A stretch of DNA of 64,000 bases from an uncultured Flavobacterium sp. (lineage in GTDB: Bacteria > Bacteroidota > Bacteroidia > Flavobacteriales > Flavobacteriaceae). Under the pieces are notes generated by a model. That model was not told the DNA's origin, did no database searches, and saw only the letters and a list, made by a program, of their open reading frames with translations. Numbering within the stretch: the stretch's first letter is position 1; each line of letters starts with the position of its first letter. The position numbers were made by a program, and so were the translations under genes. The stretch is taken from contig CAJXSU010000004.1 in the NCBI GenBank assembly GCA_913061465.1, forward strand, positions 18,164 to 82,163. Direction: 5' to 3'. Positions 1 through 64,000 of the stretch are shown piece by piece.

Positions 1-1
1 T

Positions 2-2554
2 AAAAATGACAAAGGAATTCTAGAATATTCAAGTTTATATTTTAAATACCCAACCAAAAAAGCACCTTTATTGCCTGTATTTTTAAATATAGTATCAGCA
101 AATGGAGTTATTTATTTTCAATCTTTCCAACAAATTTTCATATACAATCCAAATAACAGTGAGTTGAATACAGTGCCTGCAATTAAGGGTTTTAGTAAGC
201 TTTTTTCCTCCAATGATAGAGTCTTTGTTCAAGATGTTTCCATTGGCTTATTTGAAATTATAGACAATCAAAAAAAAATAATTAAGGGTTCAGAAAATTT
301 ATCCTTAAATATTATTGAAGTATTTGAAACTAAAAAGAAAGGTTTAATAATTGCCACAAAAAACAATGGTTTCTGGTTTTTAGAGAATGGATTATTAAAA
401 AAGAAACAATGGAAGATTAATACTGAAATAGAAAAATCTATTGTTACTGATGTTGAAAAATACATAAACGATCTATTTATAGTTGGAACTCTTAGAGATG
501 GATTTTACATTATTTCTAATGAAGGCCTAAAATTAGCTCATTTTAATAAAAATAATGGAATTTCAAATAATGCTATTCGTAAAATTTTTGTAGATAATAA
601 TCATAATATTTGGTTGGGAACAGAATCCGGTATTAGTTATCTAGAATTAAACAGTAATACTAAATATCTTTTAGACAACAAAAGTGGCTTTGGAACTGTA
701 TACACAAGTTTTTTAAAAGGCACTTCTTTATACTTAGGAACCTATCAAGGTCTGTTTGTTAAGGATATTGAAAATTCTTTTTCAGAACCAAAACTTGTTA
801 ATAATAGTGCAGAGCAAATATGGAACATAGATGAAGTAGATGGACAATTAATTGTTGGAAGTGATAAAGGACTTTCTGTGGTTCGTGATAATTCTCTAGA
901 AACCATTCACTTGGAGGGTGGAGCCTGGACCTTTGTTAAACATCCTAAAATTGAGAACCTTATGTATGTTGGTTTTTATTCTGGAGTAGCTGTTTTTAAA
1001 AAAACCAATAATCAATGGAATTTTATAAGAAAATTTGAGAATTTTGGTGAGTCTTCAAGATTTTTAGAATTTGATCAATACAATCAGTTGTGGGTTGCTC
1101 ATCCATCAAAAGGGTATTATAGACTTAAATTAACTGATAGTGCTACAGAATTGATTGATGTTGAATTTTATGGTGTAGAAAATAAAAATATTTCAAGGTA
1201 TTCATATTTCTGTAAAATTGATGGAAACTTGGTGTTTTATAATCCAGAAGGTTTCTTTTTTTATGATGCCCTTGATAATGAATTTATAAAAGCTTCATAC
1301 CCTTCAGAAATATTTAAAGGGCTTAAAAACATTAATTACATCTTACAGGATGAAAATATTTTTTGGTATTCTACACCAAATTTTTTTGGGTATGTCTTTA
1401 GAAATGGAAATGACTTTAATAAAATTCAAGAGCCTTTTTATACAATTTGGAATCGTCATTTAAAAGATTTTAATAATGTTAAAAAAATTAATAAATCAAT
1501 TTATGCATTGGGTATAGATAATGGTATGATTTTTCATGACATTGACAAAATATTAAATAAAAAACCACAAGTATCGCCAATAATTAAATCATTACAATTT
1601 ATAAGCTCAAAGGATACGATTACTGCATCTGTAAATTTAAAAAATGATCTAAAAATACCCTACAGTAATAATTTTTTAAAAATTAGAGTTGCTATTCCAA
1701 AATCTCCAATAAGTAATTCTAGACAATTTCAATATAAATTAAGTGGGTTGGAAAATGAATGGTCTAATTGGGTTAATGAATCTGAAATTAAATTTCCATC
1801 ACTTGCCTCAGGTAATTACATTTTAGAAATAAGAGCAAAAATTGAAGTTAATCATGTAACTGAAAGTATAAAAATACCTTTTTACATTAATTATCCATGG
1901 TATATTTCCAGAATTGCTAAAATAATTTATCTCTTAATATTTTTTATAATATTTATTAGTTATAGAGCTTTCTTAAAAACAAAAAACAATAAATATGTGC
2001 AAAAATTAAAGCAATTAGAAAAACAAAAAAGAGAACGTCAAAAAGAAAAGTTTGAATTAGAAAAATTAGCAACTGATAAGGAACTATTATTATTAAAAGA
2101 GAAAAATTTAAATCTAGAAATTAAAAAGAAAGACTTTGCTTTGGCTTCTTCAACACTTAATAATATAAAAAAGAAAGAGCTTCTTATTGATTTAATTAAG
2201 GATATAAAAAGTATCGATGATGATATAGTAGATAGTTCTTTACATTATTCTTTTAAAAAATTAATCAAGAAAATTGACAATCATATTTTAGATAAAGAAG
2301 ACTGGTTGGCCTTTGAACTTCATTTCAGAAATTCTCATTCTCAGTTTTTTGTTAACCTAAGAGATAGGCATCCAGATTTATCCTCAAACGAAATTAAACT
2401 TAGTGCTTATCTCAAATTAAATCTTTCTTCAAAAGAAATTGCATCGCTTATGAATGTAGCGATTACAAGTATAGAACAAAGCAGATATCGTTTAAGGAAA
2501 AAATTCAATCTATCTAAAGAAGTAAACTTATCTAATTATATTCAAAGTTTTTGA
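2..2554 (+). CDS. PUL regulator: two-component-type beta-propeller sensor, Y_Y_Y domain, one TM helix, coiled coil, C-terminal LuxR-type HTH; 5' end lies outside the window
   Basis: Repeated propeller motifs (GISNNAIRKIFVDNNHNIWLGTESGISYL), Y_Y_Y-like FQYKLSGLENEWSNW, TM IAKIIYLLIFFIIFISYRAFL, C-terminal HTH LSSKEIASLMNVAITSIEQSRYRLRKKFNL. The frame is open back to base 2, so the tracked start at 71 (a TTG) is a window artefact. Confidence 0.85.
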   Translation, partial: KNDKGILEYSSLYFKYPTKKAPLLPVFLNIVSANGVIYFQSFQQIFIYNPNNSELNTVPAIKGFSKLFSSNDRVFVQDVSIGLFEIIDNQKKIIKGSENLSLNIIEVFETKKKGLIIATKNNGFWFLENGLLKKKQWKINTEIEKSIVTDVEKYINDLFIVGTLRDGFYIISNEGLKLAHFNKNNGISNNAIRKIFVDNNHNIWLGTESGISYLELNSNTKYLLDNKSGFGTVYTSFLKGTSLYLGTYQGLFVKDIENSFSEPKLVNNSAEQIWNIDEVDGQLIVGSDKGLSVVRDNSLETIHLEGGAWTFVKHPKIENLMYVGFYSGVAVFKKTNNQWNFIRKFENFGESSRFLEFDQYNQLWVAHPSKGYYRLKLTDSATELIDVEFYGVENKNISRYSYFCKIDGNLVFYNPEGFFFYDALDNEFIKASYPSEIFKGLKNINYILQDENIFWYSTPNFFGYVFRNGNDFNKIQEPFYTIWNRHLKDFNNVKKINKSIYALGIDNGMIFHDIDKILNKKPQVSPIIKSLQFISSKDTITASVNLKNDLKIPYSNNFLKIRVAIPKSPISNSRQFQYKLSGLENEWSNWVNESEIKFPSLASGNYILEIRAKIEVNHVTESIKIPFYINYPWYISRIAKIIYLLIFFIIFISYRAFLKTKNNKYVQKLKQLEKQKRERQKEKFELEKLATDKELLLLKEKNLNLEIKKKDFALASSTLNNIKKKELLIDLIKDIKSIDDDIVDSSLHYSFKKLIKKIDNHILDKEDWLAFELHFRNSHSQFFVNLRDRHPDLSSNEIKLSAYLKLNLSSKEIASLMNVAITSIEQSRYRLRKKFNLSKEVNLSNYIQSF

Positions 2555-2758
2555 TTTATATTAAACTTCTGTTTATCAATGCATTATTATTTTTAACAAA
2601 GTTTTTGTAGAGGTGTTTTTTTTAAATTTATAGCTTTTGTAAAGGTATCATAATTGTTGTTTACTGGTTTTAAAAGTATTTTTGTAAAATGCTACAGATA
2701 AATTTTTAATTATTTGTTGTTAAAAAAATTAAATAATTAATTTATAATTCTTTTTAAA

Positions 2759-5185
2759 ATGAAATTAAGATTATTACTCGTTCTAATTATGACCTCATTT
2801 ATTATTAAAGCTCAGGAGGTTGCCCATATAGATTTTGATGATAACAATCCCAACATTGTTTTTAATAGTTGGAACACCTCTTCAACTTTTGCCAAAGTTT
2901 CTAATCCTGTATCTGACGCTACAAATCCCTCTGCTTTTGTTGGTCAGTTTACTGCTGGAGACAATAATGATATTGGTATTGGGGTAATTGATCCTACATC
3001 TATTTTTACTTCGCCATTTAACTTAGAGTCAAATTCTATTTTTAAAATGAAAGTTTTTTCAACTGAAGAGATAGATGTTACATTTCATTTAGAAAATTCA
3101 CCTGATTGGGGTAATTTCATTGAAGTTTCAGACTCTGTTGAATCCTCTGACTTAAACCAATGGGTTGAGCTTATTTTCGATTTTAGTAATTATCCTAATA
3201 TCTTTATGAATAATATTGTTATTAAAATTGGTGGTTCTAACACAACTCAGGGAGATATTTATTTTTTCGATGATATTAAAGGACCGGAATTGTATACTTC
3301 TCCTGCTCAGGAATTTTCACCTGCAGATGGTGATGTTGACACTTCAGTATCTACAAATTTAGAAATTACCACCAATGACTTTTTTAGAAATTTAGATGAT
3401 TCTGAAATTACAGATTTAAGTAATAGTGTTGCTGTTAGAATAGGTAGTGAAAACGGTGAGGATGTTTCTTTTTCTGCAGATATAAATCAAGATAAAAATA
3501 GAATAACAATTAATCCGTCTCTAGATTTAGAGAATTCTACAACCTATTGGTATGGAATTATTGATGGTTCTATCGAATATTCAAATGACTTACCTGTAAC
3601 AGGAGTTTCTGCAACATTTACAACAAAAGAGGGAGTAATTGGAGATATAAATGATATGCTTTTTGATTTTGATACTACGAACACAAATGTTGGATTTGAA
3701 TCTTGGGGTGGAGTTGGATTTGCTGTTATTGAAAACCCAGATAAGTCTGGAATTAATGTATCAAATAATGTAGGAGAATATACATATAATGATGGTAGTG
3801 CAGGATTGGAAAATTCTTTAGTAAATGGTGCTACTCCATTATTACCATTCGATTTTGCTGAAACTCCATTCATAAAAGTAAAAGTATGGGTAAATAAACC
3901 TGTAGGGGTTTCAGTTAGACTTCAAAACTTCCCAGATTATGGACAGGGTCACGAGCAAAAAATCGAAGTAACAGAAATTAATACATGGGTAGAATTAGTG
4001 TTTAATTTTGGTGCAATTACTGCCACTAATTATGACAGAGTTCAAATCTATTTTGATAAAGATGGAAATGGAGACTCCTCTATCGGTGATACCTATTATT
4101 TTGATGACTATCTAAAAAGTAATGTCGCACCAGTTGTTCAGAATACGATGTATCCTGAGAATAATGCAACTGATGTCACACTAATAACTAAGCCAGTAAT
4201 TTCATCCAATTTTCAATTTAGAAATATTGATAATTCCACTATTGAAGATGCCTCAAATGTTGTAGAATTAAGAGAAAATAATGCAACAGGAACTTTAGTT
4301 GCCATGACAGCTTCTTTAAGTTCTGATAATTCATCGATAACTATTAGACCAGATATATTACTTTCCCCTAATACAACCTATTGGTTTGGAATTAAAGAAA
4401 ATACCATTGAATACGCTGAAAGTGAAGATATTGTAACTGGAGTTTCCTCAACATTTACAACTACTTCTTCGGCTATTAATTTTGTTATCTATGATGACTT
4501 TGACGGAACATCATCAACAACTATTATTGAGTCAATGGGAGATCCAGAAGCTCCTTTTACAACTGTTACTGATCCAGCAGGTGGAGCTAATATGGTTAAA
4601 AAATGGGAAAAAGGCAATTCATGGGGTGGCTGGGAAAGAATTCATCTTCAACTAAACGCTCCATATGATGCTGCTCAGGATGATATATTTTCTTTTAGAG
4701 TATATTCACCTGTTACTACAGGAATTAGATTTAAAGTTGCTGATGCTAGAGATGATAGTGAAATTAATGCTCAATACGAGACAGATGAAGAGATTATATT
4801 TGAGAATCAATGGCAAACAGTATATTTAAATACTTCTGAACTTGCAGACGGTGTTGAGTTTGATCATATATTTATTTTTCTAGGAAGAGGAGATACTACA
4901 AACACTACTTTTTATATAGATGACATTATGGGGCCTCAATTACAAGGTACTGCTTCAGTAAGTAATTTTGATAAACCGAGTTTTGAGTTTTTTCCAAACC
5001 CAACAACAGATATGCTATATTTTCCAAATTTAGATGGGAAAAAAGATATTCGTATTTTTGATATCAATTCTAAACAAATATTCAAAAAAACAATACACTT
5101 AAATGAGTTGTCTATAAGAAACTTAAAACCTGGTTTGTACTTTTTACAAGTTAATGGTCAGTTTAAGAAATTAATAAAACAATAA
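2759..5185 (+). CDS. T9SS-sorted surface protein with repeated jelly-roll-like modules and SbsA/Big_5 Ig-like domains; putative surface glycan-binding protein
   Basis: Signal peptide MKLRLLLVLIMTSFIIKAQ; three modules ending in FFDDIKGP / YFDDYLKS / YIDDIMGP; two Ig-like blocks with NTTYWFGIKENTIEY...VTGVSSTFTT; C-terminal FEFFPNPTTDMLYF...LKPGLYFLQVNGQFKKLIKQ. Confidence 0.75.
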   Translation: MKLRLLLVLIMTSFIIKAQEVAHIDFDDNNPNIVFNSWNTSSTFAKVSNPVSDATNPSAFVGQFTAGDNNDIGIGVIDPTSIFTSPFNLESNSIFKMKVFSTEEIDVTFHLENSPDWGNFIEVSDSVESSDLNQWVELIFDFSNYPNIFMNNIVIKIGGSNTTQGDIYFFDDIKGPELYTSPAQEFSPADGDVDTSVSTNLEITTNDFFRNLDDSEITDLSNSVAVRIGSENGEDVSFSADINQDKNRITINPSLDLENSTTYWYGIIDGSIEYSNDLPVTGVSATFTTKEGVIGDINDMLFDFDTTNTNVGFESWGGVGFAVIENPDKSGINVSNNVGEYTYNDGSAGLENSLVNGATPLLPFDFAETPFIKVKVWVNKPVGVSVRLQNFPDYGQGHEQKIEVTEINTWVELVFNFGAITATNYDRVQIYFDKDGNGDSSIGDTYYFDDYLKSNVAPVVQNTMYPENNATDVTLITKPVISSNFQFRNIDNSTIEDASNVVELRENNATGTLVAMTASLSSDNSSITIRPDILLSPNTTYWFGIKENTIEYAESEDIVTGVSSTFTTTSSAINFVIYDDFDGTSSTTIIESMGDPEAPFTTVTDPAGGANMVKKWEKGNSWGGWERIHLQLNAPYDAAQDDIFSFRVYSPVTTGIRFKVADARDDSEINAQYETDEEIIFENQWQTVYLNTSELADGVEFDHIFIFLGRGDTTNTTFYIDDIMGPQLQGTASVSNFDKPSFEFFPNPTTDMLYFPNLDGKKDIRIFDINSKQIFKKTIHLNELSIRNLKPGLYFLQVNGQFKKLIKQ

Positions 5186-5209
5186 TATTTATAACATAAA
5201 TAAAAAGTT

Positions 5210-5236
5210 CATAGCAGGAAGAATTTTCCTGCTATG
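5210..5236 (+). terminator. Perfect 11-bp hairpin (catagcaggaa/ttcctgctatg) between the surface-protein gene and susC; terminator or attenuator
   Basis: CATAGCAGGAA-gaatt-TTCCTGCTATG followed by ttattttactttt. Confidence 0.6.
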
Positions 5237-5260
5237 TTATTTTACTTTTAAACACATAGT

Positions 5261-8200
5261 ATGAATAAATCAACCGTATTATTTTTAAAAATAGTTCCAT
5301 TTCTATTTTTGTTTATTCCGAGTATTTTGTTTTCTCAAACTGTAATAGTTTCAGGAGAGGTAGTAGATGATAAAGGTGATGCTCTTCCCGGTGTTTCAAT
5401 AATTGTAGAAGGAACTACTAACGGTGCAGAAACAGATTTTGATGGAAATTATGTTATAAACATTAATACTCCAAACGCAGTTTTAATATTTTCTTATTTG
5501 GGTTTTGAAACTCAAAAAATTAAAATTTCAGATCAAAAGAAAATTAATGTAATTCTAAAAGAAAGTTCAGATCAATTGGATGAAATTAGGATTGTTGCCT
5601 TTTCAAAGCAAAAAAAGAATAGCGTTATTGGTTCAATGACTTCAATTAAAGCTTCAGAATTAAAACAACCAACTTCAAATATTACGAATGCCTTAGCAGG
5701 TAAAATTTCTGGATTAATATCCTATCAAAGATCTGGTGAGCCTGGTCAAGATAATGCTGCCTTTTTTATTCGAGGAGTTACAACATTCGGATTTAACAAT
5801 AGCCCACTAATCTTATTGGATGGCTTACAAATTACTACTTCAGATTTGGCAAGAATAGAACCAGATAATATTGCAACTTTTTCAATTATGAAAGATGCAA
5901 CAGCAACATCTTTGTATGGTGCTAGAGGTGCAAATGGTGTTGTGTTAGTTACTACAAAAGAAGGGAAAAAAGGAAAAGCTAAAGTTTCTGTTCGTTTTGA
6001 AAGTGCATTTTCTAGTCCTTCTAAAATAAATAGTTTTTTAGGAGCTGTAGATTATATGGAGCTTTATAATAGGGCGCAAAGAATGAGAGATCAATCTGCA
6101 ATTTTATTGTATTCAAAACCTAAAATAGAGGGAACTTTAAATGGACTTAATCCTAATTTGTATCCAGACGTAGATTGGTACAATGAATTGTTTAATGATG
6201 TTGCTCTTAATAAGCGATTAAATGTTAATATAAATGGAGGTGGAGAGGTAGCTCAATACTACTTATCTGTTTCTAATTCTAATGAAAAAGGATTGCTTAA
6301 AATAGATCCTCTTAATAATTTCAATAATAACATAGATATTAATCGATCAAACTTAAGAGCTAATATTAATATCAATTTAACAAAAACAACCAAAGTAGCT
6401 GCTAAATTTTATTCATTGTTTGAACGCTATAATGGCCCAATCGTAAGTGCCTCAGACATCTTTAGGCAAGTAGCTCAAGCCAATCCTGCAAATTTCCCAA
6501 AAGTTTTTGAGGCAGACGAAGCTTCGGCAAATTTTAATCACACTCTTTTTGGAAATAAAGGTAATGGTGGCTTTGCTAATCCATATGCAGAAAGTGTCAG
6601 GGGGTTTAAAGATAGATTTTCAAACACCACTTTAGCTCAATTTCAGATTAACCAAGATCTTGGTTTTATAACAGACGGTTTAAAGCTTCGAGCACTAGCT
6701 TCTGTAAGAACATATTCAGAAAACCAAAATGAGAGAAGTTTTACTCCCTTTTATTACGGAATTTCTGAAGTTGAAACCTCAGAGGGAATTATAAATTCAT
6801 TGTATCAAATTCAAGAAGGAACAGAGTTTTTAAATAATCCATTAGTCAATAATTATGGGAATAGTAATTTTTACTATGAAGCAGTCCTGGAGTACAATAA
6901 AACACTTAACGAAAAACATGATTTTAGTGGTTTATTAGTTTCTTATTTTCAAGAATCATTAAATACAATTTCTGGAAATACTGCATTTTCTACATTACCA
7001 TCTAGAAATATGGGTATTTCTGGAAGAGCTTCTTATAATTATGATGCGAGATATTTTAGCGAGTTTAATTTTGGTTATAACGGTTCAGAAAAATTTGCTG
7101 AAAAGAATCGTTTTGGTTTTTTCCCGTCTGTTGGTTTTGGTTGGATTGCTTCAAATGAAACTTTTTTCAAAGAAAATATGCCATCAGTTAATTTATTGAA
7201 ACTTAAATATACTTATGGATTAGTAGGAAATGACGGAATATCGGGTCCTAGTGATCGATTCTTTTATTTATCAGAGGTAAATCTAAATAATGGTGGAACA
7301 GGGTATTCATTTGGAACGAATTATAATAATTATTACAATGGATATATTATTAATCGTTATGCAAATGAAAACGTAACCTGGGAAGTTGCAACAAAATCTA
7401 ATATTGGTTTAGAACTAGGACTCTTCAATAAAGTAAGCATTCAAGCAGATTATTTTACTGAACATCGAAGAAATATTTACATGGAACGAGAGTATATTCC
7501 AGAAACTTCAGGACTAACAGCTGTAATTAGCAGTAATATTGGTGAAGTTAAAGCAAAAGGTATAGACTTCTCAATCGATTATAACCATGCTTTTAGTGGA
7601 GATTTTTATATTACAGCTCGAGGAAACTTTACATATGCTACTAATAAAATATTAGTGAATGGAGAACCGCAATTTCAAAACCAAAATTTAAGTAGAATTG
7701 GTTATCCTGTAAATCAACAATGGGGTTATGTTGCCGAAAGATTATTTATTGATCAGGAAGATATTGATAACTCGCCAGAGCAATTTAATGGATTTTCAAC
7801 TACTAATTCTTATTTACCCGGAGATATTAAATATACAGATATTAATAACGATGGTGTTATAAATGAAAATGATCAAGTTCCAATTGGAAAACCAACAGTA
7901 CCTGAAATTGTCTATGGTTTTGGTATCTCCGCTGTCTATAAGAATTTAGACTTTTCTATCTTTATGCAAGGTTCGGCAAGATCATCTTTTTTTATCAACC
8001 CGAATGATATTTCACCATTTGTAAATGAACGAAATGCGTTAAGTATCATAGCAAATAATCATTGGTCTGAAGATAATCCAGATCCAAACGCTTTTTGGCC
8101 TAGATTATCAACTTATGAGATACAAAATAATCAAAAAACATCTACTTGGTGGTTAAGAGATGGAGATTTTTTACGTCTAAAAAGTTTAGAGATAGGATAT

Positions 8201-8377
8201 ACGATCCCTGAAAATTGGGGGAGTATTTTTTCTACAGCAAATATAAGACTGTATTTAACAGGATTAAATTTATTTCATTTTTCAAAATTTGATTTATGGG
8301 ATCCAGAATTAGCAGGTAATGGTCTTGGTTATCCACTACAAAGAGTTATAAACGTTGGTGCCCAAGTAAAATTTTAA
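5261..8377 (+). CDS. SusC/RagA family TonB-linked outer membrane protein
   Basis: Carboxypeptidase-regulatory-like domain VSGEVVDDKGDALPGVSIIVEGTTNGAETDFDGNY; plug GARGANGVVLVTTKEGKKG; C-terminal beta-barrel. Confidence 0.97.
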   Translation: MNKSTVLFLKIVPFLFLFIPSILFSQTVIVSGEVVDDKGDALPGVSIIVEGTTNGAETDFDGNYVININTPNAVLIFSYLGFETQKIKISDQKKINVILKESSDQLDEIRIVAFSKQKKNSVIGSMTSIKASELKQPTSNITNALAGKISGLISYQRSGEPGQDNAAFFIRGVTTFGFNNSPLILLDGLQITTSDLARIEPDNIATFSIMKDATATSLYGARGANGVVLVTTKEGKKGKAKVSVRFESAFSSPSKINSFLGAVDYMELYNRAQRMRDQSAILLYSKPKIEGTLNGLNPNLYPDVDWYNELFNDVALNKRLNVNINGGGEVAQYYLSVSNSNEKGLLKIDPLNNFNNNIDINRSNLRANININLTKTTKVAAKFYSLFERYNGPIVSASDIFRQVAQANPANFPKVFEADEASANFNHTLFGNKGNGGFANPYAESVRGFKDRFSNTTLAQFQINQDLGFITDGLKLRALASVRTYSENQNERSFTPFYYGISEVETSEGIINSLYQIQEGTEFLNNPLVNNYGNSNFYYEAVLEYNKTLNEKHDFSGLLVSYFQESLNTISGNTAFSTLPSRNMGISGRASYNYDARYFSEFNFGYNGSEKFAEKNRFGFFPSVGFGWIASNETFFKENMPSVNLLKLKYTYGLVGNDGISGPSDRFFYLSEVNLNNGGTGYSFGTNYNNYYNGYIINRYANENVTWEVATKSNIGLELGLFNKVSIQADYFTEHRRNIYMEREYIPETSGLTAVISSNIGEVKAKGIDFSIDYNHAFSGDFYITARGNFTYATNKILVNGEPQFQNQNLSRIGYPVNQQWGYVAERLFIDQEDIDNSPEQFNGFSTTNSYLPGDIKYTDINNDGVINENDQVPIGKPTVPEIVYGFGISAVYKNLDFSIFMQGSARSSFFINPNDISPFVNERNALSIIANNHWSEDNPDPNAFWPRLSTYEIQNNQKTSTWWLRDGDFLRLKSLEIGYTIPENWGSIFSTANIRLYLTGLNLFHFSKFDLWDPELAGNGLGYPLQRVINVGAQVKF

Positions 8378-8387
8378 TAAGTAACAA

Positions 8388-10307
8388 ATGAAAATTAAAA
8401 ACAAACACATCGCAATTTTATTAGGTAGTATTTTTATTTTTACTAGTTGTGAAGATTATTTGGATATAGTTCCAGACGGTACACAAGAATTGAGTCTACT
8501 CTTTAATAGAAAAGAAACAGCTTATAATGCTTTAGCTAATAGTTATAGTTATTTACCTCAAAGTGATGGAACTTATGCTAGTTATGTTTTAGCTAGCGAC
8601 GAAGTTGCTGTTCCGATATCAAAAGAGCCAAATTCTATAAAGTTAATGAAAGGTCAGCAAAACATTTCATCTCCTTTAATGGGGTATTGGTCTGGTTTCT
8701 CTGCGAATGGAAGAGGTCAAGGGTCTCTATGGGAAGGGATTCGAAGTTGTAATACCCTCATAGATAACATTGATTTGGTGGTAGATATGACTCAAGAAGA
8801 AAAAAATCAATGGAAAGCCGAAGCTAGCTTTTTAAAGGCATATTATCATTTTTTATTAGTCAGTAACTATGGACCAATTCCTATAGTAGATGTTAATTTA
8901 CCAATTAGTGCCTCTGATGAAGAAGTCAGACTAGATAGAAAATCAGTAGATGAATGTTTCACCTACATAGTTGAAACCATCGATAATGCAATTAATGATT
9001 TACCTGAAAGAGTTATTGGAAATAATGATTTGGGAAGAATTGATCAAGTAATTGCAAAATCTATTAAATCAAAAGTTTTATTATTTAGTGCAAGCCCATT
9101 ATTTAATGGTAATACTCAATTTTATGCTGGATTTGTTAATGCTGATGGTCAAAATTACTTTAATCAAAGTTATGATGAATCTAAGTGGGAATTTGCAGCC
9201 ATTGCTGCAAAAGAAGCATTTGAAGCAGCGATTGCTCAGGGAACATCTATGTATTATTTTACCGATACTCCCCCTAGTTTTGATACTAATAATTTTCAGT
9301 ACCAATTAATAAGAGATCAGTACAATAGTAGGTATGTTGTTACAGATCCATGGAATTCAGAACTTATATGGGGAAATTCTAGCCCGGTATCTAACGGTCA
9401 ATATTGGCAGATACAATCACCAGCCATGATGAAAAGCCCTGCATCTTCATCTGTAGAAGCTGCATGGCAATGGTTAGCTCCAAGTGTTCGAATGGCTGAA
9501 ACCTATTATACCAAAAATGGTCTTCCTATTGATGAAGATTTATCTTTTGATTTTACAAATAGATTTGAACCAACAACAATTGCTTTTAATCAAAGATTTT
9601 ATGCTCAATTTGCACAAAGAACAGCCAAGCTAAATTTAAATAGAGAGCCTCGTTTTTATGCATCTATTGGTTTTGATAGAGGAGTAAACAGAACTTGGGG
9701 TAGTATTTGGAATTTAAAAATGCGAAAAGGAGAAATTCATGGAAGAATAGCTAACACATCTGATTACTTAGTAACTGGCTACGCATTAAAGAAATTAGTT
9801 CACCAAGATTCTGAGGGAGATGCTTATAATAAATCTATCACTTATCCATGGCCAATAATCAGATTAAGTGAGTTGTATTTGAACTATGCTGAAGCATTAA
9901 ACGAATTTAGTGGTCCATCATCTGAGGTTTACGACGCTCTTAATATTATAAGAGATAGAGCGGGTATTCCATCGGTTCAAGAAGCTTGGACTAATACAGC
10001 TTATGCTGCAACTCCAAATAAACATACAACAAAAGAAGGATTGAGAGAAATCATTCGTCAAGAAAGAATGATTGAATTAGCATTTGAAGGTCATCGATAT
10101 TATGATATTAGAAGATGGAAATTAGCCGAGGAGTATTTTTCTACACCAATAAAGGGTTGGTCTGTAGATGAAGAATTAGAAAATAATTACTATCAAATTA
10201 TGGACGTTAGTTTACGTTCTTTTTCTTCTCCCAGAGATTATCTACAACCAATTAGTTTTGATGAAATTTCTAGAAACCCTAATTTAATTCAAAATCCAGG
10301 TTGGTAA
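8388..10307 (+). CDS. SusD/RagB family nutrient-binding outer membrane lipoprotein
   Basis: Lipobox FTSCEDYLDI; WKAEASFLKAYYHFLLVSNYGPIPI; RLSELYLNYAEALNE; RQERMIELAFEGHRYYDIRRWK. Confidence 0.97.
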   Translation: MKIKNKHIAILLGSIFIFTSCEDYLDIVPDGTQELSLLFNRKETAYNALANSYSYLPQSDGTYASYVLASDEVAVPISKEPNSIKLMKGQQNISSPLMGYWSGFSANGRGQGSLWEGIRSCNTLIDNIDLVVDMTQEEKNQWKAEASFLKAYYHFLLVSNYGPIPIVDVNLPISASDEEVRLDRKSVDECFTYIVETIDNAINDLPERVIGNNDLGRIDQVIAKSIKSKVLLFSASPLFNGNTQFYAGFVNADGQNYFNQSYDESKWEFAAIAAKEAFEAAIAQGTSMYYFTDTPPSFDTNNFQYQLIRDQYNSRYVVTDPWNSELIWGNSSPVSNGQYWQIQSPAMMKSPASSSVEAAWQWLAPSVRMAETYYTKNGLPIDEDLSFDFTNRFEPTTIAFNQRFYAQFAQRTAKLNLNREPRFYASIGFDRGVNRTWGSIWNLKMRKGEIHGRIANTSDYLVTGYALKKLVHQDSEGDAYNKSITYPWPIIRLSELYLNYAEALNEFSGPSSEVYDALNIIRDRAGIPSVQEAWTNTAYAATPNKHTTKEGLREIIRQERMIELAFEGHRYYDIRRWKLAEEYFSTPIKGWSVDEELENNYYQIMDVSLRSFSSPRDYLQPISFDEISRNPNLIQNPGW

Positions 10308-10314
10308 AAAATAT

Positions 10315-11517
10315 ATGATTATGAAAACTCAAATAAAAAAAATAATTTTTTCGATCTTTCTTATAACATTAACTTTTTCATGTTCTAAGAATGAGGATGT
10401 AGATAGTACACCTCCAGGTATATTATCTAATATTTCTGTTGTTCCAACAAATGGTGGTGGTATAATTTCTTATTCGCTTCCCTCAGATAACGATATTTCT
10501 TATGTTAGAGCTGAATATACTAATTCTCAAGGAGAAGAGGTCTTTAGAGTATCTAGTAGATATAATACCTCTCTTGAAATAAATGGATTAAATCAGACAA
10601 CTTCTATTAAAGTAAGGTTGTACGTAGTTGATGAAAATGAAAATATTTCTGATGAAGTAGAGATAGAACTCACACCGTTAGAATCATTTATTTATTTAGT
10701 TCAACAAAGTATTGAAATATCTCCAGATTTAGGAGGTGTTAAAATTACTTGGGAAAATATTGCTACAAAAACAGTTTTTGTTTATGTACATATTTTAAAC
10801 GGAACTGATGAAACAATTAGAATCCTTTCCTCTGATAATGCCGAAGAAAGTCTTTTTATTAGAGGTTTAGATGCCGTAGAAATGACATTTTCAACAAAAG
10901 TTGAGGATTTTGATGGTAATATAACTGATCTTCAGGTGGTAGGAAATTATACACCTTTATTTGAAGAAAAAATTGAAAAAAATACATGGACTTTGATAGC
11001 TTCTCAATCAATAAATGGAAATGCTTATGAGGGTAGAACTGTTAACTTTTGGGATGATATTGTAGACACTGTAGAAACAGATTCTGACAATAGTTATTTT
11101 ATTGCAACAAGAGAAAATAATGGTGGAAGTTTAAATTTCCCATTAGACATTGTTATTGATTTAAACAAAAACGTTAAAATTAAAAGGTTCAAATTATGGC
11201 AAAGAGCCTACTGGTATCAGGGTGGGGGAGTCACTTATCATTATCAAGAGGAGAATTTAAAATCATTTAATCTTTATGCCAGTAATGATGCACAATCATG
11301 GGAATTACTTGGAGAATTTGATATTGGAGACCCAAGAGATAGTGCAGGTAATATTCCTGCATCTGCATTTCAAGAAGCTATCGATGGTCATGATTTTTCT
11401 TTAGATAATACTTCAGAGCAATTTAGATATTTAAAAATCTCAATTACTTCAAATTATGGAAGTACAATAATAACTGTTGGATCTGAAATTACACTTTACG
11501 GTCTAGACAATTTATAA
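10315..11517 (+). CDS. DUF4959/DUF5000-like lipoprotein with C-terminal discoidin-like domain (SusE-position PUL protein)
   Basis: Lipobox LTFSCSKNED; fibronectin-like repeats; C-terminal IKRFKLWQRAYWYQ...FNLYASNDAQSWELLGEFD; position after SusD. Confidence 0.75.
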   Translation: MIMKTQIKKIIFSIFLITLTFSCSKNEDVDSTPPGILSNISVVPTNGGGIISYSLPSDNDISYVRAEYTNSQGEEVFRVSSRYNTSLEINGLNQTTSIKVRLYVVDENENISDEVEIELTPLESFIYLVQQSIEISPDLGGVKITWENIATKTVFVYVHILNGTDETIRILSSDNAEESLFIRGLDAVEMTFSTKVEDFDGNITDLQVVGNYTPLFEEKIEKNTWTLIASQSINGNAYEGRTVNFWDDIVDTVETDSDNSYFIATRENNGGSLNFPLDIVIDLNKNVKIKRFKLWQRAYWYQGGGVTYHYQEENLKSFNLYASNDAQSWELLGEFDIGDPRDSAGNIPASAFQEAIDGHDFSLDNTSEQFRYLKISITSNYGSTIITVGSEITLYGLDNL

Positions 11518-11531
11518 TATCAAAGAAATAA

Positions 11532-14228
11532 ATGACTTTTATAAAAAAACACTTTGCTGTTCTTCTTCTTTTACTTTCAATTTCATCTCAATCTCAAGGT
11601 TTAAGAACTTTAGGTAAAACCATTATAAATTCTAATGGTGATGAAGTTCTTCTCAAAGGAGTCGGTCTTGGTGGTTGGATGCTTCAAGAAGGGTATATGA
11701 TGAATTCTTCAGGAGCAGCTGACACTCAACATGAGTTCATAGAGAAATTAATTCTTTTAATTGGTGAAGAAGAAACCGAAAATTTCTATAATAATTGGCG
11801 TCAAAATTTTATAACTGAACAAGACGTTAATAGTATTGCAAATCACGGATACAACAGTATTCGATTACCAATGCACTATAATTTATTTACACTACCAATA
11901 GAAGATGAACCTATAGAGGGAGAAAACACTTGGTTAGACACTGGTTTTGATATAGTAGATGAATTGTTATCTTGGTGTGAAGCTAACCAACTATACCTCA
12001 TTTTAGATTTACATGCTGCCCCCGGTGGACAGGGTATGGATGCTGCAATTAGCGATTACGATGATACAAAACCCTCTTTATGGGAAAGTTCATTAAATCA
12101 AGACAAAACTGTTGCTTTGTGGGGAAAACTTGCCGATAGATATAAAGACAAAGAATGGATTGGTGGATATGATTTGTTAAATGAGGTTAATTGGCCTCTT
12201 GGAACTAATGTGCTTAGAAATTTTTATTTAAGAGTTACTAATGAAATAAGGGCTGTAGATTCTGATCACATCATTTTTATTGAAGGAAATGGTTTTGCCA
12301 ATGATTTTAGTGGTCTAACTCCTCCATGGGATGCCAACATGGTTTATAGCCCACATAAATATTGGACTTACAATGATATTTCATCTATTCAATGGGTTTT
12401 AGACATCAGAGATCAGCATAATACTCCTCTTTGGTTAGGGGAATCTGGTGAAAACTCTAATGTTTGGTTTACTGAGGCAATTAATTTGGTTGAGGATAAT
12501 AATATTGGATGGGCTTGGTGGCCTTGGAAGAGAATTTCAACTATTGTATGTCCTTATTCTATAAATTCTAACTCAAATTATGAGTCTATAATAAATTATT
12601 GGAAAAATGAAGGACCCCAACCTTCTGTGGAAAATGCTATACAAGGATTAAGTCAATTAACCAATGATATCCTTATTGAGAATAATGTTTTTTACAAAGA
12701 TGTTATTGATGCAGTTCTTAGACAACCTCAAGATGAGACTCACATTCCATATGCGAATCACACAGTACCAGGAGTAGTTTATTTATCGGATTACGATCTA
12801 GGCTCAAACGGAATTGCTTATTACGATGTAGATTATGCAAATTATACGTTATCTTCAGGTGAAGATTTTCAGCCCTGGAATTCTGGCTGGTCATATAGAA
12901 ATGATGGAGTTGATATTCAAACAAATTCTGATACTTCAAATAGTAATGGCTATCACGTTGGTTATACTAACAATAACGAATGGATGAAATATACCTTGAA
13001 TGTTTCTGAAACAGGGTTTTATAATTTAAAACTCAGATATGCAACACCTCAGTCTGGAGCAAAAATAAAATTTTACATAGATAATGTTGATATTGCAGGT
13101 AACGTCTCCATAGGTAATTCAGGTGGATGGACTAACTTTGTTAATCATTTTATTTATAACTCATATATCGAGGCAGGAACACATGTATTTAAAGTTAAAG
13201 TCGATGGAAATACTGAGTTTAATATGAGTAGTGTAGAATTCACCGATTCTACAGACCAAATTCCAAATTTTGATGTACTAAGTGCAATTACAAATGATGA
13301 TGAGCAATCGTTAAATATTGTTTTTAACCATCCGATAACAAACCAGTCATTATCAAATGACTTATTTCAAGTCAAGGTTAATAATAATATAAGAACAATA
13401 GAGTCTGTAGAAGTCAATTCTGAAAATAACAGATCAGTTATCATAAATTTATCAGAGTATTTATTTTATCAGGATCAAATAAAAGTTAGTTATGATGGTT
13501 CTATTATTACTTCAGTATATAACAGTACACTTGATTCTTTTGAAGATTTATTGGTCGATAATAATCTTCAAACTAGATTTTTAATTCCTGGTAAAATTCA
13601 AGCAGAAGATTATAACTATCAATATGGATTGCAAACCGAAAACTCTTCAGATGTTGGAGGTGGCCTCAATATTGGATACACGGATGCTGGAGATTATGCA
13701 GATTACTTAGTTTATATATCTGACAGTGGTAATTATAATTTAAACTTAAGAACTGCAGCTGCTTACAATTCAGGTAAAGTTGAGTTTTTACTTTTAAATA
13801 ACAATTCAACAGCGAGTATTTCAACTTTAGATTTACCGGTTACAGGAGGTTGGCAATCTTGGCAAACAACTTCAACAGAAACTACATTAGACGCTGGTGT
13901 GTATTCTTTAAAAATGAAAGTTTTGGAATCAGGTTTCAATATTAATTGGTTTGAATTTGAATTCTTAGGATCTTTAAGTGCTGATAGTCAAATTAAAACA
14001 TTTACTTCAATTTACCCTAATCCTGTTAACCAAAATTTTAAAATTCAATTTAGTAATAGTCAAGAAGTAAAAGCTTTAAAAATAATTGATATTAACGGGC
14101 GTTTGGTTAAACAATTAGACCCTAATTCATTAAACCAGTACAATATAGCTACTCTAAAATCAGGTATATATTTTTTAATTATTGAAACAAGTGAATCTCA
14201 ATATCAAAAGAAATTAATTAAAAATTAA
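11532..14228 (+). CDS. Glycoside hydrolase family 5 enzyme with two CBM6-like modules and T9SS C-terminal domain
   Basis: KGVGLGGWMLQEGYM, HGYNSIRLPMHYN, YDLLNEVNWP (acid/base region), LWLGESGEN (nucleophile region); CBM6-like VGYTNNNEWMKYTLNV and NIGYTDAGDYADYLVYI; C-terminal SIYPNPVNQNFKIQ...LKSGIYFLII. Confidence 0.85.
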   Translation: MTFIKKHFAVLLLLLSISSQSQGLRTLGKTIINSNGDEVLLKGVGLGGWMLQEGYMMNSSGAADTQHEFIEKLILLIGEEETENFYNNWRQNFITEQDVNSIANHGYNSIRLPMHYNLFTLPIEDEPIEGENTWLDTGFDIVDELLSWCEANQLYLILDLHAAPGGQGMDAAISDYDDTKPSLWESSLNQDKTVALWGKLADRYKDKEWIGGYDLLNEVNWPLGTNVLRNFYLRVTNEIRAVDSDHIIFIEGNGFANDFSGLTPPWDANMVYSPHKYWTYNDISSIQWVLDIRDQHNTPLWLGESGENSNVWFTEAINLVEDNNIGWAWWPWKRISTIVCPYSINSNSNYESIINYWKNEGPQPSVENAIQGLSQLTNDILIENNVFYKDVIDAVLRQPQDETHIPYANHTVPGVVYLSDYDLGSNGIAYYDVDYANYTLSSGEDFQPWNSGWSYRNDGVDIQTNSDTSNSNGYHVGYTNNNEWMKYTLNVSETGFYNLKLRYATPQSGAKIKFYIDNVDIAGNVSIGNSGGWTNFVNHFIYNSYIEAGTHVFKVKVDGNTEFNMSSVEFTDSTDQIPNFDVLSAITNDDEQSLNIVFNHPITNQSLSNDLFQVKVNNNIRTIESVEVNSENNRSVIINLSEYLFYQDQIKVSYDGSIITSVYNSTLDSFEDLLVDNNLQTRFLIPGKIQAEDYNYQYGLQTENSSDVGGGLNIGYTDAGDYADYLVYISDSGNYNLNLRTAAAYNSGKVEFLLLNNNSTASISTLDLPVTGGWQSWQTTSTETTLDAGVYSLKMKVLESGFNINWFEFEFLGSLSADSQIKTFTSIYPNPVNQNFKIQFSNSQEVKALKIIDINGRLVKQLDPNSLNQYNIATLKSGIYFLIIETSESQYQKKLIKN

Positions 14229-14331
14229 TTAAATAAATTCAAATTATGTTTTTTGCCAAATTTTCTTAAATATCACAATTTATTAATTATAAGAACCAAA
14301 ATAAAAACATCAGAGTATTTATAAATTTAGA

Positions 14332-15213
14332 ATGAATAATAAAAATTACATTATGAAAAAATCAACCTTATTTTTATTGGGGTTTATATTAGTACTTATT
14401 CTTTCAACTGCATTTAAAAATATAAATGAAAATCAGGCAAAAGTGATAGTGTCCTCTAATACATGGAAAATAGATTTTCTTGACAATTTTGATAATTTTA
14501 ATGCTGATAATTGGCAAGATCAACGTATTTGGGTTAATAATGAAACTCACTGTTATGTTCCAGATAACGAGTTTGGTACAAGAGAGGTAAGTAACGGATC
14601 TTTAAAATTGAAAGTTGTTAGAATTGATGAAAAACTTCCGTGTGACAATTTTGATAAATATGGGAAACAACATCCAGCAACTCAGTACGTATCCGGAAGA
14701 ATTGCATCTAAAAACAGAAAAGAATTCATAAAAGGGAAATGGACTGCCAGATTAAGGCTCAGTAGTAATGGAGAACCTAGTATGTTTCCAGCCTGGTGGA
14801 TATTAGGTGCTCAAAATAATGAACCCCCAGTCCAAGAACCCGATGAAAATATTTGTTGGCCTTTAGCGGGTTCAGGCGAGATAGATATTTTTGAACATCA
14901 TGGAGATCATCATAAAAATCATTTTACAACAGGAGCTATTAAGAGTTTGGATAATTGTGATAAAGGAGATTGGTGGAGTTTACGTAAAGGTTTTGACGTA
15001 AAACTTAACGATTACCACGAGTATTCTGTCGAATGGGAAGGTTCAGATCTTGTTTACCGAGTAGATCAAAAAGAATTATATCGAAATATTGGAGAAGGAG
15101 ACAGATATAATGAGCCAATGTTTGCAATTTTAAATTATGCTAAAATTACAGACTCACCAATGGAAGGAGAATGGATTATGGAGGTAGATTGGGTAAAACA
15201 TGAATATAGATAA
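14332..15213 (+). CDS. Glycoside hydrolase family 16 (laminarinase/beta-glucanase-like)
   Basis: Catalytic-type motif GEIDIFEHHG; VSGRIASKNRKEFIKGKWTARLRL; C-terminal MEVDWVKHEYR. Start may be 14353 (MKKSTLFLLG). Confidence 0.88.
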   Translation: MNNKNYIMKKSTLFLLGFILVLILSTAFKNINENQAKVIVSSNTWKIDFLDNFDNFNADNWQDQRIWVNNETHCYVPDNEFGTREVSNGSLKLKVVRIDEKLPCDNFDKYGKQHPATQYVSGRIASKNRKEFIKGKWTARLRLSSNGEPSMFPAWWILGAQNNEPPVQEPDENICWPLAGSGEIDIFEHHGDHHKNHFTTGAIKSLDNCDKGDWWSLRKGFDVKLNDYHEYSVEWEGSDLVYRVDQKELYRNIGEGDRYNEPMFAILNYAKITDSPMEGEWIMEVDWVKHEYR

Positions 15214-15229
15214 CAATTAACAATCATAC

Positions 15230-16711
15230 ATGAAACTAAAGAATTTTAAATTAGTATTTCTTTTATTACTTGTAACGGCATGTAAAGACTCTAATGTTGT
15301 TGAATCAACATTACAATCGAAGCCCTTAAACTCAATCGAAAAAAATTACAATAAAAAAAACCTTCAAGTTTTTGTAACTGCAAAGGATACAGACTTGAGA
15401 TTAACAAAAATTAGTGAACAAACTTTTACAAATAAGGTACAACCTTTAGAGACTGAAATAGCTATTTTTGTAAATCCTAATAAAAAATTTCAAGAATATT
15501 TAGGAATAGGAGGAGCTATTACAGACGCTTCGTCTGAGGTTTTTTCAGCTCTTAATGAAACTCAACAAAATAAATTACTAAACTCTTTATATGGTAAAGG
15601 TGGTATTGGGTATAATATCATAAGGACAAGTATTCATAGTAGTGATTTTGGTCTAGGGAGTCATACCTATATAGAAGAAGGTGATTCAGATTTAAAGACT
15701 TTTTCAATAGAAAAAGACATGAAAAAAAGAATTCCTTTTATAAAAAGAGCTATAAACTTAATTAAAGATGATTTGGTTTTTTATGCTAGCCCATGGAGCC
15801 CACCTGCTTTCATGAAAACTAATAATAACATGTTGTATGGCGGAAAATTATTACCAGAGTATAGACAATCTTGGGCAGAGTATTACGTCAAATTTATAAA
15901 AGCATATGAGAACGAGGGGATTCCTGTATGGGGTTTAACAATTCAAAATGAACCAATGGCTGTTCAAAGATGGGAGTCTTGTATTTATACTGCTAGTGAA
16001 GAGCGAGATTTTTTAAAAAATTATTTAGGACCAACATTAGAAAAAGCTGGTTTAGGTGATAAGAAAATTGTTGTTTGGGATCACAATAGGGACCTTATTT
16101 CTGATAGAGCCAATACTATTTTTGAAGACCTAGAAGCTTCTAAATATGCTTGGGGAATCGGTTTCCATTGGTATGAAACCTGGACGGGAGGCCTACCAAA
16201 ATATGACAATTTAAAAAATATAAATGAATCTTTTCCCTCAAAAAAAATGTTATTTACAGAGGGATGTCAGGAGGGTTTTAATTCGGAAAGGATGCATTTT
16301 TGGCCTAATGCTGAACGTTATGGTAATTCTATGATAAATGATTTTAATAGTGGTGTAGTTGGATGGACAGACTGGAATATTTTATTAGATGAAAGAGGAG
16401 GGCCAAATCATGTGCAAAATTTTTGTTTTGCACCTATTCATGCAGATACAAAAACAGGTGAATTAACTTTTACTCCAACATATTATTATATTGGCCACTT
16501 TTCAAAATTTATAAAGCCCGGTGCATTTCGTATAAGTACAACTTCTAGTAGATCATCATTAGAAAGTACATCTTTTAAAAATAAAGATGGAAAAATTATA
16601 ACAGTAGTGATGAATAAAACCAATGATAATATTGGGTATAAACTTATTGTTGGCTCTAATGAAACTTTTTTAACTATTAGACCACATGCAATGCAAACAT
16701 TAATTTATTAA
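15230..16711 (+). CDS. Glycoside hydrolase family 30 lipoprotein (beta-1,6-glucanase / glucosylceramidase-like)
   Basis: Lipobox LLVTACKDS; GIGGAITDASSEVF, YASPWSPPAFMKTN, WGLTIQNEPMAVQRWESC, MLFTEGCQEG; beta-sandwich C-terminus. Confidence 0.9.
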   Translation: MKLKNFKLVFLLLLVTACKDSNVVESTLQSKPLNSIEKNYNKKNLQVFVTAKDTDLRLTKISEQTFTNKVQPLETEIAIFVNPNKKFQEYLGIGGAITDASSEVFSALNETQQNKLLNSLYGKGGIGYNIIRTSIHSSDFGLGSHTYIEEGDSDLKTFSIEKDMKKRIPFIKRAINLIKDDLVFYASPWSPPAFMKTNNNMLYGGKLLPEYRQSWAEYYVKFIKAYENEGIPVWGLTIQNEPMAVQRWESCIYTASEERDFLKNYLGPTLEKAGLGDKKIVVWDHNRDLISDRANTIFEDLEASKYAWGIGFHWYETWTGGLPKYDNLKNINESFPSKKMLFTEGCQEGFNSERMHFWPNAERYGNSMINDFNSGVVGWTDWNILLDERGGPNHVQNFCFAPIHADTKTGELTFTPTYYYIGHFSKFIKPGAFRISTTSSRSSLESTSFKNKDGKIITVVMNKTNDNIGYKLIVGSNETFLTIRPHAMQTLIY

Positions 16712-16729
16712 ATTTATAAAAAATTCATA

Positions 16730-18271
16730 ATGAATAACAAGACATATACAATTTTTATAAGTTTTATAGTAGCACTGGGAGGATTTCTGTTTGGTTTTGA
16801 TGCAGGGATTATTTCTGGAGTAATGTCATTTGCTGGCCCTGAATTTAATTTAAATGAAATTCAATCAGGTTGGGTTGTTAGTGCACCTTCTTTTGCAGCC
16901 ATGTTTGCAATGTTGTTTTCTGGAAGGCTAAGTGATCTTTATGGAAGAAAAAAGATGTTGATCTTTGTCGCTTTTTTATATGCAATTTCTGCTGTTTTAT
17001 CTGCTCTAGCTGAATCTTATGAAATGCTTTATATCGCAAGAATTATTGGAGGAATTGCTTTTGGTGCAGCATTAGTACTAGCACCAATCTATATAGCAGA
17101 AATTTCTACTGCAGAAAATAGAGGTAAACTTGTTTCTCTTCAACAATTAAATATTGTTTTTGGTTTTTTTGCTGCCTTTTTAAGTAATTATTTTTTTAAT
17201 AAATACAATACTTCTGAAAGTACTTTTCTTACAGATGAAAATGTTTGGAGATGGATGTTAGGCGTTGAGTTTATTCCAGCAATATTTTATTTTATACTAC
17301 TATTTTTTGTTCCTAAGAGCCCTAGATGGTTATATCTAAATAAAAATTATTTAGATGCAAAAAAAGTTTTAATTAAAATTCATGGCAATGAAAGAGGTGA
17401 AACAGAGAATTCAGCGATTGAAAAAAGCATACAAGCCGAAAAAAATAAAGAATTACTTAAGCTAATAGATTTATTTAAACCCTCTCTTCGTTTTATATTA
17501 GGTGTTGGATTAGTAGTTGGTGTCCTTCAGCAAATTACTGGTATAAACGCAGTATATTTTTACGCAACATCTATTTTTGAGCAAACGGGTATAGGAACAG
17601 ATGCTGCTTTTTCATCAGGAGTTTTATTAAGTTCTATTTCAGTAATTTTTACTTTTGTTGCCATTTATTTAATTGATAGAATGGGCAGAAGACCACTATT
17701 ATTATTTGGCACTGCTGGAATAGCGATTAGTCTATTATTGTGTGGATATGGTTTTAATCAAGCAACCTATCAATTAAGTACAGAAAACATAAACCAGTTA
17801 GAATTTAGTGAGTCTCAGCAGTTACTTCCATTGGTTGATAAAGTTTATGAAAGTGATATAGCTTTTAAAAATGAATTAAAGCAAGCTCTAGGAAACAGGG
17901 TATACAGTAAAAATGATGGAGCAATTTTAGAGGTAGCAACTTCAATTAATGCTACTTTAATATTAATAGGTATTTTAGGTTTTATTGCTTGTTTTGCATT
18001 TTCATTAGGTCCAGTTATGTGGGTATTGTTGTCAGAACTATACCCTTTGAAATATAGAGGTTTAGCTATTGGTGTTATTGCTTTTGTAAACTCATTAATT
18101 AGCTCTTTAGTTCAGTTAGTTTTTCCATGGGAATTATCTACTTTAGGTAATGCACTTACGTTCTTTATTTTTGGTGTAATCGCATTAATTGGTTTTTTCT
18201 TTATGATAAGATTAGTGCCTGAAACTAAAGGAAAATCACTGGAGGAATTAGAGAAGGAATTAGCTAGATAG
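16730..18271 (+). CDS. MFS sugar porter family transporter
   Basis: GGFLFGFDAGIISGV, GRLSDLYGRKKM, QQITGINAVYFYATSIFEQTG, PETKGKSLEELEKEL. Confidence 0.95.
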   Translation: MNNKTYTIFISFIVALGGFLFGFDAGIISGVMSFAGPEFNLNEIQSGWVVSAPSFAAMFAMLFSGRLSDLYGRKKMLIFVAFLYAISAVLSALAESYEMLYIARIIGGIAFGAALVLAPIYIAEISTAENRGKLVSLQQLNIVFGFFAAFLSNYFFNKYNTSESTFLTDENVWRWMLGVEFIPAIFYFILLFFVPKSPRWLYLNKNYLDAKKVLIKIHGNERGETENSAIEKSIQAEKNKELLKLIDLFKPSLRFILGVGLVVGVLQQITGINAVYFYATSIFEQTGIGTDAAFSSGVLLSSISVIFTFVAIYLIDRMGRRPLLLFGTAGIAISLLLCGYGFNQATYQLSTENINQLEFSESQQLLPLVDKVYESDIAFKNELKQALGNRVYSKNDGAILEVATSINATLILIGILGFIACFAFSLGPVMWVLLSELYPLKYRGLAIGVIAFVNSLISSLVQLVFPWELSTLGNALTFFIFGVIALIGFFFMIRLVPETKGKSLEELEKELAR

Positions 18272-18421
18272 CAAAATAGAAGTATGTTAAAACTTTGTGT
18301 AAATTTAAAGTACTTTTCAATTTACAACTAAGTCACATACTTTTCTTACGGTATTGTTAAATTTATTCATACGTCCTCATCGTTTCATATAAAAATAATA
18401 TATTTACAATTCACAATCTTA

Positions 18422-19402
18422 GTGAAATTTATGAAGCTATTTAAAAGTATAATTTTATTAATTGCATCTGTTTTCTTTTTTTTAGACAGTAATGCTCAAG
18501 AAACACTTCCTATTTACTCAGATTATTTATCTGACAATGTTTACTTAGTACATCCCTCTGCAGCAGGTATTGGAAATACAGGTAAATTGCGTTTTACTGC
18601 CAGACAACAGTGGGCAGGTGTTAAAGATGCTCCAACACTTCAAACCTTAAGTTTTCACAATCGTTTTACTGATAAAGCGGCTTTTGGTTTTATACTTTTT
18701 AATGACAGTAATGGTTTTCATTCTCAAAAAGGGATTCAAGGTACCTTTGCATATCATTTAGATATTAACAGGAGTTCCTTTTTTAATCAAATTTCTTTTG
18801 GATTATCTCTTACAGCTGTTCAAAATCAAGTAGATCAAACACAATTTTTTGGAGATCCAACTGTAGCGCAAATCATCCAAAGCTCGGCGTATTATAATGC
18901 TGACTTTAGTGTTGCTTATCATAAATCAGGTTTTTCTTCATACTTTACAGTAAAAAATCTTTTATTGTCTGCGAAGAATAACCTGAACAATAATCTAGAA
19001 CCCTTAGATATAAGAAACTATGTTTTATCGTTAGGGTACTACTTTGGACAAAGTAAAACAATCCAACTAGAGCCCTCAATAATGGTTCAACTAAGAGAAT
19101 CAACAGGTGAGAGAATAGCCGACTTTAACATAAAAGCTTACAAAGACTTTAACAAAGCTCAATTATGGGCTGCAATATCATATAGAAAAAGTTTTGATGA
19201 TAGCCCCATAGAGGATTTAAAGTATATAACCCCTATTATAGGTGTTAATTACAATAAATGGATGTTTTCTTACACCTATACCAATCAATTAAATGATATT
19301 GTTCTTACGAATACTGGATTTCATCAAGTGTCTGTTGGTGTAAATTTATTTACAAGAAAGCCGAGAGCATCAGCTTGTCCTAATATTAATTCATCGTTCT
19401 AA
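18422..19402 (+). CDS. PorP/SprF family type IX secretion-associated membrane protein
   Basis: QETLPIYSDYLSDNVYLVHPSAAGIGNTGKLRFTARQQWAGVKDAPTLQTLSFH is the PorP/SprF N-terminal signature; beta-barrel follows. Confidence 0.93.
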   Translation: MKFMKLFKSIILLIASVFFFLDSNAQETLPIYSDYLSDNVYLVHPSAAGIGNTGKLRFTARQQWAGVKDAPTLQTLSFHNRFTDKAAFGFILFNDSNGFHSQKGIQGTFAYHLDINRSSFFNQISFGLSLTAVQNQVDQTQFFGDPTVAQIIQSSAYYNADFSVAYHKSGFSSYFTVKNLLLSAKNNLNNNLEPLDIRNYVLSLGYYFGQSKTIQLEPSIMVQLRESTGERIADFNIKAYKDFNKAQLWAAISYRKSFDDSPIEDLKYITPIIGVNYNKWMFSYTYTNQLNDIVLTNTGFHQVSVGVNLFTRKPRASACPNINSSF

Positions 19403-20196
19403 AAATCTCTTTCTATAACCTTTATAGGGTTATGTTTTTTCAATATCTCAACTAGTGTTTTAGATTCCCTATTGATGTAAAAATTATGAAAAGTTTTTTT
19501 ATTAATAGTTGAGTTTATTTGATCACCAGAAGTTAAAATTCTTTTCGTTTGTTTTGCTACTGCGAGTCCAGAATCAATGATTTGAATATGATTTCCAACG
19601 ATTTTTTTTATTTGAGGAATCAAGAACGCATAATGAGTACAGCCTAAAACTAAAGCATCAATATTTTCTTTAAGCATTGGATCTAAACAACTATAAATAT
19701 GTTTTTCCATTTTTGAAGAATGAATCTCACCATTTTCTATAAGTTCCACTAAACCATAACCGATTTGCTCTATTATTTTAATTGAATGGTCTATTTTATT
19801 GGAGGTTTTTTCAAAAAGTTTACTGTTTATGGTTCCTTTTGTTGCCAAGACACCAATCTTTTTATTTTTAGTAACTAATCCAGCTTTTTTGATAGCAGGT
19901 TCTATGCCAATAAAAGGGATATCATAATTTTCTCTAAGATAATTTATTGCATTTGTAGTGGCAGTATTGCAGGCTACAACAATAATTTTAGCATTTTTAT
20001 TTAAGAGAAATTCGGTATTTTTTATACAATACTCAAGGATTTTTTCTTTTGATTTTTGGCCATAAGGAGCATTTTTACTGTCTGCTAAATATATTGTATT
20101 CTCTTTGGGTAACAATTTATTTACCTCTTGCCAAATAGATGTTCCTCCAATTCCTGAGTCAAAAAAACCAATTGGATTACTTTTAATGGTATTCAT
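19399..20196 (-). CDS. murI: Glutamate racemase
   Basis: IGFFDSGIGGTSIWQEV; VVACNTATTNAI; ALVLGCTHYAFL. Confidence 0.96.
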   Translation of the reverse strand: MNTIKSNPIGFFDSGIGGTSIWQEVNKLLPKENTIYLADSKNAPYGQKSKEKILEYCIKNTEFLLNKNAKIIVVACNTATTNAINYLRENYDIPFIGIEPAIKKAGLVTKNKKIGVLATKGTINSKLFEKTSNKIDHSIKIIEQIGYGLVELIENGEIHSSKMEKHIYSCLDPMLKENIDALVLGCTHYAFLIPQIKKIVGNHIQIIDSGLAVAKQTKRILTSGDQINSTINKKTFHNFYINRESKTLVEILKKHNPIKVIERDF

Positions 20197-20212
20197 AATA
20201 GTAAAAATAAAA

Positions 20213-20241
20213 AAAAATCCTACTTGAAAAGTAGGATTTTT
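20213..20241. terminator. Bidirectional-type hairpin between murI and skp
   Basis: aaaaatcctact-tgaaa-agtaggattttt, 12-bp perfect stem with A/T flanks. Confidence 0.75.
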
Positions 20242-20258
20242 AAAAACTGTGTTTTTTT

Positions 20259-20804
20259 TTAATTTTGACCTGGTGCAGTTGGTTGTTTTTGGTCTGGCAA
20301 AAGTCCTAATTTTACTTTTACAGCATCATATAAATCTTCACCGTCAGATACTAGTAATCCTCTACCCGCAGATGCATCGAGTACATAAAGGATTTGTTTA
20401 GCTTTGGCTACATCATCAATAGCTTTCCTAGCCTTACCAATAATTGGAACTAACTTGTTGTTTTGTTTTTCTTGAATATCTTGGTATGCAGCTTGTTCAG
20501 CCTGTTGAATTCTAGAATTATCCACTTTAACTTCTTGAGCTCTTTGTAAGTTGGTGTCTTCTGTCTGTTGAGCTTGTTCTGCTGTATACTTTTTTATTTT
20601 ATCATCTAGCTTTTTCTTCATACCATCGATATCATCTTTATATGTTTTGGTGATTTTAGCTAATTCTACTTGCAGCGCTCTTGTCTCAGGCATGTTTGCA
20701 ATTACTCTTTCGTATACTACATGTCCAACTTTTTGAGCATTTGCTACGCCACTCATCCCTAAAGTTAAAATTGCTACTAATAGTAAACTCTTCAATTTTC
20801 TCAT
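20259..20804 (-). CDS. OmpH/Skp family periplasmic chaperone
   Basis: Signal peptide, QKVGHVVYERVIANMPETRALQVELAKITKTYKDDI, coiled coil. Confidence 0.92.
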   Translation of the reverse strand: MRKLKSLLLVAILTLGMSGVANAQKVGHVVYERVIANMPETRALQVELAKITKTYKDDIDGMKKKLDDKIKKYTAEQAQQTEDTNLQRAQEVKVDNSRIQQAEQAAYQDIQEKQNNKLVPIIGKARKAIDDVAKAKQILYVLDASAGRGLLVSDGEDLYDAVKVKLGLLPDQKQPTAPGQN

Positions 20805-20814
20805 TTTGTTTAAT

Positions 20815-21633
20815 TTAATTATTACCTTGTTCTAAGTTATTTTTCTTTTTTATAGCTTCTTTCTTTTCTTTTAAAATTCTTTTTTTCTCTGCAATATCAG
20901 CGATTCTTTTCTTTCGAATTTCTTCACTTTTCTTCTGTCTAGCTTTTCTTTCCTCTTCTTTCTTTTTTCTTAAAGCTTCTCTGTCTTTTAATAATTTTTT
21001 TTGTTTTTCGGTTTTCTCTTTACTTAAAACAGATTTTTTTTGCCTTTTTTCTTCATTAATTTTTATTTTTCTCTCTCTAACAATTTCGTTTAAAACAAAG
21101 TCGCTAATATCGTATTTTTTATTGGAATACAACATCACTAAATCGCTAGATTTATCAAACACAAAATCATATTTCTTTTTTTTAACAATACCTTCTATAG
21201 AATTGAATACTTGATCCTGAATGGGTTTCACTAATTGTTTTCTTAATAAAAACATATCTCCATTGGGTCCGAAATATAATGACTCGAGCCTTCTTAGTTC
21301 TTCTTGTTTCAATGTAATTTCATCCTCTTTGTCAAGAATAAGATCATTGGTTAAGATAGCACGTTCATTGGCTAAATCATTTTTAATCTTTTCTATATAT
21401 CTACTTAACTTATCTAACTTACCTCTCCATTTGGCCACTTTAGAATCTAGGGTGTTCTGAGCTTCCATATATTCAGGTACATTTTCTAAAATGTATTCCA
21501 TATCTATGTAAGCTATTCTTTGTGGCTTTTGTGCACTAACAATTAAGGTGCTAATTAGAAACAAAAACAGGGTGATGTTTGATAATATCTTATGTTGTTT
21601 CGAAAACCTCAAGGTTAAAAAATTAAGTTTCAT
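20815..21633 (-). CDS. OmpH/Skp family protein with long Lys-rich C-terminal extension
   Basis: QRIAYIDMEYILENVPEYMEAQNTLDSKVAKWR; C-terminal KKKEEERKARQKKSEEIRKKR. Confidence 0.9.
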   Translation of the reverse strand: MKLNFLTLRFSKQHKILSNITLFLFLISTLIVSAQKPQRIAYIDMEYILENVPEYMEAQNTLDSKVAKWRGKLDKLSRYIEKIKNDLANERAILTNDLILDKEDEITLKQEELRRLESLYFGPNGDMFLLRKQLVKPIQDQVFNSIEGIVKKKKYDFVFDKSSDLVMLYSNKKYDISDFVLNEIVRERKIKINEEKRQKKSVLSKEKTEKQKKLLKDREALRKKKEEERKARQKKSEEIRKKRIADIAEKKRILKEKKEAIKKKNNLEQGNN

Positions 21634-21640
21634 TTTTAAA

Positions 21641-24208
21641 TTAAAATTGTTGACCTATAATAAAATGAGTTTGCCAACCAGATTTAATATTTGATCCTGG
21701 TAAAGGATCAAAACCGTGAGCAAAATCTATTCCAAGTAAACCAAAAGCTGGCATAAATATACGAATACCAACTCCAGCAGATCTTTTTAAATTAAACGGA
21801 TTAAAGCTGTCAAAATTGTCATAAGAATTTCCAGCCTCTAAAAATCCAATAGTATAGATTGATGCAGAGGGTTTATCTGTTATAGAGTATCTCAATTCTA
21901 ACTGAAATTTATTATAAATTGTTCCCCCTTCTATCGATGATAATCTATTATTTTCATAACCTCTTAATCCAATACTTTCTCTACCATCTAACTGAAATTG
22001 AGCAATTCCGTCTCCACCAACAAAGAAACGCTCAAAAGGTGTACTTCCAAGTTCCTCATTGTAAAAACCTAAATACCCGACTTCTGTATTAGCCATTAAA
22101 ACTAGTTTTTTCGCTAGACTATTATACCATTTTCCTTTGAATAATATTTTATAGTATTCTAACCATTTAAACCTTTCTGCTGGTGCTAAACTTTGGTAAT
22201 CTTTATTGTTTAAGAGAGAATATGGTACTGTAGCCTTAGCACTAATACTAAAGGTAGAACCATTTGTTGGAAAAATCAAACTAGGACCAGCTGAATTTCT
22301 ACTTAGACTTACGTTATAAGCAAGGTTATTTAAATTTCCTTCACTTAAAATATCATTACCAACTCTAAATTGATAATCATTTAAACCAAAACTTTGGTAG
22401 CTTAATGTTTGAGATAAAGTAAAGTAATCACTGGGCCATGTTAATCTTTTTGCAATACCAATTGAAGCTCCAGCTATTCCTAAACTTCTATCTCTATCTA
22501 CATCAAAAGTTTGCCTATCTAATTGAAATTGTTTGGATGAATATACCGAGAACGATAAAGATTGAGGTTTTTTACCACCAAACCATGGTTCTGTGAAAGA
22601 AAAACTATAGGTATTAAATGTTCTACTGGTTTGTAATCGTAGTGATAATGACTGACCATCACCCATTGGAAGTGGTTTATAGGCTTCTTTCTTAAATAAA
22701 TTACGAATAGAGAAATTATTAAAGGATAATCCTAAAGTTCCAATGAAAGAACCTCCTCCATAACCTCCTTGAAGTTCTATTTGACTCCCTCCCTTTTCTA
22801 TAACACTAAATTCTACATCAGCTGTTTTATCTTGGTAGTTTGGTCTGACATCTGGGGTAACGTTGGTGTCAAAAAATCCCAGTTGACCGATTTCACGAAT
22901 AGAACGGATAATAGCTTCTCTACTAAATAATGAACCTGGTTTTACTCTTAATTCTCTAAAAATAACAAAGTCATTAGTTTTGTCATTACCAACGATACTT
23001 ACCTTATTGATGGTTGCTTTTTCATCTTCTCTTATTCTAATCTCAACGGTTATAGAATCATTAACTACTTTTGTTTCTACTGGGTTAACCGAAGAAAATA
23101 AAAATCCATTATTTTGATATAATGTTTGAATATCTTGTGAATTTGGACTACCATCACCTAAAATTCTTTCTTTGAGGACAGTACCATTATAAACATCCCC
23201 TTTTTCAATTTTAAGAAGTGCATTCAACTGTTGATCAGTGTAGCTTTTGTTTCCAACATATAAAATATCTCCAAATATATACTGTCTTCCTTCTTCAAGT
23301 GTAATATTAATATTAATTGTATTATCCTCGTTCCAACTTATAGAGTCTGTTAAAATTCGAGAATCTCTATATCCAAGCCTGCTGTATGTATCAAGTATGC
23401 TTAAAAGATCTTCTTTGAATTTTTCATCAATGTATTTAGATCCTTTCCAAAATCTACCTAAAATTTTTCTTTTTGTATTTCCCATAGCAGCTCTAAGCTT
23501 ACTTCCTGAAAGGGCTTTATTTCCATTGAAATTTATGTTTTTTATTTTTATTTTAGACCCTTTATCTATGTAGACACTCATATTCACAGCATTGGTATCT
23601 GATGAATCTCTTTTTGTATCAATACTAACCTTTGTCTTTAAAAAACCTTTATCAGTATATTTTTTCTTGAAATAGTTTTTGGTAGTAACAAGTAAGTTGT
23701 CTGTTACCATAGCACCGGTTTTAAGTTCCGCCTCTGTTTTTAGAGCTTTTGATTTATTTTTTTTAATCCCCGAAATACTAATCTGATTAAGTTGAGGAAG
23801 TTCATTAACATCAAATTCTAAGTATATAGTATTCCCATCTACTCTTATTAAATAAACTTCTACTGTACTGAATTGTTTACTTTGATATAGTTTTTTAATT
23901 GCACTTGTAAGCTTGTCTCCTGGTAGTTTTATAGGTTGGCCAATTTTAAGACCTGTAAATACCTTTACTGTAGATTCTGAAAATTTTTGTAGACCAGAAA
24001 TTGAGATTCCACCTAAAATATATTCTTTACCTTTTTCATAGATAATATTTTCTTGTACAGTAATACTATCTTTTTCAACAATATTTATAGAGTCTTTTAC
24101 TACTTGTGCTTTTGTAGTAAAATGAACTGTTGAAAGTAAAAAAATGAGAATTAAAGCACCTAAGTTGATGCTATTCTGCTTGTATAGTTTGCTCGCTAGT
24201 TTTTCCAA
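21641..24208 (-). CDS. bamA: Outer membrane protein assembly factor BamA
   Basis: POTRA repeats; surface-antigen barrel with FFVGGDGIAQFQLDGRESIGLRGYENNRLS; C-terminal FAHGFDPLPGSNIKSGWQTHFIIGQQF; adjacent to skp and uppS. Confidence 0.96.
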   Translation of the reverse strand: MEKLASKLYKQNSINLGALILIFLLSTVHFTTKAQVVKDSINIVEKDSITVQENIIYEKGKEYILGGISISGLQKFSESTVKVFTGLKIGQPIKLPGDKLTSAIKKLYQSKQFSTVEVYLIRVDGNTIYLEFDVNELPQLNQISISGIKKNKSKALKTEAELKTGAMVTDNLLVTTKNYFKKKYTDKGFLKTKVSIDTKRDSSDTNAVNMSVYIDKGSKIKIKNINFNGNKALSGSKLRAAMGNTKRKILGRFWKGSKYIDEKFKEDLLSILDTYSRLGYRDSRILTDSISWNEDNTININITLEEGRQYIFGDILYVGNKSYTDQQLNALLKIEKGDVYNGTVLKERILGDGSPNSQDIQTLYQNNGFLFSSVNPVETKVVNDSITVEIRIREDEKATINKVSIVGNDKTNDFVIFRELRVKPGSLFSREAIIRSIREIGQLGFFDTNVTPDVRPNYQDKTADVEFSVIEKGGSQIELQGGYGGGSFIGTLGLSFNNFSIRNLFKKEAYKPLPMGDGQSLSLRLQTSRTFNTYSFSFTEPWFGGKKPQSLSFSVYSSKQFQLDRQTFDVDRDRSLGIAGASIGIAKRLTWPSDYFTLSQTLSYQSFGLNDYQFRVGNDILSEGNLNNLAYNVSLSRNSAGPSLIFPTNGSTFSISAKATVPYSLLNNKDYQSLAPAERFKWLEYYKILFKGKWYNSLAKKLVLMANTEVGYLGFYNEELGSTPFERFFVGGDGIAQFQLDGRESIGLRGYENNRLSSIEGGTIYNKFQLELRYSITDKPSASIYTIGFLEAGNSYDNFDSFNPFNLKRSAGVGIRIFMPAFGLLGIDFAHGFDPLPGSNIKSGWQTHFIIGQQF

Positions 24209-24920
24209 ATCTTCTTTCTCTATTCTGATATTCTATAATTGCATCATAAAAATGCTCTTTTCTAAAATCTGGCCAAAGTATATTTGTAAAGTATAATTCG
24301 GCATAAGCCATTTGCCATAAAAGGAAATTACTTATTCTTTGTTCTCCGCTGGTTCTTATCATTAAATCAACGTCGGGCAAATTAAACGTATATAAATGAT
24401 TATTTATAATTTTTTCGTCAATTTCTTCGATGGTTAGGTCGTTATTAACAACTTTTTTAGATATGTTTTTAATTGTATTGATAATTTCTTCTCTTGCTCC
24501 GTAGCTTAAAGCTAATGTTAAAACTATTTTTTTATTGTTTTGAGTCTCTTTAATCACTTCATTTAGTGTTTTTTGAGCACTAACTGGAAGGCTTTTTATA
24601 TTTCCAATTGCGTTTACTCTTACATCATTTTCTTTAAAGGTAATAGATTCTTTATTCAGTGAACTTATGAGTAAACTCATCAAAGCATTTATTTCAATTT
24701 TTGGTCTATTCCAATTTTCTGTAGAGAAGGCATACAATGTGATTGCTTCTGTTCCTAATTCTGCTGCAGCCTCAATGGTTTCTCTAACCGCAGTTAACGC
24801 ATTTTTATGACCAAATATACGATTCATACCCTTTCCTTTAGCCCATCTTCCGTTTCCGTCCATAATTACGGCAACATGTTTAGGAATATTATCTGAGCTA
24901 ATTAGTAATCGTTTATTCAT
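24171..24920 (-). CDS. uppS: Isoprenyl transferase (undecaprenyl diphosphate synthase)
   Basis: PKHVAVIMDGNGRWAKGKGMNRIFGHKNAL; FSTENWNRP; DLMIRTSGEQRISNFLLWQMAYAELYFT. Confidence 0.97.
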   Translation of the reverse strand: MNKRLLISSDNIPKHVAVIMDGNGRWAKGKGMNRIFGHKNALTAVRETIEAAAELGTEAITLYAFSTENWNRPKIEINALMSLLISSLNKESITFKENDVRVNAIGNIKSLPVSAQKTLNEVIKETQNNKKIVLTLALSYGAREEIINTIKNISKKVVNNDLTIEEIDEKIINNHLYTFNLPDVDLMIRTSGEQRISNFLLWQMAYAELYFTNILWPDFRKEHFYDAIIEYQNRERRFGKTSEQTIQAE

Positions 24921-24931
24921 AAGTTTTGTGC

Positions 24932-25606
24932 TTAATCAGTGAAACACGCTGGTCTACCAAAAGTATATACCAAAGAAATTCCAGAAAACATATACCAATC
25001 ATTTGATGTGCCTCCAAAATTTAATTGTGAGAACCTACTGGTTGTGTAGTCTAATTCATCTGTAAAAGTATATCGCACTGTGGTTTCCACTGCAAAAGCT
25101 ATTTTTTCTATTATTTTTGTTTTGTATCCAATTCCTAGGGGTATGGAAACAGCTGTGTTTCTTGTGAAATTGAAAGTTCTATCGGCATTTTGAATTCTTG
25201 GTGTTTCATAATCTACTGCTGCAATCTGAAATAATATGTATGGTGTACTTGTTTTATCTTTTGATGATAAATCATATTCATAAAAATTATATTCTATTCC
25301 AACAGCAAATTCATTTATTGGGTTTTTAAATTTAACACCTCTCTCTTGTTTTACTATATTCTCTGAGTCAGCATCATCTCCTGAAATGGGAAAAGAGCTA
25401 TAAGTTCCTCTAATTGCTATTCTTGGATTTAAATTGTATTTATACATAAAACTAGATCCAATATTTTTGGGTTGAATGTAATTTGTTCGACCCACATCTC
25501 CTACATAATTAACTCCACCTACAATGAATCCAACTTCATTTATTTGAGATAAACAATTGCTTGAAATACAAATAAATAATAACAAAATTAAATATGTTTT
25601 CATCAT
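24932..25606 (-). CDS. DUF6089-like outer membrane protein
   Basis: NEVGFIVGGVNYVGDVGRTNYIQPKNIGSSFMYKYNLNPRIAIRGTYS; conserved slot next to uppS/nadK. Confidence 0.75.
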   Translation of the reverse strand: MMKTYLILLLFICISSNCLSQINEVGFIVGGVNYVGDVGRTNYIQPKNIGSSFMYKYNLNPRIAIRGTYSSFPISGDDADSENIVKQERGVKFKNPINEFAVGIEYNFYEYDLSSKDKTSTPYILFQIAAVDYETPRIQNADRTFNFTRNTAVSIPLGIGYKTKIIEKIAFAVETTVRYTFTDELDYTTSRFSQLNFGGTSNDWYMFSGISLVYTFGRPACFTD

Positions 25607-25709
25607 AAAATATAGCGTGCAAATATAAAAAAATCTATTTGCTTTATAAAGTTAAAACGTTAGTCTTTTTGAATAACAATAATTTTAGTTTTTTATTGTT
25701 TTTATACCT

Positions 25710-26612
25710 CTAATTGTTAGCACCATTTCGCGTATCTTCTCCCCACAAAAGTTTTGTTCTGAGTGTCGTTAAAAAAGAGTGATTGGAAGGAATCATACTT
25801 TTGATTGTGAAAGGTGATTTTTCTATGAAGATTTTGGTGTCTTTTGGTACTGATATAATTCTAGAATCGAGTGAAATTAAAAAACTTTTTTCTCTAGAGT
25901 CTATCTCTAATTCAATTATAGTTTCATCAGGAATTACCATAGGTCTTGCATTAAAATTATGCGGTGCTATTGGGGTAATGATAAGGTTTTTTGAGTTAGG
26001 TGATATTACAGGACCATTACAACTAAGAGAATAGCCTGTAGAACCTGTTGGAGTAGCTATGATAAGACCATCTGCCCAGTAGTTTGTGAGATATTCTTTA
26101 TCTAAAAAGGTTTTGACGCCAATCATGGAGGTTGTATTCTCTCTTGAAATGGTAATTTCATTTAATGCAAATGAAAGTTCATCTAAAGATTCTACTTTAG
26201 GAATAGTTTTGATACTTAATAATGTTCTTTCTTGAATTGTATATTCTTCAGCGATTAATAAATCAATAGATTCTTTGATTTTATTTTTTTGAATATTTGC
26301 TAAAAACCCAAGCCTACCTGTGTTAATTCCTAGAATAGGAATGTTTAAATCTCTAATGTAGGTAATGGCCCTAAGAATTGTTCCATCACCTCCAAGGCTG
26401 AAAAACACATCAAAGGAACTGTTTAAGTCATAAAAGCTCCCAAAAGTTGAATATTTTTTTGTGAGATGAAAAGAGTCTTTTAGAGCATTGTAGAAATTTT
26501 CCTCAAAAATAGCCACCACATTATGTTTCTCCAGAGCTAATAAAAGAATTTTAATTTCCTTTTCAGCATTGACAGAATATGTCTGACCAAAAATAGCTAC
26601 CTTTTTTATCAT
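25710..26612 (-). CDS. nadK: NAD kinase
   Basis: FFSLGGDGTILRAITYI; ILGINTGRLGFLANI; ADGLIIATPTGSTGYSLSCNGP. Confidence 0.97.
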   Translation of the reverse strand: MIKKVAIFGQTYSVNAEKEIKILLLALEKHNVVAIFEENFYNALKDSFHLTKKYSTFGSFYDLNSSFDVFFSLGGDGTILRAITYIRDLNIPILGINTGRLGFLANIQKNKIKESIDLLIAEEYTIQERTLLSIKTIPKVESLDELSFALNEITISRENTTSMIGVKTFLDKEYLTNYWADGLIIATPTGSTGYSLSCNGPVISPNSKNLIITPIAPHNFNARPMVIPDETIIELEIDSREKSFLISLDSRIISVPKDTKIFIEKSPFTIKSMIPSNHSFLTTLRTKLLWGEDTRNGANN

Positions 26613-27271
26613 TACATGTCTAAGTATTTCTGTAAATAATCTGATCTATCTTTTAGATCTTGTAAATAAAAATCATCTTTATGTTCTGATATTAAGTTGT
26701 AATTATATCTCCTAAACGTTTGAATGACTTCATTGATATCCTCTGAATTTATTTTGACGGTGGCTTGAATAACATCAGAAGTTTGATTGGATATATATAT
26801 AGCAAGTATATTTGCGTTATTGCTTTCTACAATTTGGCTCACCTCACTTACAGAAAAATCTTTTTTGTTTTTTTCTATAACAATGATAACTCCATCACTA
26901 AATAAAGACGAGTTTGAGCAAAAAAGCTCTAGAACATCGTTTAACTCATAATATCCAACATATTTTTTTTTATCATTTAAAACAGGCATGATGTTAGAAT
27001 CGTTCTCTGAAAATAATTTAATAGTTTTTAATAAAGTGATACTTTCATCAGTAAAAAAGAAATCTATTAAATGAGAATATTCTGAAATTTTTGATGATTT
27101 TTCATCTATAGTTTGTAGATCGCTCTCAGAGATACTTCCTATCAACTCTTCATTTTTAACAATCGGCAGATGTGTTATTGGAAGTGTTTCAAAGATTTCT
27201 TGAGCTTTTTTCACCAAACTTTCTGGGGTCAAAACTTCTAAATCGTTTAGTATGTATTCTTTCATATTCAC
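26612..27271 (-). CDS. CBS domain-containing protein
   Basis: PITHLPIVKNEELIGSISESDLQ; paired CBS; C-terminal ACT-like segment. Confidence 0.85.
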   Translation of the reverse strand: MNMKEYILNDLEVLTPESLVKKAQEIFETLPITHLPIVKNEELIGSISESDLQTIDEKSSKISEYSHLIDFFFTDESITLLKTIKLFSENDSNIMPVLNDKKKYVGYYELNDVLELFCSNSSLFSDGVIIVIEKNKKDFSVSEVSQIVESNNANILAIYISNQTSDVIQATVKINSEDINEVIQTFRRYNYNLISEHKDDFYLQDLKDRSDYLQKYLDM

Positions 27272-27331
27272 GCTATACGAAGATAGTTTAAAATCATTTA
27301 ATGATGTACTTTTGTGTTTTATTTGAAACCG

Positions 27332-28045
27332 ATGACAAAGTTAAGTGTAAATATTAATAAAATTGCAACATTACGAAATTCAAGAGGTGGAGATGTTCCA
27401 AATCTATTAAAAGTTGCGAAAGACATTCAAGAGTTTGGTGCCCAAGGGATCACAATTCATCCAAGGCCAGATGAAAGACACATTCGCTATCAGGATGCCC
27501 GTGATCTCAAACCAATGGTTACTTCAGAATACAATATTGAAGGAAACCCTATCCGTAAATTTATGGATTTAGTTCTTGAAGTAAAGCCAACACAAGTAAC
27601 ATTGGTTCCAGATACTATTAATCAAATTACTTCAAATGCAGGTTGGGATACTATAACCAACCAATCTTACCTTAAGGATGTAATTATCGAATTTAAAAAT
27701 GCAGGAATTAGAACTTCTATATTTATTGATACAGATCTTAAATTAATTGAAGCTGCAGCTAAAATTGGTACAGATAGAATTGAACTATATACTGAACATT
27801 TCGCCAGTGCTTATGAGAAAGATAACAAGCAAGTGATAAAACCCTATATAGCAGCAGCTAACTTAGCACATGAATTAGGTTTAGGGATCAATGCTGGACA
27901 CGATTTAAGTTTAGATAATATTGAGTTTTTTAAACAAAATATTCCAAACCTCGCTGAGGTTTCTATTGGACATGCTTTAATTTCTGAAAGTTTGTACCTA
28001 GGCCTTCAAAACGTTGTAAATATGTATTTATATCGCCTTCAGTAG
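27332..28045 (+). CDS. pdxJ: Pyridoxine 5'-phosphate synthase (start refined from 27314 to ATG at 27332)
   Basis: [73 protein letters not shown] -7-like TACTTTTG at 27307-27314 overlaps the tracked GTG start. Confidence 0.97.
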
Positions 28046-28046
28046 T

Positions 28047-28811
28047 ATGGAAATATTACATTCAAAAATAATGGGAGAGGGCACTCCTCTAATAATTCTT
28101 CATGGGTATTTTGGAATGGGTGACAATTGGAAGTCTCTTGGAAATAAATTTGCTAAAAATTTTCAAACCCATATTATAGACCAAAGAAACCATGGCCGTA
28201 GCTTTCATTCATCGAATTTTAGTTATGATCATCTTGTAGAAGATTTGGCACATTATATCAATCATTATCATTTAGAAAAAGTTGTTATTTTAGGACATTC
28301 AATGGGAGGAAAAACAGCAATGTTATTTGCTGTGAAATATCCACTAATGGTAGCTAAATTAATTATAGTAGACATTGCACCTAGATATTATCAACCGCAT
28401 CATTCAGATATTTTAACCGCATTAAATTCAGTTGATTTTAAAATTCAGAATACCCGTAAACTTGTAGATCTAAAAATTTCTGAATTAATCCTTGATCCTG
28501 TAACCCGAGCTTTTTTATTAAAGAATGTATTTTGGAAGGAGAAAGGATTATTAGCATATCGATTTAATTTACAATCTCTAACAAAAAATAATGAAGAGGT
28601 GGGTAAAGCCCTGCCGCCTAATAAAACCTTTGACAAGAAAACCTTATTCTTGGCTGGAGGAAAATCTGAGTACATTACAAACGGGGAAATTCCTTTAATA
28701 AAAAAACATTTTCCAGAATCATCTATTCAAACCATACCTAATGTTGGTCATTGGTTACATGCAGAGTCTCCTGATGTTTTTTATGAGTTGGTGATGAATT
28801 TTTTGAAATAA
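28047..28811 (+). CDS. Alpha/beta fold hydrolase
   Basis: LIILHGYFGMGDNWKSLG; DQRNHGRSFHS; ILGHSMGGKTAM; NVGHWLHAESPD. Confidence 0.93.
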   Translation: MEILHSKIMGEGTPLIILHGYFGMGDNWKSLGNKFAKNFQTHIIDQRNHGRSFHSSNFSYDHLVEDLAHYINHYHLEKVVILGHSMGGKTAMLFAVKYPLMVAKLIIVDIAPRYYQPHHSDILTALNSVDFKIQNTRKLVDLKISELILDPVTRAFLLKNVFWKEKGLLAYRFNLQSLTKNNEEVGKALPPNKTFDKKTLFLAGGKSEYITNGEIPLIKKHFPESSIQTIPNVGHWLHAESPDVFYELVMNFLK

Positions 28812-28833
28812 AATTTTAATATTTTCAGTTCAA

Positions 28834-29943
28834 TTAGATCAGTGATCTTTTTATGCGTTGAGAGGTAAGCGTTAATATTTCATAAGATGATGTTTCAGAT
28901 ATTGAAGAAATAGTTAAAATATCTTTTTGTGTTTTAAAAATAAAAACAGGGTCTTCTTCGTTGCATTCAATACCCGTAATATCAACCATGATCATATCCA
29001 TACAGACATTACCGACAATTGGAGCAATCTGGTTTTGAATAGTTATGTGTCCATTTCCATTTCCCAACCTTCTTGATAAACCATCGCCATGTCCTATCGG
29101 GATTGAAGCAATTGTAGTGTCTTTGGAAGCTTTAAAAGTTCTATTATAGCCCACAGTTTCTCCTTTTTTTACAATGTGAATTTGAGAAATTATAGATTTT
29201 AAAATATGTGTATTTTTTAGTTGAGATGTTTCTTTCTTATTATTTCCAAAACCATACAAACCAATTCCAATTCTAACCATGTCAAATTGAGCTTCTGGAT
29301 AGTTTATAACCCCAGAAGTGTTTAGTATGTGGGCCATTGGAGTGTACTCTATATAATCATAAACTTGTGTGATGATTTCTTTAAAATTTTGAATTTGATT
29401 TAAAGTAAATTGTCTTTCATTGTTATCTTCACTGGCAGCTAAATGAGATAAAACAGATTTTATTTTCACATATTTTGAGTTGCAGATGATCTCCATAATT
29501 TTGGGAATATTAACTTTTGAAAAACCCAATCTATTTAATCCTGTATTAAATTTTAAATGAATAGGGTAGGCCTCAATCTCTTTTTCCTCAGCAAGCTTTA
29601 TAAATGTGTTTAATATTTTTAAATTGTAGATGCTAGGCTCAAGTTGATTACTTATAATTTCATCTAAATTTTGAATTTGTGGGTGTAACACTAAAACAGG
29701 GGTTGATATCTTAGCTTTTCGTAGAGAAATTCCTTCATGTGCATAAGCAACAGCAAAATAATTAATTTTATCCTTTAAAAAATAAGCAACTTTGTTAGCA
29801 TCACTTCCATAACCAAATGCCTTCACTACTGCAAGTGTCTTTGTTTTTTGATGAAGTTTGTTTTTAAAATATTGAAGGTTGTGCTCAAGCGCATTTTTAC
29901 TTATTTCTAAAACAGATACATGGTTGTTCATAATATTAGTCAA
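28834..29943 (-). CDS. alr: Alanine racemase
   Basis: TKTLAVVKAFGYGSDANKVA (PLP Lys); KFNTGLNRLGF; VGYNRTFKASKDTTIASIPIGHGDGLSRRLGN; GNVCMDMIMVDIT. Confidence 0.96.
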   Translation of the reverse strand: MTNIMNNHVSVLEISKNALEHNLQYFKNKLHQKTKTLAVVKAFGYGSDANKVAYFLKDKINYFAVAYAHEGISLRKAKISTPVLVLHPQIQNLDEIISNQLEPSIYNLKILNTFIKLAEEKEIEAYPIHLKFNTGLNRLGFSKVNIPKIMEIICNSKYVKIKSVLSHLAASEDNNERQFTLNQIQNFKEIITQVYDYIEYTPMAHILNTSGVINYPEAQFDMVRIGIGLYGFGNNKKETSQLKNTHILKSIISQIHIVKKGETVGYNRTFKASKDTTIASIPIGHGDGLSRRLGNGNGHITIQNQIAPIVGNVCMDMIMVDITGIECNEEDPVFIFKTQKDILTISSISETSSYEILTLTSQRIKRSLI

Positions 29944-29945
29944 AA

Positions 29946-30560
29946 CTAGTTTTTAGATTTTTTTTTCTCAATTTCTTCTTTTTGAGAAAGAAGTGCTTTG
30001 TAGTATGCAGCTCTGCTTAAGGGTTCATATTCTTGAGTCTCTCCTAAAAAGACGATATCATCATTTACTGCTTTTCTAAAGCTATAATTGGCTAAGTTTC
30101 CGGTTTTAGTACAAACCGCATGAACTTTAGTAACATATTCTGCTGTGGCCATTAAAGCGGGCATTGGACCAAAAGGATTTCCTTTAAAATCCATATCTAG
30201 TCCTGCAACTATTACACGAATTCCTCGGTTTGCTAAGTCATTGCAAACTGCTACAATTTCATCGTCAAAAAATTGAGCTTCATCTATACCTATAACATCA
30301 ACATCATTGGCTAATAATCTAATATTTGAGGCCACTGGAACTGGTGTTGAACGAATTTCATTTGCATCATGAGAAACCACCATCTCATCGTCATATCTTG
30401 TGTCAACGATTGGTTTAAATATTTCAATTCGTTGATTTGCAAATTGAGCTCTTTTTAGTCTTCTAATTAGTTCTTCAGTTTTTCCAGAAAACATTGATCC
30501 ACAGATTACTTCAATCCATCCAAATTGTTCTGTTTGATTTACTGTATTTTCAAGAAACAT
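29946..30560 (-). CDS. tdk: Thymidine kinase
   Basis: [68 protein letters not shown]. Confidence 0.97.
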
Positions 30561-30661
30561 TTTGTAGTTTTAAGGCGTAAGAATGATTTGTGCTTATTCG
30601 CTGTGAATTTAGACAAATTTATTAAAAAATGGGATTAAAAAATAATTAAACATTACAACTT

Positions 30662-31522
30662 ATGCACAAAAAACTTGCAGCAGACCTCACTAGTTTAGCT
30701 CACAGTATTTTACAAATGAAAAACAAAGAAGATGTTTTTGCTTTGAAAACAAAAGCGCATGAAGTTTATGAGAAATTAGCTGTATTAGCCTGCGTAGAGG
30801 AATATTTCAATAATACTCCAAACCCTGTACATACCAAAGATGAGCTTTTAGATTTGGTTAAAAAAGTTGATGAAAAGTTAGATATTGAGATTGAAATCGA
30901 AAATATTAAGGATACGACTTCATCTTTTTCTGAAAGTGAAGTAGATGATCCTATTACAAAAACAGAGGATCTAGAAGACGATGAGGAACAACAATTGATA
31001 GAGTCTGAAGATGAAGTTATTGAGAGTGTTGAAGAAGATTTGGTTAATGAAGCTATAGAGTTAATACTCGAAGGGGATTCAGCTAGCTCTAATGTCCAAG
31101 AAGAAGGGGATAATTTATTCTCACAATCAAATGAGGTTATTGAGGAAGCTATAGAAGATGAACTTGAGACAGTTGAGGCTAGTAATGAGGAAATTACGCT
31201 CTCACTTGAAGATGAATTAAAAGATACAATTGCTGCCGATGTAGTTGCTGATTTATTTGAAAATGCTCCAAAAAAATCATTGAATGATAAGGTGCGTGAC
31301 GACATTCAAATTGGGTTGAATGATCGTATTGCTTTTGTGAAAAATTTATTTGGTGGAAGTCAAGAAGACTTTAATCGAGTAGTTTCTCAATTAAATTCAT
31401 TTAAAACTGAAAAAGAAGCAAAAAAGTTTATTAATAAAATGGTAAAACCAGATTATAATTGGGCAGATAATGAAGACATCGAACAACGTTTTATGTCTAT
31501 TGTAGAACGTAAATTTTTATAA
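30662..31522 (+). CDS. Conserved-looking hypothetical protein with Asp/Glu-rich centre
   Basis: Complete ORF; folded-looking C-terminus IQIGLNDRIAFVKNLFGGSQEDFNRVVSQLNSF...NWADNEDIEQRFMSIVERKFL. Confidence 0.75.
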   Translation: MHKKLAADLTSLAHSILQMKNKEDVFALKTKAHEVYEKLAVLACVEEYFNNTPNPVHTKDELLDLVKKVDEKLDIEIEIENIKDTTSSFSESEVDDPITKTEDLEDDEEQQLIESEDEVIESVEEDLVNEAIELILEGDSASSNVQEEGDNLFSQSNEVIEEAIEDELETVEASNEEITLSLEDELKDTIAADVVADLFENAPKKSLNDKVRDDIQIGLNDRIAFVKNLFGGSQEDFNRVVSQLNSFKTEKEAKKFINKMVKPDYNWADNEDIEQRFMSIVERKFL

Positions 31523-31607
31523 AACTTAAAAGTTTTACATTTTTTAATGATCAACTTTATGGTCAAATTTTTATTTATATTTAATAAACCAAGATTGGAG
31601 TAAAAGC

Positions 31608-32006
31608 ATGAAAATAGAAGTATCTAACGGAGAAATTTTGGATAAGTACACTATTTTAGAAATAAAACTTTCTAAAATAAAAGACACTAATAAAATAATT
31701 AATATTAAACATGAGTATACTACATTAACTCCAGATGTAGAGCGTATTTATGATGCTTGTAAAGACTCTAATCAATTAAAAAATTTACACAAAAACTTAT
31801 TGGAAGTAAACAAGAAGTTGTGGAAAATTGAGGATGATATAAGAGAGTGTGAAAGAGCTAATGATTTTGGGAAAACATTTATAGATTTGGCACGAGCAGT
31901 GTATTATGTTAATGATGACCGTTCTGATGTGAAAAAGGAAATTAATATCTTCACAGGGTCAGATTTAGTTGAAGAAAAATCTTATGAAGTGTACAAAAAA
32001 AAATAA
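31608..32006 (+). CDS. DUF6165-like protein
   Basis: MKIEVSNGEILDKYTILEIKLSKIKD...LLEVNKKLWKIEDDIRECE. Confidence 0.65.
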   Translation: MKIEVSNGEILDKYTILEIKLSKIKDTNKIINIKHEYTTLTPDVERIYDACKDSNQLKNLHKNLLEVNKKLWKIEDDIRECERANDFGKTFIDLARAVYYVNDDRSDVKKEINIFTGSDLVEEKSYEVYKKK

Positions 32007-32007
32007 G

Positions 32008-33015
32008 ATGAAGTTTAATCTTTTAATTATGGTGTGCCTTATTTTTTTATTAGGTTGTAAATCTACCTATGAAATCCAAAATTTTAAATTAGAAAACTCA
32101 CCTAAAAAGCCAGATTATAATCTCAGTTCCTCCTGGGCAGTACTTCCATCTTCATATTCATCAGAATTTCAAAACTATGCTTCTAAAGCACCAGATACTC
32201 TCCAGGCAGATGTATTTTATGTATATCCAACTTTAAATTTAGACAACGAAGATCTTCGATGGAATGTCCCTATTGATGATATTGAACAAAATAATAAAGT
32301 TTTAGAAAAAGCAGTTTTAATGCAAGCCTCTGCTTTAGCCATTTCAGGAAAAGTGTATACCCCTTTTTATAGACAAGCACATATTCGGTCTTATAGAATG
32401 TATAATAATGGAGGGAAAGAAGCCTTAGAATTAGCTTATCAAGATGTAAAAAAATCCTTTGAAGTATATTTAAAAAAATATAATAAAGGCAGACCAATTA
32501 TTATATTAAGTCACAGTCAAGGGTCTTCTCACACCTCAAGATTACTGGCTGATTTTTTTGATGGAAAAGAATTACAAAAACAATTAGTTGCTGCGTATAT
32601 TCCTGGAATGAGAATTCAACCCGATCAATTTAATTCAATTCAACCCATGACTAAACCCGGTCAAATAGGCGGTTTTGTTTCTTGGAATACATTTAAGAAG
32701 GGACATTACCCAAAAAAAGACAAAAATTGGTATGCTGGGGGAGTTACTAGTAACCCAGTTACTTGGGACAGTTCAAAATCTACTAGCTTAGAGCAACACA
32801 AAGGTTTTTTGTATACGAACAATAAAATATACGAAAAAGCACTTAAAATCGAAATCACTGATGGTTTGGTATGGTCAAGTAATCCTAAGTTTTCAATGCG
32901 TCTTTTTATGTCTTTAATTAAGAATTATCATTCAGGAGATATAAATTTATTTTGGCAAGATATTAGGGAAAATTCTCTATTAAGATTAAAGACCTATCTA
33001 AAGGGTATTAATTAG
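32008..33015 (+). CDS. DUF3089-like (alpha/beta hydrolase fold) lipoprotein; start refined from 31969 to ATG 32008
   Basis: Lipobox IFLLGCKST directly after the start at 32008; PDTLQADVFYVYPTL; RPIIILSHSQGSSHTSRLL. Confidence 0.85.
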   Translation: MKFNLLIMVCLIFLLGCKSTYEIQNFKLENSPKKPDYNLSSSWAVLPSSYSSEFQNYASKAPDTLQADVFYVYPTLNLDNEDLRWNVPIDDIEQNNKVLEKAVLMQASALAISGKVYTPFYRQAHIRSYRMYNNGGKEALELAYQDVKKSFEVYLKKYNKGRPIIILSHSQGSSHTSRLLADFFDGKELQKQLVAAYIPGMRIQPDQFNSIQPMTKPGQIGGFVSWNTFKKGHYPKKDKNWYAGGVTSNPVTWDSSKSTSLEQHKGFLYTNNKIYEKALKIEITDGLVWSSNPKFSMRLFMSLIKNYHSGDINLFWQDIRENSLLRLKTYLKGIN

Positions 33016-33354
33016 TTTTGTCTTCAAACGTTCAATTTCTTTCTTGCTATTACCAATAAATATTTGCTTATCTATAATAAAAACAGGGCGTTTTAAAAAA
33101 GTATATTCATCCAAAATAAATTGACGGTATTCTTTTTCAGTAATCAATTTATTTTTTAACTCCATTTCTTTGTATTTTTTAGCCCGTTTATTAAAGAGAG
33201 CCTCATAACTATTAGATAAAGAATACATTTCTTCTAATTGAGATACAGTTATTGGGTTGGTTTTAATTTCTTGTTTTTCAAAACCAACTAAACTTAACTC
33301 TTTTAAAATTCTTCGGCAGGTATCACATGTTTGTAAAAAATATACTTTCTTCAT
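32998..33354 (-). CDS. ArsC/Spx-family thioredoxin-fold protein
   Basis: VYFLQTCDTCRRILKEL (CxxC); FLKRPVFIIDKQIFIG. Confidence 0.8.
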   Translation of the reverse strand: MKKVYFLQTCDTCRRILKELSLVGFEKQEIKTNPITVSQLEEMYSLSNSYEALFNKRAKKYKEMELKNKLITEKEYRQFILDEYTFLKRPVFIIDKQIFIGNSKKEIERLKTKLINTL

Positions 33355-33392
33355 TTATAAAAAATTATCTTTGATAAAATTACATCAAAAAA

Positions 33393-33848
33393 ATGAAGGT
33401 ACAATTCGATATTCTAACAAAAACAAGATCGATAATTTTATATTATATAAAAGAATTAAGTCTAGATCAACTTCATATTATTCCAGATGGCTTTAACAAT
33501 AATATTGCTTGGAATATTGCTCATTTAGTAGTGACTCAACAATTATTACATTATAAGCTTTCAGGTAATGATTGTTTAGTTTCAGATGAATTAATTGCTG
33601 CTTATCAAAAAGGAACTTCACCCTCTGTTGAGTTCTCTCAACAAGCTTTTGATGAGGTTTTAGAATTATTTCAGGGCTTGCCAAGTACATTAGAGGAAGA
33701 TTTTGAAGCAGGGATTTTTAAAGAATATTCAGCGTACAAAACTAGCACTGGTTTTGTTATTGATTCAATGGAAAAGGCTATTATTTTTAATAATTTTCAT
33801 GAATCTCTTCATTTAGGAGTTATTATGTCACTTAAAAAACTAGTTTAA
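33393..33848 (+). CDS. DinB family protein
   Basis: IIPDGFNNNIAWNIAHLVVTQQLLHYKLSG; FHESLHLGVIMSLKK (DinB His motifs). Confidence 0.9.
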   Translation: MKVQFDILTKTRSIILYYIKELSLDQLHIIPDGFNNNIAWNIAHLVVTQQLLHYKLSGNDCLVSDELIAAYQKGTSPSVEFSQQAFDEVLELFQGLPSTLEEDFEAGIFKEYSAYKTSTGFVIDSMEKAIIFNNFHESLHLGVIMSLKKLV

Positions 33849-33871
33849 TTATTTGATTTTTTTGACATTCA

Positions 33872-35515
33872 CTATTGTAATTCGCTAATAGTTATATCAA
33901 TAGGCAACAGCCAATTAGCCCTTACCTCTTGTATCTCAGGAAAGTATTCTACATGCTCTGGTTGTTTTTTATCTAAATAATTTCCAGTATCCCATATTCC
34001 ATTTCGGTTTAAATCGTAGATGATTCTAATTTTATATTTTTTGGGAATTAATAGATCAAATGAAATTTTCTTGTTTTTAGAAGAAGTTTCTTGAACAACA
34101 GTGGCATCATTAATATCAGTTAATTGTATAATAACAGGTATGTTTTTAGGATTTTGAATAGTTAATGATATCTCTCCGTAATCTTCGGTTCCTCGAGTTC
34201 TAAAAAGGGAACTTATGGTATCATTTGTTGTATTAAAAATATCAGTTAGCGCATTTGGATATAAATTAACCTTATAAGGTTTTTTTTGTTTTTTTTCAAA
34301 AAGGAAGCCAACCTTACTCTCTCTTTTTGAGATAAATGTTTTGTAAGAAAAACGAATACTATCTGTGTGATTAAAATCGATTTTTGAAGTATCAATTTTA
34401 ACAATAGGATTATTTGTAACAAAAAACAATGTATCCTTTAAGTTTAATATTCCTCCCGTTATATCGGTTACTTTTAGTGAATCTAACTCTTTCTTCCTCA
34501 ACTTAACTGTTACGGTATCAATAACAGCATTGTTACTTATTTTAAAAATCAAAGAGTCTTTGTCAATTAGTGAATGCCATAAGTTTAATGTGTCTTTCCC
34601 TTTTTCAGGAAAAATAATGGTTTTAAAGTTATCAGGAACTGTTGATAATGTTTCTATCTTAAGATCATTTGGTTTGCCTTGATAACTAAAAGTTAATTGC
34701 CCTTTTCTAAATTCTTTTCCACGTTTAAATATATACGGTAACTCTTCTTTAAAGATTAAAATTGCATCACTAATAATACTATCCCTAGGCAATGAAATGG
34801 TGTCTCTTAAAAACCCTATTTCATCAGTTTTAGGATTAAAAATATAATCGCTTCTTACCTCATTTAAAGCCACTAAAAGATAGTTTCCTTTTCTAAGATT
34901 TGTAAATTGATAATTAGAGGAATCTAAAGAACTTGTTACATAATCTGGCTTTCTATTATAAACAGCAGAATCCGTGTAAGAACTATCTAATCTGAACAAC
35001 AAGAGCTTTATATCTTCAACACTTTCAGATTTAAACGAATTTTTGACATTTCCAGATAAGTTTAGCGAATCTATATAGGATCCAGTAGAAAATACATATT
35101 TAAAACGCTCAAGAGTGTTTGCTTCATTATTGTCTTGAACACTATTTCCAAAATCAAAAATATAAGTTGAATTATCCTTTAAGGTATCTAAAATTTTAAT
35201 ATTGATAAACTTACTTGGACTTCCTTGGGGTGATATTATTGATGGGTTTGCAGGATTTAATGGTGGCGAAACAATAAGTTGTTTTCTGAGATCTTTTAAT
35301 TTTATATACTCATTGAAGTATATGTTTATTTCCTTTTTATCAAAGTTAGTAGTTTCATAAGGAGGATTTGAAGTCACAAATAGAGGCGCATCTTCATCCT
35401 TAGGACCTCCATCAGGTCTTCCTTTTTTTGCACATTGTGAAAAAGATAACACTAGGAAAATTAAAAATAAATGCTGTATTTTTCTCAACTCAAATAATTT
35501 ACTACAAATAAACAA
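33872..35515 (-). CDS. Ig-like (SbsA/Big_5) domain lipoprotein
   Basis: Lipobox-like LSFSQCAKKGRPDGGPKDEDAPLFVTSNPP; NIYFNEYIKLKDLRKQLIVSPPL; RIIYDLNRNGIWDTGNYL. Confidence 0.85.
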   Translation of the reverse strand: MFICSKLFELRKIQHLFLIFLVLSFSQCAKKGRPDGGPKDEDAPLFVTSNPPYETTNFDKKEINIYFNEYIKLKDLRKQLIVSPPLNPANPSIISPQGSPSKFINIKILDTLKDNSTYIFDFGNSVQDNNEANTLERFKYVFSTGSYIDSLNLSGNVKNSFKSESVEDIKLLLFRLDSSYTDSAVYNRKPDYVTSSLDSSNYQFTNLRKGNYLLVALNEVRSDYIFNPKTDEIGFLRDTISLPRDSIISDAILIFKEELPYIFKRGKEFRKGQLTFSYQGKPNDLKIETLSTVPDNFKTIIFPEKGKDTLNLWHSLIDKDSLIFKISNNAVIDTVTVKLRKKELDSLKVTDITGGILNLKDTLFFVTNNPIVKIDTSKIDFNHTDSIRFSYKTFISKRESKVGFLFEKKQKKPYKVNLYPNALTDIFNTTNDTISSLFRTRGTEDYGEISLTIQNPKNIPVIIQLTDINDATVVQETSSKNKKISFDLLIPKKYKIRIIYDLNRNGIWDTGNYLDKKQPEHVEYFPEIQEVRANWLLPIDITISELQ

Positions 35516-35554
35516 TATATTTTTTGGAATTAAATGTCAGAAAATTGTTAATTT

Positions 35555-36310
35555 TTACTCAGTTAAAGCGATTGTGACTACGCTTATTTTTAAATTCTCT
35601 ACTTTCAACAATTCAATACAGCATGCTTCAAGCGTGGCACCTGTAGTAACCACATCGTCTATTAGAAGTACATGCTTATCTATAAGAGTAATTGGGTTTT
35701 TTATGCTAAAATTATTCATGAGACTTTTAAATCGTTCTACTCTCTTTTTGAAAGTTTGTGTTTTTGTCGCTGTATTTCTAATCAAAACACCTTCAAGATA
35801 TTCAATATTTAAAATACTACTTAAACTTTTCCCAAACTTAGTCAACTGATTATAACCACGAAGTCTGAACTTATCTTTATGAAGTGGAACAGGAATAATG
35901 AAGTCTATATTACTAAACGAATTGGTTTCTAATAGTTGTTGGCCAAACCATTCTCCTAAAAAGACTCCAACCTTTTCATTATTTTTATATTTTAACTGAT
36001 GAATTAGTTTTTTTACTTTTCCAGTTGGATGATAATATAAAAAAGAAGCTCCCTTTTCAAGAAAAACTCTCCCCTCTAACATTTGTATTAATGGGTTAGA
36101 TTTAACATCACTATTATCTATAAAGGGTAAATCTAATCTACATTCTATACAAACTATCTTTTCTTGGTCTAATAAATATTGATCACAACATACACAAACA
36201 TCAGGATAGAACAGATTAAAAAGATTTTGTAATCCTTTCATTTTCTTAGCGTTTTTAGTGAAGATACTAAAAAACAAGAATTCTGTAGCATCAAATACAT
36301 AAAGTAGCAT
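35555..36310 (-). CDS. comF: ComF family / phosphoribosyltransferase-like protein (start more likely 36241, MKGLQNLF)
   Basis: N-terminal zinc-finger-like CVCCDQYLLDQEKIVCIECR; LIHQLKYKNNEKVG; HVLLIDDVVTTGATLEAC (PRPP motif). Confidence 0.9.
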   Translation of the reverse strand: MLLYVFDATEFLFFSIFTKNAKKMKGLQNLFNLFYPDVCVCCDQYLLDQEKIVCIECRLDLPFIDNSDVKSNPLIQMLEGRVFLEKGASFLYYHPTGKVKKLIHQLKYKNNEKVGVFLGEWFGQQLLETNSFSNIDFIIPVPLHKDKFRLRGYNQLTKFGKSLSSILNIEYLEGVLIRNTATKTQTFKKRVERFKSLMNNFSIKNPITLIDKHVLLIDDVVTTGATLEACCIELLKVENLKISVVTIALTE

Positions 36311-36319
36311 TGATTTTTC

Positions 36320-36349
36320 TTGAAAAATTTCTTTATTCCTTTATCTTTG
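36320..36349 (+). promoter_or_regulatory. Bacteroidetes-type promoter for glyS: TTG - 19 nt - TATCTTTG
   Basis: TTG 36320-36322 and TATCTTTG 36342-36349, 8 nt before the glyS ATG at 36358; matches the known TTG/TTTG...TAnnTTTG consensus. Confidence 0.7.
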
Positions 36350-36357
36350 CAAAGATT

Positions 36358-37899
36358 ATGGCACAAAAAGAAGATCAGTTTAAAAAGGTATTATCACACG
36401 CAAAAGAATACGGGTATATTTTTCAATCTAGTGAAATATATGATGGCTTAAGTGCGGTATATGATTATGCTCAAAATGGAGTAGAATTAAAAAAGAATAT
36501 TAGAGAGTATTGGTGGAAATCTATGGTACAAATGCATCAAAATATAGTTGGATTAGACGCTTCTATATTGATGCACCCAACCACATGGAAAGCTTCGGGT
36601 CATGTAGATGCTTTTAATGATCCTTTAATCGATAATAAAGATTCAAAAAAAAGATACAGAGCAGATGTTTTAATTGAAGATTACTGTGCGAAAATTGAAG
36701 GAAAAATAAATAAAGAAGTATCGAAAGCGGCAAAACGTTTTGGAGAAAATTTTAACAAAGAAGAGTTTTTATCAACCAATGGAAGAGTTATTGGATATCA
36801 AGAAAAGATAAAAACAATTTTATCAAGAATGGGAGCTTCTCTAGAAAAAGAGGATCTTAAAGATGTAAAAGCTCTTATAGAAGAATTAGAAATAGTAGAT
36901 CCATTAACAGGTTCAAAAAATTGGACAGATGTAAAACAATTTAACTTAATGTTTGGGACTCAGCTGGGAGCATCTGCAGAGAGTTCAATGAAAGTATATT
37001 TACGTCCAGAAACCGCTCAAGGAATTTTTGTTAATTTCTTAAATGTTCAAAAAACAGGAAGAATGAAAATTCCATTTGGAATTGCTCAAACTGGAAAAGC
37101 ATTTAGAAATGAAATTGTTGCTAGGCAATTTATTTTTAGAATGCGTGAGTTTGAACAAATGGAAATGCAGTTTTTTGTTAAGCCAGGCACACAGAAAGAT
37201 TGGTATGAGCATTGGAAAGAGACTCGATTAAAATGGCATAAATCATTAGGAATGGGTGATGAGAATTATCGATTTCACGATCATGATAAATTAGCTCATT
37301 ATGCAGATGCAGCATCTGATATTGAGTTCAACTTCCCATTCGGGTTTAAAGAATTAGAGGGAATTCACTCAAGAACAGATTTTGACCTAAAAGCTCATGA
37401 AGAATTTTCAGGAAAAAAATTACAATACTTTGATCATGAAGATAATACAAGCTATACCCCATATGTGGTAGAAACCTCTATTGGATTAGATAGAATGTTT
37501 TTGGCGGTATTTTCAAATTCATTGGTTGAAGAAGAATTAGAGAACAATACAACTAGGACTGTATTAAAGCTTCCTGCTGTTTTAGCTCCTACCAAAGCCG
37601 CTGTATTTCCTTTATTAAAAAAAGACGGATTACCAGAAGTAGCACGTCAAATTATAGAAGATTTAAAATGGGATTTTAATGTTTTCTATGATGAGAAGGA
37701 TGCCGTTGGTAAACGCTATAGAAGACAAGATGCTGCTGGAACACCTTTTTGTATAACTGTAGATCATGAGACTTTAGAAAATAATACAGTGACTATTCGT
37801 CACAGAGATACAATGAAGCAACAGCGTGTTAACATTTCTGAATTAAAAAAGATTATAAATCAAGAAGTTGACGCGAAAAATTGGCTTACAAACATGTAA
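36358..37899 (+). CDS. glyS: Glycyl-tRNA synthetase; start refined from 36310 to ATG 36358
   Basis: YGYIFQSSEIYDGLSAVYDYAQNGVELK; YLRPETAQGIFVNF; GIAQTGKAFRNEI. Confidence 0.97.
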   Translation: MAQKEDQFKKVLSHAKEYGYIFQSSEIYDGLSAVYDYAQNGVELKKNIREYWWKSMVQMHQNIVGLDASILMHPTTWKASGHVDAFNDPLIDNKDSKKRYRADVLIEDYCAKIEGKINKEVSKAAKRFGENFNKEEFLSTNGRVIGYQEKIKTILSRMGASLEKEDLKDVKALIEELEIVDPLTGSKNWTDVKQFNLMFGTQLGASAESSMKVYLRPETAQGIFVNFLNVQKTGRMKIPFGIAQTGKAFRNEIVARQFIFRMREFEQMEMQFFVKPGTQKDWYEHWKETRLKWHKSLGMGDENYRFHDHDKLAHYADAASDIEFNFPFGFKELEGIHSRTDFDLKAHEEFSGKKLQYFDHEDNTSYTPYVVETSIGLDRMFLAVFSNSLVEEELENNTTRTVLKLPAVLAPTKAAVFPLLKKDGLPEVARQIIEDLKWDFNVFYDEKDAVGKRYRRQDAAGTPFCITVDHETLENNTVTIRHRDTMKQQRVNISELKKIINQEVDAKNWLTNM

Positions 37900-37924
37900 T
37901 AAATTTATACTTATAAAAACTAAA

Positions 37925-37947
37925 AGCCTCATCATTTAGATGAGGCT
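37925..37947 (+). terminator. Rho-independent-type hairpin after glyS
   Basis: agcctcatc-attta-gatgaggct followed by ctttta. Confidence 0.8.
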
Positions 37948-37971
37948 CTTTTAGTTTAAGACGTTAGTAAA

Positions 37972-39270
37972 CTAGTTGTTATTAGCTAAAGCACTGTATA
38001 CTATTTTTTCTAATTTTGTATTAATATCATTATTAAATGGAGAAGACAACACTTGTCTTAATTGAATAACAATTAAATCATTTACTGGATCTATCCAAAA
38101 TACAGTACTGAATGCACCACCCCAGCTATAGGTTCCTTTTGGTCGCGAAGGGTGATTCTTGGCAACATCAAAACCAAAACCAAAAGTCATTGGTCCCCAA
38201 GGGTAGGGAACGGAACCAAGTTGGTCTTCATGCATTGATTTTGCTGTTTCTTTTTTCAAGATTTGTGCACCGTCTAATTCACCATTATTTAACATTGCTT
38301 GACAAAATAAAAGGTAATCTCTTGCAGTACCAGTCATTCCGCTTCCACCTGATAAATATGATTTGGCTCCATCAGTAGGATAATCTGCGATGTACATTTT
38401 ACCCATTTGATCAACTTGCATGTTTGTACCATCCTTCATAGGAATATAAACCTTGGTTAAATTCTTTTTTTCAGAACCGTCAAAATAAAAATCCAATCTT
38501 TCAATTCCTAAGGGTTTGGTTATGTTTGTGCGAATATAATCGTCAAGTTTTTCGCCAGAGGCCACTTCAACTACATGTCCTAATACATCTGTATTTAAAC
38601 CATACATCCATTTTTTACCAGGCTCATGCATTAGTGGTAAATCACCCAATTTATAAGCTACATCTTTAATGTCCATATTAAGATTGGTACTTAAGTCTGG
38701 AACATCATTTTTGTCATAGATAGCTCCGTTTACAGAGGGGTTCATAAAACCGTATGGAACTCCAGCAGTATGGGTTAACAATTGACGAATTGTTGGAATA
38801 GATTCTGACGGCTTAGAAGTATATGTGCTATCAGCTGGATTAAAATCAGTCAAAACTTCAGTTTCATTGAAAGATGTAATATATTTTCCAACAGGATCAT
38901 CTAAATTCAATTTCCCTTGCTCAATTAATTGCATGGCAGCTACAGAAACAATAGGTTTTGTCATAGAAGCCATTCTAAATAAGTGGTCTTTTCTGTAGGG
39001 CTCAGTTCTTAATGAATCTGACCAACCAACCTCAGATTCATAAATAATTTTACCGTTCTTAGCTATTAAAGTAACAGCACCAGGGTATTTTTTTGCATCT
39101 ACAAAATCCATTACCATTTTGTCTATTTTGACAAGGCTGTCAGAAATCATACCCACTTCTTTGGGTGTTGCAAATTGAAATTTATCAGATGTTTTATTTT
39201 GTTGTTGTTCTGAACAAGAACTTAATAAAAAACAAACAGTAAGTGATAAGATGAGCGTAATTTTATTCAT
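37972..39270 (-). CDS. Serine hydrolase, class C beta-lactamase family, lipoprotein
   Basis: Lipobox LLSSCSEQQ; FRMASMTKPIVSVAAMQL (SxxK); MYGLNTDVLGHVVEVASGEKLDDYI (YxN). Confidence 0.94.
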   Translation of the reverse strand: MNKITLILSLTVCFLLSSCSEQQQNKTSDKFQFATPKEVGMISDSLVKIDKMVMDFVDAKKYPGAVTLIAKNGKIIYESEVGWSDSLRTEPYRKDHLFRMASMTKPIVSVAAMQLIEQGKLNLDDPVGKYITSFNETEVLTDFNPADSTYTSKPSESIPTIRQLLTHTAGVPYGFMNPSVNGAIYDKNDVPDLSTNLNMDIKDVAYKLGDLPLMHEPGKKWMYGLNTDVLGHVVEVASGEKLDDYIRTNITKPLGIERLDFYFDGSEKKNLTKVYIPMKDGTNMQVDQMGKMYIADYPTDGAKSYLSGGSGMTGTARDYLLFCQAMLNNGELDGAQILKKETAKSMHEDQLGSVPYPWGPMTFGFGFDVAKNHPSRPKGTYSWGGAFSTVFWIDPVNDLIVIQLRQVLSSPFNNDINTKLEKIVYSALANNN

Positions 39271-39354
39271 TTTAATTAATTTTGATTTGAAGTTAAATTA
39301 TTGAAAAATTAATGTTCTTTACTAAAAGCTTAACAATATACGTTTTTTGAAGTT

Positions 39355-39915
39355 TTAAAAACGCTTCCCAATTGACAAACCAACTCTACCCGCTACTTTA
39401 ATTGGGTCATAAGAATCTTCACTGTTATTTAATATGTTCCTACCAATTCCACCAAATATTTCAGCAACAAAACCACTTTTTGTTACCCATTTACCCCCAA
39501 CAGAAACTCCTAATGAAAATTCAGTTATATTTTTTTCAGTATTGCTATTAATAGATCCTTCATAATCATAATCGTAGAAGAGGTCTTTATAACGATGTAG
39601 CATACCAAAACCTTCTATAAAAAAACCTCTTGCATATTTGTTAGAGAAATAAACTCTATAGTTGGGTGTAATTGAAAAATTTCTGTAGGAATCAAAATTA
39701 TCATTTTCATCAAATCCAAACTGAACGTCAACTCCAAAAGAAGCCTCCTTATTAATTAAATATTCATAGGACACATCTATCCATCCTGAGGCTATAAGCG
39801 TTAATGCATTTAAAGTAATTTCATTTTTCTTGTCAGTATCTTGAGGTATGGATTTTTCTTGAGCATTTGAAATTGTTGTGTAAAAACATAGTATTATTAA
39901 AGCAATTTTTTTCAT
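39355..39915 (-). CDS. Putative outer-membrane beta-barrel protein (DUF3575-like)
   Basis: Signal peptide; LNALTLIASGWIDVSYEYLINKEASFGVDVQFGF; terminal GRVGLSIGKRF. Confidence 0.65.
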   Translation of the reverse strand: MKKIALIILCFYTTISNAQEKSIPQDTDKKNEITLNALTLIASGWIDVSYEYLINKEASFGVDVQFGFDENDNFDSYRNFSITPNYRVYFSNKYARGFFIEGFGMLHRYKDLFYDYDYEGSINSNTEKNITEFSLGVSVGGKWVTKSGFVAEIFGGIGRNILNNSEDSYDPIKVAGRVGLSIGKRF

Positions 39916-40043
39916 AAAATTTATTTTTTTTATTGTGGCAAATGTAATTAAGTATAGTTAACAAACAATATTTAGATTTATTAAAAAATAAATATTAAAA
40001 CCGTACACTTATTTTCATCATAATTACCAATAATTATACCAAA

Positions 40044-43000
40044 TTAAAATATAGCTTTTAAATTAATTGATCCTGTGTGAATAGTTTTAGAATTTAAACT
40101 CTTTCTTCCTTTATAATTAAGGTTTAAGTTTAAGTAGGAATTAAGTTTTTTACTCCATAAAAAAGACCAGGTGTAATTTGTTCCTTCTTGAAGACCTTCT
40201 AACATTTGATATCCAACAGGTGAGTTGGGGTTTCCATCAAAATCATTAAAAAAAGTTGTAAAATTTGCATTAAATTGTGTTCTTGACTTTCCTTGGTAAA
40301 AATATTCAACTCCAATTTTCTGCTGTTTTAATTTTTCATAATCTGCGAGGTTGTTTTTTTTATCTTTTATATGATAAAATGCTGAAAATCGGTTTTCATT
40401 ATCTAAAACATAACTTATTTTTGGTTGAAATGCATAGGTGTTTATTTGATAATTTCTGTTATTAAAGTTTTCCGTTTCTAAATTATTTTCAGAAAGTTTT
40501 CCTTGTAAATCTAGCAACCAAAATTTACCTAATAGATGTTGAAATTCTAATTGTTTGTAGCTAGTTTCCGTAGCTTGGTTTCCAATGATATACTGCTGTT
40601 TATTGTTTGCATTAGCAAAGGTGTACGTTGTACTAAAATTTTGTAATCCTCTGTTAAAATACAGGCTGTTTTTAATATTAAAATTTACACTTATTTGTTG
40701 TTCCTTATTCACGTTAAATGGGTTTAAGTTAAATGAATTACGAGTTCGCTTTAGCTCATTATTACTGCTTAAAAAAAATTGATTGTGGAAGTGTGATAGC
40801 ACCTTTTTCAGCCCTTCTTTTGTACTCCATTGACTTGCGTTTATTGTAATTGATTGATTTATTTTAGCACTTTGAGTTGCTGTAAACTGAAGATTTGGAA
40901 GCGGAACACGTAAGAAGTTTGCTTGGTCTTGAAATTCAGCAATTTCAAATTCATCAAATTCTTGAATTCCATTATCATTATAATCAATCCATGTATAATA
41001 CCCTTGACCAGATTCTACCTCAATATAAACAAAATCTTGTTGTGCTACATTTCCCGAAGAGGTTTCATATCGAGTTCCCAAAGTGACAAAATTTTTAAAT
41101 AATCGTTGGTTATAAATAACTCTTGAATTTAAAGCTTTCTGATTTTCTGAAAATCTATTTTCAGTTTCCCTATAATTTGCATATAAGGAAAGATTAGTTT
41201 GTTCATTTTGTATAAGCTTAGCATCTAAATAGTATGTTTTTCTATTGTTAATTTGGGTAAATGAGTTATTTCTTATGCTGTCGTTGTCTCTGTAGTTATA
41301 GCCAATTTTTGTGAAAACTTTAGTGGTGTCACCTATACCTAAATACCCTTCATATTCTTTAAATTGATGATTGCTGAGAAGGGCTTCTCTTGTTGATGTT
41401 TTAATCCCATTATTTGATTCAAGATTTAAAAAACCTCCTATCCATACTTTTTTAAAACTTTGCTCTACCCCAGTTTTAACTCTAAGAAATGAGTTTTCTT
41501 GAATGTCAGAATTATTTATCAAATAGCTACTGCTATTATAAATTGAGGTATTACCGAAATTCATTTCAGAGGTAACAATATGTTTGTGTCCCTTAAAATT
41601 ATTTGAAAACTGAAGTTGTTGAAAAGCGTAGGTTAAAAAATTATCTTTATTTTTTTTTAAACTCAAATCAATTCCTATTTGTTGTTGATTTCCTGTAGGG
41701 TTATTTAAATTCCAATCTCTATTAAATTCTACAGATTGAAAACGTTGAATGGTGTTAAAATTTCTATGAATAAAAAGATAATTTACATCACTTAACAGTT
41801 TCCATTTCTTGTCAAGTAATACTTGTTGCCAGGCAAGCTTAGTTGCTATTCCTTTGTTTTGTTCGTTATCTAGTGTTGAAAATAAATTCTGATCACTGTT
41901 GCTTAAAGCTACCTCAGCTGATATCGATGTTTTTTCACTAGGTTTATAAGAAGAATTTAGAACAGCTACTTGTAATTTAGTAGGTGCAATTAATTGTGTA
42001 ATTGGGTTGTAACTCCCTAAATTAGTTCCCACGTATACAAATACATTTCCATTAGCATAGGTATCACTCAATGAGTAATCTCCTTGGTTAGTGCCAACAT
42101 TACTAAAGGTTACGTTAAATAAGTCATCATTTTGATTGGTAGAATATTCAAAATATTCCTCATTTCCAACTTGCACTTTCTTATAAAGAATTCTGTTGGC
42201 ATCATAAACATCAGGATAAGCACTTTCTCCAACCATTAAATCTTGATTGTTACCTGCATTAGCTAAAATTTGTTTTTGTTCGGCTGTTAAATTTACTTGT
42301 ATGGGTTGATTTTTAACATCATTTTCATTGTAAAAATAACCAGAAATTTCAACCTTTTCACTTTTGTATTCTGCTCTTTCATAGCTAATAAAACGGGTAT
42401 AATTTCTATTTGAAAATTGAAATTCAACTCGAATACGCATATCATTGGTTATTGGGAATGTGGTATTAAACCGTATTTCTCCAATATTATAATCTATTAG
42501 ATAGTCTTCATCTGTTCCTTTTCTAATCTCAGAGCCATTTACAAATACTTTTTCACTTCCAGAAATGATTACAAAATTTGGTTCATTATTAGGGCCGAAT
42601 ATTTTATAAGGTCCTTGATTTCCCTCAATTCCAATAAAATTATAGGAACTAAACTGACCTCTAACTATGGCACCAGAGGCAGCAACTTTTGTGTTGGAGT
42701 TTAATGAGGCTTCTACTTCAAGCCCAGACACTTGTTTTTCAAAGGCTAAAAAATAACTATTTTTATTATTTAAACTTACATCTCCTGCTTTTACTCGCCA
42801 ATCTTTACTGTAAAGTTCAATGAAAATTCGATCAAAATCTGTAATGCTCTGAGAATACCCATTGTCTTGTAATGGAATATTGGTGTCAAAGATATTTGCC
42901 CGAATTGCTACTTTATCTGATAGTTTGCCTTCTAAGTTGATATCCATAGAAGAATTTGCTACAGTACTTTGATTATTTCCTGAGGTTATTCCTCTATTAA

Positions 43001-43442
43001 TATACCCACTTGTCTTTAAGCCATCAAATAATTTTAAATCAGATGGTTTTTTATTACTTGTAAGGCTAAACAATTGTTCTGTATTACTGTTGTTAGAAAT
43101 GATAAATTTTTTATCAAATGGGCTGTAAGTTTTTGTAATAAATTCTGGAAACCTGAAGTAATCGATACTGATTTCTTGATATTTTTTTGAATTAATTATC
43201 AATAATGCTTCAGTATATAAAATTTGATACTCTGTGGGATAAAGTATTTTTTCACCCACTCGAACTTTAAAATTCTGTGGATTTATTGGAATCGAATCAA
43301 AGCTTATGGTGTCTTTAACAACCTTTATTTTTTTGGATCTAAAGTCTGATGACGCATTTTGAGAATTGGCATAAAAACCAATCAAGAATAGGATCAAATA
43401 CAAGCCTTTTTTTGTCATAGTATTATAAACGTCTAAATCCAA
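40044..43442 (-). CDS. Large outer-membrane/cell-surface beta-barrel-like protein of unknown function
   Basis: 1132 aa, signal-like N-terminus ILFLIGFYANSQ, many amphipathic beta-strand repeats, aromatic-rich, C-terminal GSINLKAIF. Confidence 0.75.
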   Translation of the reverse strand: MDLDVYNTMTKKGLYLILFLIGFYANSQNASSDFRSKKIKVVKDTISFDSIPINPQNFKVRVGEKILYPTEYQILYTEALLIINSKKYQEISIDYFRFPEFITKTYSPFDKKFIISNNSNTEQLFSLTSNKKPSDLKLFDGLKTSGYINRGITSGNNQSTVANSSMDINLEGKLSDKVAIRANIFDTNIPLQDNGYSQSITDFDRIFIELYSKDWRVKAGDVSLNNKNSYFLAFEKQVSGLEVEASLNSNTKVAASGAIVRGQFSSYNFIGIEGNQGPYKIFGPNNEPNFVIISGSEKVFVNGSEIRKGTDEDYLIDYNIGEIRFNTTFPITNDMRIRVEFQFSNRNYTRFISYERAEYKSEKVEISGYFYNENDVKNQPIQVNLTAEQKQILANAGNNQDLMVGESAYPDVYDANRILYKKVQVGNEEYFEYSTNQNDDLFNVTFSNVGTNQGDYSLSDTYANGNVFVYVGTNLGSYNPITQLIAPTKLQVAVLNSSYKPSEKTSISAEVALSNSDQNLFSTLDNEQNKGIATKLAWQQVLLDKKWKLLSDVNYLFIHRNFNTIQRFQSVEFNRDWNLNNPTGNQQQIGIDLSLKKNKDNFLTYAFQQLQFSNNFKGHKHIVTSEMNFGNTSIYNSSSYLINNSDIQENSFLRVKTGVEQSFKKVWIGGFLNLESNNGIKTSTREALLSNHQFKEYEGYLGIGDTTKVFTKIGYNYRDNDSIRNNSFTQINNRKTYYLDAKLIQNEQTNLSLYANYRETENRFSENQKALNSRVIYNQRLFKNFVTLGTRYETSSGNVAQQDFVYIEVESGQGYYTWIDYNDNGIQEFDEFEIAEFQDQANFLRVPLPNLQFTATQSAKINQSITINASQWSTKEGLKKVLSHFHNQFFLSSNNELKRTRNSFNLNPFNVNKEQQISVNFNIKNSLYFNRGLQNFSTTYTFANANNKQQYIIGNQATETSYKQLEFQHLLGKFWLLDLQGKLSENNLETENFNNRNYQINTYAFQPKISYVLDNENRFSAFYHIKDKKNNLADYEKLKQQKIGVEYFYQGKSRTQFNANFTTFFNDFDGNPNSPVGYQMLEGLQEGTNYTWSFLWSKKLNSYLNLNLNYKGRKSLNSKTIHTGSINLKAIF

Positions 43443-43450
43443 GGATTAGT

Positions 43451-43996
43451 CTAAAAAAGTGATAGTTGTTTTAAAGGATTCTCATAATCTAATAACCATT
43501 TTTTTCGCCAAACACCTCCAGCATACCCTGTTAATGAGCCATCTGAGCCAATTACTCTATGGCATGGAATTACAATACTGATAGGGTTTTTTCCGTTGGC
43601 AGCGGCTACAGCTCTTACTGCCTTAATGTCTCCAATTTGTTTGCTTTGTACAAGGTAAGATATTGTTTTTCCATATTCAATATCACAAAGTTCTTGCCAT
43701 ACTAATTTTTGAAATTTAGTACCTTGAGGGTTTAAGAGTAAGTTAAAATTTGTTCGTTCTCCTTTAAAGTATTCTTTTAATTGTTGAACACATTCTCTTA
43801 AACATTCTGGAATATCTACTGACATACCAATTGATTTTGGATTTACCTCATTTAAATTATTAGTTATAAAAGTAATGGCTTGAATGCCATTATTATCTCC
43901 AGTAATTTTGGCAATTCCAATTGGAGTTTTATAATATGTACTGTTAGATTCCAAATACTTTTTTAGAGTTTTCTGTAGTGATATTTGCAATTTCAT
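43451..43996 (-). CDS. ogt: Methylated-DNA--[protein]-cysteine S-methyltransferase (a TTG start at 43954 is also plausible)
   Basis: VRAVAAANGKNPISIVIPCHRVIGSDGSLTGYAGGVWRKKWLLDYE with the PCHR active site. Confidence 0.96.
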   Translation of the reverse strand: MKLQISLQKTLKKYLESNSTYYKTPIGIAKITGDNNGIQAITFITNNLNEVNPKSIGMSVDIPECLRECVQQLKEYFKGERTNFNLLLNPQGTKFQKLVWQELCDIEYGKTISYLVQSKQIGDIKAVRAVAAANGKNPISIVIPCHRVIGSDGSLTGYAGGVWRKKWLLDYENPLKQLSLF

Positions 43997-44735
43997 TGAA
44001 GCTTAGCTTGTAAATAGTAACCAATTTTTCAATTACATAAGTAATATAACTACTCTCGTTCCTCTTACCTCTGTGTGGAGATGGTGATAGGAAGGGAGCA
44101 TCGGTTTCTAACACAATATGTTGTAATGGAATCTGACTCAGAAAGGTATCTATTTTTCCATTCTTAAAAGTAGCTACACCACCAATTCCTAATTTCATGT
44201 TGTAGGATAAAGCTTTTTTAGCTTGTTCTAGTGTTCCAGTAAAACAATGAAAAATACCATATAAATTAGGCCCTTTTTCAAGTTCTAATATCTCAAAAAT
44301 TTCGTCAAAAGCATCTCTACAATGAATTACAATTGGAAGGTTTTGTTGTTTTGCCCATTGAATTTGTAGCTGAAATGCTTCTTGTTGTTCTTTTAAAAAT
44401 GTTTTGTCCCAATATAAATCAATACCTATTTCACCTATAGCAACAAATGATTTTTTAGCTATCCAATCTTTAACATGTTGTAATTCACTTTTAAAGTTTT
44501 CTTTTACCGAGGTGGGATGTAATCCCATCATCAAAAACACATTACTTGGGTAATTTTCTTCTAAAGAAAACATTCTTTCAGAATAGCTGCTATCTATGGC
44601 TGGGATAAAAAATCGATGAACTCCAGCATCTTTAGCTCTTTGGATCATTAACTCTCTATCTTCATCAAATTGTTCGGAGTATAGATGTGTATGAGTATCT
44701 GTTATCATTTTATTATAATTGGTGATTGTTGACAA
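43944..44735 (-). CDS. tatD: TatD family metal-dependent hydrolase (MITDTHTH start at 44708 also possible)
   Basis: ITDTHTHLYSEQF; VAIGEIGIDLYWD; LPIVIHCRDAFDE; IVLETDAPFLSPSPHRGKRNE. Confidence 0.96.
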   Translation of the reverse strand: MSTITNYNKMITDTHTHLYSEQFDEDRELMIQRAKDAGVHRFFIPAIDSSYSERMFSLEENYPSNVFLMMGLHPTSVKENFKSELQHVKDWIAKKSFVAIGEIGIDLYWDKTFLKEQQEAFQLQIQWAKQQNLPIVIHCRDAFDEIFEILELEKGPNLYGIFHCFTGTLEQAKKALSYNMKLGIGGVATFKNGKIDTFLSQIPLQHIVLETDAPFLSPSPHRGKRNESSYITYVIEKLVTIYKLSFNEIANITTENSKKVFGI

Positions 44736-44766
44736 AACAAAAAAGTGTTGTCAGAAAAATCAATTT

Positions 44767-44805
44767 ATTTAAATGTATTTTTGATCATCAAAAATACATT
44801 TAAAT
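44767..44805. repeat. Perfect 39-bp palindrome (19-bp arms, 1-nt centre) containing TATTTTTG boxes on both strands and overlapping the downstream start codon
   Basis: atttaaatgtatttttgat-c-atcaaaaatacatttaaat; verified base by base. Confidence 0.9.
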
Positions 44806-45259
44806 GAGTGGTCTAAAAAAACTATTGTACAAAAAGAAATATATAAAAATACCTCTAAAGAAAATGGTTACAAACCACATGGAACTTGATGCGAAAATTA
44901 ATGGAGTATCGGGTAAGTTTATCCTAGACACAGGGGCTTCAAATTCTTGTGTTGGAATTGATAAAATTGAGTTTTTTAACTTAGATGCTAAAGAAAGTGA
45001 TACTAAAGCTGCAGGTGCAGGTGCAACAGATATGGAAACTCAACAATCTGAAAGCAATAATTTAGAGATTGGAAAATGGAAGAATAAAAACTTTAGTTTA
45101 GTATTGTTTGATTTAATTCATGTAAATAAAGCCTTAACTCTTCACGAAGCTGAGGAAGTCCATGGAATTATAGGAGCTGATATTTTACAAAAAGGAAAGG
45201 CCGTTATCGATTATAATAAGAATGTATTATATCTAAAAAAAATAAAAAAACAGGATTAG
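44804..45259 (+). CDS. Retropepsin-like aspartic protease
   Basis: AKINGVSGKFILDTGASNSCVGID (DTGAS active site); VHGIIGADILQKGKAVIDYNKNVLYLKK. Confidence 0.9.
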   Translation: MSGLKKLLYKKKYIKIPLKKMVTNHMELDAKINGVSGKFILDTGASNSCVGIDKIEFFNLDAKESDTKAAGAGATDMETQQSESNNLEIGKWKNKNFSLVLFDLIHVNKALTLHEAEEVHGIIGADILQKGKAVIDYNKNVLYLKKIKKQD

Positions 45260-45294
45260 AATTGTATCTTTGATACCGCTAAAATAATATACCT

Positions 45295-45744
45295 ATGAGC
45301 TTGCAAAAACAAATAATGGAAGAATTAAAAACAGCAATGAAATCTAAAGATATTTTAGCTCTTCAAGCATTAAGAGCTGTTAAATCTGCTTTTTTATTAG
45401 CAAAAACAGAAACAGGAGCAGGAGATGATTTAACAGAAGATCAAGAAATGAAGATTATCCAAAAGCAAGTGAAACAACGTAAGGATAGTGCTGCAATTTT
45501 TATTGAACAAGGCAGACAAGATTTAGCAGATCCAGAATTAGCTGAAATTGCAGTTCTTGAGAAGTTTTTACCTGAGGCATTGTCTGAAGATGCTATAGAA
45601 AAAGTAGTATTAGAAACTATTGCTAAAACTGGAGCAGAAGGTATGAAAGACATGGGGAAAGTAATGGGGATGGTATCAAAACAATTGGCAGGCCAGGCAG
45701 ATGGTAAAACAATTTCCGGAATTGTCAGAAAAAATTTAGCATAA
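45295..45744 (+). CDS. GatB/YqeY domain-containing protein
   Basis: MSLQKQIMEELKTAMKSKDILALQALRAVKSAFLLAKTE; IFIEQGRQDLADPELAEIAVLEKFLPEALSEDAI. Confidence 0.95.
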   Translation: MSLQKQIMEELKTAMKSKDILALQALRAVKSAFLLAKTETGAGDDLTEDQEMKIIQKQVKQRKDSAAIFIEQGRQDLADPELAEIAVLEKFLPEALSEDAIEKVVLETIAKTGAEGMKDMGKVMGMVSKQLAGQADGKTISGIVRKNLA

Positions 45745-45751
45745 AATATAA

Positions 45752-45825
45752 GGCCTCGTGGCGCAACTGAATAGCGCACTGGATTTCGGCTCCAGCGGTT
45801 GTAGGTTTGAATCCTACCGGGGTCA
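45752..45825 (+). tRNA. tRNA-Arg (anticodon TCG)
   Basis: Acceptor GGCCTCG/CGGGGTC (with G-U pairs), anticodon arm CTGGA-TTTCGGC-TCCAG, T arm GTAGG-TTTGAAT-CCTAC, discriminator A. Confidence 0.93.
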
Positions 45826-45830
45826 CGAAT

Positions 45831-45889
45831 AAATAGTACAACCAAAAAAACACCAAGCTTGATTGAGTGTTTTTTTGGTTGTACTATTT
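45831..45889. repeat. Perfect 23-bp inverted repeat / hairpin directly 3' of tRNA-Arg
   Basis: aaatagtacaaccaaaaaaacac - caagcttgattga - gtgtttttttggttgtactattt. Confidence 0.9.
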
Positions 45890-45902
45890 TCAAAGCGGAG
45901 CT

Positions 45903-46253
45903 TTAAAGGATCAGTGGAGCTAATTTTACCGGGGTCACTAAATCGGAGAATTGATTCACAGGGATCAGTTCTCCATTTTTTATGTTTGATATTTCCTTCG
46001 TTAAAATCGGTATTGAGCCAAAAATAGCGTTCACTTTTGGGGTTCGAACTCGGTCGTTTGACTTGTCGTAACCCAGACCGGATGGAAACACTAAATTTTG
46101 AAGTTTTTGTTTTTGTTTTAAATCCCCTTTAGTCCAAATATTCTCAAGAGATGCGGATAAATTAAGCGCTTTATCTATAGCCAATTCAAGGTTCGAACTA
46201 TTTAATGTAATTACCATATAACTTATAATAATTTTCAAAAAATAGTTGTCCAA
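45903..46253 (-). pseudogene. Truncated C-terminus of a Bacteroidetes serine site-specific recombinase
   Basis: LNLSASLENIWTKGDLKQKQKLQNLVFPSGLGYDKSNDRVRTPKVNAIFGSI resembles the conserved tail of Bacteroidetes resolvase-family recombinases; the catalytic N-terminus is absent, the ORF overlaps the neighbouring esterase, and its 3' end reads through the tRNA-like repeat. Confidence 0.75.
45927..45938 (+). repeat. 12-bp direct repeat of the tRNA-Arg 3' end (att-like)
   Basis: taccggggtcac at 45815-45826 (spanning the tRNA 3' end) and again at 45927-45938. Confidence 0.7.
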
Positions 46254-47124
46254 TTTTTTTCATCCCAGTGTAATTATAATGATTTGCTGGTTTTCCATTC
46301 CAATCGTGAGTATAACGTGGGGTGTAGTTTTGAGCATGTGATTTGAGACTTCTTTCAATTAAAGTAACATTAGATAGATTCAGACTTGTTTCTTTCATTT
46401 TATTTATGACTTTATTACTTCCCACACCAAGCATCAAAAAAGGTAAATCATCTACTTTATAATGCAACCTGACTTTTTCAATCAGAGATGTTAGATTCTC
46501 AGCATATTTTTCAGTTGGTAGTGGTCCGTGTCTATTACCACTATCTGATTCTCCCTGAACCCACAACATCCCTGCAATTTCATAGCTACCAGGCTCCAAT
46601 TTTTCAAGTTGTAAATCAACAATCTCAATAAAATCTTTATACAATTTTCGTTTGTGTTCTTCTTCCTTTAATTGTGCTTTTTCTAGCGTCCAATTTGGAT
46701 TCCATGCACCATACAGAGAAGTGCCTCCTTCTGATCGTTTTATGAATAAAAACTTTTCATCTGGATATTTTTTTGCAAGTTCTATACCAAAAAATAACTC
46801 GGGGCCGAAGCATTTTTCTATTCTGAATTTCTTTTTTACATAATCCCAAGGATTTGTCACATCCAAAACCCCGTCTATGATAATAGGTTCTTTAATATTG
46901 TTGGTTGTTCCCTTATAATAATAACTTATATTATTTTGAGCTAATTTCAATTCTTTTTTATCTTGTTTTGTGATTTTGGAAGCATCTCCTCTACCGTCCA
47001 TATTTGATTGACCAGCAAGTAAAAAGACTTTAGTTTTATTTGTATGGGATACGTTTTCTTGAGACTGTGACGAAACAACGTTATTAAATATTAAAAATAT
47101 AATAAAGGGAAATAACCTGTTCAT
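46198..47124 (-). CDS. Sialate O-acetylesterase (SASA/DUF303)-family carbohydrate esterase
   Basis: Signal peptide; KVFLLAGQSNMDGRGDAS; RSEGGTSLYGAWNP; MLWVQGESDS. Confidence 0.88.
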   Translation of the reverse strand: MNRLFPFIIFLIFNNVVSSQSQENVSHTNKTKVFLLAGQSNMDGRGDASKITKQDKKELKLAQNNISYYYKGTTNNIKEPIIIDGVLDVTNPWDYVKKKFRIEKCFGPELFFGIELAKKYPDEKFLFIKRSEGGTSLYGAWNPNWTLEKAQLKEEEHKRKLYKDFIEIVDLQLEKLEPGSYEIAGMLWVQGESDSGNRHGPLPTEKYAENLTSLIEKVRLHYKVDDLPFLMLGVGSNKVINKMKETSLNLSNVTLIERSLKSHAQNYTPRYTHDWNGKPANHYNYTGMKKIGQLFFENYYKLYGNYIK

Positions 47125-47272
47125 AATAAATGATTTTATGCTACAAATTTAAGGAATACAACAAAATTTTCACTATTTACTTAAAATAATTTCATTAAAA
47201 TTTAAGGATTCAAAAACTAAAAATTATACAGTACATATTACTTTTAATATTTTAAGTAAATGAAACTGATTA

Positions 47273-47319
47273 GGAGCCGAAAATGGTAGACACGTTGGAT
47301 TAAAATCCAATTTTTATAG
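47273..47319 (+). pseudogene. Degenerate tRNA-Leu-like fragment (D arm, anticodon arm and start of variable region only)
   Basis: ggagccgaaaatggtagacacgttggattaaaatccaatttttatag resembles GGCGGAATTGGTAGACGCGTTGGATTTAAAATCCAATTTTT of tRNA-Leu; anticodon loop 1 nt short, D-stem unpaired, no acceptor or T arm. Confidence 0.5.
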
Positions 47320-48693
47320 TATACTTTCTTTAAATGCTTTTTTTAATAGTTTTCTTAATACGTCATAACCATCTGAGTTTAAATGTAAGCCGTCTTGAAG
47401 TAAAAACCGCTCATCAACCGTATTGTTCTTCATCATTGCTGAATAAAAATCAATATATCTTAAAAAGCTTTTTTCATTACTTAAATCACACATTAGTTGA
47501 TTTATGGTTTGTATCGTTTTCAATTTATCGATTCTTTCAAACGAAGGCTTAATGGAAATATTAAAAATAAGGGTGTCTGGAAATTTTCTATTTATGACTA
47601 TAATAAATTTTTTAATCAGTGCCACAATCTTTTTAGCTGAGTACCCCAGATTTAGATCATTGCCCCCTAAGTACAAGACGATTGCTTTTGGCGCCTCAAA
47701 AGTAAAAAGAGATTCAAAGTGATGTCTAAGAGATTCAATATAGGCCCCTCCAAACCCTAAGTTCAAAACGTTTAAGGTTTTAAAGTCATTTTCAATAGTT
47801 TTCCATAGTCTAATTGAGGAACTTCCGTAAAAAACCACTAAATTTTTCGTATTATGTTTGTGTCTTATTTTTTTCTTAAGTGCTTTTATTTCACTTGTGA
47901 AATGGGTGTCCTTTTTATTTAATTCAGTTACCCATGTCTTGTACCTAATATTTAAGTTTTCAATTACCCTTTTAATTAGGGGGTCTTCAGAAGATTGAAT
48001 ACCATATTCACTCATTTTAAATGGTGGCATTATTTGACACTTATAAACCGCTTCCGATGGGAGTTTGTCAAAGCCTGTCATCACTAAGGGTACTATATAG
48101 GGCTGTTCTTTCATACTAGCAGCCAGTTTAAAAATTCCTAACCAAAATGAGCCAGGTGAGTTTTCAGTGGTATAAGAACTGCCCTCTGGGTTAAATACTA
48201 CGTCTATTTGTTGTTCTAAATTTTCTATCGTTTCTAGCCGAAACGCTTCATGTGCTTTCTTTACCGTTTGTTTGTTTAAGTTGGGAGGTGTGAATGCTTT
48301 TGAATAGACTTTAATATAATCCAGTTTGTCGTAATAGGTTTTGTGATTCGTTTCCCCGGGTAGGGCATGTCTTACGATTCTGATACCGGGAGTATTATAA
48401 TACTTGTATACTATTTTACTGCTAATAAAATGGCTATCCAAAGTGAGTTGAAAATTAGTATCAACAGTGAAATAGTCATGATTTAATAAATGATTGTAAA
48501 TAAAGATAGACCCCTTTGAATAGGGGAGATTCTCAGAGCCTTTAATTTCGTAATTAAGGCAGTCAAAAGCCGCATTTATATTTTCAGCACATTGAATGCG
48601 TATGTCGTTCGCAGAAAACTGCTGATCAGACTCCACAACTTCACGATAAGCTCTTTTTAGATCACGTAAAAATTTTTTATTTATCTTTTTCAT
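47314..48693 (-). CDS. Fusion protein: PlsC-like acyltransferase + SGNH/GDSL hydrolase
   Basis: N-term SIFIYNHLLNHDYF (NHxxxxD) and VVFNPEGSSYT (PEG); C-term VVFYGSSSIRLW, LNLGFGGA, LYLGGNDLNLG, LQDGLHLNSDGY (SGNH blocks). Confidence 0.85.
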   Translation of the reverse strand: MKKINKKFLRDLKRAYREVVESDQQFSANDIRIQCAENINAAFDCLNYEIKGSENLPYSKGSIFIYNHLLNHDYFTVDTNFQLTLDSHFISSKIVYKYYNTPGIRIVRHALPGETNHKTYYDKLDYIKVYSKAFTPPNLNKQTVKKAHEAFRLETIENLEQQIDVVFNPEGSSYTTENSPGSFWLGIFKLAASMKEQPYIVPLVMTGFDKLPSEAVYKCQIMPPFKMSEYGIQSSEDPLIKRVIENLNIRYKTWVTELNKKDTHFTSEIKALKKKIRHKHNTKNLVVFYGSSSIRLWKTIENDFKTLNVLNLGFGGAYIESLRHHFESLFTFEAPKAIVLYLGGNDLNLGYSAKKIVALIKKFIIVINRKFPDTLIFNISIKPSFERIDKLKTIQTINQLMCDLSNEKSFLRYIDFYSAMMKNNTVDERFLLQDGLHLNSDGYDVLRKLLKKAFKESIL

Positions 48694-50887
48694 TTACAAT
48701 GAATTCTAGTAAATTTTTAACCCCTAAAGGGTTTTTGAGATAATACTTGGCAGCAGTTGTTTTTTTACCAACCTTGATTGTATAGGCATCCTCTGGTAAA
48801 TTTATAAACATATTTTCATCGGTTACATCATCCCCAATACAGAGTTTGAAATCATAATTTTTATTTGAAATAAGTTCTGAAACAGCAGTACCTTTATTAA
48901 ATTGACTATTTGTAATTTCAATGGCCTTATCCATGTTCAATAAACTGACATTTTCTGGAGCCAAGCCATCTACAACAGTTTTTAGTTCTACAGCTCTCTT
49001 GCTTGCTAATTCTGGGTCTACTTTTCTGTAATGCCAGACTAAACTATTTTGTTTTTCTTCTACAAAACTTCCGGGAGTTCGGTCTGTAAAAGAATTAAAA
49101 ATTGGTAAGAAGTTTTGGATCCAGTCTTTATTATTATTGATTTTTTCAGTCCATTTTTCAGTTTTGATATAGTAGCCGTGTTCAGCGACTAAAGTGAGAT
49201 TCATTCTGCCAAACCATTTATCTAGAAACAACTGATCTCTACCACTAATAATCACTAGATCAGTGTTTGAACATTGATTTATTTTGTATAATAACTTTAA
49301 TAGTTCTGGAGGGGGAATGGCTAGTTCAGGTTTCTCATTGAATTCAACTAGTGTCCCGTCATAGTCTAATAAAAGTAATTTTTTTTGGGCGGTATTATAA
49401 GCATTGGCGATAACTTTACTTATTGGATTGTCGATTTTAATAATGGTGTTGGTTTCTTTGCTTTTAGATTCAGAATTTAACTCGTCCATAAAGTCTTTAG
49501 CCCAGCGATTAACGTTGTAACGACTTAGGCGTTTTTGCATACTAAAGTTTCTTTGCTGTTGCTCCTCCAAAGGCATATTAATGGCTTTGAAGATAGCTTC
49601 AGACATAGAATTTAAATCAAAGGGGTTAACTACTAATGCTTGAAAAAGTTCTTTTGAAGCCCCGGCCATTTCACTAAGGATTAGAACGCCGTCTCCATTA
49701 ATACGTGTCGCTACATATTCTTTGGCTACAAGGTTCATTCCATCTCTAATTGGTGTGATCATAGCAATATCAGCATTTGAATAGAGATCTATTAAATCTT
49801 CAAAGCTCATAGATCGGTAGTAATACCATATGGGCGTCCAGTTTACAGTTGCAAACTTTCCATTAACTCTGCCTACAATTTCATCCGTGTCCCTTTTTAA
49901 TTTCTTGTATTCTGGAACATCTGACCTAGAGGGAACCGTAAGCATGACTAGCCGTACTTTTTCTAAATATTCTGGGTGCTTGATTAAAAACAGTTCAAAA
50001 GCTTTTATTCTATTAATTACTCCTTTGGTATAATCTAGACGATCAATTGATAAAATAAGCTTGCCATTATTTGAAGATTTTTTATGTAGTTCTATTTGTT
50101 TTTTAAGTTCTGATTTTTCATCGGACTTCTGCTCCTGTTGCTTTTTAGCGTTTAAATTAAATTTTTCGTAATCTATTCCCATAGGAAATGTATTGACTAC
50201 AACCTCTCGAATTCCGAAACTAATTTTATTAAAATTTACATCAAGTCTTAGGATCCTTTTCACAGAACTCAAAAAGTGTCTTTCATAATCATAGGTATGA
50301 AAGCCTATAAGATCTGCTCCCAAGACTCCCTCCAAAATTGACTCTCGCTTTGGAAATGTCCTGAAAATCTCAAAGGAAGGAAACGGAATGTGTAGAAAAA
50401 AGCCTATGTTAACATCGGGCCTTAGGTCTTTGATCATTTTTGGACATAACATTAGCTGATAGTCATGAATCCAAATGGTATCTCCAGCAGAAATATTTTC
50501 TATAACGGCTTCCGAAAATTTCTGGTTAATGGCTACATAGGACTCCCATTGCGCATCATTAAAAATAGAATATTCAATAAAATAATGAAAGAGCGGCCAC
50601 AAGCATTTATTTGGCAATCCATAATAAAAATCGTCTATTTCTGAATTATTTAAATTTACGGGGTAATAGCCCCCTTTATTTAAGGATATTTCTAGTGAAC
50701 CCCATGATTCATTATCTATTTCATTAATTCCGATGCCTGGCCACCCAATCCAGAGTGAATTATTTTGATTGTGGAACGTTTTCATTCCAGTAGCTAAGCC
50801 CCCACTAGTAGTGGTAAATTCAAAAGAATTATTTACCTTAGTTATCTTAATAGGAAGTCTATTTGAAACTATAATATTTTTACCCAT
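48677..50887 (-). CDS. Bifunctional trehalose-6-phosphate synthase / trehalose-phosphatase (OtsA-OtsB fusion)
   Basis: IIVSNRLPIKI...TSGGLATGM; IWIHDYQLMLCPKMIK; LSIDRLDYTKGVINRIKAFE; C-terminal HAD LLLLDYDGTLVEFNEKPELA, CIGDDVTDENMF. Confidence 0.96.
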   Translation of the reverse strand: MGKNIIVSNRLPIKITKVNNSFEFTTTSGGLATGMKTFHNQNNSLWIGWPGIGINEIDNESWGSLEISLNKGGYYPVNLNNSEIDDFYYGLPNKCLWPLFHYFIEYSIFNDAQWESYVAINQKFSEAVIENISAGDTIWIHDYQLMLCPKMIKDLRPDVNIGFFLHIPFPSFEIFRTFPKRESILEGVLGADLIGFHTYDYERHFLSSVKRILRLDVNFNKISFGIREVVVNTFPMGIDYEKFNLNAKKQQEQKSDEKSELKKQIELHKKSSNNGKLILSIDRLDYTKGVINRIKAFELFLIKHPEYLEKVRLVMLTVPSRSDVPEYKKLKRDTDEIVGRVNGKFATVNWTPIWYYYRSMSFEDLIDLYSNADIAMITPIRDGMNLVAKEYVATRINGDGVLILSEMAGASKELFQALVVNPFDLNSMSEAIFKAINMPLEEQQQRNFSMQKRLSRYNVNRWAKDFMDELNSESKSKETNTIIKIDNPISKVIANAYNTAQKKLLLLDYDGTLVEFNEKPELAIPPPELLKLLYKINQCSNTDLVIISGRDQLFLDKWFGRMNLTLVAEHGYYIKTEKWTEKINNNKDWIQNFLPIFNSFTDRTPGSFVEEKQNSLVWHYRKVDPELASKRAVELKTVVDGLAPENVSLLNMDKAIEITNSQFNKGTAVSELISNKNYDFKLCIGDDVTDENMFINLPEDAYTIKVGKKTTAAKYYLKNPLGVKNLLEFIVNEKDK

Positions 50888-50912
50888 TTATTTAAATTAT
50901 AAAATTTTTTTA

Positions 50913-52703
50913 ATGCAACAAAATAAAAAGAACCTAAATTATGGAATAATAGGAAATTGCAAATCTTCGGCACTCATAAATGAGAATTCCGCAATAGATT
51001 GGTGCTGTTTGCCACAATTTGATTCCCCCTCAGTTTTCGGAAAAATACTGGACGATAAAATTGGAGGTCAATTTAAAATTGAGTGCGACCCTTCCTTTAG
51101 CATTAATCAAGAATACTTTAAGAATACCTGTATCCTTGTAACAAAATTCCAAAGTAAAAACCACGAATTTCATCTGATAGATTTTATGCCAAGATATCAA
51201 AAAGGCTCTTCTAATTACTATGCACCTCCAGAAATTACCCGGATTTTAAAGCTTGTAAAGGGGCGTCCGAGCTTCAGAGTGCTTTACGACCCCAGGCTTG
51301 AATACGCTTTGGGTGAGACTAAGAATTATGTAAAAGAAGATTTTGTAGTAAGTGTAGTGGATGCGGATCACTATGATACTTTATATTTATATACAGACTT
51401 AGATAAAAGAGAATTGTTGAGTGGGGCAAAAATGATACTTACAAAGGACCATTTTATGACCGTATCATATAATGAAAAAATAGAACTTCCCAACACTGAA
51501 TTTATACAATATGAATTTGAAATGACAAAAGTATATTGGCTTAATTGGTGTAAAAAAACCCCTTCTTTTAAAATTTATAACCATGAAGTTCTTAGAAGTG
51601 CCATGACCTTAAAATTATTAACTTTTGAAAAATCAGGGGCAGTTTTGGCTGCGGCAACTACCTCAATACCTGAAACCATAGGCGAAACAAGGAATTGGGA
51701 TTACAGGTTTTGCTGGATAAGAGATGCCTCTATGGTAATCAAAGTAATTGCCAAATTAGGCCATGTCAAAATTGTAGAAAATTTCATCCGATATATTATT
51801 GACTTAATTCCAGATAAAAATGAAAAGTTTCAAATTATGTATGGCATTAATGGTGAAAAAATTCTAACCGAAAAAACCTTAGATCACTTAGCTGGCTATG
51901 AAGGATCTAAGCCCGTTAGAGTTGGAAATGCAGCGTTTTTTCAAAAGCAAAATGATATTTACGGCATACTAATGGATGTGATTCATTATCAAATTGAAAA
52001 ATTTTCAGACAACAAAGAACGGCACGAAGAGTTGTGGACAATTGTTAAATCTATTGTTTGGGTGGTAAATAATAATTGGAAACTCGCAGATAAAGGCATC
52101 TGGGAGTTCAGAAATAACGATCAGCACTTTACATTTTCTAAACTCTTGTGTTGGGTGGCTGTAGATAGAGCAATCAAGATTTCCTATTTAATACAAGGCG
52201 GTAAATCTGCAAATAAATGGGTACGCTTAAGAGATGAAATCCATAGGGATATCATGGCTAATTCTTGGAATGAGGAAAAACAGAGTTTTATGCAATCCTA
52301 TGGTTCAGATCATTTGGATGCTTCGGTTTTACTTATGGAGTATTATGGGTTTATTGAAGCCAAAAACCCTAAGTACGTAAAAACCGTTAAGGCAATTGAA
52401 AAAGAATTAATGCACGAGGATCTACTATTTCGTTATAAAAATGAGGATGATTTCGGGACTCCAAGCTCTTCATTTACTGTCTGTTCTTTCTGGTTTATTA
52501 ACAGCCTTTATAAAATTGGTGAAGAAAAAAAATCTAAAGAATTGTTTGATAAATTGTTGGGCTTCAGCAATCATCTTGGCCTGTTTAGTGAAGATATTGA
52601 TTTTAAAACCAAGCGCTTATTAGGAAATTTCCCTCAAGCATATTCACATCTGGCATTGATAGATAATGCGATGAATTTTAATTCGGTTTCTGTTGGTGAT
52701 TAA
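50913..52703 (+). CDS. Glycoside hydrolase family 15 protein (trehalase/glucoamylase-like); start refined from 50769 to ATG 50913
   Basis: YGIIGNCKSSALINENSAIDWCCLPQFDSPSVFGKILD; IGETRNWDYRFCWIRDASMVI; KGIWEFRNNDQHFTFSKLLCWVAVDRAI. Confidence 0.94.
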   Translation: MQQNKKNLNYGIIGNCKSSALINENSAIDWCCLPQFDSPSVFGKILDDKIGGQFKIECDPSFSINQEYFKNTCILVTKFQSKNHEFHLIDFMPRYQKGSSNYYAPPEITRILKLVKGRPSFRVLYDPRLEYALGETKNYVKEDFVVSVVDADHYDTLYLYTDLDKRELLSGAKMILTKDHFMTVSYNEKIELPNTEFIQYEFEMTKVYWLNWCKKTPSFKIYNHEVLRSAMTLKLLTFEKSGAVLAAATTSIPETIGETRNWDYRFCWIRDASMVIKVIAKLGHVKIVENFIRYIIDLIPDKNEKFQIMYGINGEKILTEKTLDHLAGYEGSKPVRVGNAAFFQKQNDIYGILMDVIHYQIEKFSDNKERHEELWTIVKSIVWVVNNNWKLADKGIWEFRNNDQHFTFSKLLCWVAVDRAIKISYLIQGGKSANKWVRLRDEIHRDIMANSWNEEKQSFMQSYGSDHLDASVLLMEYYGFIEAKNPKYVKTVKAIEKELMHEDLLFRYKNEDDFGTPSSSFTVCSFWFINSLYKIGEEKKSKELFDKLLGFSNHLGLFSEDIDFKTKRLLGNFPQAYSHLALIDNAMNFNSVSVGD

Positions 52704-53053
52704 TCCTATAAAAAATTAATCCAAATCTATTGAAAAGTTCGAACTTTTGTAAGATTGGGTAACAAATTTATAATCAGACAGTTATATGTAAATATAGCTA
52801 TTTTTTTATATTTAAAAATACAATAATAGGCACACTATTCGGCACACCATATTAATATTAATTGGACTTGTTTTTAAATTATCTAGCTTAGATAATGGAT
52901 TTTAATTGAGTATGGCAGTAAACCATTTCTGATTTAGTAGTGTATGATGTGGTGTTATATTAAATAGCTGAATTGAAGGAAGAAGATATGCCTATGGTTT
53001 AGCTAAACATTAGTAGTCATTAGAAATTAATTATATTTGATTAAAAATTCATT

Positions 53054-56000
53054 ATGAAAAAACTAATATTCTTATTAGCAATTACATTTTCTACTGCATC
53101 TTACTCTACGTTTGTACCAAATACAAAAACTGATTTACAAGCAGCTGTGAACGCTTGGATTGATGGGACAATTATTGCAGATAGTTCAGTACCATCAGGA
53201 CAAGGCTCAGGAACTTATGGAGCAATGAATACTTGGGATGTTTCTTTAATTACAGATATGAGTTCTTTATTTGAAGGAAAACAAAATTTTAATGAAGATA
53301 TTTCTAATTGGAATGTGAGTAGTGTTACAACTATGGTGAGTATGTTTGAAGAAGCATCATCTTTCAATCAAGATATAAGTAATTGGGATGTGAGTAATGT
53401 TACTGTTATGAGTAAGATGTTTTTTGAAGCCTCAACTTTCAATCAACCTTTAGATTGGGAACAAGCCCCTTTTGCTGTTACTGATATGTCGTATATGTTT
53501 GCTAATGCTTCAGATTTCAATCAGCCTTTAGAATGGGGGGAAATTCCTGGGGGTGTAACTGATATGTCCTATATGTTTTATAATGCTTCAGCTTTCAATC
53601 AAGATTTAAATGTTTGGGATACAACTAATCTTAAAAATATGAAAGGTATGTTCAAAGGTGCATTATCTTTTAATGGAACTTTTAACAATTGGGATACAAG
53701 TAATGTTACTGATATGTCTGAACTTTTTTATGGAGCCTCAACTTTTAACGGGGATATAAGTAATTGGGATACAAGTAGTGTTACTGATATGAATTCTATG
53801 TTTAATGGAGCCTCAACTTTCAATCAACCTTTAGATTGGGAACAAGCCCCTTTTGCTGTTACTGATATGTCGTATATGTTTGCTAATGCTTCAGATTTCA
53901 ATCAGCCTTTAGAATGGGGGGAAATTCCTGGGGGTGTAACTGATATGTCCTATATGTTTTATAATGCTTCAGCTTTCAATCAAGATTTAAATGTTTGGGA
54001 TACAACTAATCTTAAAAATATGAAAGGTATGTTCAAAGGTGCATTATCTTTTAATGGAACTTTTAACAATTGGGATACAAGTAATGTTACTGATATGTCT
54101 GAACTGTTTTATGCAGCAACTTCTTTTAATCAACCATTGAATGATTGGGATACAAGTAGTGTTACTGATATGAATTCTATGTTTAATGGAGCATCAGTTT
54201 TTAACCAACCTATTGGAGATTGGAATACAAGTAATGTCAATAATATGAGTGGTATCTTTAAGGATGCATCTGATTTCAATCAAGATATAAGTGGTTGGGT
54301 TACAAGTAGTGTTACTAATATGGGTAATATGTTTGAATCTGCAAAATCTTTCAATCAAGATATTGGTTCTTGGGATGTGAGTAATGTGTCTGATATGTAT
54401 GCTATGTTTACTTCAACAGAATCTTTCAATCAAGATATTAGCTCTTGGGATGTGAGTAATGTGTCTGATGTGTTTGGTATGTTTTATGAGGCATTAGATT
54501 TCAATCAAGATATAAGTTCTTGGAATGTAAGTAGTGTTACTGATATGGGGTATATGTTTTATAATGCAGTATTATTTAATAAAAATCTTTGGAACTGGCA
54601 ATTAAAAAGTGAAACGGTTAATGTCACCAATATGTTTAGTGGTGCAACGGCTGCTCTAGCGTTAGGATACAATACAACTCCTTCCATAACACAAGATAGT
54701 AATGATGTTTGGAGACTTTCGGATGTTGCTCTTAATATGTTTCAACCAACAACAAAAGATCAATTACAAACAGCCGTGAACGGTTGGATTGAACAGACGA
54801 TTACTGCAGATAGTCCAGTACCATCAGGACAAGGCTCAGGAACTTATGGAGCAATGAATACTTGGGATGTTTCTTTAATTACAGATATGAGTTCTTTATT
54901 TGAAGGAAAACAAAATTTTAATGAAGATTTAAGCAACTGGGATGTTAGTAATGTGACTAAAATGGATGGAATGTTTTTTGAAGCTACTTCTTTCAATCAA
55001 GATATTGGTTCTTGGGATGTAAGCAATGTGACTGGTATGGCGTTAATGTTTTCAAATGCTATTTCTTTCAATCAAGATATTGGTTCTTGGGTTGTGAGTA
55101 ATGTGACTAGTATGTATGCTATGTTTTATTATGCATCATCTTTTAATCAACCTATTGGAGATTGGGATGTGAGTAGTGTGACTGATATGTATGGAATGTT
55201 TTTTGAAGCTACTTCTTTCAATCAACCTATTGGAGATTGGGTTGTGAGTAGTGTTACTGATATGGAAGCTATGTTTGCTTATGCATCAACTTTCAATCAA
55301 CCTTTAGATTGGGATACAACTAGTCTTAGAAATATGAAAGGTATGTTCGCGGCTGCATTATCTTTTAATGGAACTTTAAACAATTGGGATGTAAGTAATG
55401 TTACTGATATGTCTGAACTTTTTTTTGGAGCCTCAACTTTCAATCAAGATATAGGTTCTTGGAATACAAGTAAAGTTACTAATATGTATGCTATGTTTTA
55501 TGAAGCATCATCTTTCAATCAACCTATTGGAGATTGGGTTGTGAGTAGTGTTACTAATATGAGTTATATGTTTACTTATGCATCAACTTTCAATCAAAAT
55601 ATTGGCGGTTGGGATGTGAGTAGTGTGACTGATATGTATGGAATGTTTTATGGAGCCTCAACTTTCAATCAAGATATAGGTTCTTGGGATGTGGCTAATG
55701 TGATTAATATGAATTATATGTTTTTTGATGCATCCTCTTTTAATCAAAATATATCAAGCTGGTGTGTTACAAATATTGCTTCAGAACCATCGGGTTTTAG
55801 TAACTCATTATTATCTGAAAGTTATATGCCAGTTTGGGGTACTTGTCCAACTGCTAGTGTAGACGACCAAAACCAATTAGACATTTCAATTTATCCAAAT
55901 CCTACATCAGATATCGTATACATAGAGGGTAATTATTCTCAATTAAAAGTAGTTGTTTTTGATATACTTGGAAAGCAAGTAATGAAAGAATCTATTACAA

Positions 56001-56095
56001 ACAGCATAGATATTAGCCAATTAGAAAAAGGAGTTTACATCCTACAACTTTCTGATGGTGTTAAACTAACTACACAAAGAATAATAAAGAATTAA
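53054..56095 (+). CDS. BspA-family (DUF285) repeat surface protein with T9SS C-terminal sorting domain
   Basis: Signal peptide; more than 20 repeats of [25 protein letters not shown]; C-term [22 protein letters not shown]...[24 protein letters not shown]. Confidence 0.95.
53429..53724 (+). repeat. Copy 1 of a perfect 296-bp in-frame direct repeat in the BspA-like gene
   Basis: Identical base by base to 53810-54105; offset 381 bp (127 codons). Confidence 0.95.
53810..54105 (+). repeat. Copy 2 of the perfect 296-bp direct repeat
   Basis: See 53429-53724. Confidence 0.95.
54816..54928 (+). repeat. 113-bp perfect repeat of the N-terminal module start (first copy 53187-53299)
   Basis: cagtaccatcaggacaaggctcagg...aattttaatgaagat in both places, offset 1629 bp (543 codons). 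Confidence 0.9.
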
Positions 56096-56115
56096 GTAAA
56101 ACATACTTAAAACAC

Positions 56116-56138
56116 AACCCTTACAGAAATGTAGGGGT
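56116..56138. terminator. Hairpin after the BspA-like gene, also downstream of the minus-strand sORF
   Basis: aacccttac-agaaa-tgtaggggtt followed by a T run; one G-U wobble. Confidence 0.65.
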
Positions 56139-56141
56139 TTT

Positions 56142-56285
56142 TTATTTCTCACCTGAACCTCCTATAATTTCTATTTGATACGTTTTGGGTTTTTGTGGAG
56201 GTTCTAATTGCTTAATGCTTCTTAATTTTGGAATTACATACTGTAATCCTATTTGAATGAACTTTAACTTTTCTTGTTGATTCAT
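56142..56285 (-). CDS. Small ORF, 47 aa (below the ORF-track cutoff)
   Basis: ATG at 56285 (minus) to TAA at 56142: MNQQEKLKFIQIGLQYVIPKLRSIKQLEPPQKPKTYQIEIIGGSGEK. Confidence 0.55.
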   Translation of the reverse strand: MNQQEKLKFIQIGLQYVIPKLRSIKQLEPPQKPKTYQIEIIGGSGEK

Positions 56286-56376
56286 TGAATTTGTATCTAA
56301 TGATTAGAAAAACTTATTAATAGGTTAGACGAATTCCTAATTAAGCTTATAAATCTTTTATCATTATATTTGGGTT

Positions 56377-56571
56377 ATGAATGATAAAAAGTCTTGGTCT
56401 TTATTTATAATATCTCTTTTTTCTTTAGGTTATGGAGTAGTTGCTTATGGGTCTTCTGAAATTTTTTTGAGACCAGTAGAACAAGCATTTATATGTATTT
56501 GTATAGGAATCTTTCTAATAATCAATGTCTTTCTTTGGAAGAACAACTTTTTTAATAGAAAGGAGCAATAA
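56377..56571 (+). CDS. Small two-TM membrane protein, 64 aa
   Basis: SLFIISLFSLGYGVVAYGS and AFICICIGIFLIINVFLW hydrophobic segments; TATATTTG at 56365-56372 just upstream. Confidence 0.55.
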   Translation: MNDKKSWSLFIISLFSLGYGVVAYGSSEIFLRPVEQAFICICIGIFLIINVFLWKNNFFNRKEQ

Positions 56572-56691
56572 AATAATTTAAATTTTCAAAAAGGATTTTA
56601 ATGAACATTTCATAAAATGGAATGGTCAAATATATTCAAACGGGTTTAGGAACTAAATAAGGGTAAACTTGGTATTGTAAGTTTTTTTTGA

Positions 56692-57336
56692 TTATTTTTT
56701 TTCTCTTAATAATGTTAATATAGAATTGAAATAATTCTCAATCTTAGTATCTGTAATCCCTTTCATTGTTTTTTTTGGCTTTCCATTTTTACGATGTAAA
56801 TATAACCCCTCTAGTGTATTCCATTCGGTTTCCATATTTCGATTCATTGCAGCGGTATTGCCCAATTGCATTTCTCCAACAATACACTCTATACTTCCAT
56901 CACGAGTTAGAAAAGTCATATTGTAGCGGATGTCAAAACTATTGGTAAACCCCATAGATTTTGTTTCATATAAGCCCCTAGCATACTCTTGAATAATAAT
57001 TTCTTCAGAGGGAGTTTCTGAAAGGATTACATCTTCTGGATACTCGTGTTTTTTTGAGATGATTTCATAAACCATTTCGTAGTTTTCTTTGGCAGTTTTG
57101 TTATTTAAAACAAATGCAGATGAATTCAATATGGATTTTATGCCAACAATTGATTTTTTCTCGTCTGTTTTAACGTATCTGAATTCTGATTGTTGATCTT
57201 GTGCTTGAAGAGATAATAATAAAAGTAGATTTAAAAATAACAAAAATGGTTTCATAAAAAAATATGATTTAATAGTTAAATATACGATTATTGATTTTAA
57301 TGGTCTAAACATATTTTTTTCATTTATAACCTTCAT
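56692..57336 (-). CDS. Secreted hypothetical protein (start more likely at the internal MKPFLLFLNLLLLLSLQAQ)
   Basis: Signal peptide at the internal Met; 214-aa ORF. Confidence 0.65.
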   Translation of the reverse strand: MKVINEKNMFRPLKSIIVYLTIKSYFFMKPFLLFLNLLLLLSLQAQDQQSEFRYVKTDEKKSIVGIKSILNSSAFVLNNKTAKENYEMVYEIISKKHEYPEDVILSETPSEEIIIQEYARGLYETKSMGFTNSFDIRYNMTFLTRDGSIECIVGEMQLGNTAAMNRNMETEWNTLEGLYLHRKNGKPKKTMKGITDTKIENYFNSILTLLREKK

Positions 57337-57406
57337 TAAATAGCAATTGTTTTGTATAAATAGGGTCGCTAAGGTCCTCTAAACCTAATTTTTTTGGGTC
57401 TTAAGT

Positions 57407-57437
57407 TTTGTCTTAATCAAAAAATAAACTATTTTTG
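57407..57437 (+). promoter_or_regulatory. Bacteroidetes-type promoter TTTG - 19 nt - TATTTTTG
   Basis: TTTG 57407-57410 and TATTTTTG 57430-57437, 29 nt before the ATG at 57467. Confidence 0.7.
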
Positions 57438-57466
57438 TTAAAATTATATCCCCTAAATAAAGAAAA

Positions 57467-59032
57467 ATGAAAAAAGTATTGGTAATATTCTTCATCGCCT
57501 TTTACTCTAATATAATAGCCCAAACAAATCTCAAGGTTAAAACTAATAGTTCTCTAACAGTCTTAGAAGGCTCAAACATAGACGTTATTGGTAATTTCGA
57601 AAGCGAATCCAGTGCTAATGTTGTTCTTAAGAGTGGAGCTTCAATTATTGTTAGTGGAACCAAAACAGGAAACATTACCTACAGAAGAAATTTACTTTCA
57701 GATAAATATTTTCTGGTTTCACCTCCCGTATCAGGTCAAGATTATGATGATACTTATGTTTCAACTAATGGAATAGCTCAGAGCATTCCAAATAATCTTA
57801 ACGCCATAGGGCCATACACAACTTCCTCTAATACCTGGGATTATATGACTATAGGGGAATTAAATCTTTCATTTAGTTCTGGTGTTGGATATTCTGTAAA
57901 AAGAACAACTGGGACTGGTGCTGGAGAAATCCCTTTTACTGGAGAAATCGCTGGAGATTTAGAAACTCAAAATGGTGGTGTGAATTTCACATTGATTTAT
58001 GATCCGAATTCTGAACCTGACAATGATGATCAATACCTCGGTTATAACTGGAATTTAGTTGGAAATCCTTATCCAGCGTACATTAAGAATTCTGAATTTT
58101 TAACTTCTAATTCTTCTAATATTCTTCCTACCATATGGACATGGGATTCAGCTAATGAAACTTATGACGATAAAGTGGGTAACATTCTTAATTCTGAAAA
58201 CGCTAACTTTCCGATTGCTCCGGGGCAAGGTTTCTTTGTGAGATCAAGTGCATCAGGAGCTATCAACATCCCAGAAGCCAATCAATATCACCAAATAGAA
58301 ATTGGAGGTGTAGACACTTTTGAAAGAACTACTCCTTTAACAAGCATCAAACTAATTATAAATAATGGCTCTTCTTACAATAGGCATTGTGATGTTTATT
58401 ATTTAGACGATGTAACCTTAGGGTTTGATTATGGGTATGAAGGTCAATTATTTGGTGGTGGTGGAAACGCCAATTCTCTTGCCATCTATACTCAACTTTT
58501 ACAAGATAATGAGGGCGTTAACTACCAAACACAATCATTGCCCAACACTAATTATGAGGGTATGGTTGTGCCTGTTGGAGTAGATGCGCTTGCTAATGAT
58601 GAAATTACCATTTCTGCAGAGCTAAATAATTTTCCTGCGAACATTAAAGTATTTATTGAGGATAAGTTAGAAAATACCTTTACTAGATTAGACGAAACCT
58701 CTAACTTTTCAACTACTCTTTCAACTAATTTAAATAGTACTGGCCGTTTCTATTTACATACAACATCAGCTAGTCTTAGTACGGGTAATGTATTAGATAA
58801 CAACCCAGTAAGTATATTTACGACTACAAGAGATAATTTACGTATTGTAGGCATTCAAAGTGGTACTGCAAACGTTAAACTATTCAATATTCTTGGAAAG
58901 CAGGTAGTTAATATCTCTTTTGAAGGAACAGGTTCAAACGATATTCATCTTCCGGCTCTTAGCAACGGTGTATATATTGTTCAAGTTAAAAATGAATCAG
59001 GAACGGTTAACAAAAAAGTAGTAATTGAGTAA
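57467..59032 (+). CDS. T9SS type A sorting domain-containing secreted protein
   Basis: Signal peptide; YRRNLLSDKYFLVSPPVSGQDY, GYNWNLVGNPYPAYI; C-term VKLFNILGKQVVNISFEG...LSNGVYIVQVKNESGTVNKKVVIE. Confidence 0.88.
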   Translation: MKKVLVIFFIAFYSNIIAQTNLKVKTNSSLTVLEGSNIDVIGNFESESSANVVLKSGASIIVSGTKTGNITYRRNLLSDKYFLVSPPVSGQDYDDTYVSTNGIAQSIPNNLNAIGPYTTSSNTWDYMTIGELNLSFSSGVGYSVKRTTGTGAGEIPFTGEIAGDLETQNGGVNFTLIYDPNSEPDNDDQYLGYNWNLVGNPYPAYIKNSEFLTSNSSNILPTIWTWDSANETYDDKVGNILNSENANFPIAPGQGFFVRSSASGAINIPEANQYHQIEIGGVDTFERTTPLTSIKLIINNGSSYNRHCDVYYLDDVTLGFDYGYEGQLFGGGGNANSLAIYTQLLQDNEGVNYQTQSLPNTNYEGMVVPVGVDALANDEITISAELNNFPANIKVFIEDKLENTFTRLDETSNFSTTLSTNLNSTGRFYLHTTSASLSTGNVLDNNPVSIFTTTRDNLRIVGIQSGTANVKLFNILGKQVVNISFEGTGSNDIHLPALSNGVYIVQVKNESGTVNKKVVIE

Positions 59033-59062
59033 TAAGTAGTATTTAATTTAAATAATTGTTTT

Positions 59063-59091
59063 AAAAAAACCTCCATTATGGAGGTTTTTTT
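59063..59091. terminator. Hairpin terminator
   Basis: aaaaaaacctcca-tta-tggaggttttttt, perfect 13-bp stem. Confidence 0.85.
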
Positions 59092-59124
59092 TATTTGAAA
59101 TAGTGAATAGATTAATTTATAATT

Positions 59125-59871
59125 CTAGTTCATATTTGCTGGAGAACTAAGTTCAGGCATTAGTACTTGATGTCTAATCATTCTTCCGTTAGGCATAAGA
59201 CTTTCGTCAACTTTTTTAGAATCTTGCTTATACGCATCTTTTCCATAAAGTTCGTCATATTTAGCAATCATATCCATTAAGGGTTTGCCATAATCATTAT
59301 TTTGCCCAGTAAAGTTTTTGTGATGAAATCTAACTTGAACCATATTTCCGTCACAACCAGAATTACAATATAAAACATTCATATTTTGTTCAAAATTAGC
59401 AGCTACCATTGCTTTTTTAACTCGCTCTCTGAATCTCCAAAAATCTTTTTCTCCAGAGTCTTTATAATTGTAGTAAATAATTCTACGATGGTTTACCCTT
59501 TCTGTATTTTCATTATAGTAAGACATGTCTTTATTCATAGACCACATGTAGTTTCCGGTAGATTTGTGTAATGATCCTACTTTTTTCCACCACCATTTAT
59601 TTCCCTCTGTATCAACATTATCTAATTCTTGAATAGAATCTGATACTTGCATTCGTATAAAATTTTGTGCATTTTTTCCTGTTAGGATTTGAAAAGTTAA
59701 GTATCTAGCTTGCCCTTTTTTACTGTTGTAAAGCTTTGTTTTTTCAGCAACTCCTTCCATGAATTCCTCCATGTTGTCTTGGTCTACTGTTAATAGTCTA
59801 GATTGAATAATTTGGGCATTAACTACTGTCGCTATCATAATAAATGACAGCATAAAAATAATTTTCTTCAT
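59125..59871 (-). CDS. Secreted hypothetical protein
   Basis: Signal peptide MKKIIFMLSFIMIATVVNAQ; complete 248-aa ORF. Confidence 0.7.
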   Translation of the reverse strand: MKKIIFMLSFIMIATVVNAQIIQSRLLTVDQDNMEEFMEGVAEKTKLYNSKKGQARYLTFQILTGKNAQNFIRMQVSDSIQELDNVDTEGNKWWWKKVGSLHKSTGNYMWSMNKDMSYYNENTERVNHRRIIYYNYKDSGEKDFWRFRERVKKAMVAANFEQNMNVLYCNSGCDGNMVQVRFHHKNFTGQNNDYGKPLMDMIAKYDELYGKDAYKQDSKKVDESLMPNGRMIRHQVLMPELSSPANMN

Positions 59872-59995
59872 TGAATAGGTTTTTAAAAATTGTTAATAAT
59901 ATCAAATATAACAATTATTAATTGCATTTTAAAACTTATTTTAATTCAATTTTTTTGAATAGTTTTATAATTCAGATTTATGAAAATTATGTTTT

Positions 59996-61345
59996 TTAGA
60001 TGTTTTCCATTTTAGACAAATAAGAGTTTAAAATTCGTTGAATATCTCTATTGTCTTTTTGAGGTTTTACATGAATCAAATAATCTTCCGTATTACTTAA
60101 TTCTAGATTCTTATCGATGTATCCAAAACCTTGATAAATTCCATTAAGAATTAAAACAAATCCAATCTCTTTATCGCTTCTACCATTTTCTTTAATAACT
60201 AAGTTTTCTGTTTGTAGGCCTAACGATTGTATCGCTTTATTGACTCGTTTGTTATAGCTTTCTATTGCTTCTTTTTCTGAGCAAACTCCTCTACATTGTT
60301 GTAATTGATAATGAAAACACGCATTCACATTGGTTTGTAAATGACAATATTTTGGGCAGAGCTCAAATCTTTCACATATTTTTTCTAATGCACTTCTACA
60401 AGCTGCCATGGAATAGAATTTCATGATTGGATTTGGGGTTAATTTTAATCTGTTAAAGGCTAAATGTAGTATCCCTTTTTGATCTTCATAAGAAAAAAGT
60501 CCAACGGCTTCACCAGCTTTTCGTTGTGCTCTATTAAATTTTGGATATAAGTGTTTTATTTCTGATGATTCATGTAAAAGAGCAATAAGTTCACTACCGG
60601 TTTCTGTATATGAAATATCAGCTGTTTCAAGACACATCGTCCTTTCTTTTTTCTTCTTGTCATAAAAATGACTGATAACCCTTTGTTTTATATTATTGGC
60701 TTTTCCAACATAAATAACTTCCTTTTGTTCATTTTTAAAGTAATAAACACCGTGTCTTTCAGGTAAGGTGTCTACTACTTGTTTGTCTAATAAGGGTGGG
60801 AGCGTAGCTTCTCTAGATTTTGCATTTAGAAAACTATTGATCGTAAATTTGTGATCTCTTTTAATTAGTCTTCTAAATAGTTCTACAGTTGCCTCTGCAT
60901 CTCCTTTTGCTCTGTGCCTAGCTGCAATCTCTATACCTTCAGCAGAACAGATATTTCCTAAACTATAGGAAGCTAATCCAGGAATTATTTTACGTGAAAG
61001 TCTTACCGTACATAATTTCTTTCGCTTAAAATCGAATCCTAAACTCTTAAACTCATCTCTAATTATATTATAGTCGAAGTTTACATTATGGGCTACAAAA
61101 ACAGTGTCTTTAGTGATTTCTGCTACTTTTTTTGCAATTTCATAAAATTTAGGAGCAGTTCTTACCATGGCCTCCGTAATGCCTGTAAGGTTAGTTATAA
61201 AATATGGAATTTTTTGTTCTGGGTTTACTAAGGAAGTAAACTCATCAATTATTTTTTCACCATCAAAAATGAAGATTGATATTTCTGTAATTTTCTGACC
61301 TTTATACCCATTTCCAGTGGTCTCTATATCAACAACTGAGTACAA
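59996..61345 (-). CDS. DnaQ-like 3'-5' exonuclease fused to GIY-YIG (UvrC/Cho-like) nuclease
   Basis: YSVVDIETTGNGYKGQKITEISI; FVAHNVNFDYNIIRDEF; GVYYFKNEQKEVIYVGKANNIKQRVISHF. Confidence 0.93.
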   Translation of the reverse strand: MYSVVDIETTGNGYKGQKITEISIFIFDGEKIIDEFTSLVNPEQKIPYFITNLTGITEAMVRTAPKFYEIAKKVAEITKDTVFVAHNVNFDYNIIRDEFKSLGFDFKRKKLCTVRLSRKIIPGLASYSLGNICSAEGIEIAARHRAKGDAEATVELFRRLIKRDHKFTINSFLNAKSREATLPPLLDKQVVDTLPERHGVYYFKNEQKEVIYVGKANNIKQRVISHFYDKKKKERTMCLETADISYTETGSELIALLHESSEIKHLYPKFNRAQRKAGEAVGLFSYEDQKGILHLAFNRLKLTPNPIMKFYSMAACRSALEKICERFELCPKYCHLQTNVNACFHYQLQQCRGVCSEKEAIESYNKRVNKAIQSLGLQTENLVIKENGRSDKEIGFVLILNGIYQGFGYIDKNLELSNTEDYLIHVKPQKDNRDIQRILNSYLSKMENI

Positions 61346-61347
61346 CC

Positions 61348-62046
61348 TTATGTAATTTGATTTTTAAGATTAGCTATGGTTTCAGTTGGGTTCTCACTTT
61401 TAAAAACATAACTGCCTGCTACCAAAACATCAGCACCAGCCTCTACAAGTTCGTTGGCGTTTTTGTTGGTAACTCCTCCGTCTATTTCTATCTGGCAATT
61501 AGAATCAGAAAATTGAATTAAATGTTTTAATTGAGACACTTTTTTATAGGTGTTTTCTATAAACGATTGTCCTCCAAAACCAGGATTTACACTCATAATA
61601 CAAACTAAATCTAGATCTGCAATAATATCTTCTAGAACTGCAACAGCTGTGTGCGGGTTTAAAGCCACACCAGCCTTCATTCCGGTAGCTTTAATAGCTT
61701 GAACAGTTCTATGTAAGTGGGTGCAAGCTTCGTAATGAACTGTTAATATTGTAGCTCCCAAATCTGAAAAAGTTTGAATGTATTGGTCAGGGTTTACAAT
61801 CATTAAATGCACGTCAATTGTTTTTGTAGCATGCTTAGTTATCGCTTTTAATACGGGCATCCCAAAAGAAATGTTAGGAACAAATACACCATCCATAATA
61901 TCGATATGAAACCAATCTGCTTCACTTGCATTCACCATCTCAATATCTCTTTGAAGGTTTGCGAAGTCTGCTGCTAATATTGAAGGTGCTATTAGTTTAC
62001 TCATTATATAATGATATTTATATTTATATAAGGTAAAAATAGTCAT
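61348..62046 (-). CDS. rpe: Ribulose-phosphate 3-epimerase (start probably at MSKLIAPSIL, 62004)
   Basis: LIAPSILAADFANLQRDIEMV; WFHIDIMDGVFVPNISFG; MSVNPGFGGQSFI; IEIDGGVTNKN. Confidence 0.97.
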   Translation of the reverse strand: MTIFTLYKYKYHYIMSKLIAPSILAADFANLQRDIEMVNASEADWFHIDIMDGVFVPNISFGMPVLKAITKHATKTIDVHLMIVNPDQYIQTFSDLGATILTVHYEACTHLHRTVQAIKATGMKAGVALNPHTAVAVLEDIIADLDLVCIMSVNPGFGGQSFIENTYKKVSQLKHLIQFSDSNCQIEIDGGVTNKNANELVEAGADVLVAGSYVFKSENPTETIANLKNQIT

Positions 62047-62106
62047 ATTAAAAAGAAAACTCCCGAAGAAATTTCAGGAGTTTTTAATGTTTTATTGACA
62101 ATGTTT

Positions 62107-62970
62107 TTACCCTAGGTAAGTCATTAGAATTTTACTTCTTGAGGTGTGTTTTAATCTTCGAATGGCTTTTTCTTTAATTTGACGAACACGTTCTCGGGTT
62201 AAATCAAATGTTTCACCAATTTCTTCGAGAGTCATTGGTTGGTGTTCTCCCAATCCGAAATATAATTTTACCACGTCTGCCTCTCGAGGTGTTAGAGTTT
62301 CTAATGCTCTGTTGATTTCTATACGTAAAGATTCATGTAATAATTTTTTATCTGGATTTGGTGATTCTCCAGAATTTAAAACATCATATAAATTAGAGTC
62401 TTCACCTTCTATTAAGGGTGCATCCATAGATACATGACGACCAGAATTCTTCATGGATTCTTTAACGTCATTAACAGTCATATCTAGCTTCTTAGCAATT
62501 TCTTCAGCACTAGGAGGACGTTCATTTTCTTGTTCTAAGAAAGCAAACATTTTATTAATCTTATTAATAGATCCAATTTTGTTTAAGGGTAAACGAACGA
62601 TACGAGATTGTTCTGCTAAGGCTTGTAATATAGACTGACGAATCCACCATACAGCATAAGAGATAAATTTAAAACCTCTAGTTTCATCAAAACGTTTTGC
62701 CGCTTTGATAAGTCCTAAATTACCTTCATTAATTAAATCAGGTAAAGTTAATCCTTGATTTTGATATTGTTTTGCAACAGAAACTACAAATCGTAAATTT
62801 GCTTTTGTTAATTTCTCTAGTGCAGTTTGATCACCAGCTTTAATACGTTGTGCTAATTCAACCTCTTCATCAGCAGTTATTAAATCTACTTTTCCTATTT
62901 CTTGTAAATACTTATCAAGTGAAGCAGTTTCTCTATTAGTTACTTGCTTTGTAATCTTAAGTTGTCTCAT
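62107..62970 (-). CDS. rpoD: RNA polymerase sigma factor RpoD/SigA (short Bacteroidetes primary sigma)
   Basis: [90 protein letters not shown]. Confidence 0.97.
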
Positions 62971-63058
62971 CGCTTTTCTAGAATTAAATAATATTCTTTA
63001 GTGGTATACTTATTATACGTAGTGGGGAGTAAAAATGTTACAAATTTTTTATAAAAAA

Positions 63059-63673
63059 TTAAAATAATCCGTTAATTTGAGAATCAATTCTATCTATGAT
63101 GTACCCTAAATCCTCTTGTTTCTCTACAAAATCAAGATTATCTACGTCAATAATTAATAGTTTTCCTTTTTGATAAGTGGTAATCCAAGCTTCATAGCGT
63201 TCATTTAATCTACTTAAATAATCAATACTGATTGAGTTTTCATATTCTCTTCCTCTTTTATGAATTTGGCCAACTAATGTAGAAATATCTGCTCTTAAAT
63301 AGATGAGCAAGTCTGGTGGAGTAACCAATTTTTCCATCAATTCAAAAAGTGAGCTATAGTTGTTGTAATCTCTATTTGTCATAAGACCCATTGCGTGAAG
63401 GTTGGGAGCAAAAATATGAGCATCTTCATAGATGGTTCTGTCTTGAATAATATTTTTACCGCTTTTTCTTAATTCTAAAATTTGACCAAAACGGCTATTT
63501 AAAAAATAGACTTGTAAGTTGAATGACCAACGTTCCATCTCTCCATAAAAATCGTCTAGATAAGGGTTTTCGTCAACCGATTCGTAATGTGGTTTCCAAC
63601 TGTAATGTCTTGCTAATAATTTAGTTAAAGTGGTTTTTCCGGCGCCAATATTTCCGGCAATTGCTATGTGCAT
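63059..63673 (-). CDS. Deoxynucleoside kinase
   Basis: IAIAGNIGAGKTTLTKLLARHY; QDRTIYEDAHIFA; DLLIYLRADISTLVGQIHKRGREYE. Confidence 0.95.
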   Translation of the reverse strand: MHIAIAGNIGAGKTTLTKLLARHYSWKPHYESVDENPYLDDFYGEMERWSFNLQVYFLNSRFGQILELRKSGKNIIQDRTIYEDAHIFAPNLHAMGLMTNRDYNNYSSLFELMEKLVTPPDLLIYLRADISTLVGQIHKRGREYENSISIDYLSRLNERYEAWITTYQKGKLLIIDVDNLDFVEKQEDLGYIIDRIDSQINGLF

Positions 63674-63894
63674 AGGGTTAGTTTCAAAAAATTAAGAAAG
63701 GGGGAGTTAAATATACTTAAAATTTAGAAATTTCACCTAACTAAATTATCTGTTTGTTGTCAAAATTTTTTGATGTGGTAAATTGTTAGTTTTTATTAAG
63801 TAATTTTTATTAAAAACCATCTTTATAAATAATCTTAACAGACTATTAACTAATAGGTATTTTTATATATTTCATATTTGAAATAAAAAAAAAT

Positions 63895-64000
63895 ATGAGA
63901 ATACGAGTTTTTATTTTGTCAATCTTAATCACTGGATCAATTTTCGCTCAAGACTTTTCAGGAAGAGCTACCTACAAGACACACAGAAAATCATCATTTA
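63895..64000 (+). CDS. Start of a GLPGLI-family protein (truncated by window end)
   Basis: MRIRVFILSILITGSIFAQDFSGRATYKTHRKSSF: signal peptide plus the G.A.Y...KS start typical of GLPGLI proteins. Confidence 0.55.
   Translation, partial: MRIRVFILSILITGSIFAQDFSGRATYKTHRKSSF

Follow-up and report, generated by a model that had tools for sequence, protein, structure and literature searches.

The 64,000-nucleotide stretch of an uncultured Flavobacterium genome analysed here (the window) likely carries two mobile things stacked on one tRNA gene: a decayed integrative element of the large serine recombinase (LSR) type, and a miniature integrative cassette that was moved in trans. We propose that an element of 6.8 kb (45939-52763), which had an LSR and genes of trehalose metabolism as cargo, integrated into a copy of the tRNA-Arg 3' end by crossover in GGGTCAC. 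It would then have lost its recombinase except for about the last 100 codons and would no longer be autonomous. The DNA between tRNA and element, a body of about 100 bp plus its tRNA copy, would be a non-coding, non-autonomous integrative cassette of miniature size. A site-specific recombinase supplied in trans would have placed it at the tRNA 3' end, with the T-loop as the place of exchange. Such an insertion would leave a 15-17-bp copy of the host tRNA end, supply a new terminator behind the tRNA and rebuild an attB-like site at the far end. Further cassettes and LSR elements could use the rebuilt site, and tandem arrays would grow in this way. The LSR element presumably landed on the tRNA copy of the cassette, rather than the cassette arriving later.

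We give an even chance to a broader proposal, that the Flavobacteriaceae carry an undescribed class of 65-165-bp non-coding cassettes, site-specific at the 3' ends of tRNA-Arg (rarely other) genes, that are trans-mobilised, matched to the T-stem, terminator-bringing, attB-regenerating and array-building. These would be landing sites for serine-recombinase islands and an integrative counterpart of MITEs.

The target tRNA gene and its repeated 3' end

The target gene, tRNA-Arg(TCG), is located at 45752-45826 (+) (ARAGORN; Rfam tRNA, E 6.9e-11). The motif TACCGGGGTCAC, which the original prediction placed across the tRNA 3' end and again 112 bp on, was confirmed at both positions (45815-45826 and 45927-45938, 112 bp from start to start). 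These are the two copies in the 2.35-Mb assembly, both at this locus, and no further exact copy exists beyond 46 kb or anywhere else in the genome. About 0.04 chance copies are expected genome-wide (an estimate from base composition), so the repeat pair is not due to chance. The repeat is longer than had been described. The copied stretch comprises the last 17 bases of the tRNA, AATCCTACCGGGGTCAC (45810-45826, +), and the second copy extends to AATTTTACCGGGGTCAC (45922-45938, +), with 15 of 17 positions identical and a conserved hairpin module between the copies. The second copy serves both as the closure of the cassette and as the core of the LSR attL.

The serine recombinase relic and its intact counterparts

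The 116-aa ORF at 45903-46253 (-) is, judged by its sequence, an LSR C-terminal relic (homologous part about 46199-45915). A Pfam search with this ORF alone gave no match. Compared with the C-terminal end of a full-length 539-aa LSR that has Resolvase and Recombinase domains (PF00239 and PF07508), it scores 39% over 95 aa (E 4e-18 for that single comparison), and whole-genome searches gave E values of 4.8e-14, 1.2e-8 and 1.6e-29, the last match being itself a relic. Homology to recombinases is limited to about the last 100 codons, and the first 16 or so are sequence fused at the deletion edge. The catalytic (Resolvase) and Recombinase domains, both present in full-length relatives of about 540 aa, are absent. 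Alignment to the C-terminal ends of full-length LSRs thus bears out the expectation that the ORF is a serine-recombinase tail without its catalytic domain. The last codons do run through the repeat, as was also predicted: the second repeat copy is read as GTG ACC CCG GTA, and the protein ends in SDLVTPVKLAPLIL. Plasmid and phage records searched with the relic ORF gave no match at 1e-5.

Within the recombinase coding tail, sequence and junction comparison identify a hairpin, GGAGAATTGATTC..GATCAGTTCTCC, followed by a T run (45945-45974). Similar hairpins occur at intact LSR-tRNA junctions, where hairpin and T run are in or beside the recombinase tail, near the RNA gene, and they probably give the RNA gene a new terminator. 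The intact LSR genes of this genome (G000) and of its relatives lie at tRNA or tmRNA 3' ends, with their last codons inside the RNA gene. The genes used are tmRNA (G000:C24), tRNA-Asn (G000:C75 and G010:C7), tRNA-Arg(TCT) (G025), tRNA-Val (G042) and tRNA-Leu(CAA) (G022 and G049). The intact LSRs of G000 are encoded at L044:504-2408 (C24, tmRNA) and L045:5633-7234 (C75, tRNA-Asn), and G010 encodes an ortholog of the latter at the corresponding tRNA. Distal att sites of the intact LSR elements in G025, G022, G010 and G049 were not found within the stretches examined. In G047 (L066), tRNA-Asn genes and defective tRNA-Asn copies stand in a row beside an LSR-like gene, and this row may be a different kind of array at a hot spot of integration.

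Extent, cargo and polymorphism of the 6.8-kb element

At other loci the attR has a common motif, AAAGTTCGAACTTTTATAAGTTTGGGTCAC, located just upstream of the DNA that normally follows tRNA-Arg. Ten distinct sites from other species were combined into an attR matrix, and a scan of the window with it gave a single match, AAAAGTTCGAACTTTTGTAAGATTGGGTAAC, with the degenerate core GGGTAAC (52733-52763, +; 38.6 bits, next best -3.3). We therefore place the element at 45939-52763. This attR has only GGGT.AC in common with the tRNA, which is why a search with TACCGGGGTCAC could not find it. A copy of attR had been predicted near 52.8 kb; the site is there, without the exact TACCGGGGTCAC sequence. The search for a right end via the 17-bp repeat, allowing up to 5 mismatches in 17, found none near 52.7 or 56 kb. 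In general, LSR attR sites and tRNA-Arg ends have only (G)GGTCAC in common, and do not show the repeat of a T-loop exchange.

The cargo comprises a SASA-type carbohydrate esterase (46198-47124, -; PF03629, E 2.7e-29), whose 3' end abuts the recombinase relic, an acyltransferase-like or GDSL lipase-like protein (47314-48693, -; PF13472), a trehalose-6-phosphate synthase/phosphatase fusion (48677-50887, -; PF00982 and PF02358), and a glycoside hydrolase family 15 or trehalase-like protein (50916-52703, +; PF00723 and PF19291). Of 36 genomes in the genus, only 2 have the trehalose synthase gene.

Close relatives are colinear with the window on both flanks, and lack 45.9-56.3 kb. G010:C4 is colinear up to the tRNA and again further right, mostly at 86-100% amino acid identity, with nucleotide similarity restarting at 56331, in a small conserved ORF. 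This ORF (56377-56571, MNDKKSWSLFIISLF...) is the point where the backbone resumes in three related genomes. At tRNA-Arg(TCG), G010 has a simple terminator directly after the tRNA. The order in G007 is tRNA, three cassettes, an LSR tail of about 26 codons, a short stretch, a degenerate attR and DNA resembling the G010 flank. The synteny check suggested with the original prediction thus shows an island polymorphism, with both relatives colinear but without the segment.

The insertion of an LSR-driven integrative element at the tRNA-Arg(TCG) locus is supported. The relic LSR stands beside attL with its 3' end through the core, as in its intact relatives, a distal attachment site is present, and the insertion is polymorphic. 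The acquisition of the 46-52.9 kb segment, which had been suggested, holds given the attR, the relatives without the segment and the rarity of the trehalose synthase gene. Two features count against the model of the element, namely the degenerate core of its attR and the 3.5 kb of DNA past attR that has no synteny. The latter (52764-56330) is placed outside the element by synteny (shared backbone from about 56331). Between attR and the shared backbone, 53054-56095 encodes a DUF285/BspA-like T9SS-secreted protein with long internal duplications; its gene is absent at the corresponding place in G010 and G007.

The 112-bp repeat itself had been read as the attL/attR scar of the LSR element after deletion, and the tRNA-end repeat does directly adjoin the recombinase tail. 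However, the LSR core is one cassette away from the tRNA, the LSR attR lies elsewhere and differs in sequence, and the module is a separate entity with an insertion history of its own, found also behind other tRNA genes that have no recombinase in the vicinity. This distribution already contradicts the scar reading, which we regard as extremely improbable. From the predicted arrangement of att sites and recombinase we retain the LSR integration event and drop the repeat as the element's own attL scar.

Structure of the type A cassette

The body of the window cassette, assigned to type A (45827-45921, +), is defined by its fold energy (-39.8 kcal/mol, z -6.7), its similarity to the cassette at the tRNA-Arg(ACG) gene of the same genome (about 86% identical) and a family-wide pattern. 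It comprises a long terminator-like hairpin (45827-45891, +), presumably the terminator of the tRNA, then hairpin 1, AAAGC-GGA-GCTTT (45892-45904, +), and hairpin 2, GGATCA..GCTA, which starts at 45908 (+). The constant plan of the cassettes is RAATAAAT, a long hairpin with an inner T run, a short hairpin (e.g., AAAGC-GGA-GCTTT) and a second hairpin, GGATCA..TAATCC, that runs into the copy of the tRNA 3' end. Cassettes are 65-165 bp long and non-coding; no gene lies inside, hence there is no integrase gene between the tRNA and its fragment. With Rfam 15 at the gathering score, the window stretch and six other loci matched only in the tRNA itself, and the module gave sub-threshold chance matches.

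The tRNA-copy repeat starts at AATCC, in the T-loop, and is 17/17 identical at many loci; many units close with the host tRNA sequence from position 58 onward. Repeats that run from the T-loop to the tRNA end are typical of site-specific recombination in the T-loop, and on this ground we propose that the cassettes are miniature integrative elements. Many cassettes retain AATCC alone, the rest of the tRNA copy having been lost, which counts against this model. The 5' arm of hairpin 2 complements the T-stem of the host tRNA at 107 of 125 positions over 63 loci (shuffled partners gave 50 +/- 6.4, with 0 of 5000 as high; kinship among loci is not corrected for in this comparison). The ends of the cassette, GAATAAAT and GCTAATCC, are not inverted repeats of each other, and there are no terminal inverted repeats.

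Distribution of the cassettes

Searching with the tRNA and its downstream DNA, we identified the same module behind the tRNAs of several relatives. A covariance model built on the 3' part of the cassette was used to find further units, and located them in G010 and G051 (at tRNA-Arg(TCT)) and in G032 (at a tRNA-Ser); every one of these units carries a copy of the end of the tRNA that hosts it. Confident model matches are all at tRNA 3' ends except one, which follows an LSR attR. The distribution in the genus is patchy: model searches and direct reading of loci revealed cassettes in about 7 of 36 genomes. An exact-pattern scan of about 85,000 species returned 102 stretches, and the hosts among the matches listed (80 of the 102 stretches) are all Flavobacteriaceae or Flavobacteriales. 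Altogether, 77 of 109 pattern matches lie within 600 bp downstream of a tRNA, and for 76 of these 77 it is a tRNA-Arg. Of the others, most follow an LSR attR or a tRNA that ARAGORN missed, or are at the end of a contig. Viral contigs scanned with the exact pattern contained none, a looser pattern gave chance matches only, and phage and viral collections searched for the cassette or attR gave only tRNA and chance matches.

Tandem arrays are common, with units of about 45-116 bp, and the inner units may be products of slippage. Types B (at L207, L228 and L250) and C (at L203, L220 and L231) differ from type A in their bodies but not in their plan, and are found intermixed with it in arrays. In G051:C46 (L144), from a genome that belongs to a different family within the order, tRNA-Arg(TCT) is followed by two tandem 82-bp units, of which the first ends in an exact 17-bp copy of the tRNA. 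At tRNA-Leu(CAA) of the window genome (L084:4973-5377; G000:C7), a type A cassette is closed by a 15-bp copy of that tRNA end, so tRNA-Arg is not the only host. This cassette has an ortholog in G010.

Some of these features would also be expected if the modules were a conserved functional RNA or a terminator trailer of tRNA-Arg, spread by tandem duplication and gene conversion. The hairpins are strong and conserved, with stem-keeping changes, the place behind tRNA-Arg is constant, and arrays are tandem. We consider this unlikely, given that cassettes are patchy within the genus, that an exact empty site exists (see below), that other tRNAs (Leu, Ser) are used, and that gene conversion does not account for a closing repeat that fits the host tRNA beside flanks that differ.

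Insertion and movement

Our preferred reading, that the cassettes are miniature integrative elements, predicts sites with and without a unit, and one such pair is found at tRNA-Arg(TCT). The empty site (G000:C40) reads tRNA-TTAAAGCTTCACAG and the occupied site (G010:C1) reads tRNA-module-AATCCTATCGGGCTCAC-TTAAAACTTCACAG. The difference is exactly 141 bp, with a 17-bp direct repeat, and could, in principle, reflect a precise loss in G000 instead of an insertion. The G010 module is 96% identical to the unit at tRNA-Arg(TCG) in G007, but only 57% identical to the module at tRNA-Arg(ACG) in its own genome. We conclude that modules move between tRNA genes and that the closing repeat varies with the host tRNA. 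Ectopic gene conversion between tRNA-Arg genes was considered and rejected, as the closing repeat fits each host tRNA and the downstream flanks differ.

Both copies at tRNA-Arg(TCT) in G010 match that tRNA exactly and the body resembles the one at tRNA-Arg(TCG), as would follow if a transposase-like enzyme inserted the body and duplicated a 17-bp target site at one fixed position of the tRNA, both copies deriving from the target. Such a mechanism is quite unlikely in our view: there are no terminal inverted repeats, and the match of the hairpin arm to the host T-stem is expected of a pre-matched attachment site, not of blind insertion.

In our proposal, the enzyme that inserts the cassettes would be a tRNA-specific recombinase that acts in trans. 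No autonomous or large element with type A ends was found among the 102 loci, and none of the integrase genes listed from ten cassette-bearing genomes is linked to a cassette. LSRs are absent from several of these ten genomes, and G101 and G323, which bear cassettes and are at least 92% complete, gave no LSR match at all. Tyrosine integrases are encoded in 10 of 10 cassette-bearing genomes checked, but also in 14 of 14 control genomes; by correlation only, we lean towards a tyrosine integrase as the type A mobiliser. A cassette circle of 82-182 bp would be very short for ordinary integrase synapsis, which counts against the model of a miniature element.

Relics of LSR elements beside cassettes

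LSR tail relics follow cassettes in G007 and G029 (L149) and at L176, L231 and L233, and similarity to the LSR tail was also identified at L230 and L234. The tRNA copies of cassettes followed by such relics probably served as attB. In other loci an LSR attR precedes the cassette, so the element there used the tRNA itself as its point of entry. Several genomes share, at tRNA-Arg ACG and TCG, a nearly identical LSR-type mini-cassette of 101-102 bp that consists of the tRNA-side terminator fused to the LSR attR end.

This mini-cassette, together with the decay of LSR elements here to tails and short remnants, fits an alternative in which all cassettes are stripped ends of once-large integrative elements, with the terminator end and the distal attachment end fused by internal deletion, and the arrays a graveyard of integrations. 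However, the type A plan and size are uniform family-wide, no intermediate or large forms occur in the 102 loci, and near-identical bodies at different tRNA genes indicate that the short form itself moves. We regard this alternative as doubtful, though a serious possibility.

Comparison with known systems

We could not match this kind of cassette to any described element, and the literature searched contains no account of one. Of the whole locus, it is the cassette array that a specialist would not expect. It indicates that integration at tRNA genes extends beyond islands that carry genes. Throughout one bacterial family, DNA units only slightly larger than an attachment site seem to integrate, pass from one tRNA gene to another and accumulate. 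The arrays mark integration hot spots in Flavobacteriaceae and, if the proposal is true, offer a testable account of how integration hot spots at tRNAs arise and stay functional, through resupply of terminators and spare attB copies.

The closest likeness for the LSRs is in the ssrA islands of Dehalococcoides, where DsiB is a serine recombinase of about 540 aa whose gene overlaps attL with its 3' end; these islands are tandem, bounded by direct repeats of the RNA-gene 3' end, with serine-recombinase exchange inferred in the T-loop (PMC3146451). The LSRs here share the size and the overlap with attL, and the cassettes share the tandem stacking and the start of the repeat in the T-loop. The Dehalococcoides islands differ in being kilobase-sized, with integrase and cargo, at tmRNA, whereas the cassettes have no coding content, measure 65-165 bp and sit mostly at tRNA-Arg, and the LSR element here crosses over in GGGTCAC and not in the T-loop.

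Tyrosine-integrase tRNA islands resemble the cassettes in the use of a tRNA gene, the displaced 3' fragment and the restored tRNA (PMC4383910; PMC1762012). The likeness extends to T-loop exchange, with a repeat running to the tRNA end; recombination at a T-loop attB is known for the Ms6 tyrosine integrase (PMC1762012). However, the Islander signature requires an integrase gene between the tRNA and the displaced fragment (PMC4383910), and the cassettes have none. According to the same paper, no serine recombinase is known to target tRNA genes (PMC4383910), leaving tyrosine integrases as the only enzymes known to do so, whereas in Flavobacteriaceae we find serine recombinases that use them.

Relative to the cassette arrays of integrons, the units here carry no genes and end in tRNA copies. 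MITEs are short, non-coding and mobile, and presumably driven in trans, all of which may also be said of the cassettes. In contrast to MITEs, the cassettes lack terminal inverted repeats, are confined to tRNA 3' ends, and have as their repeat a fixed piece of the tRNA. REP/RAYT palindromes are short repeated hairpins located between genes and scattered through the genome. The cassettes are likewise short repeated hairpins, but they have few copies per genome and are tied to tRNA genes.
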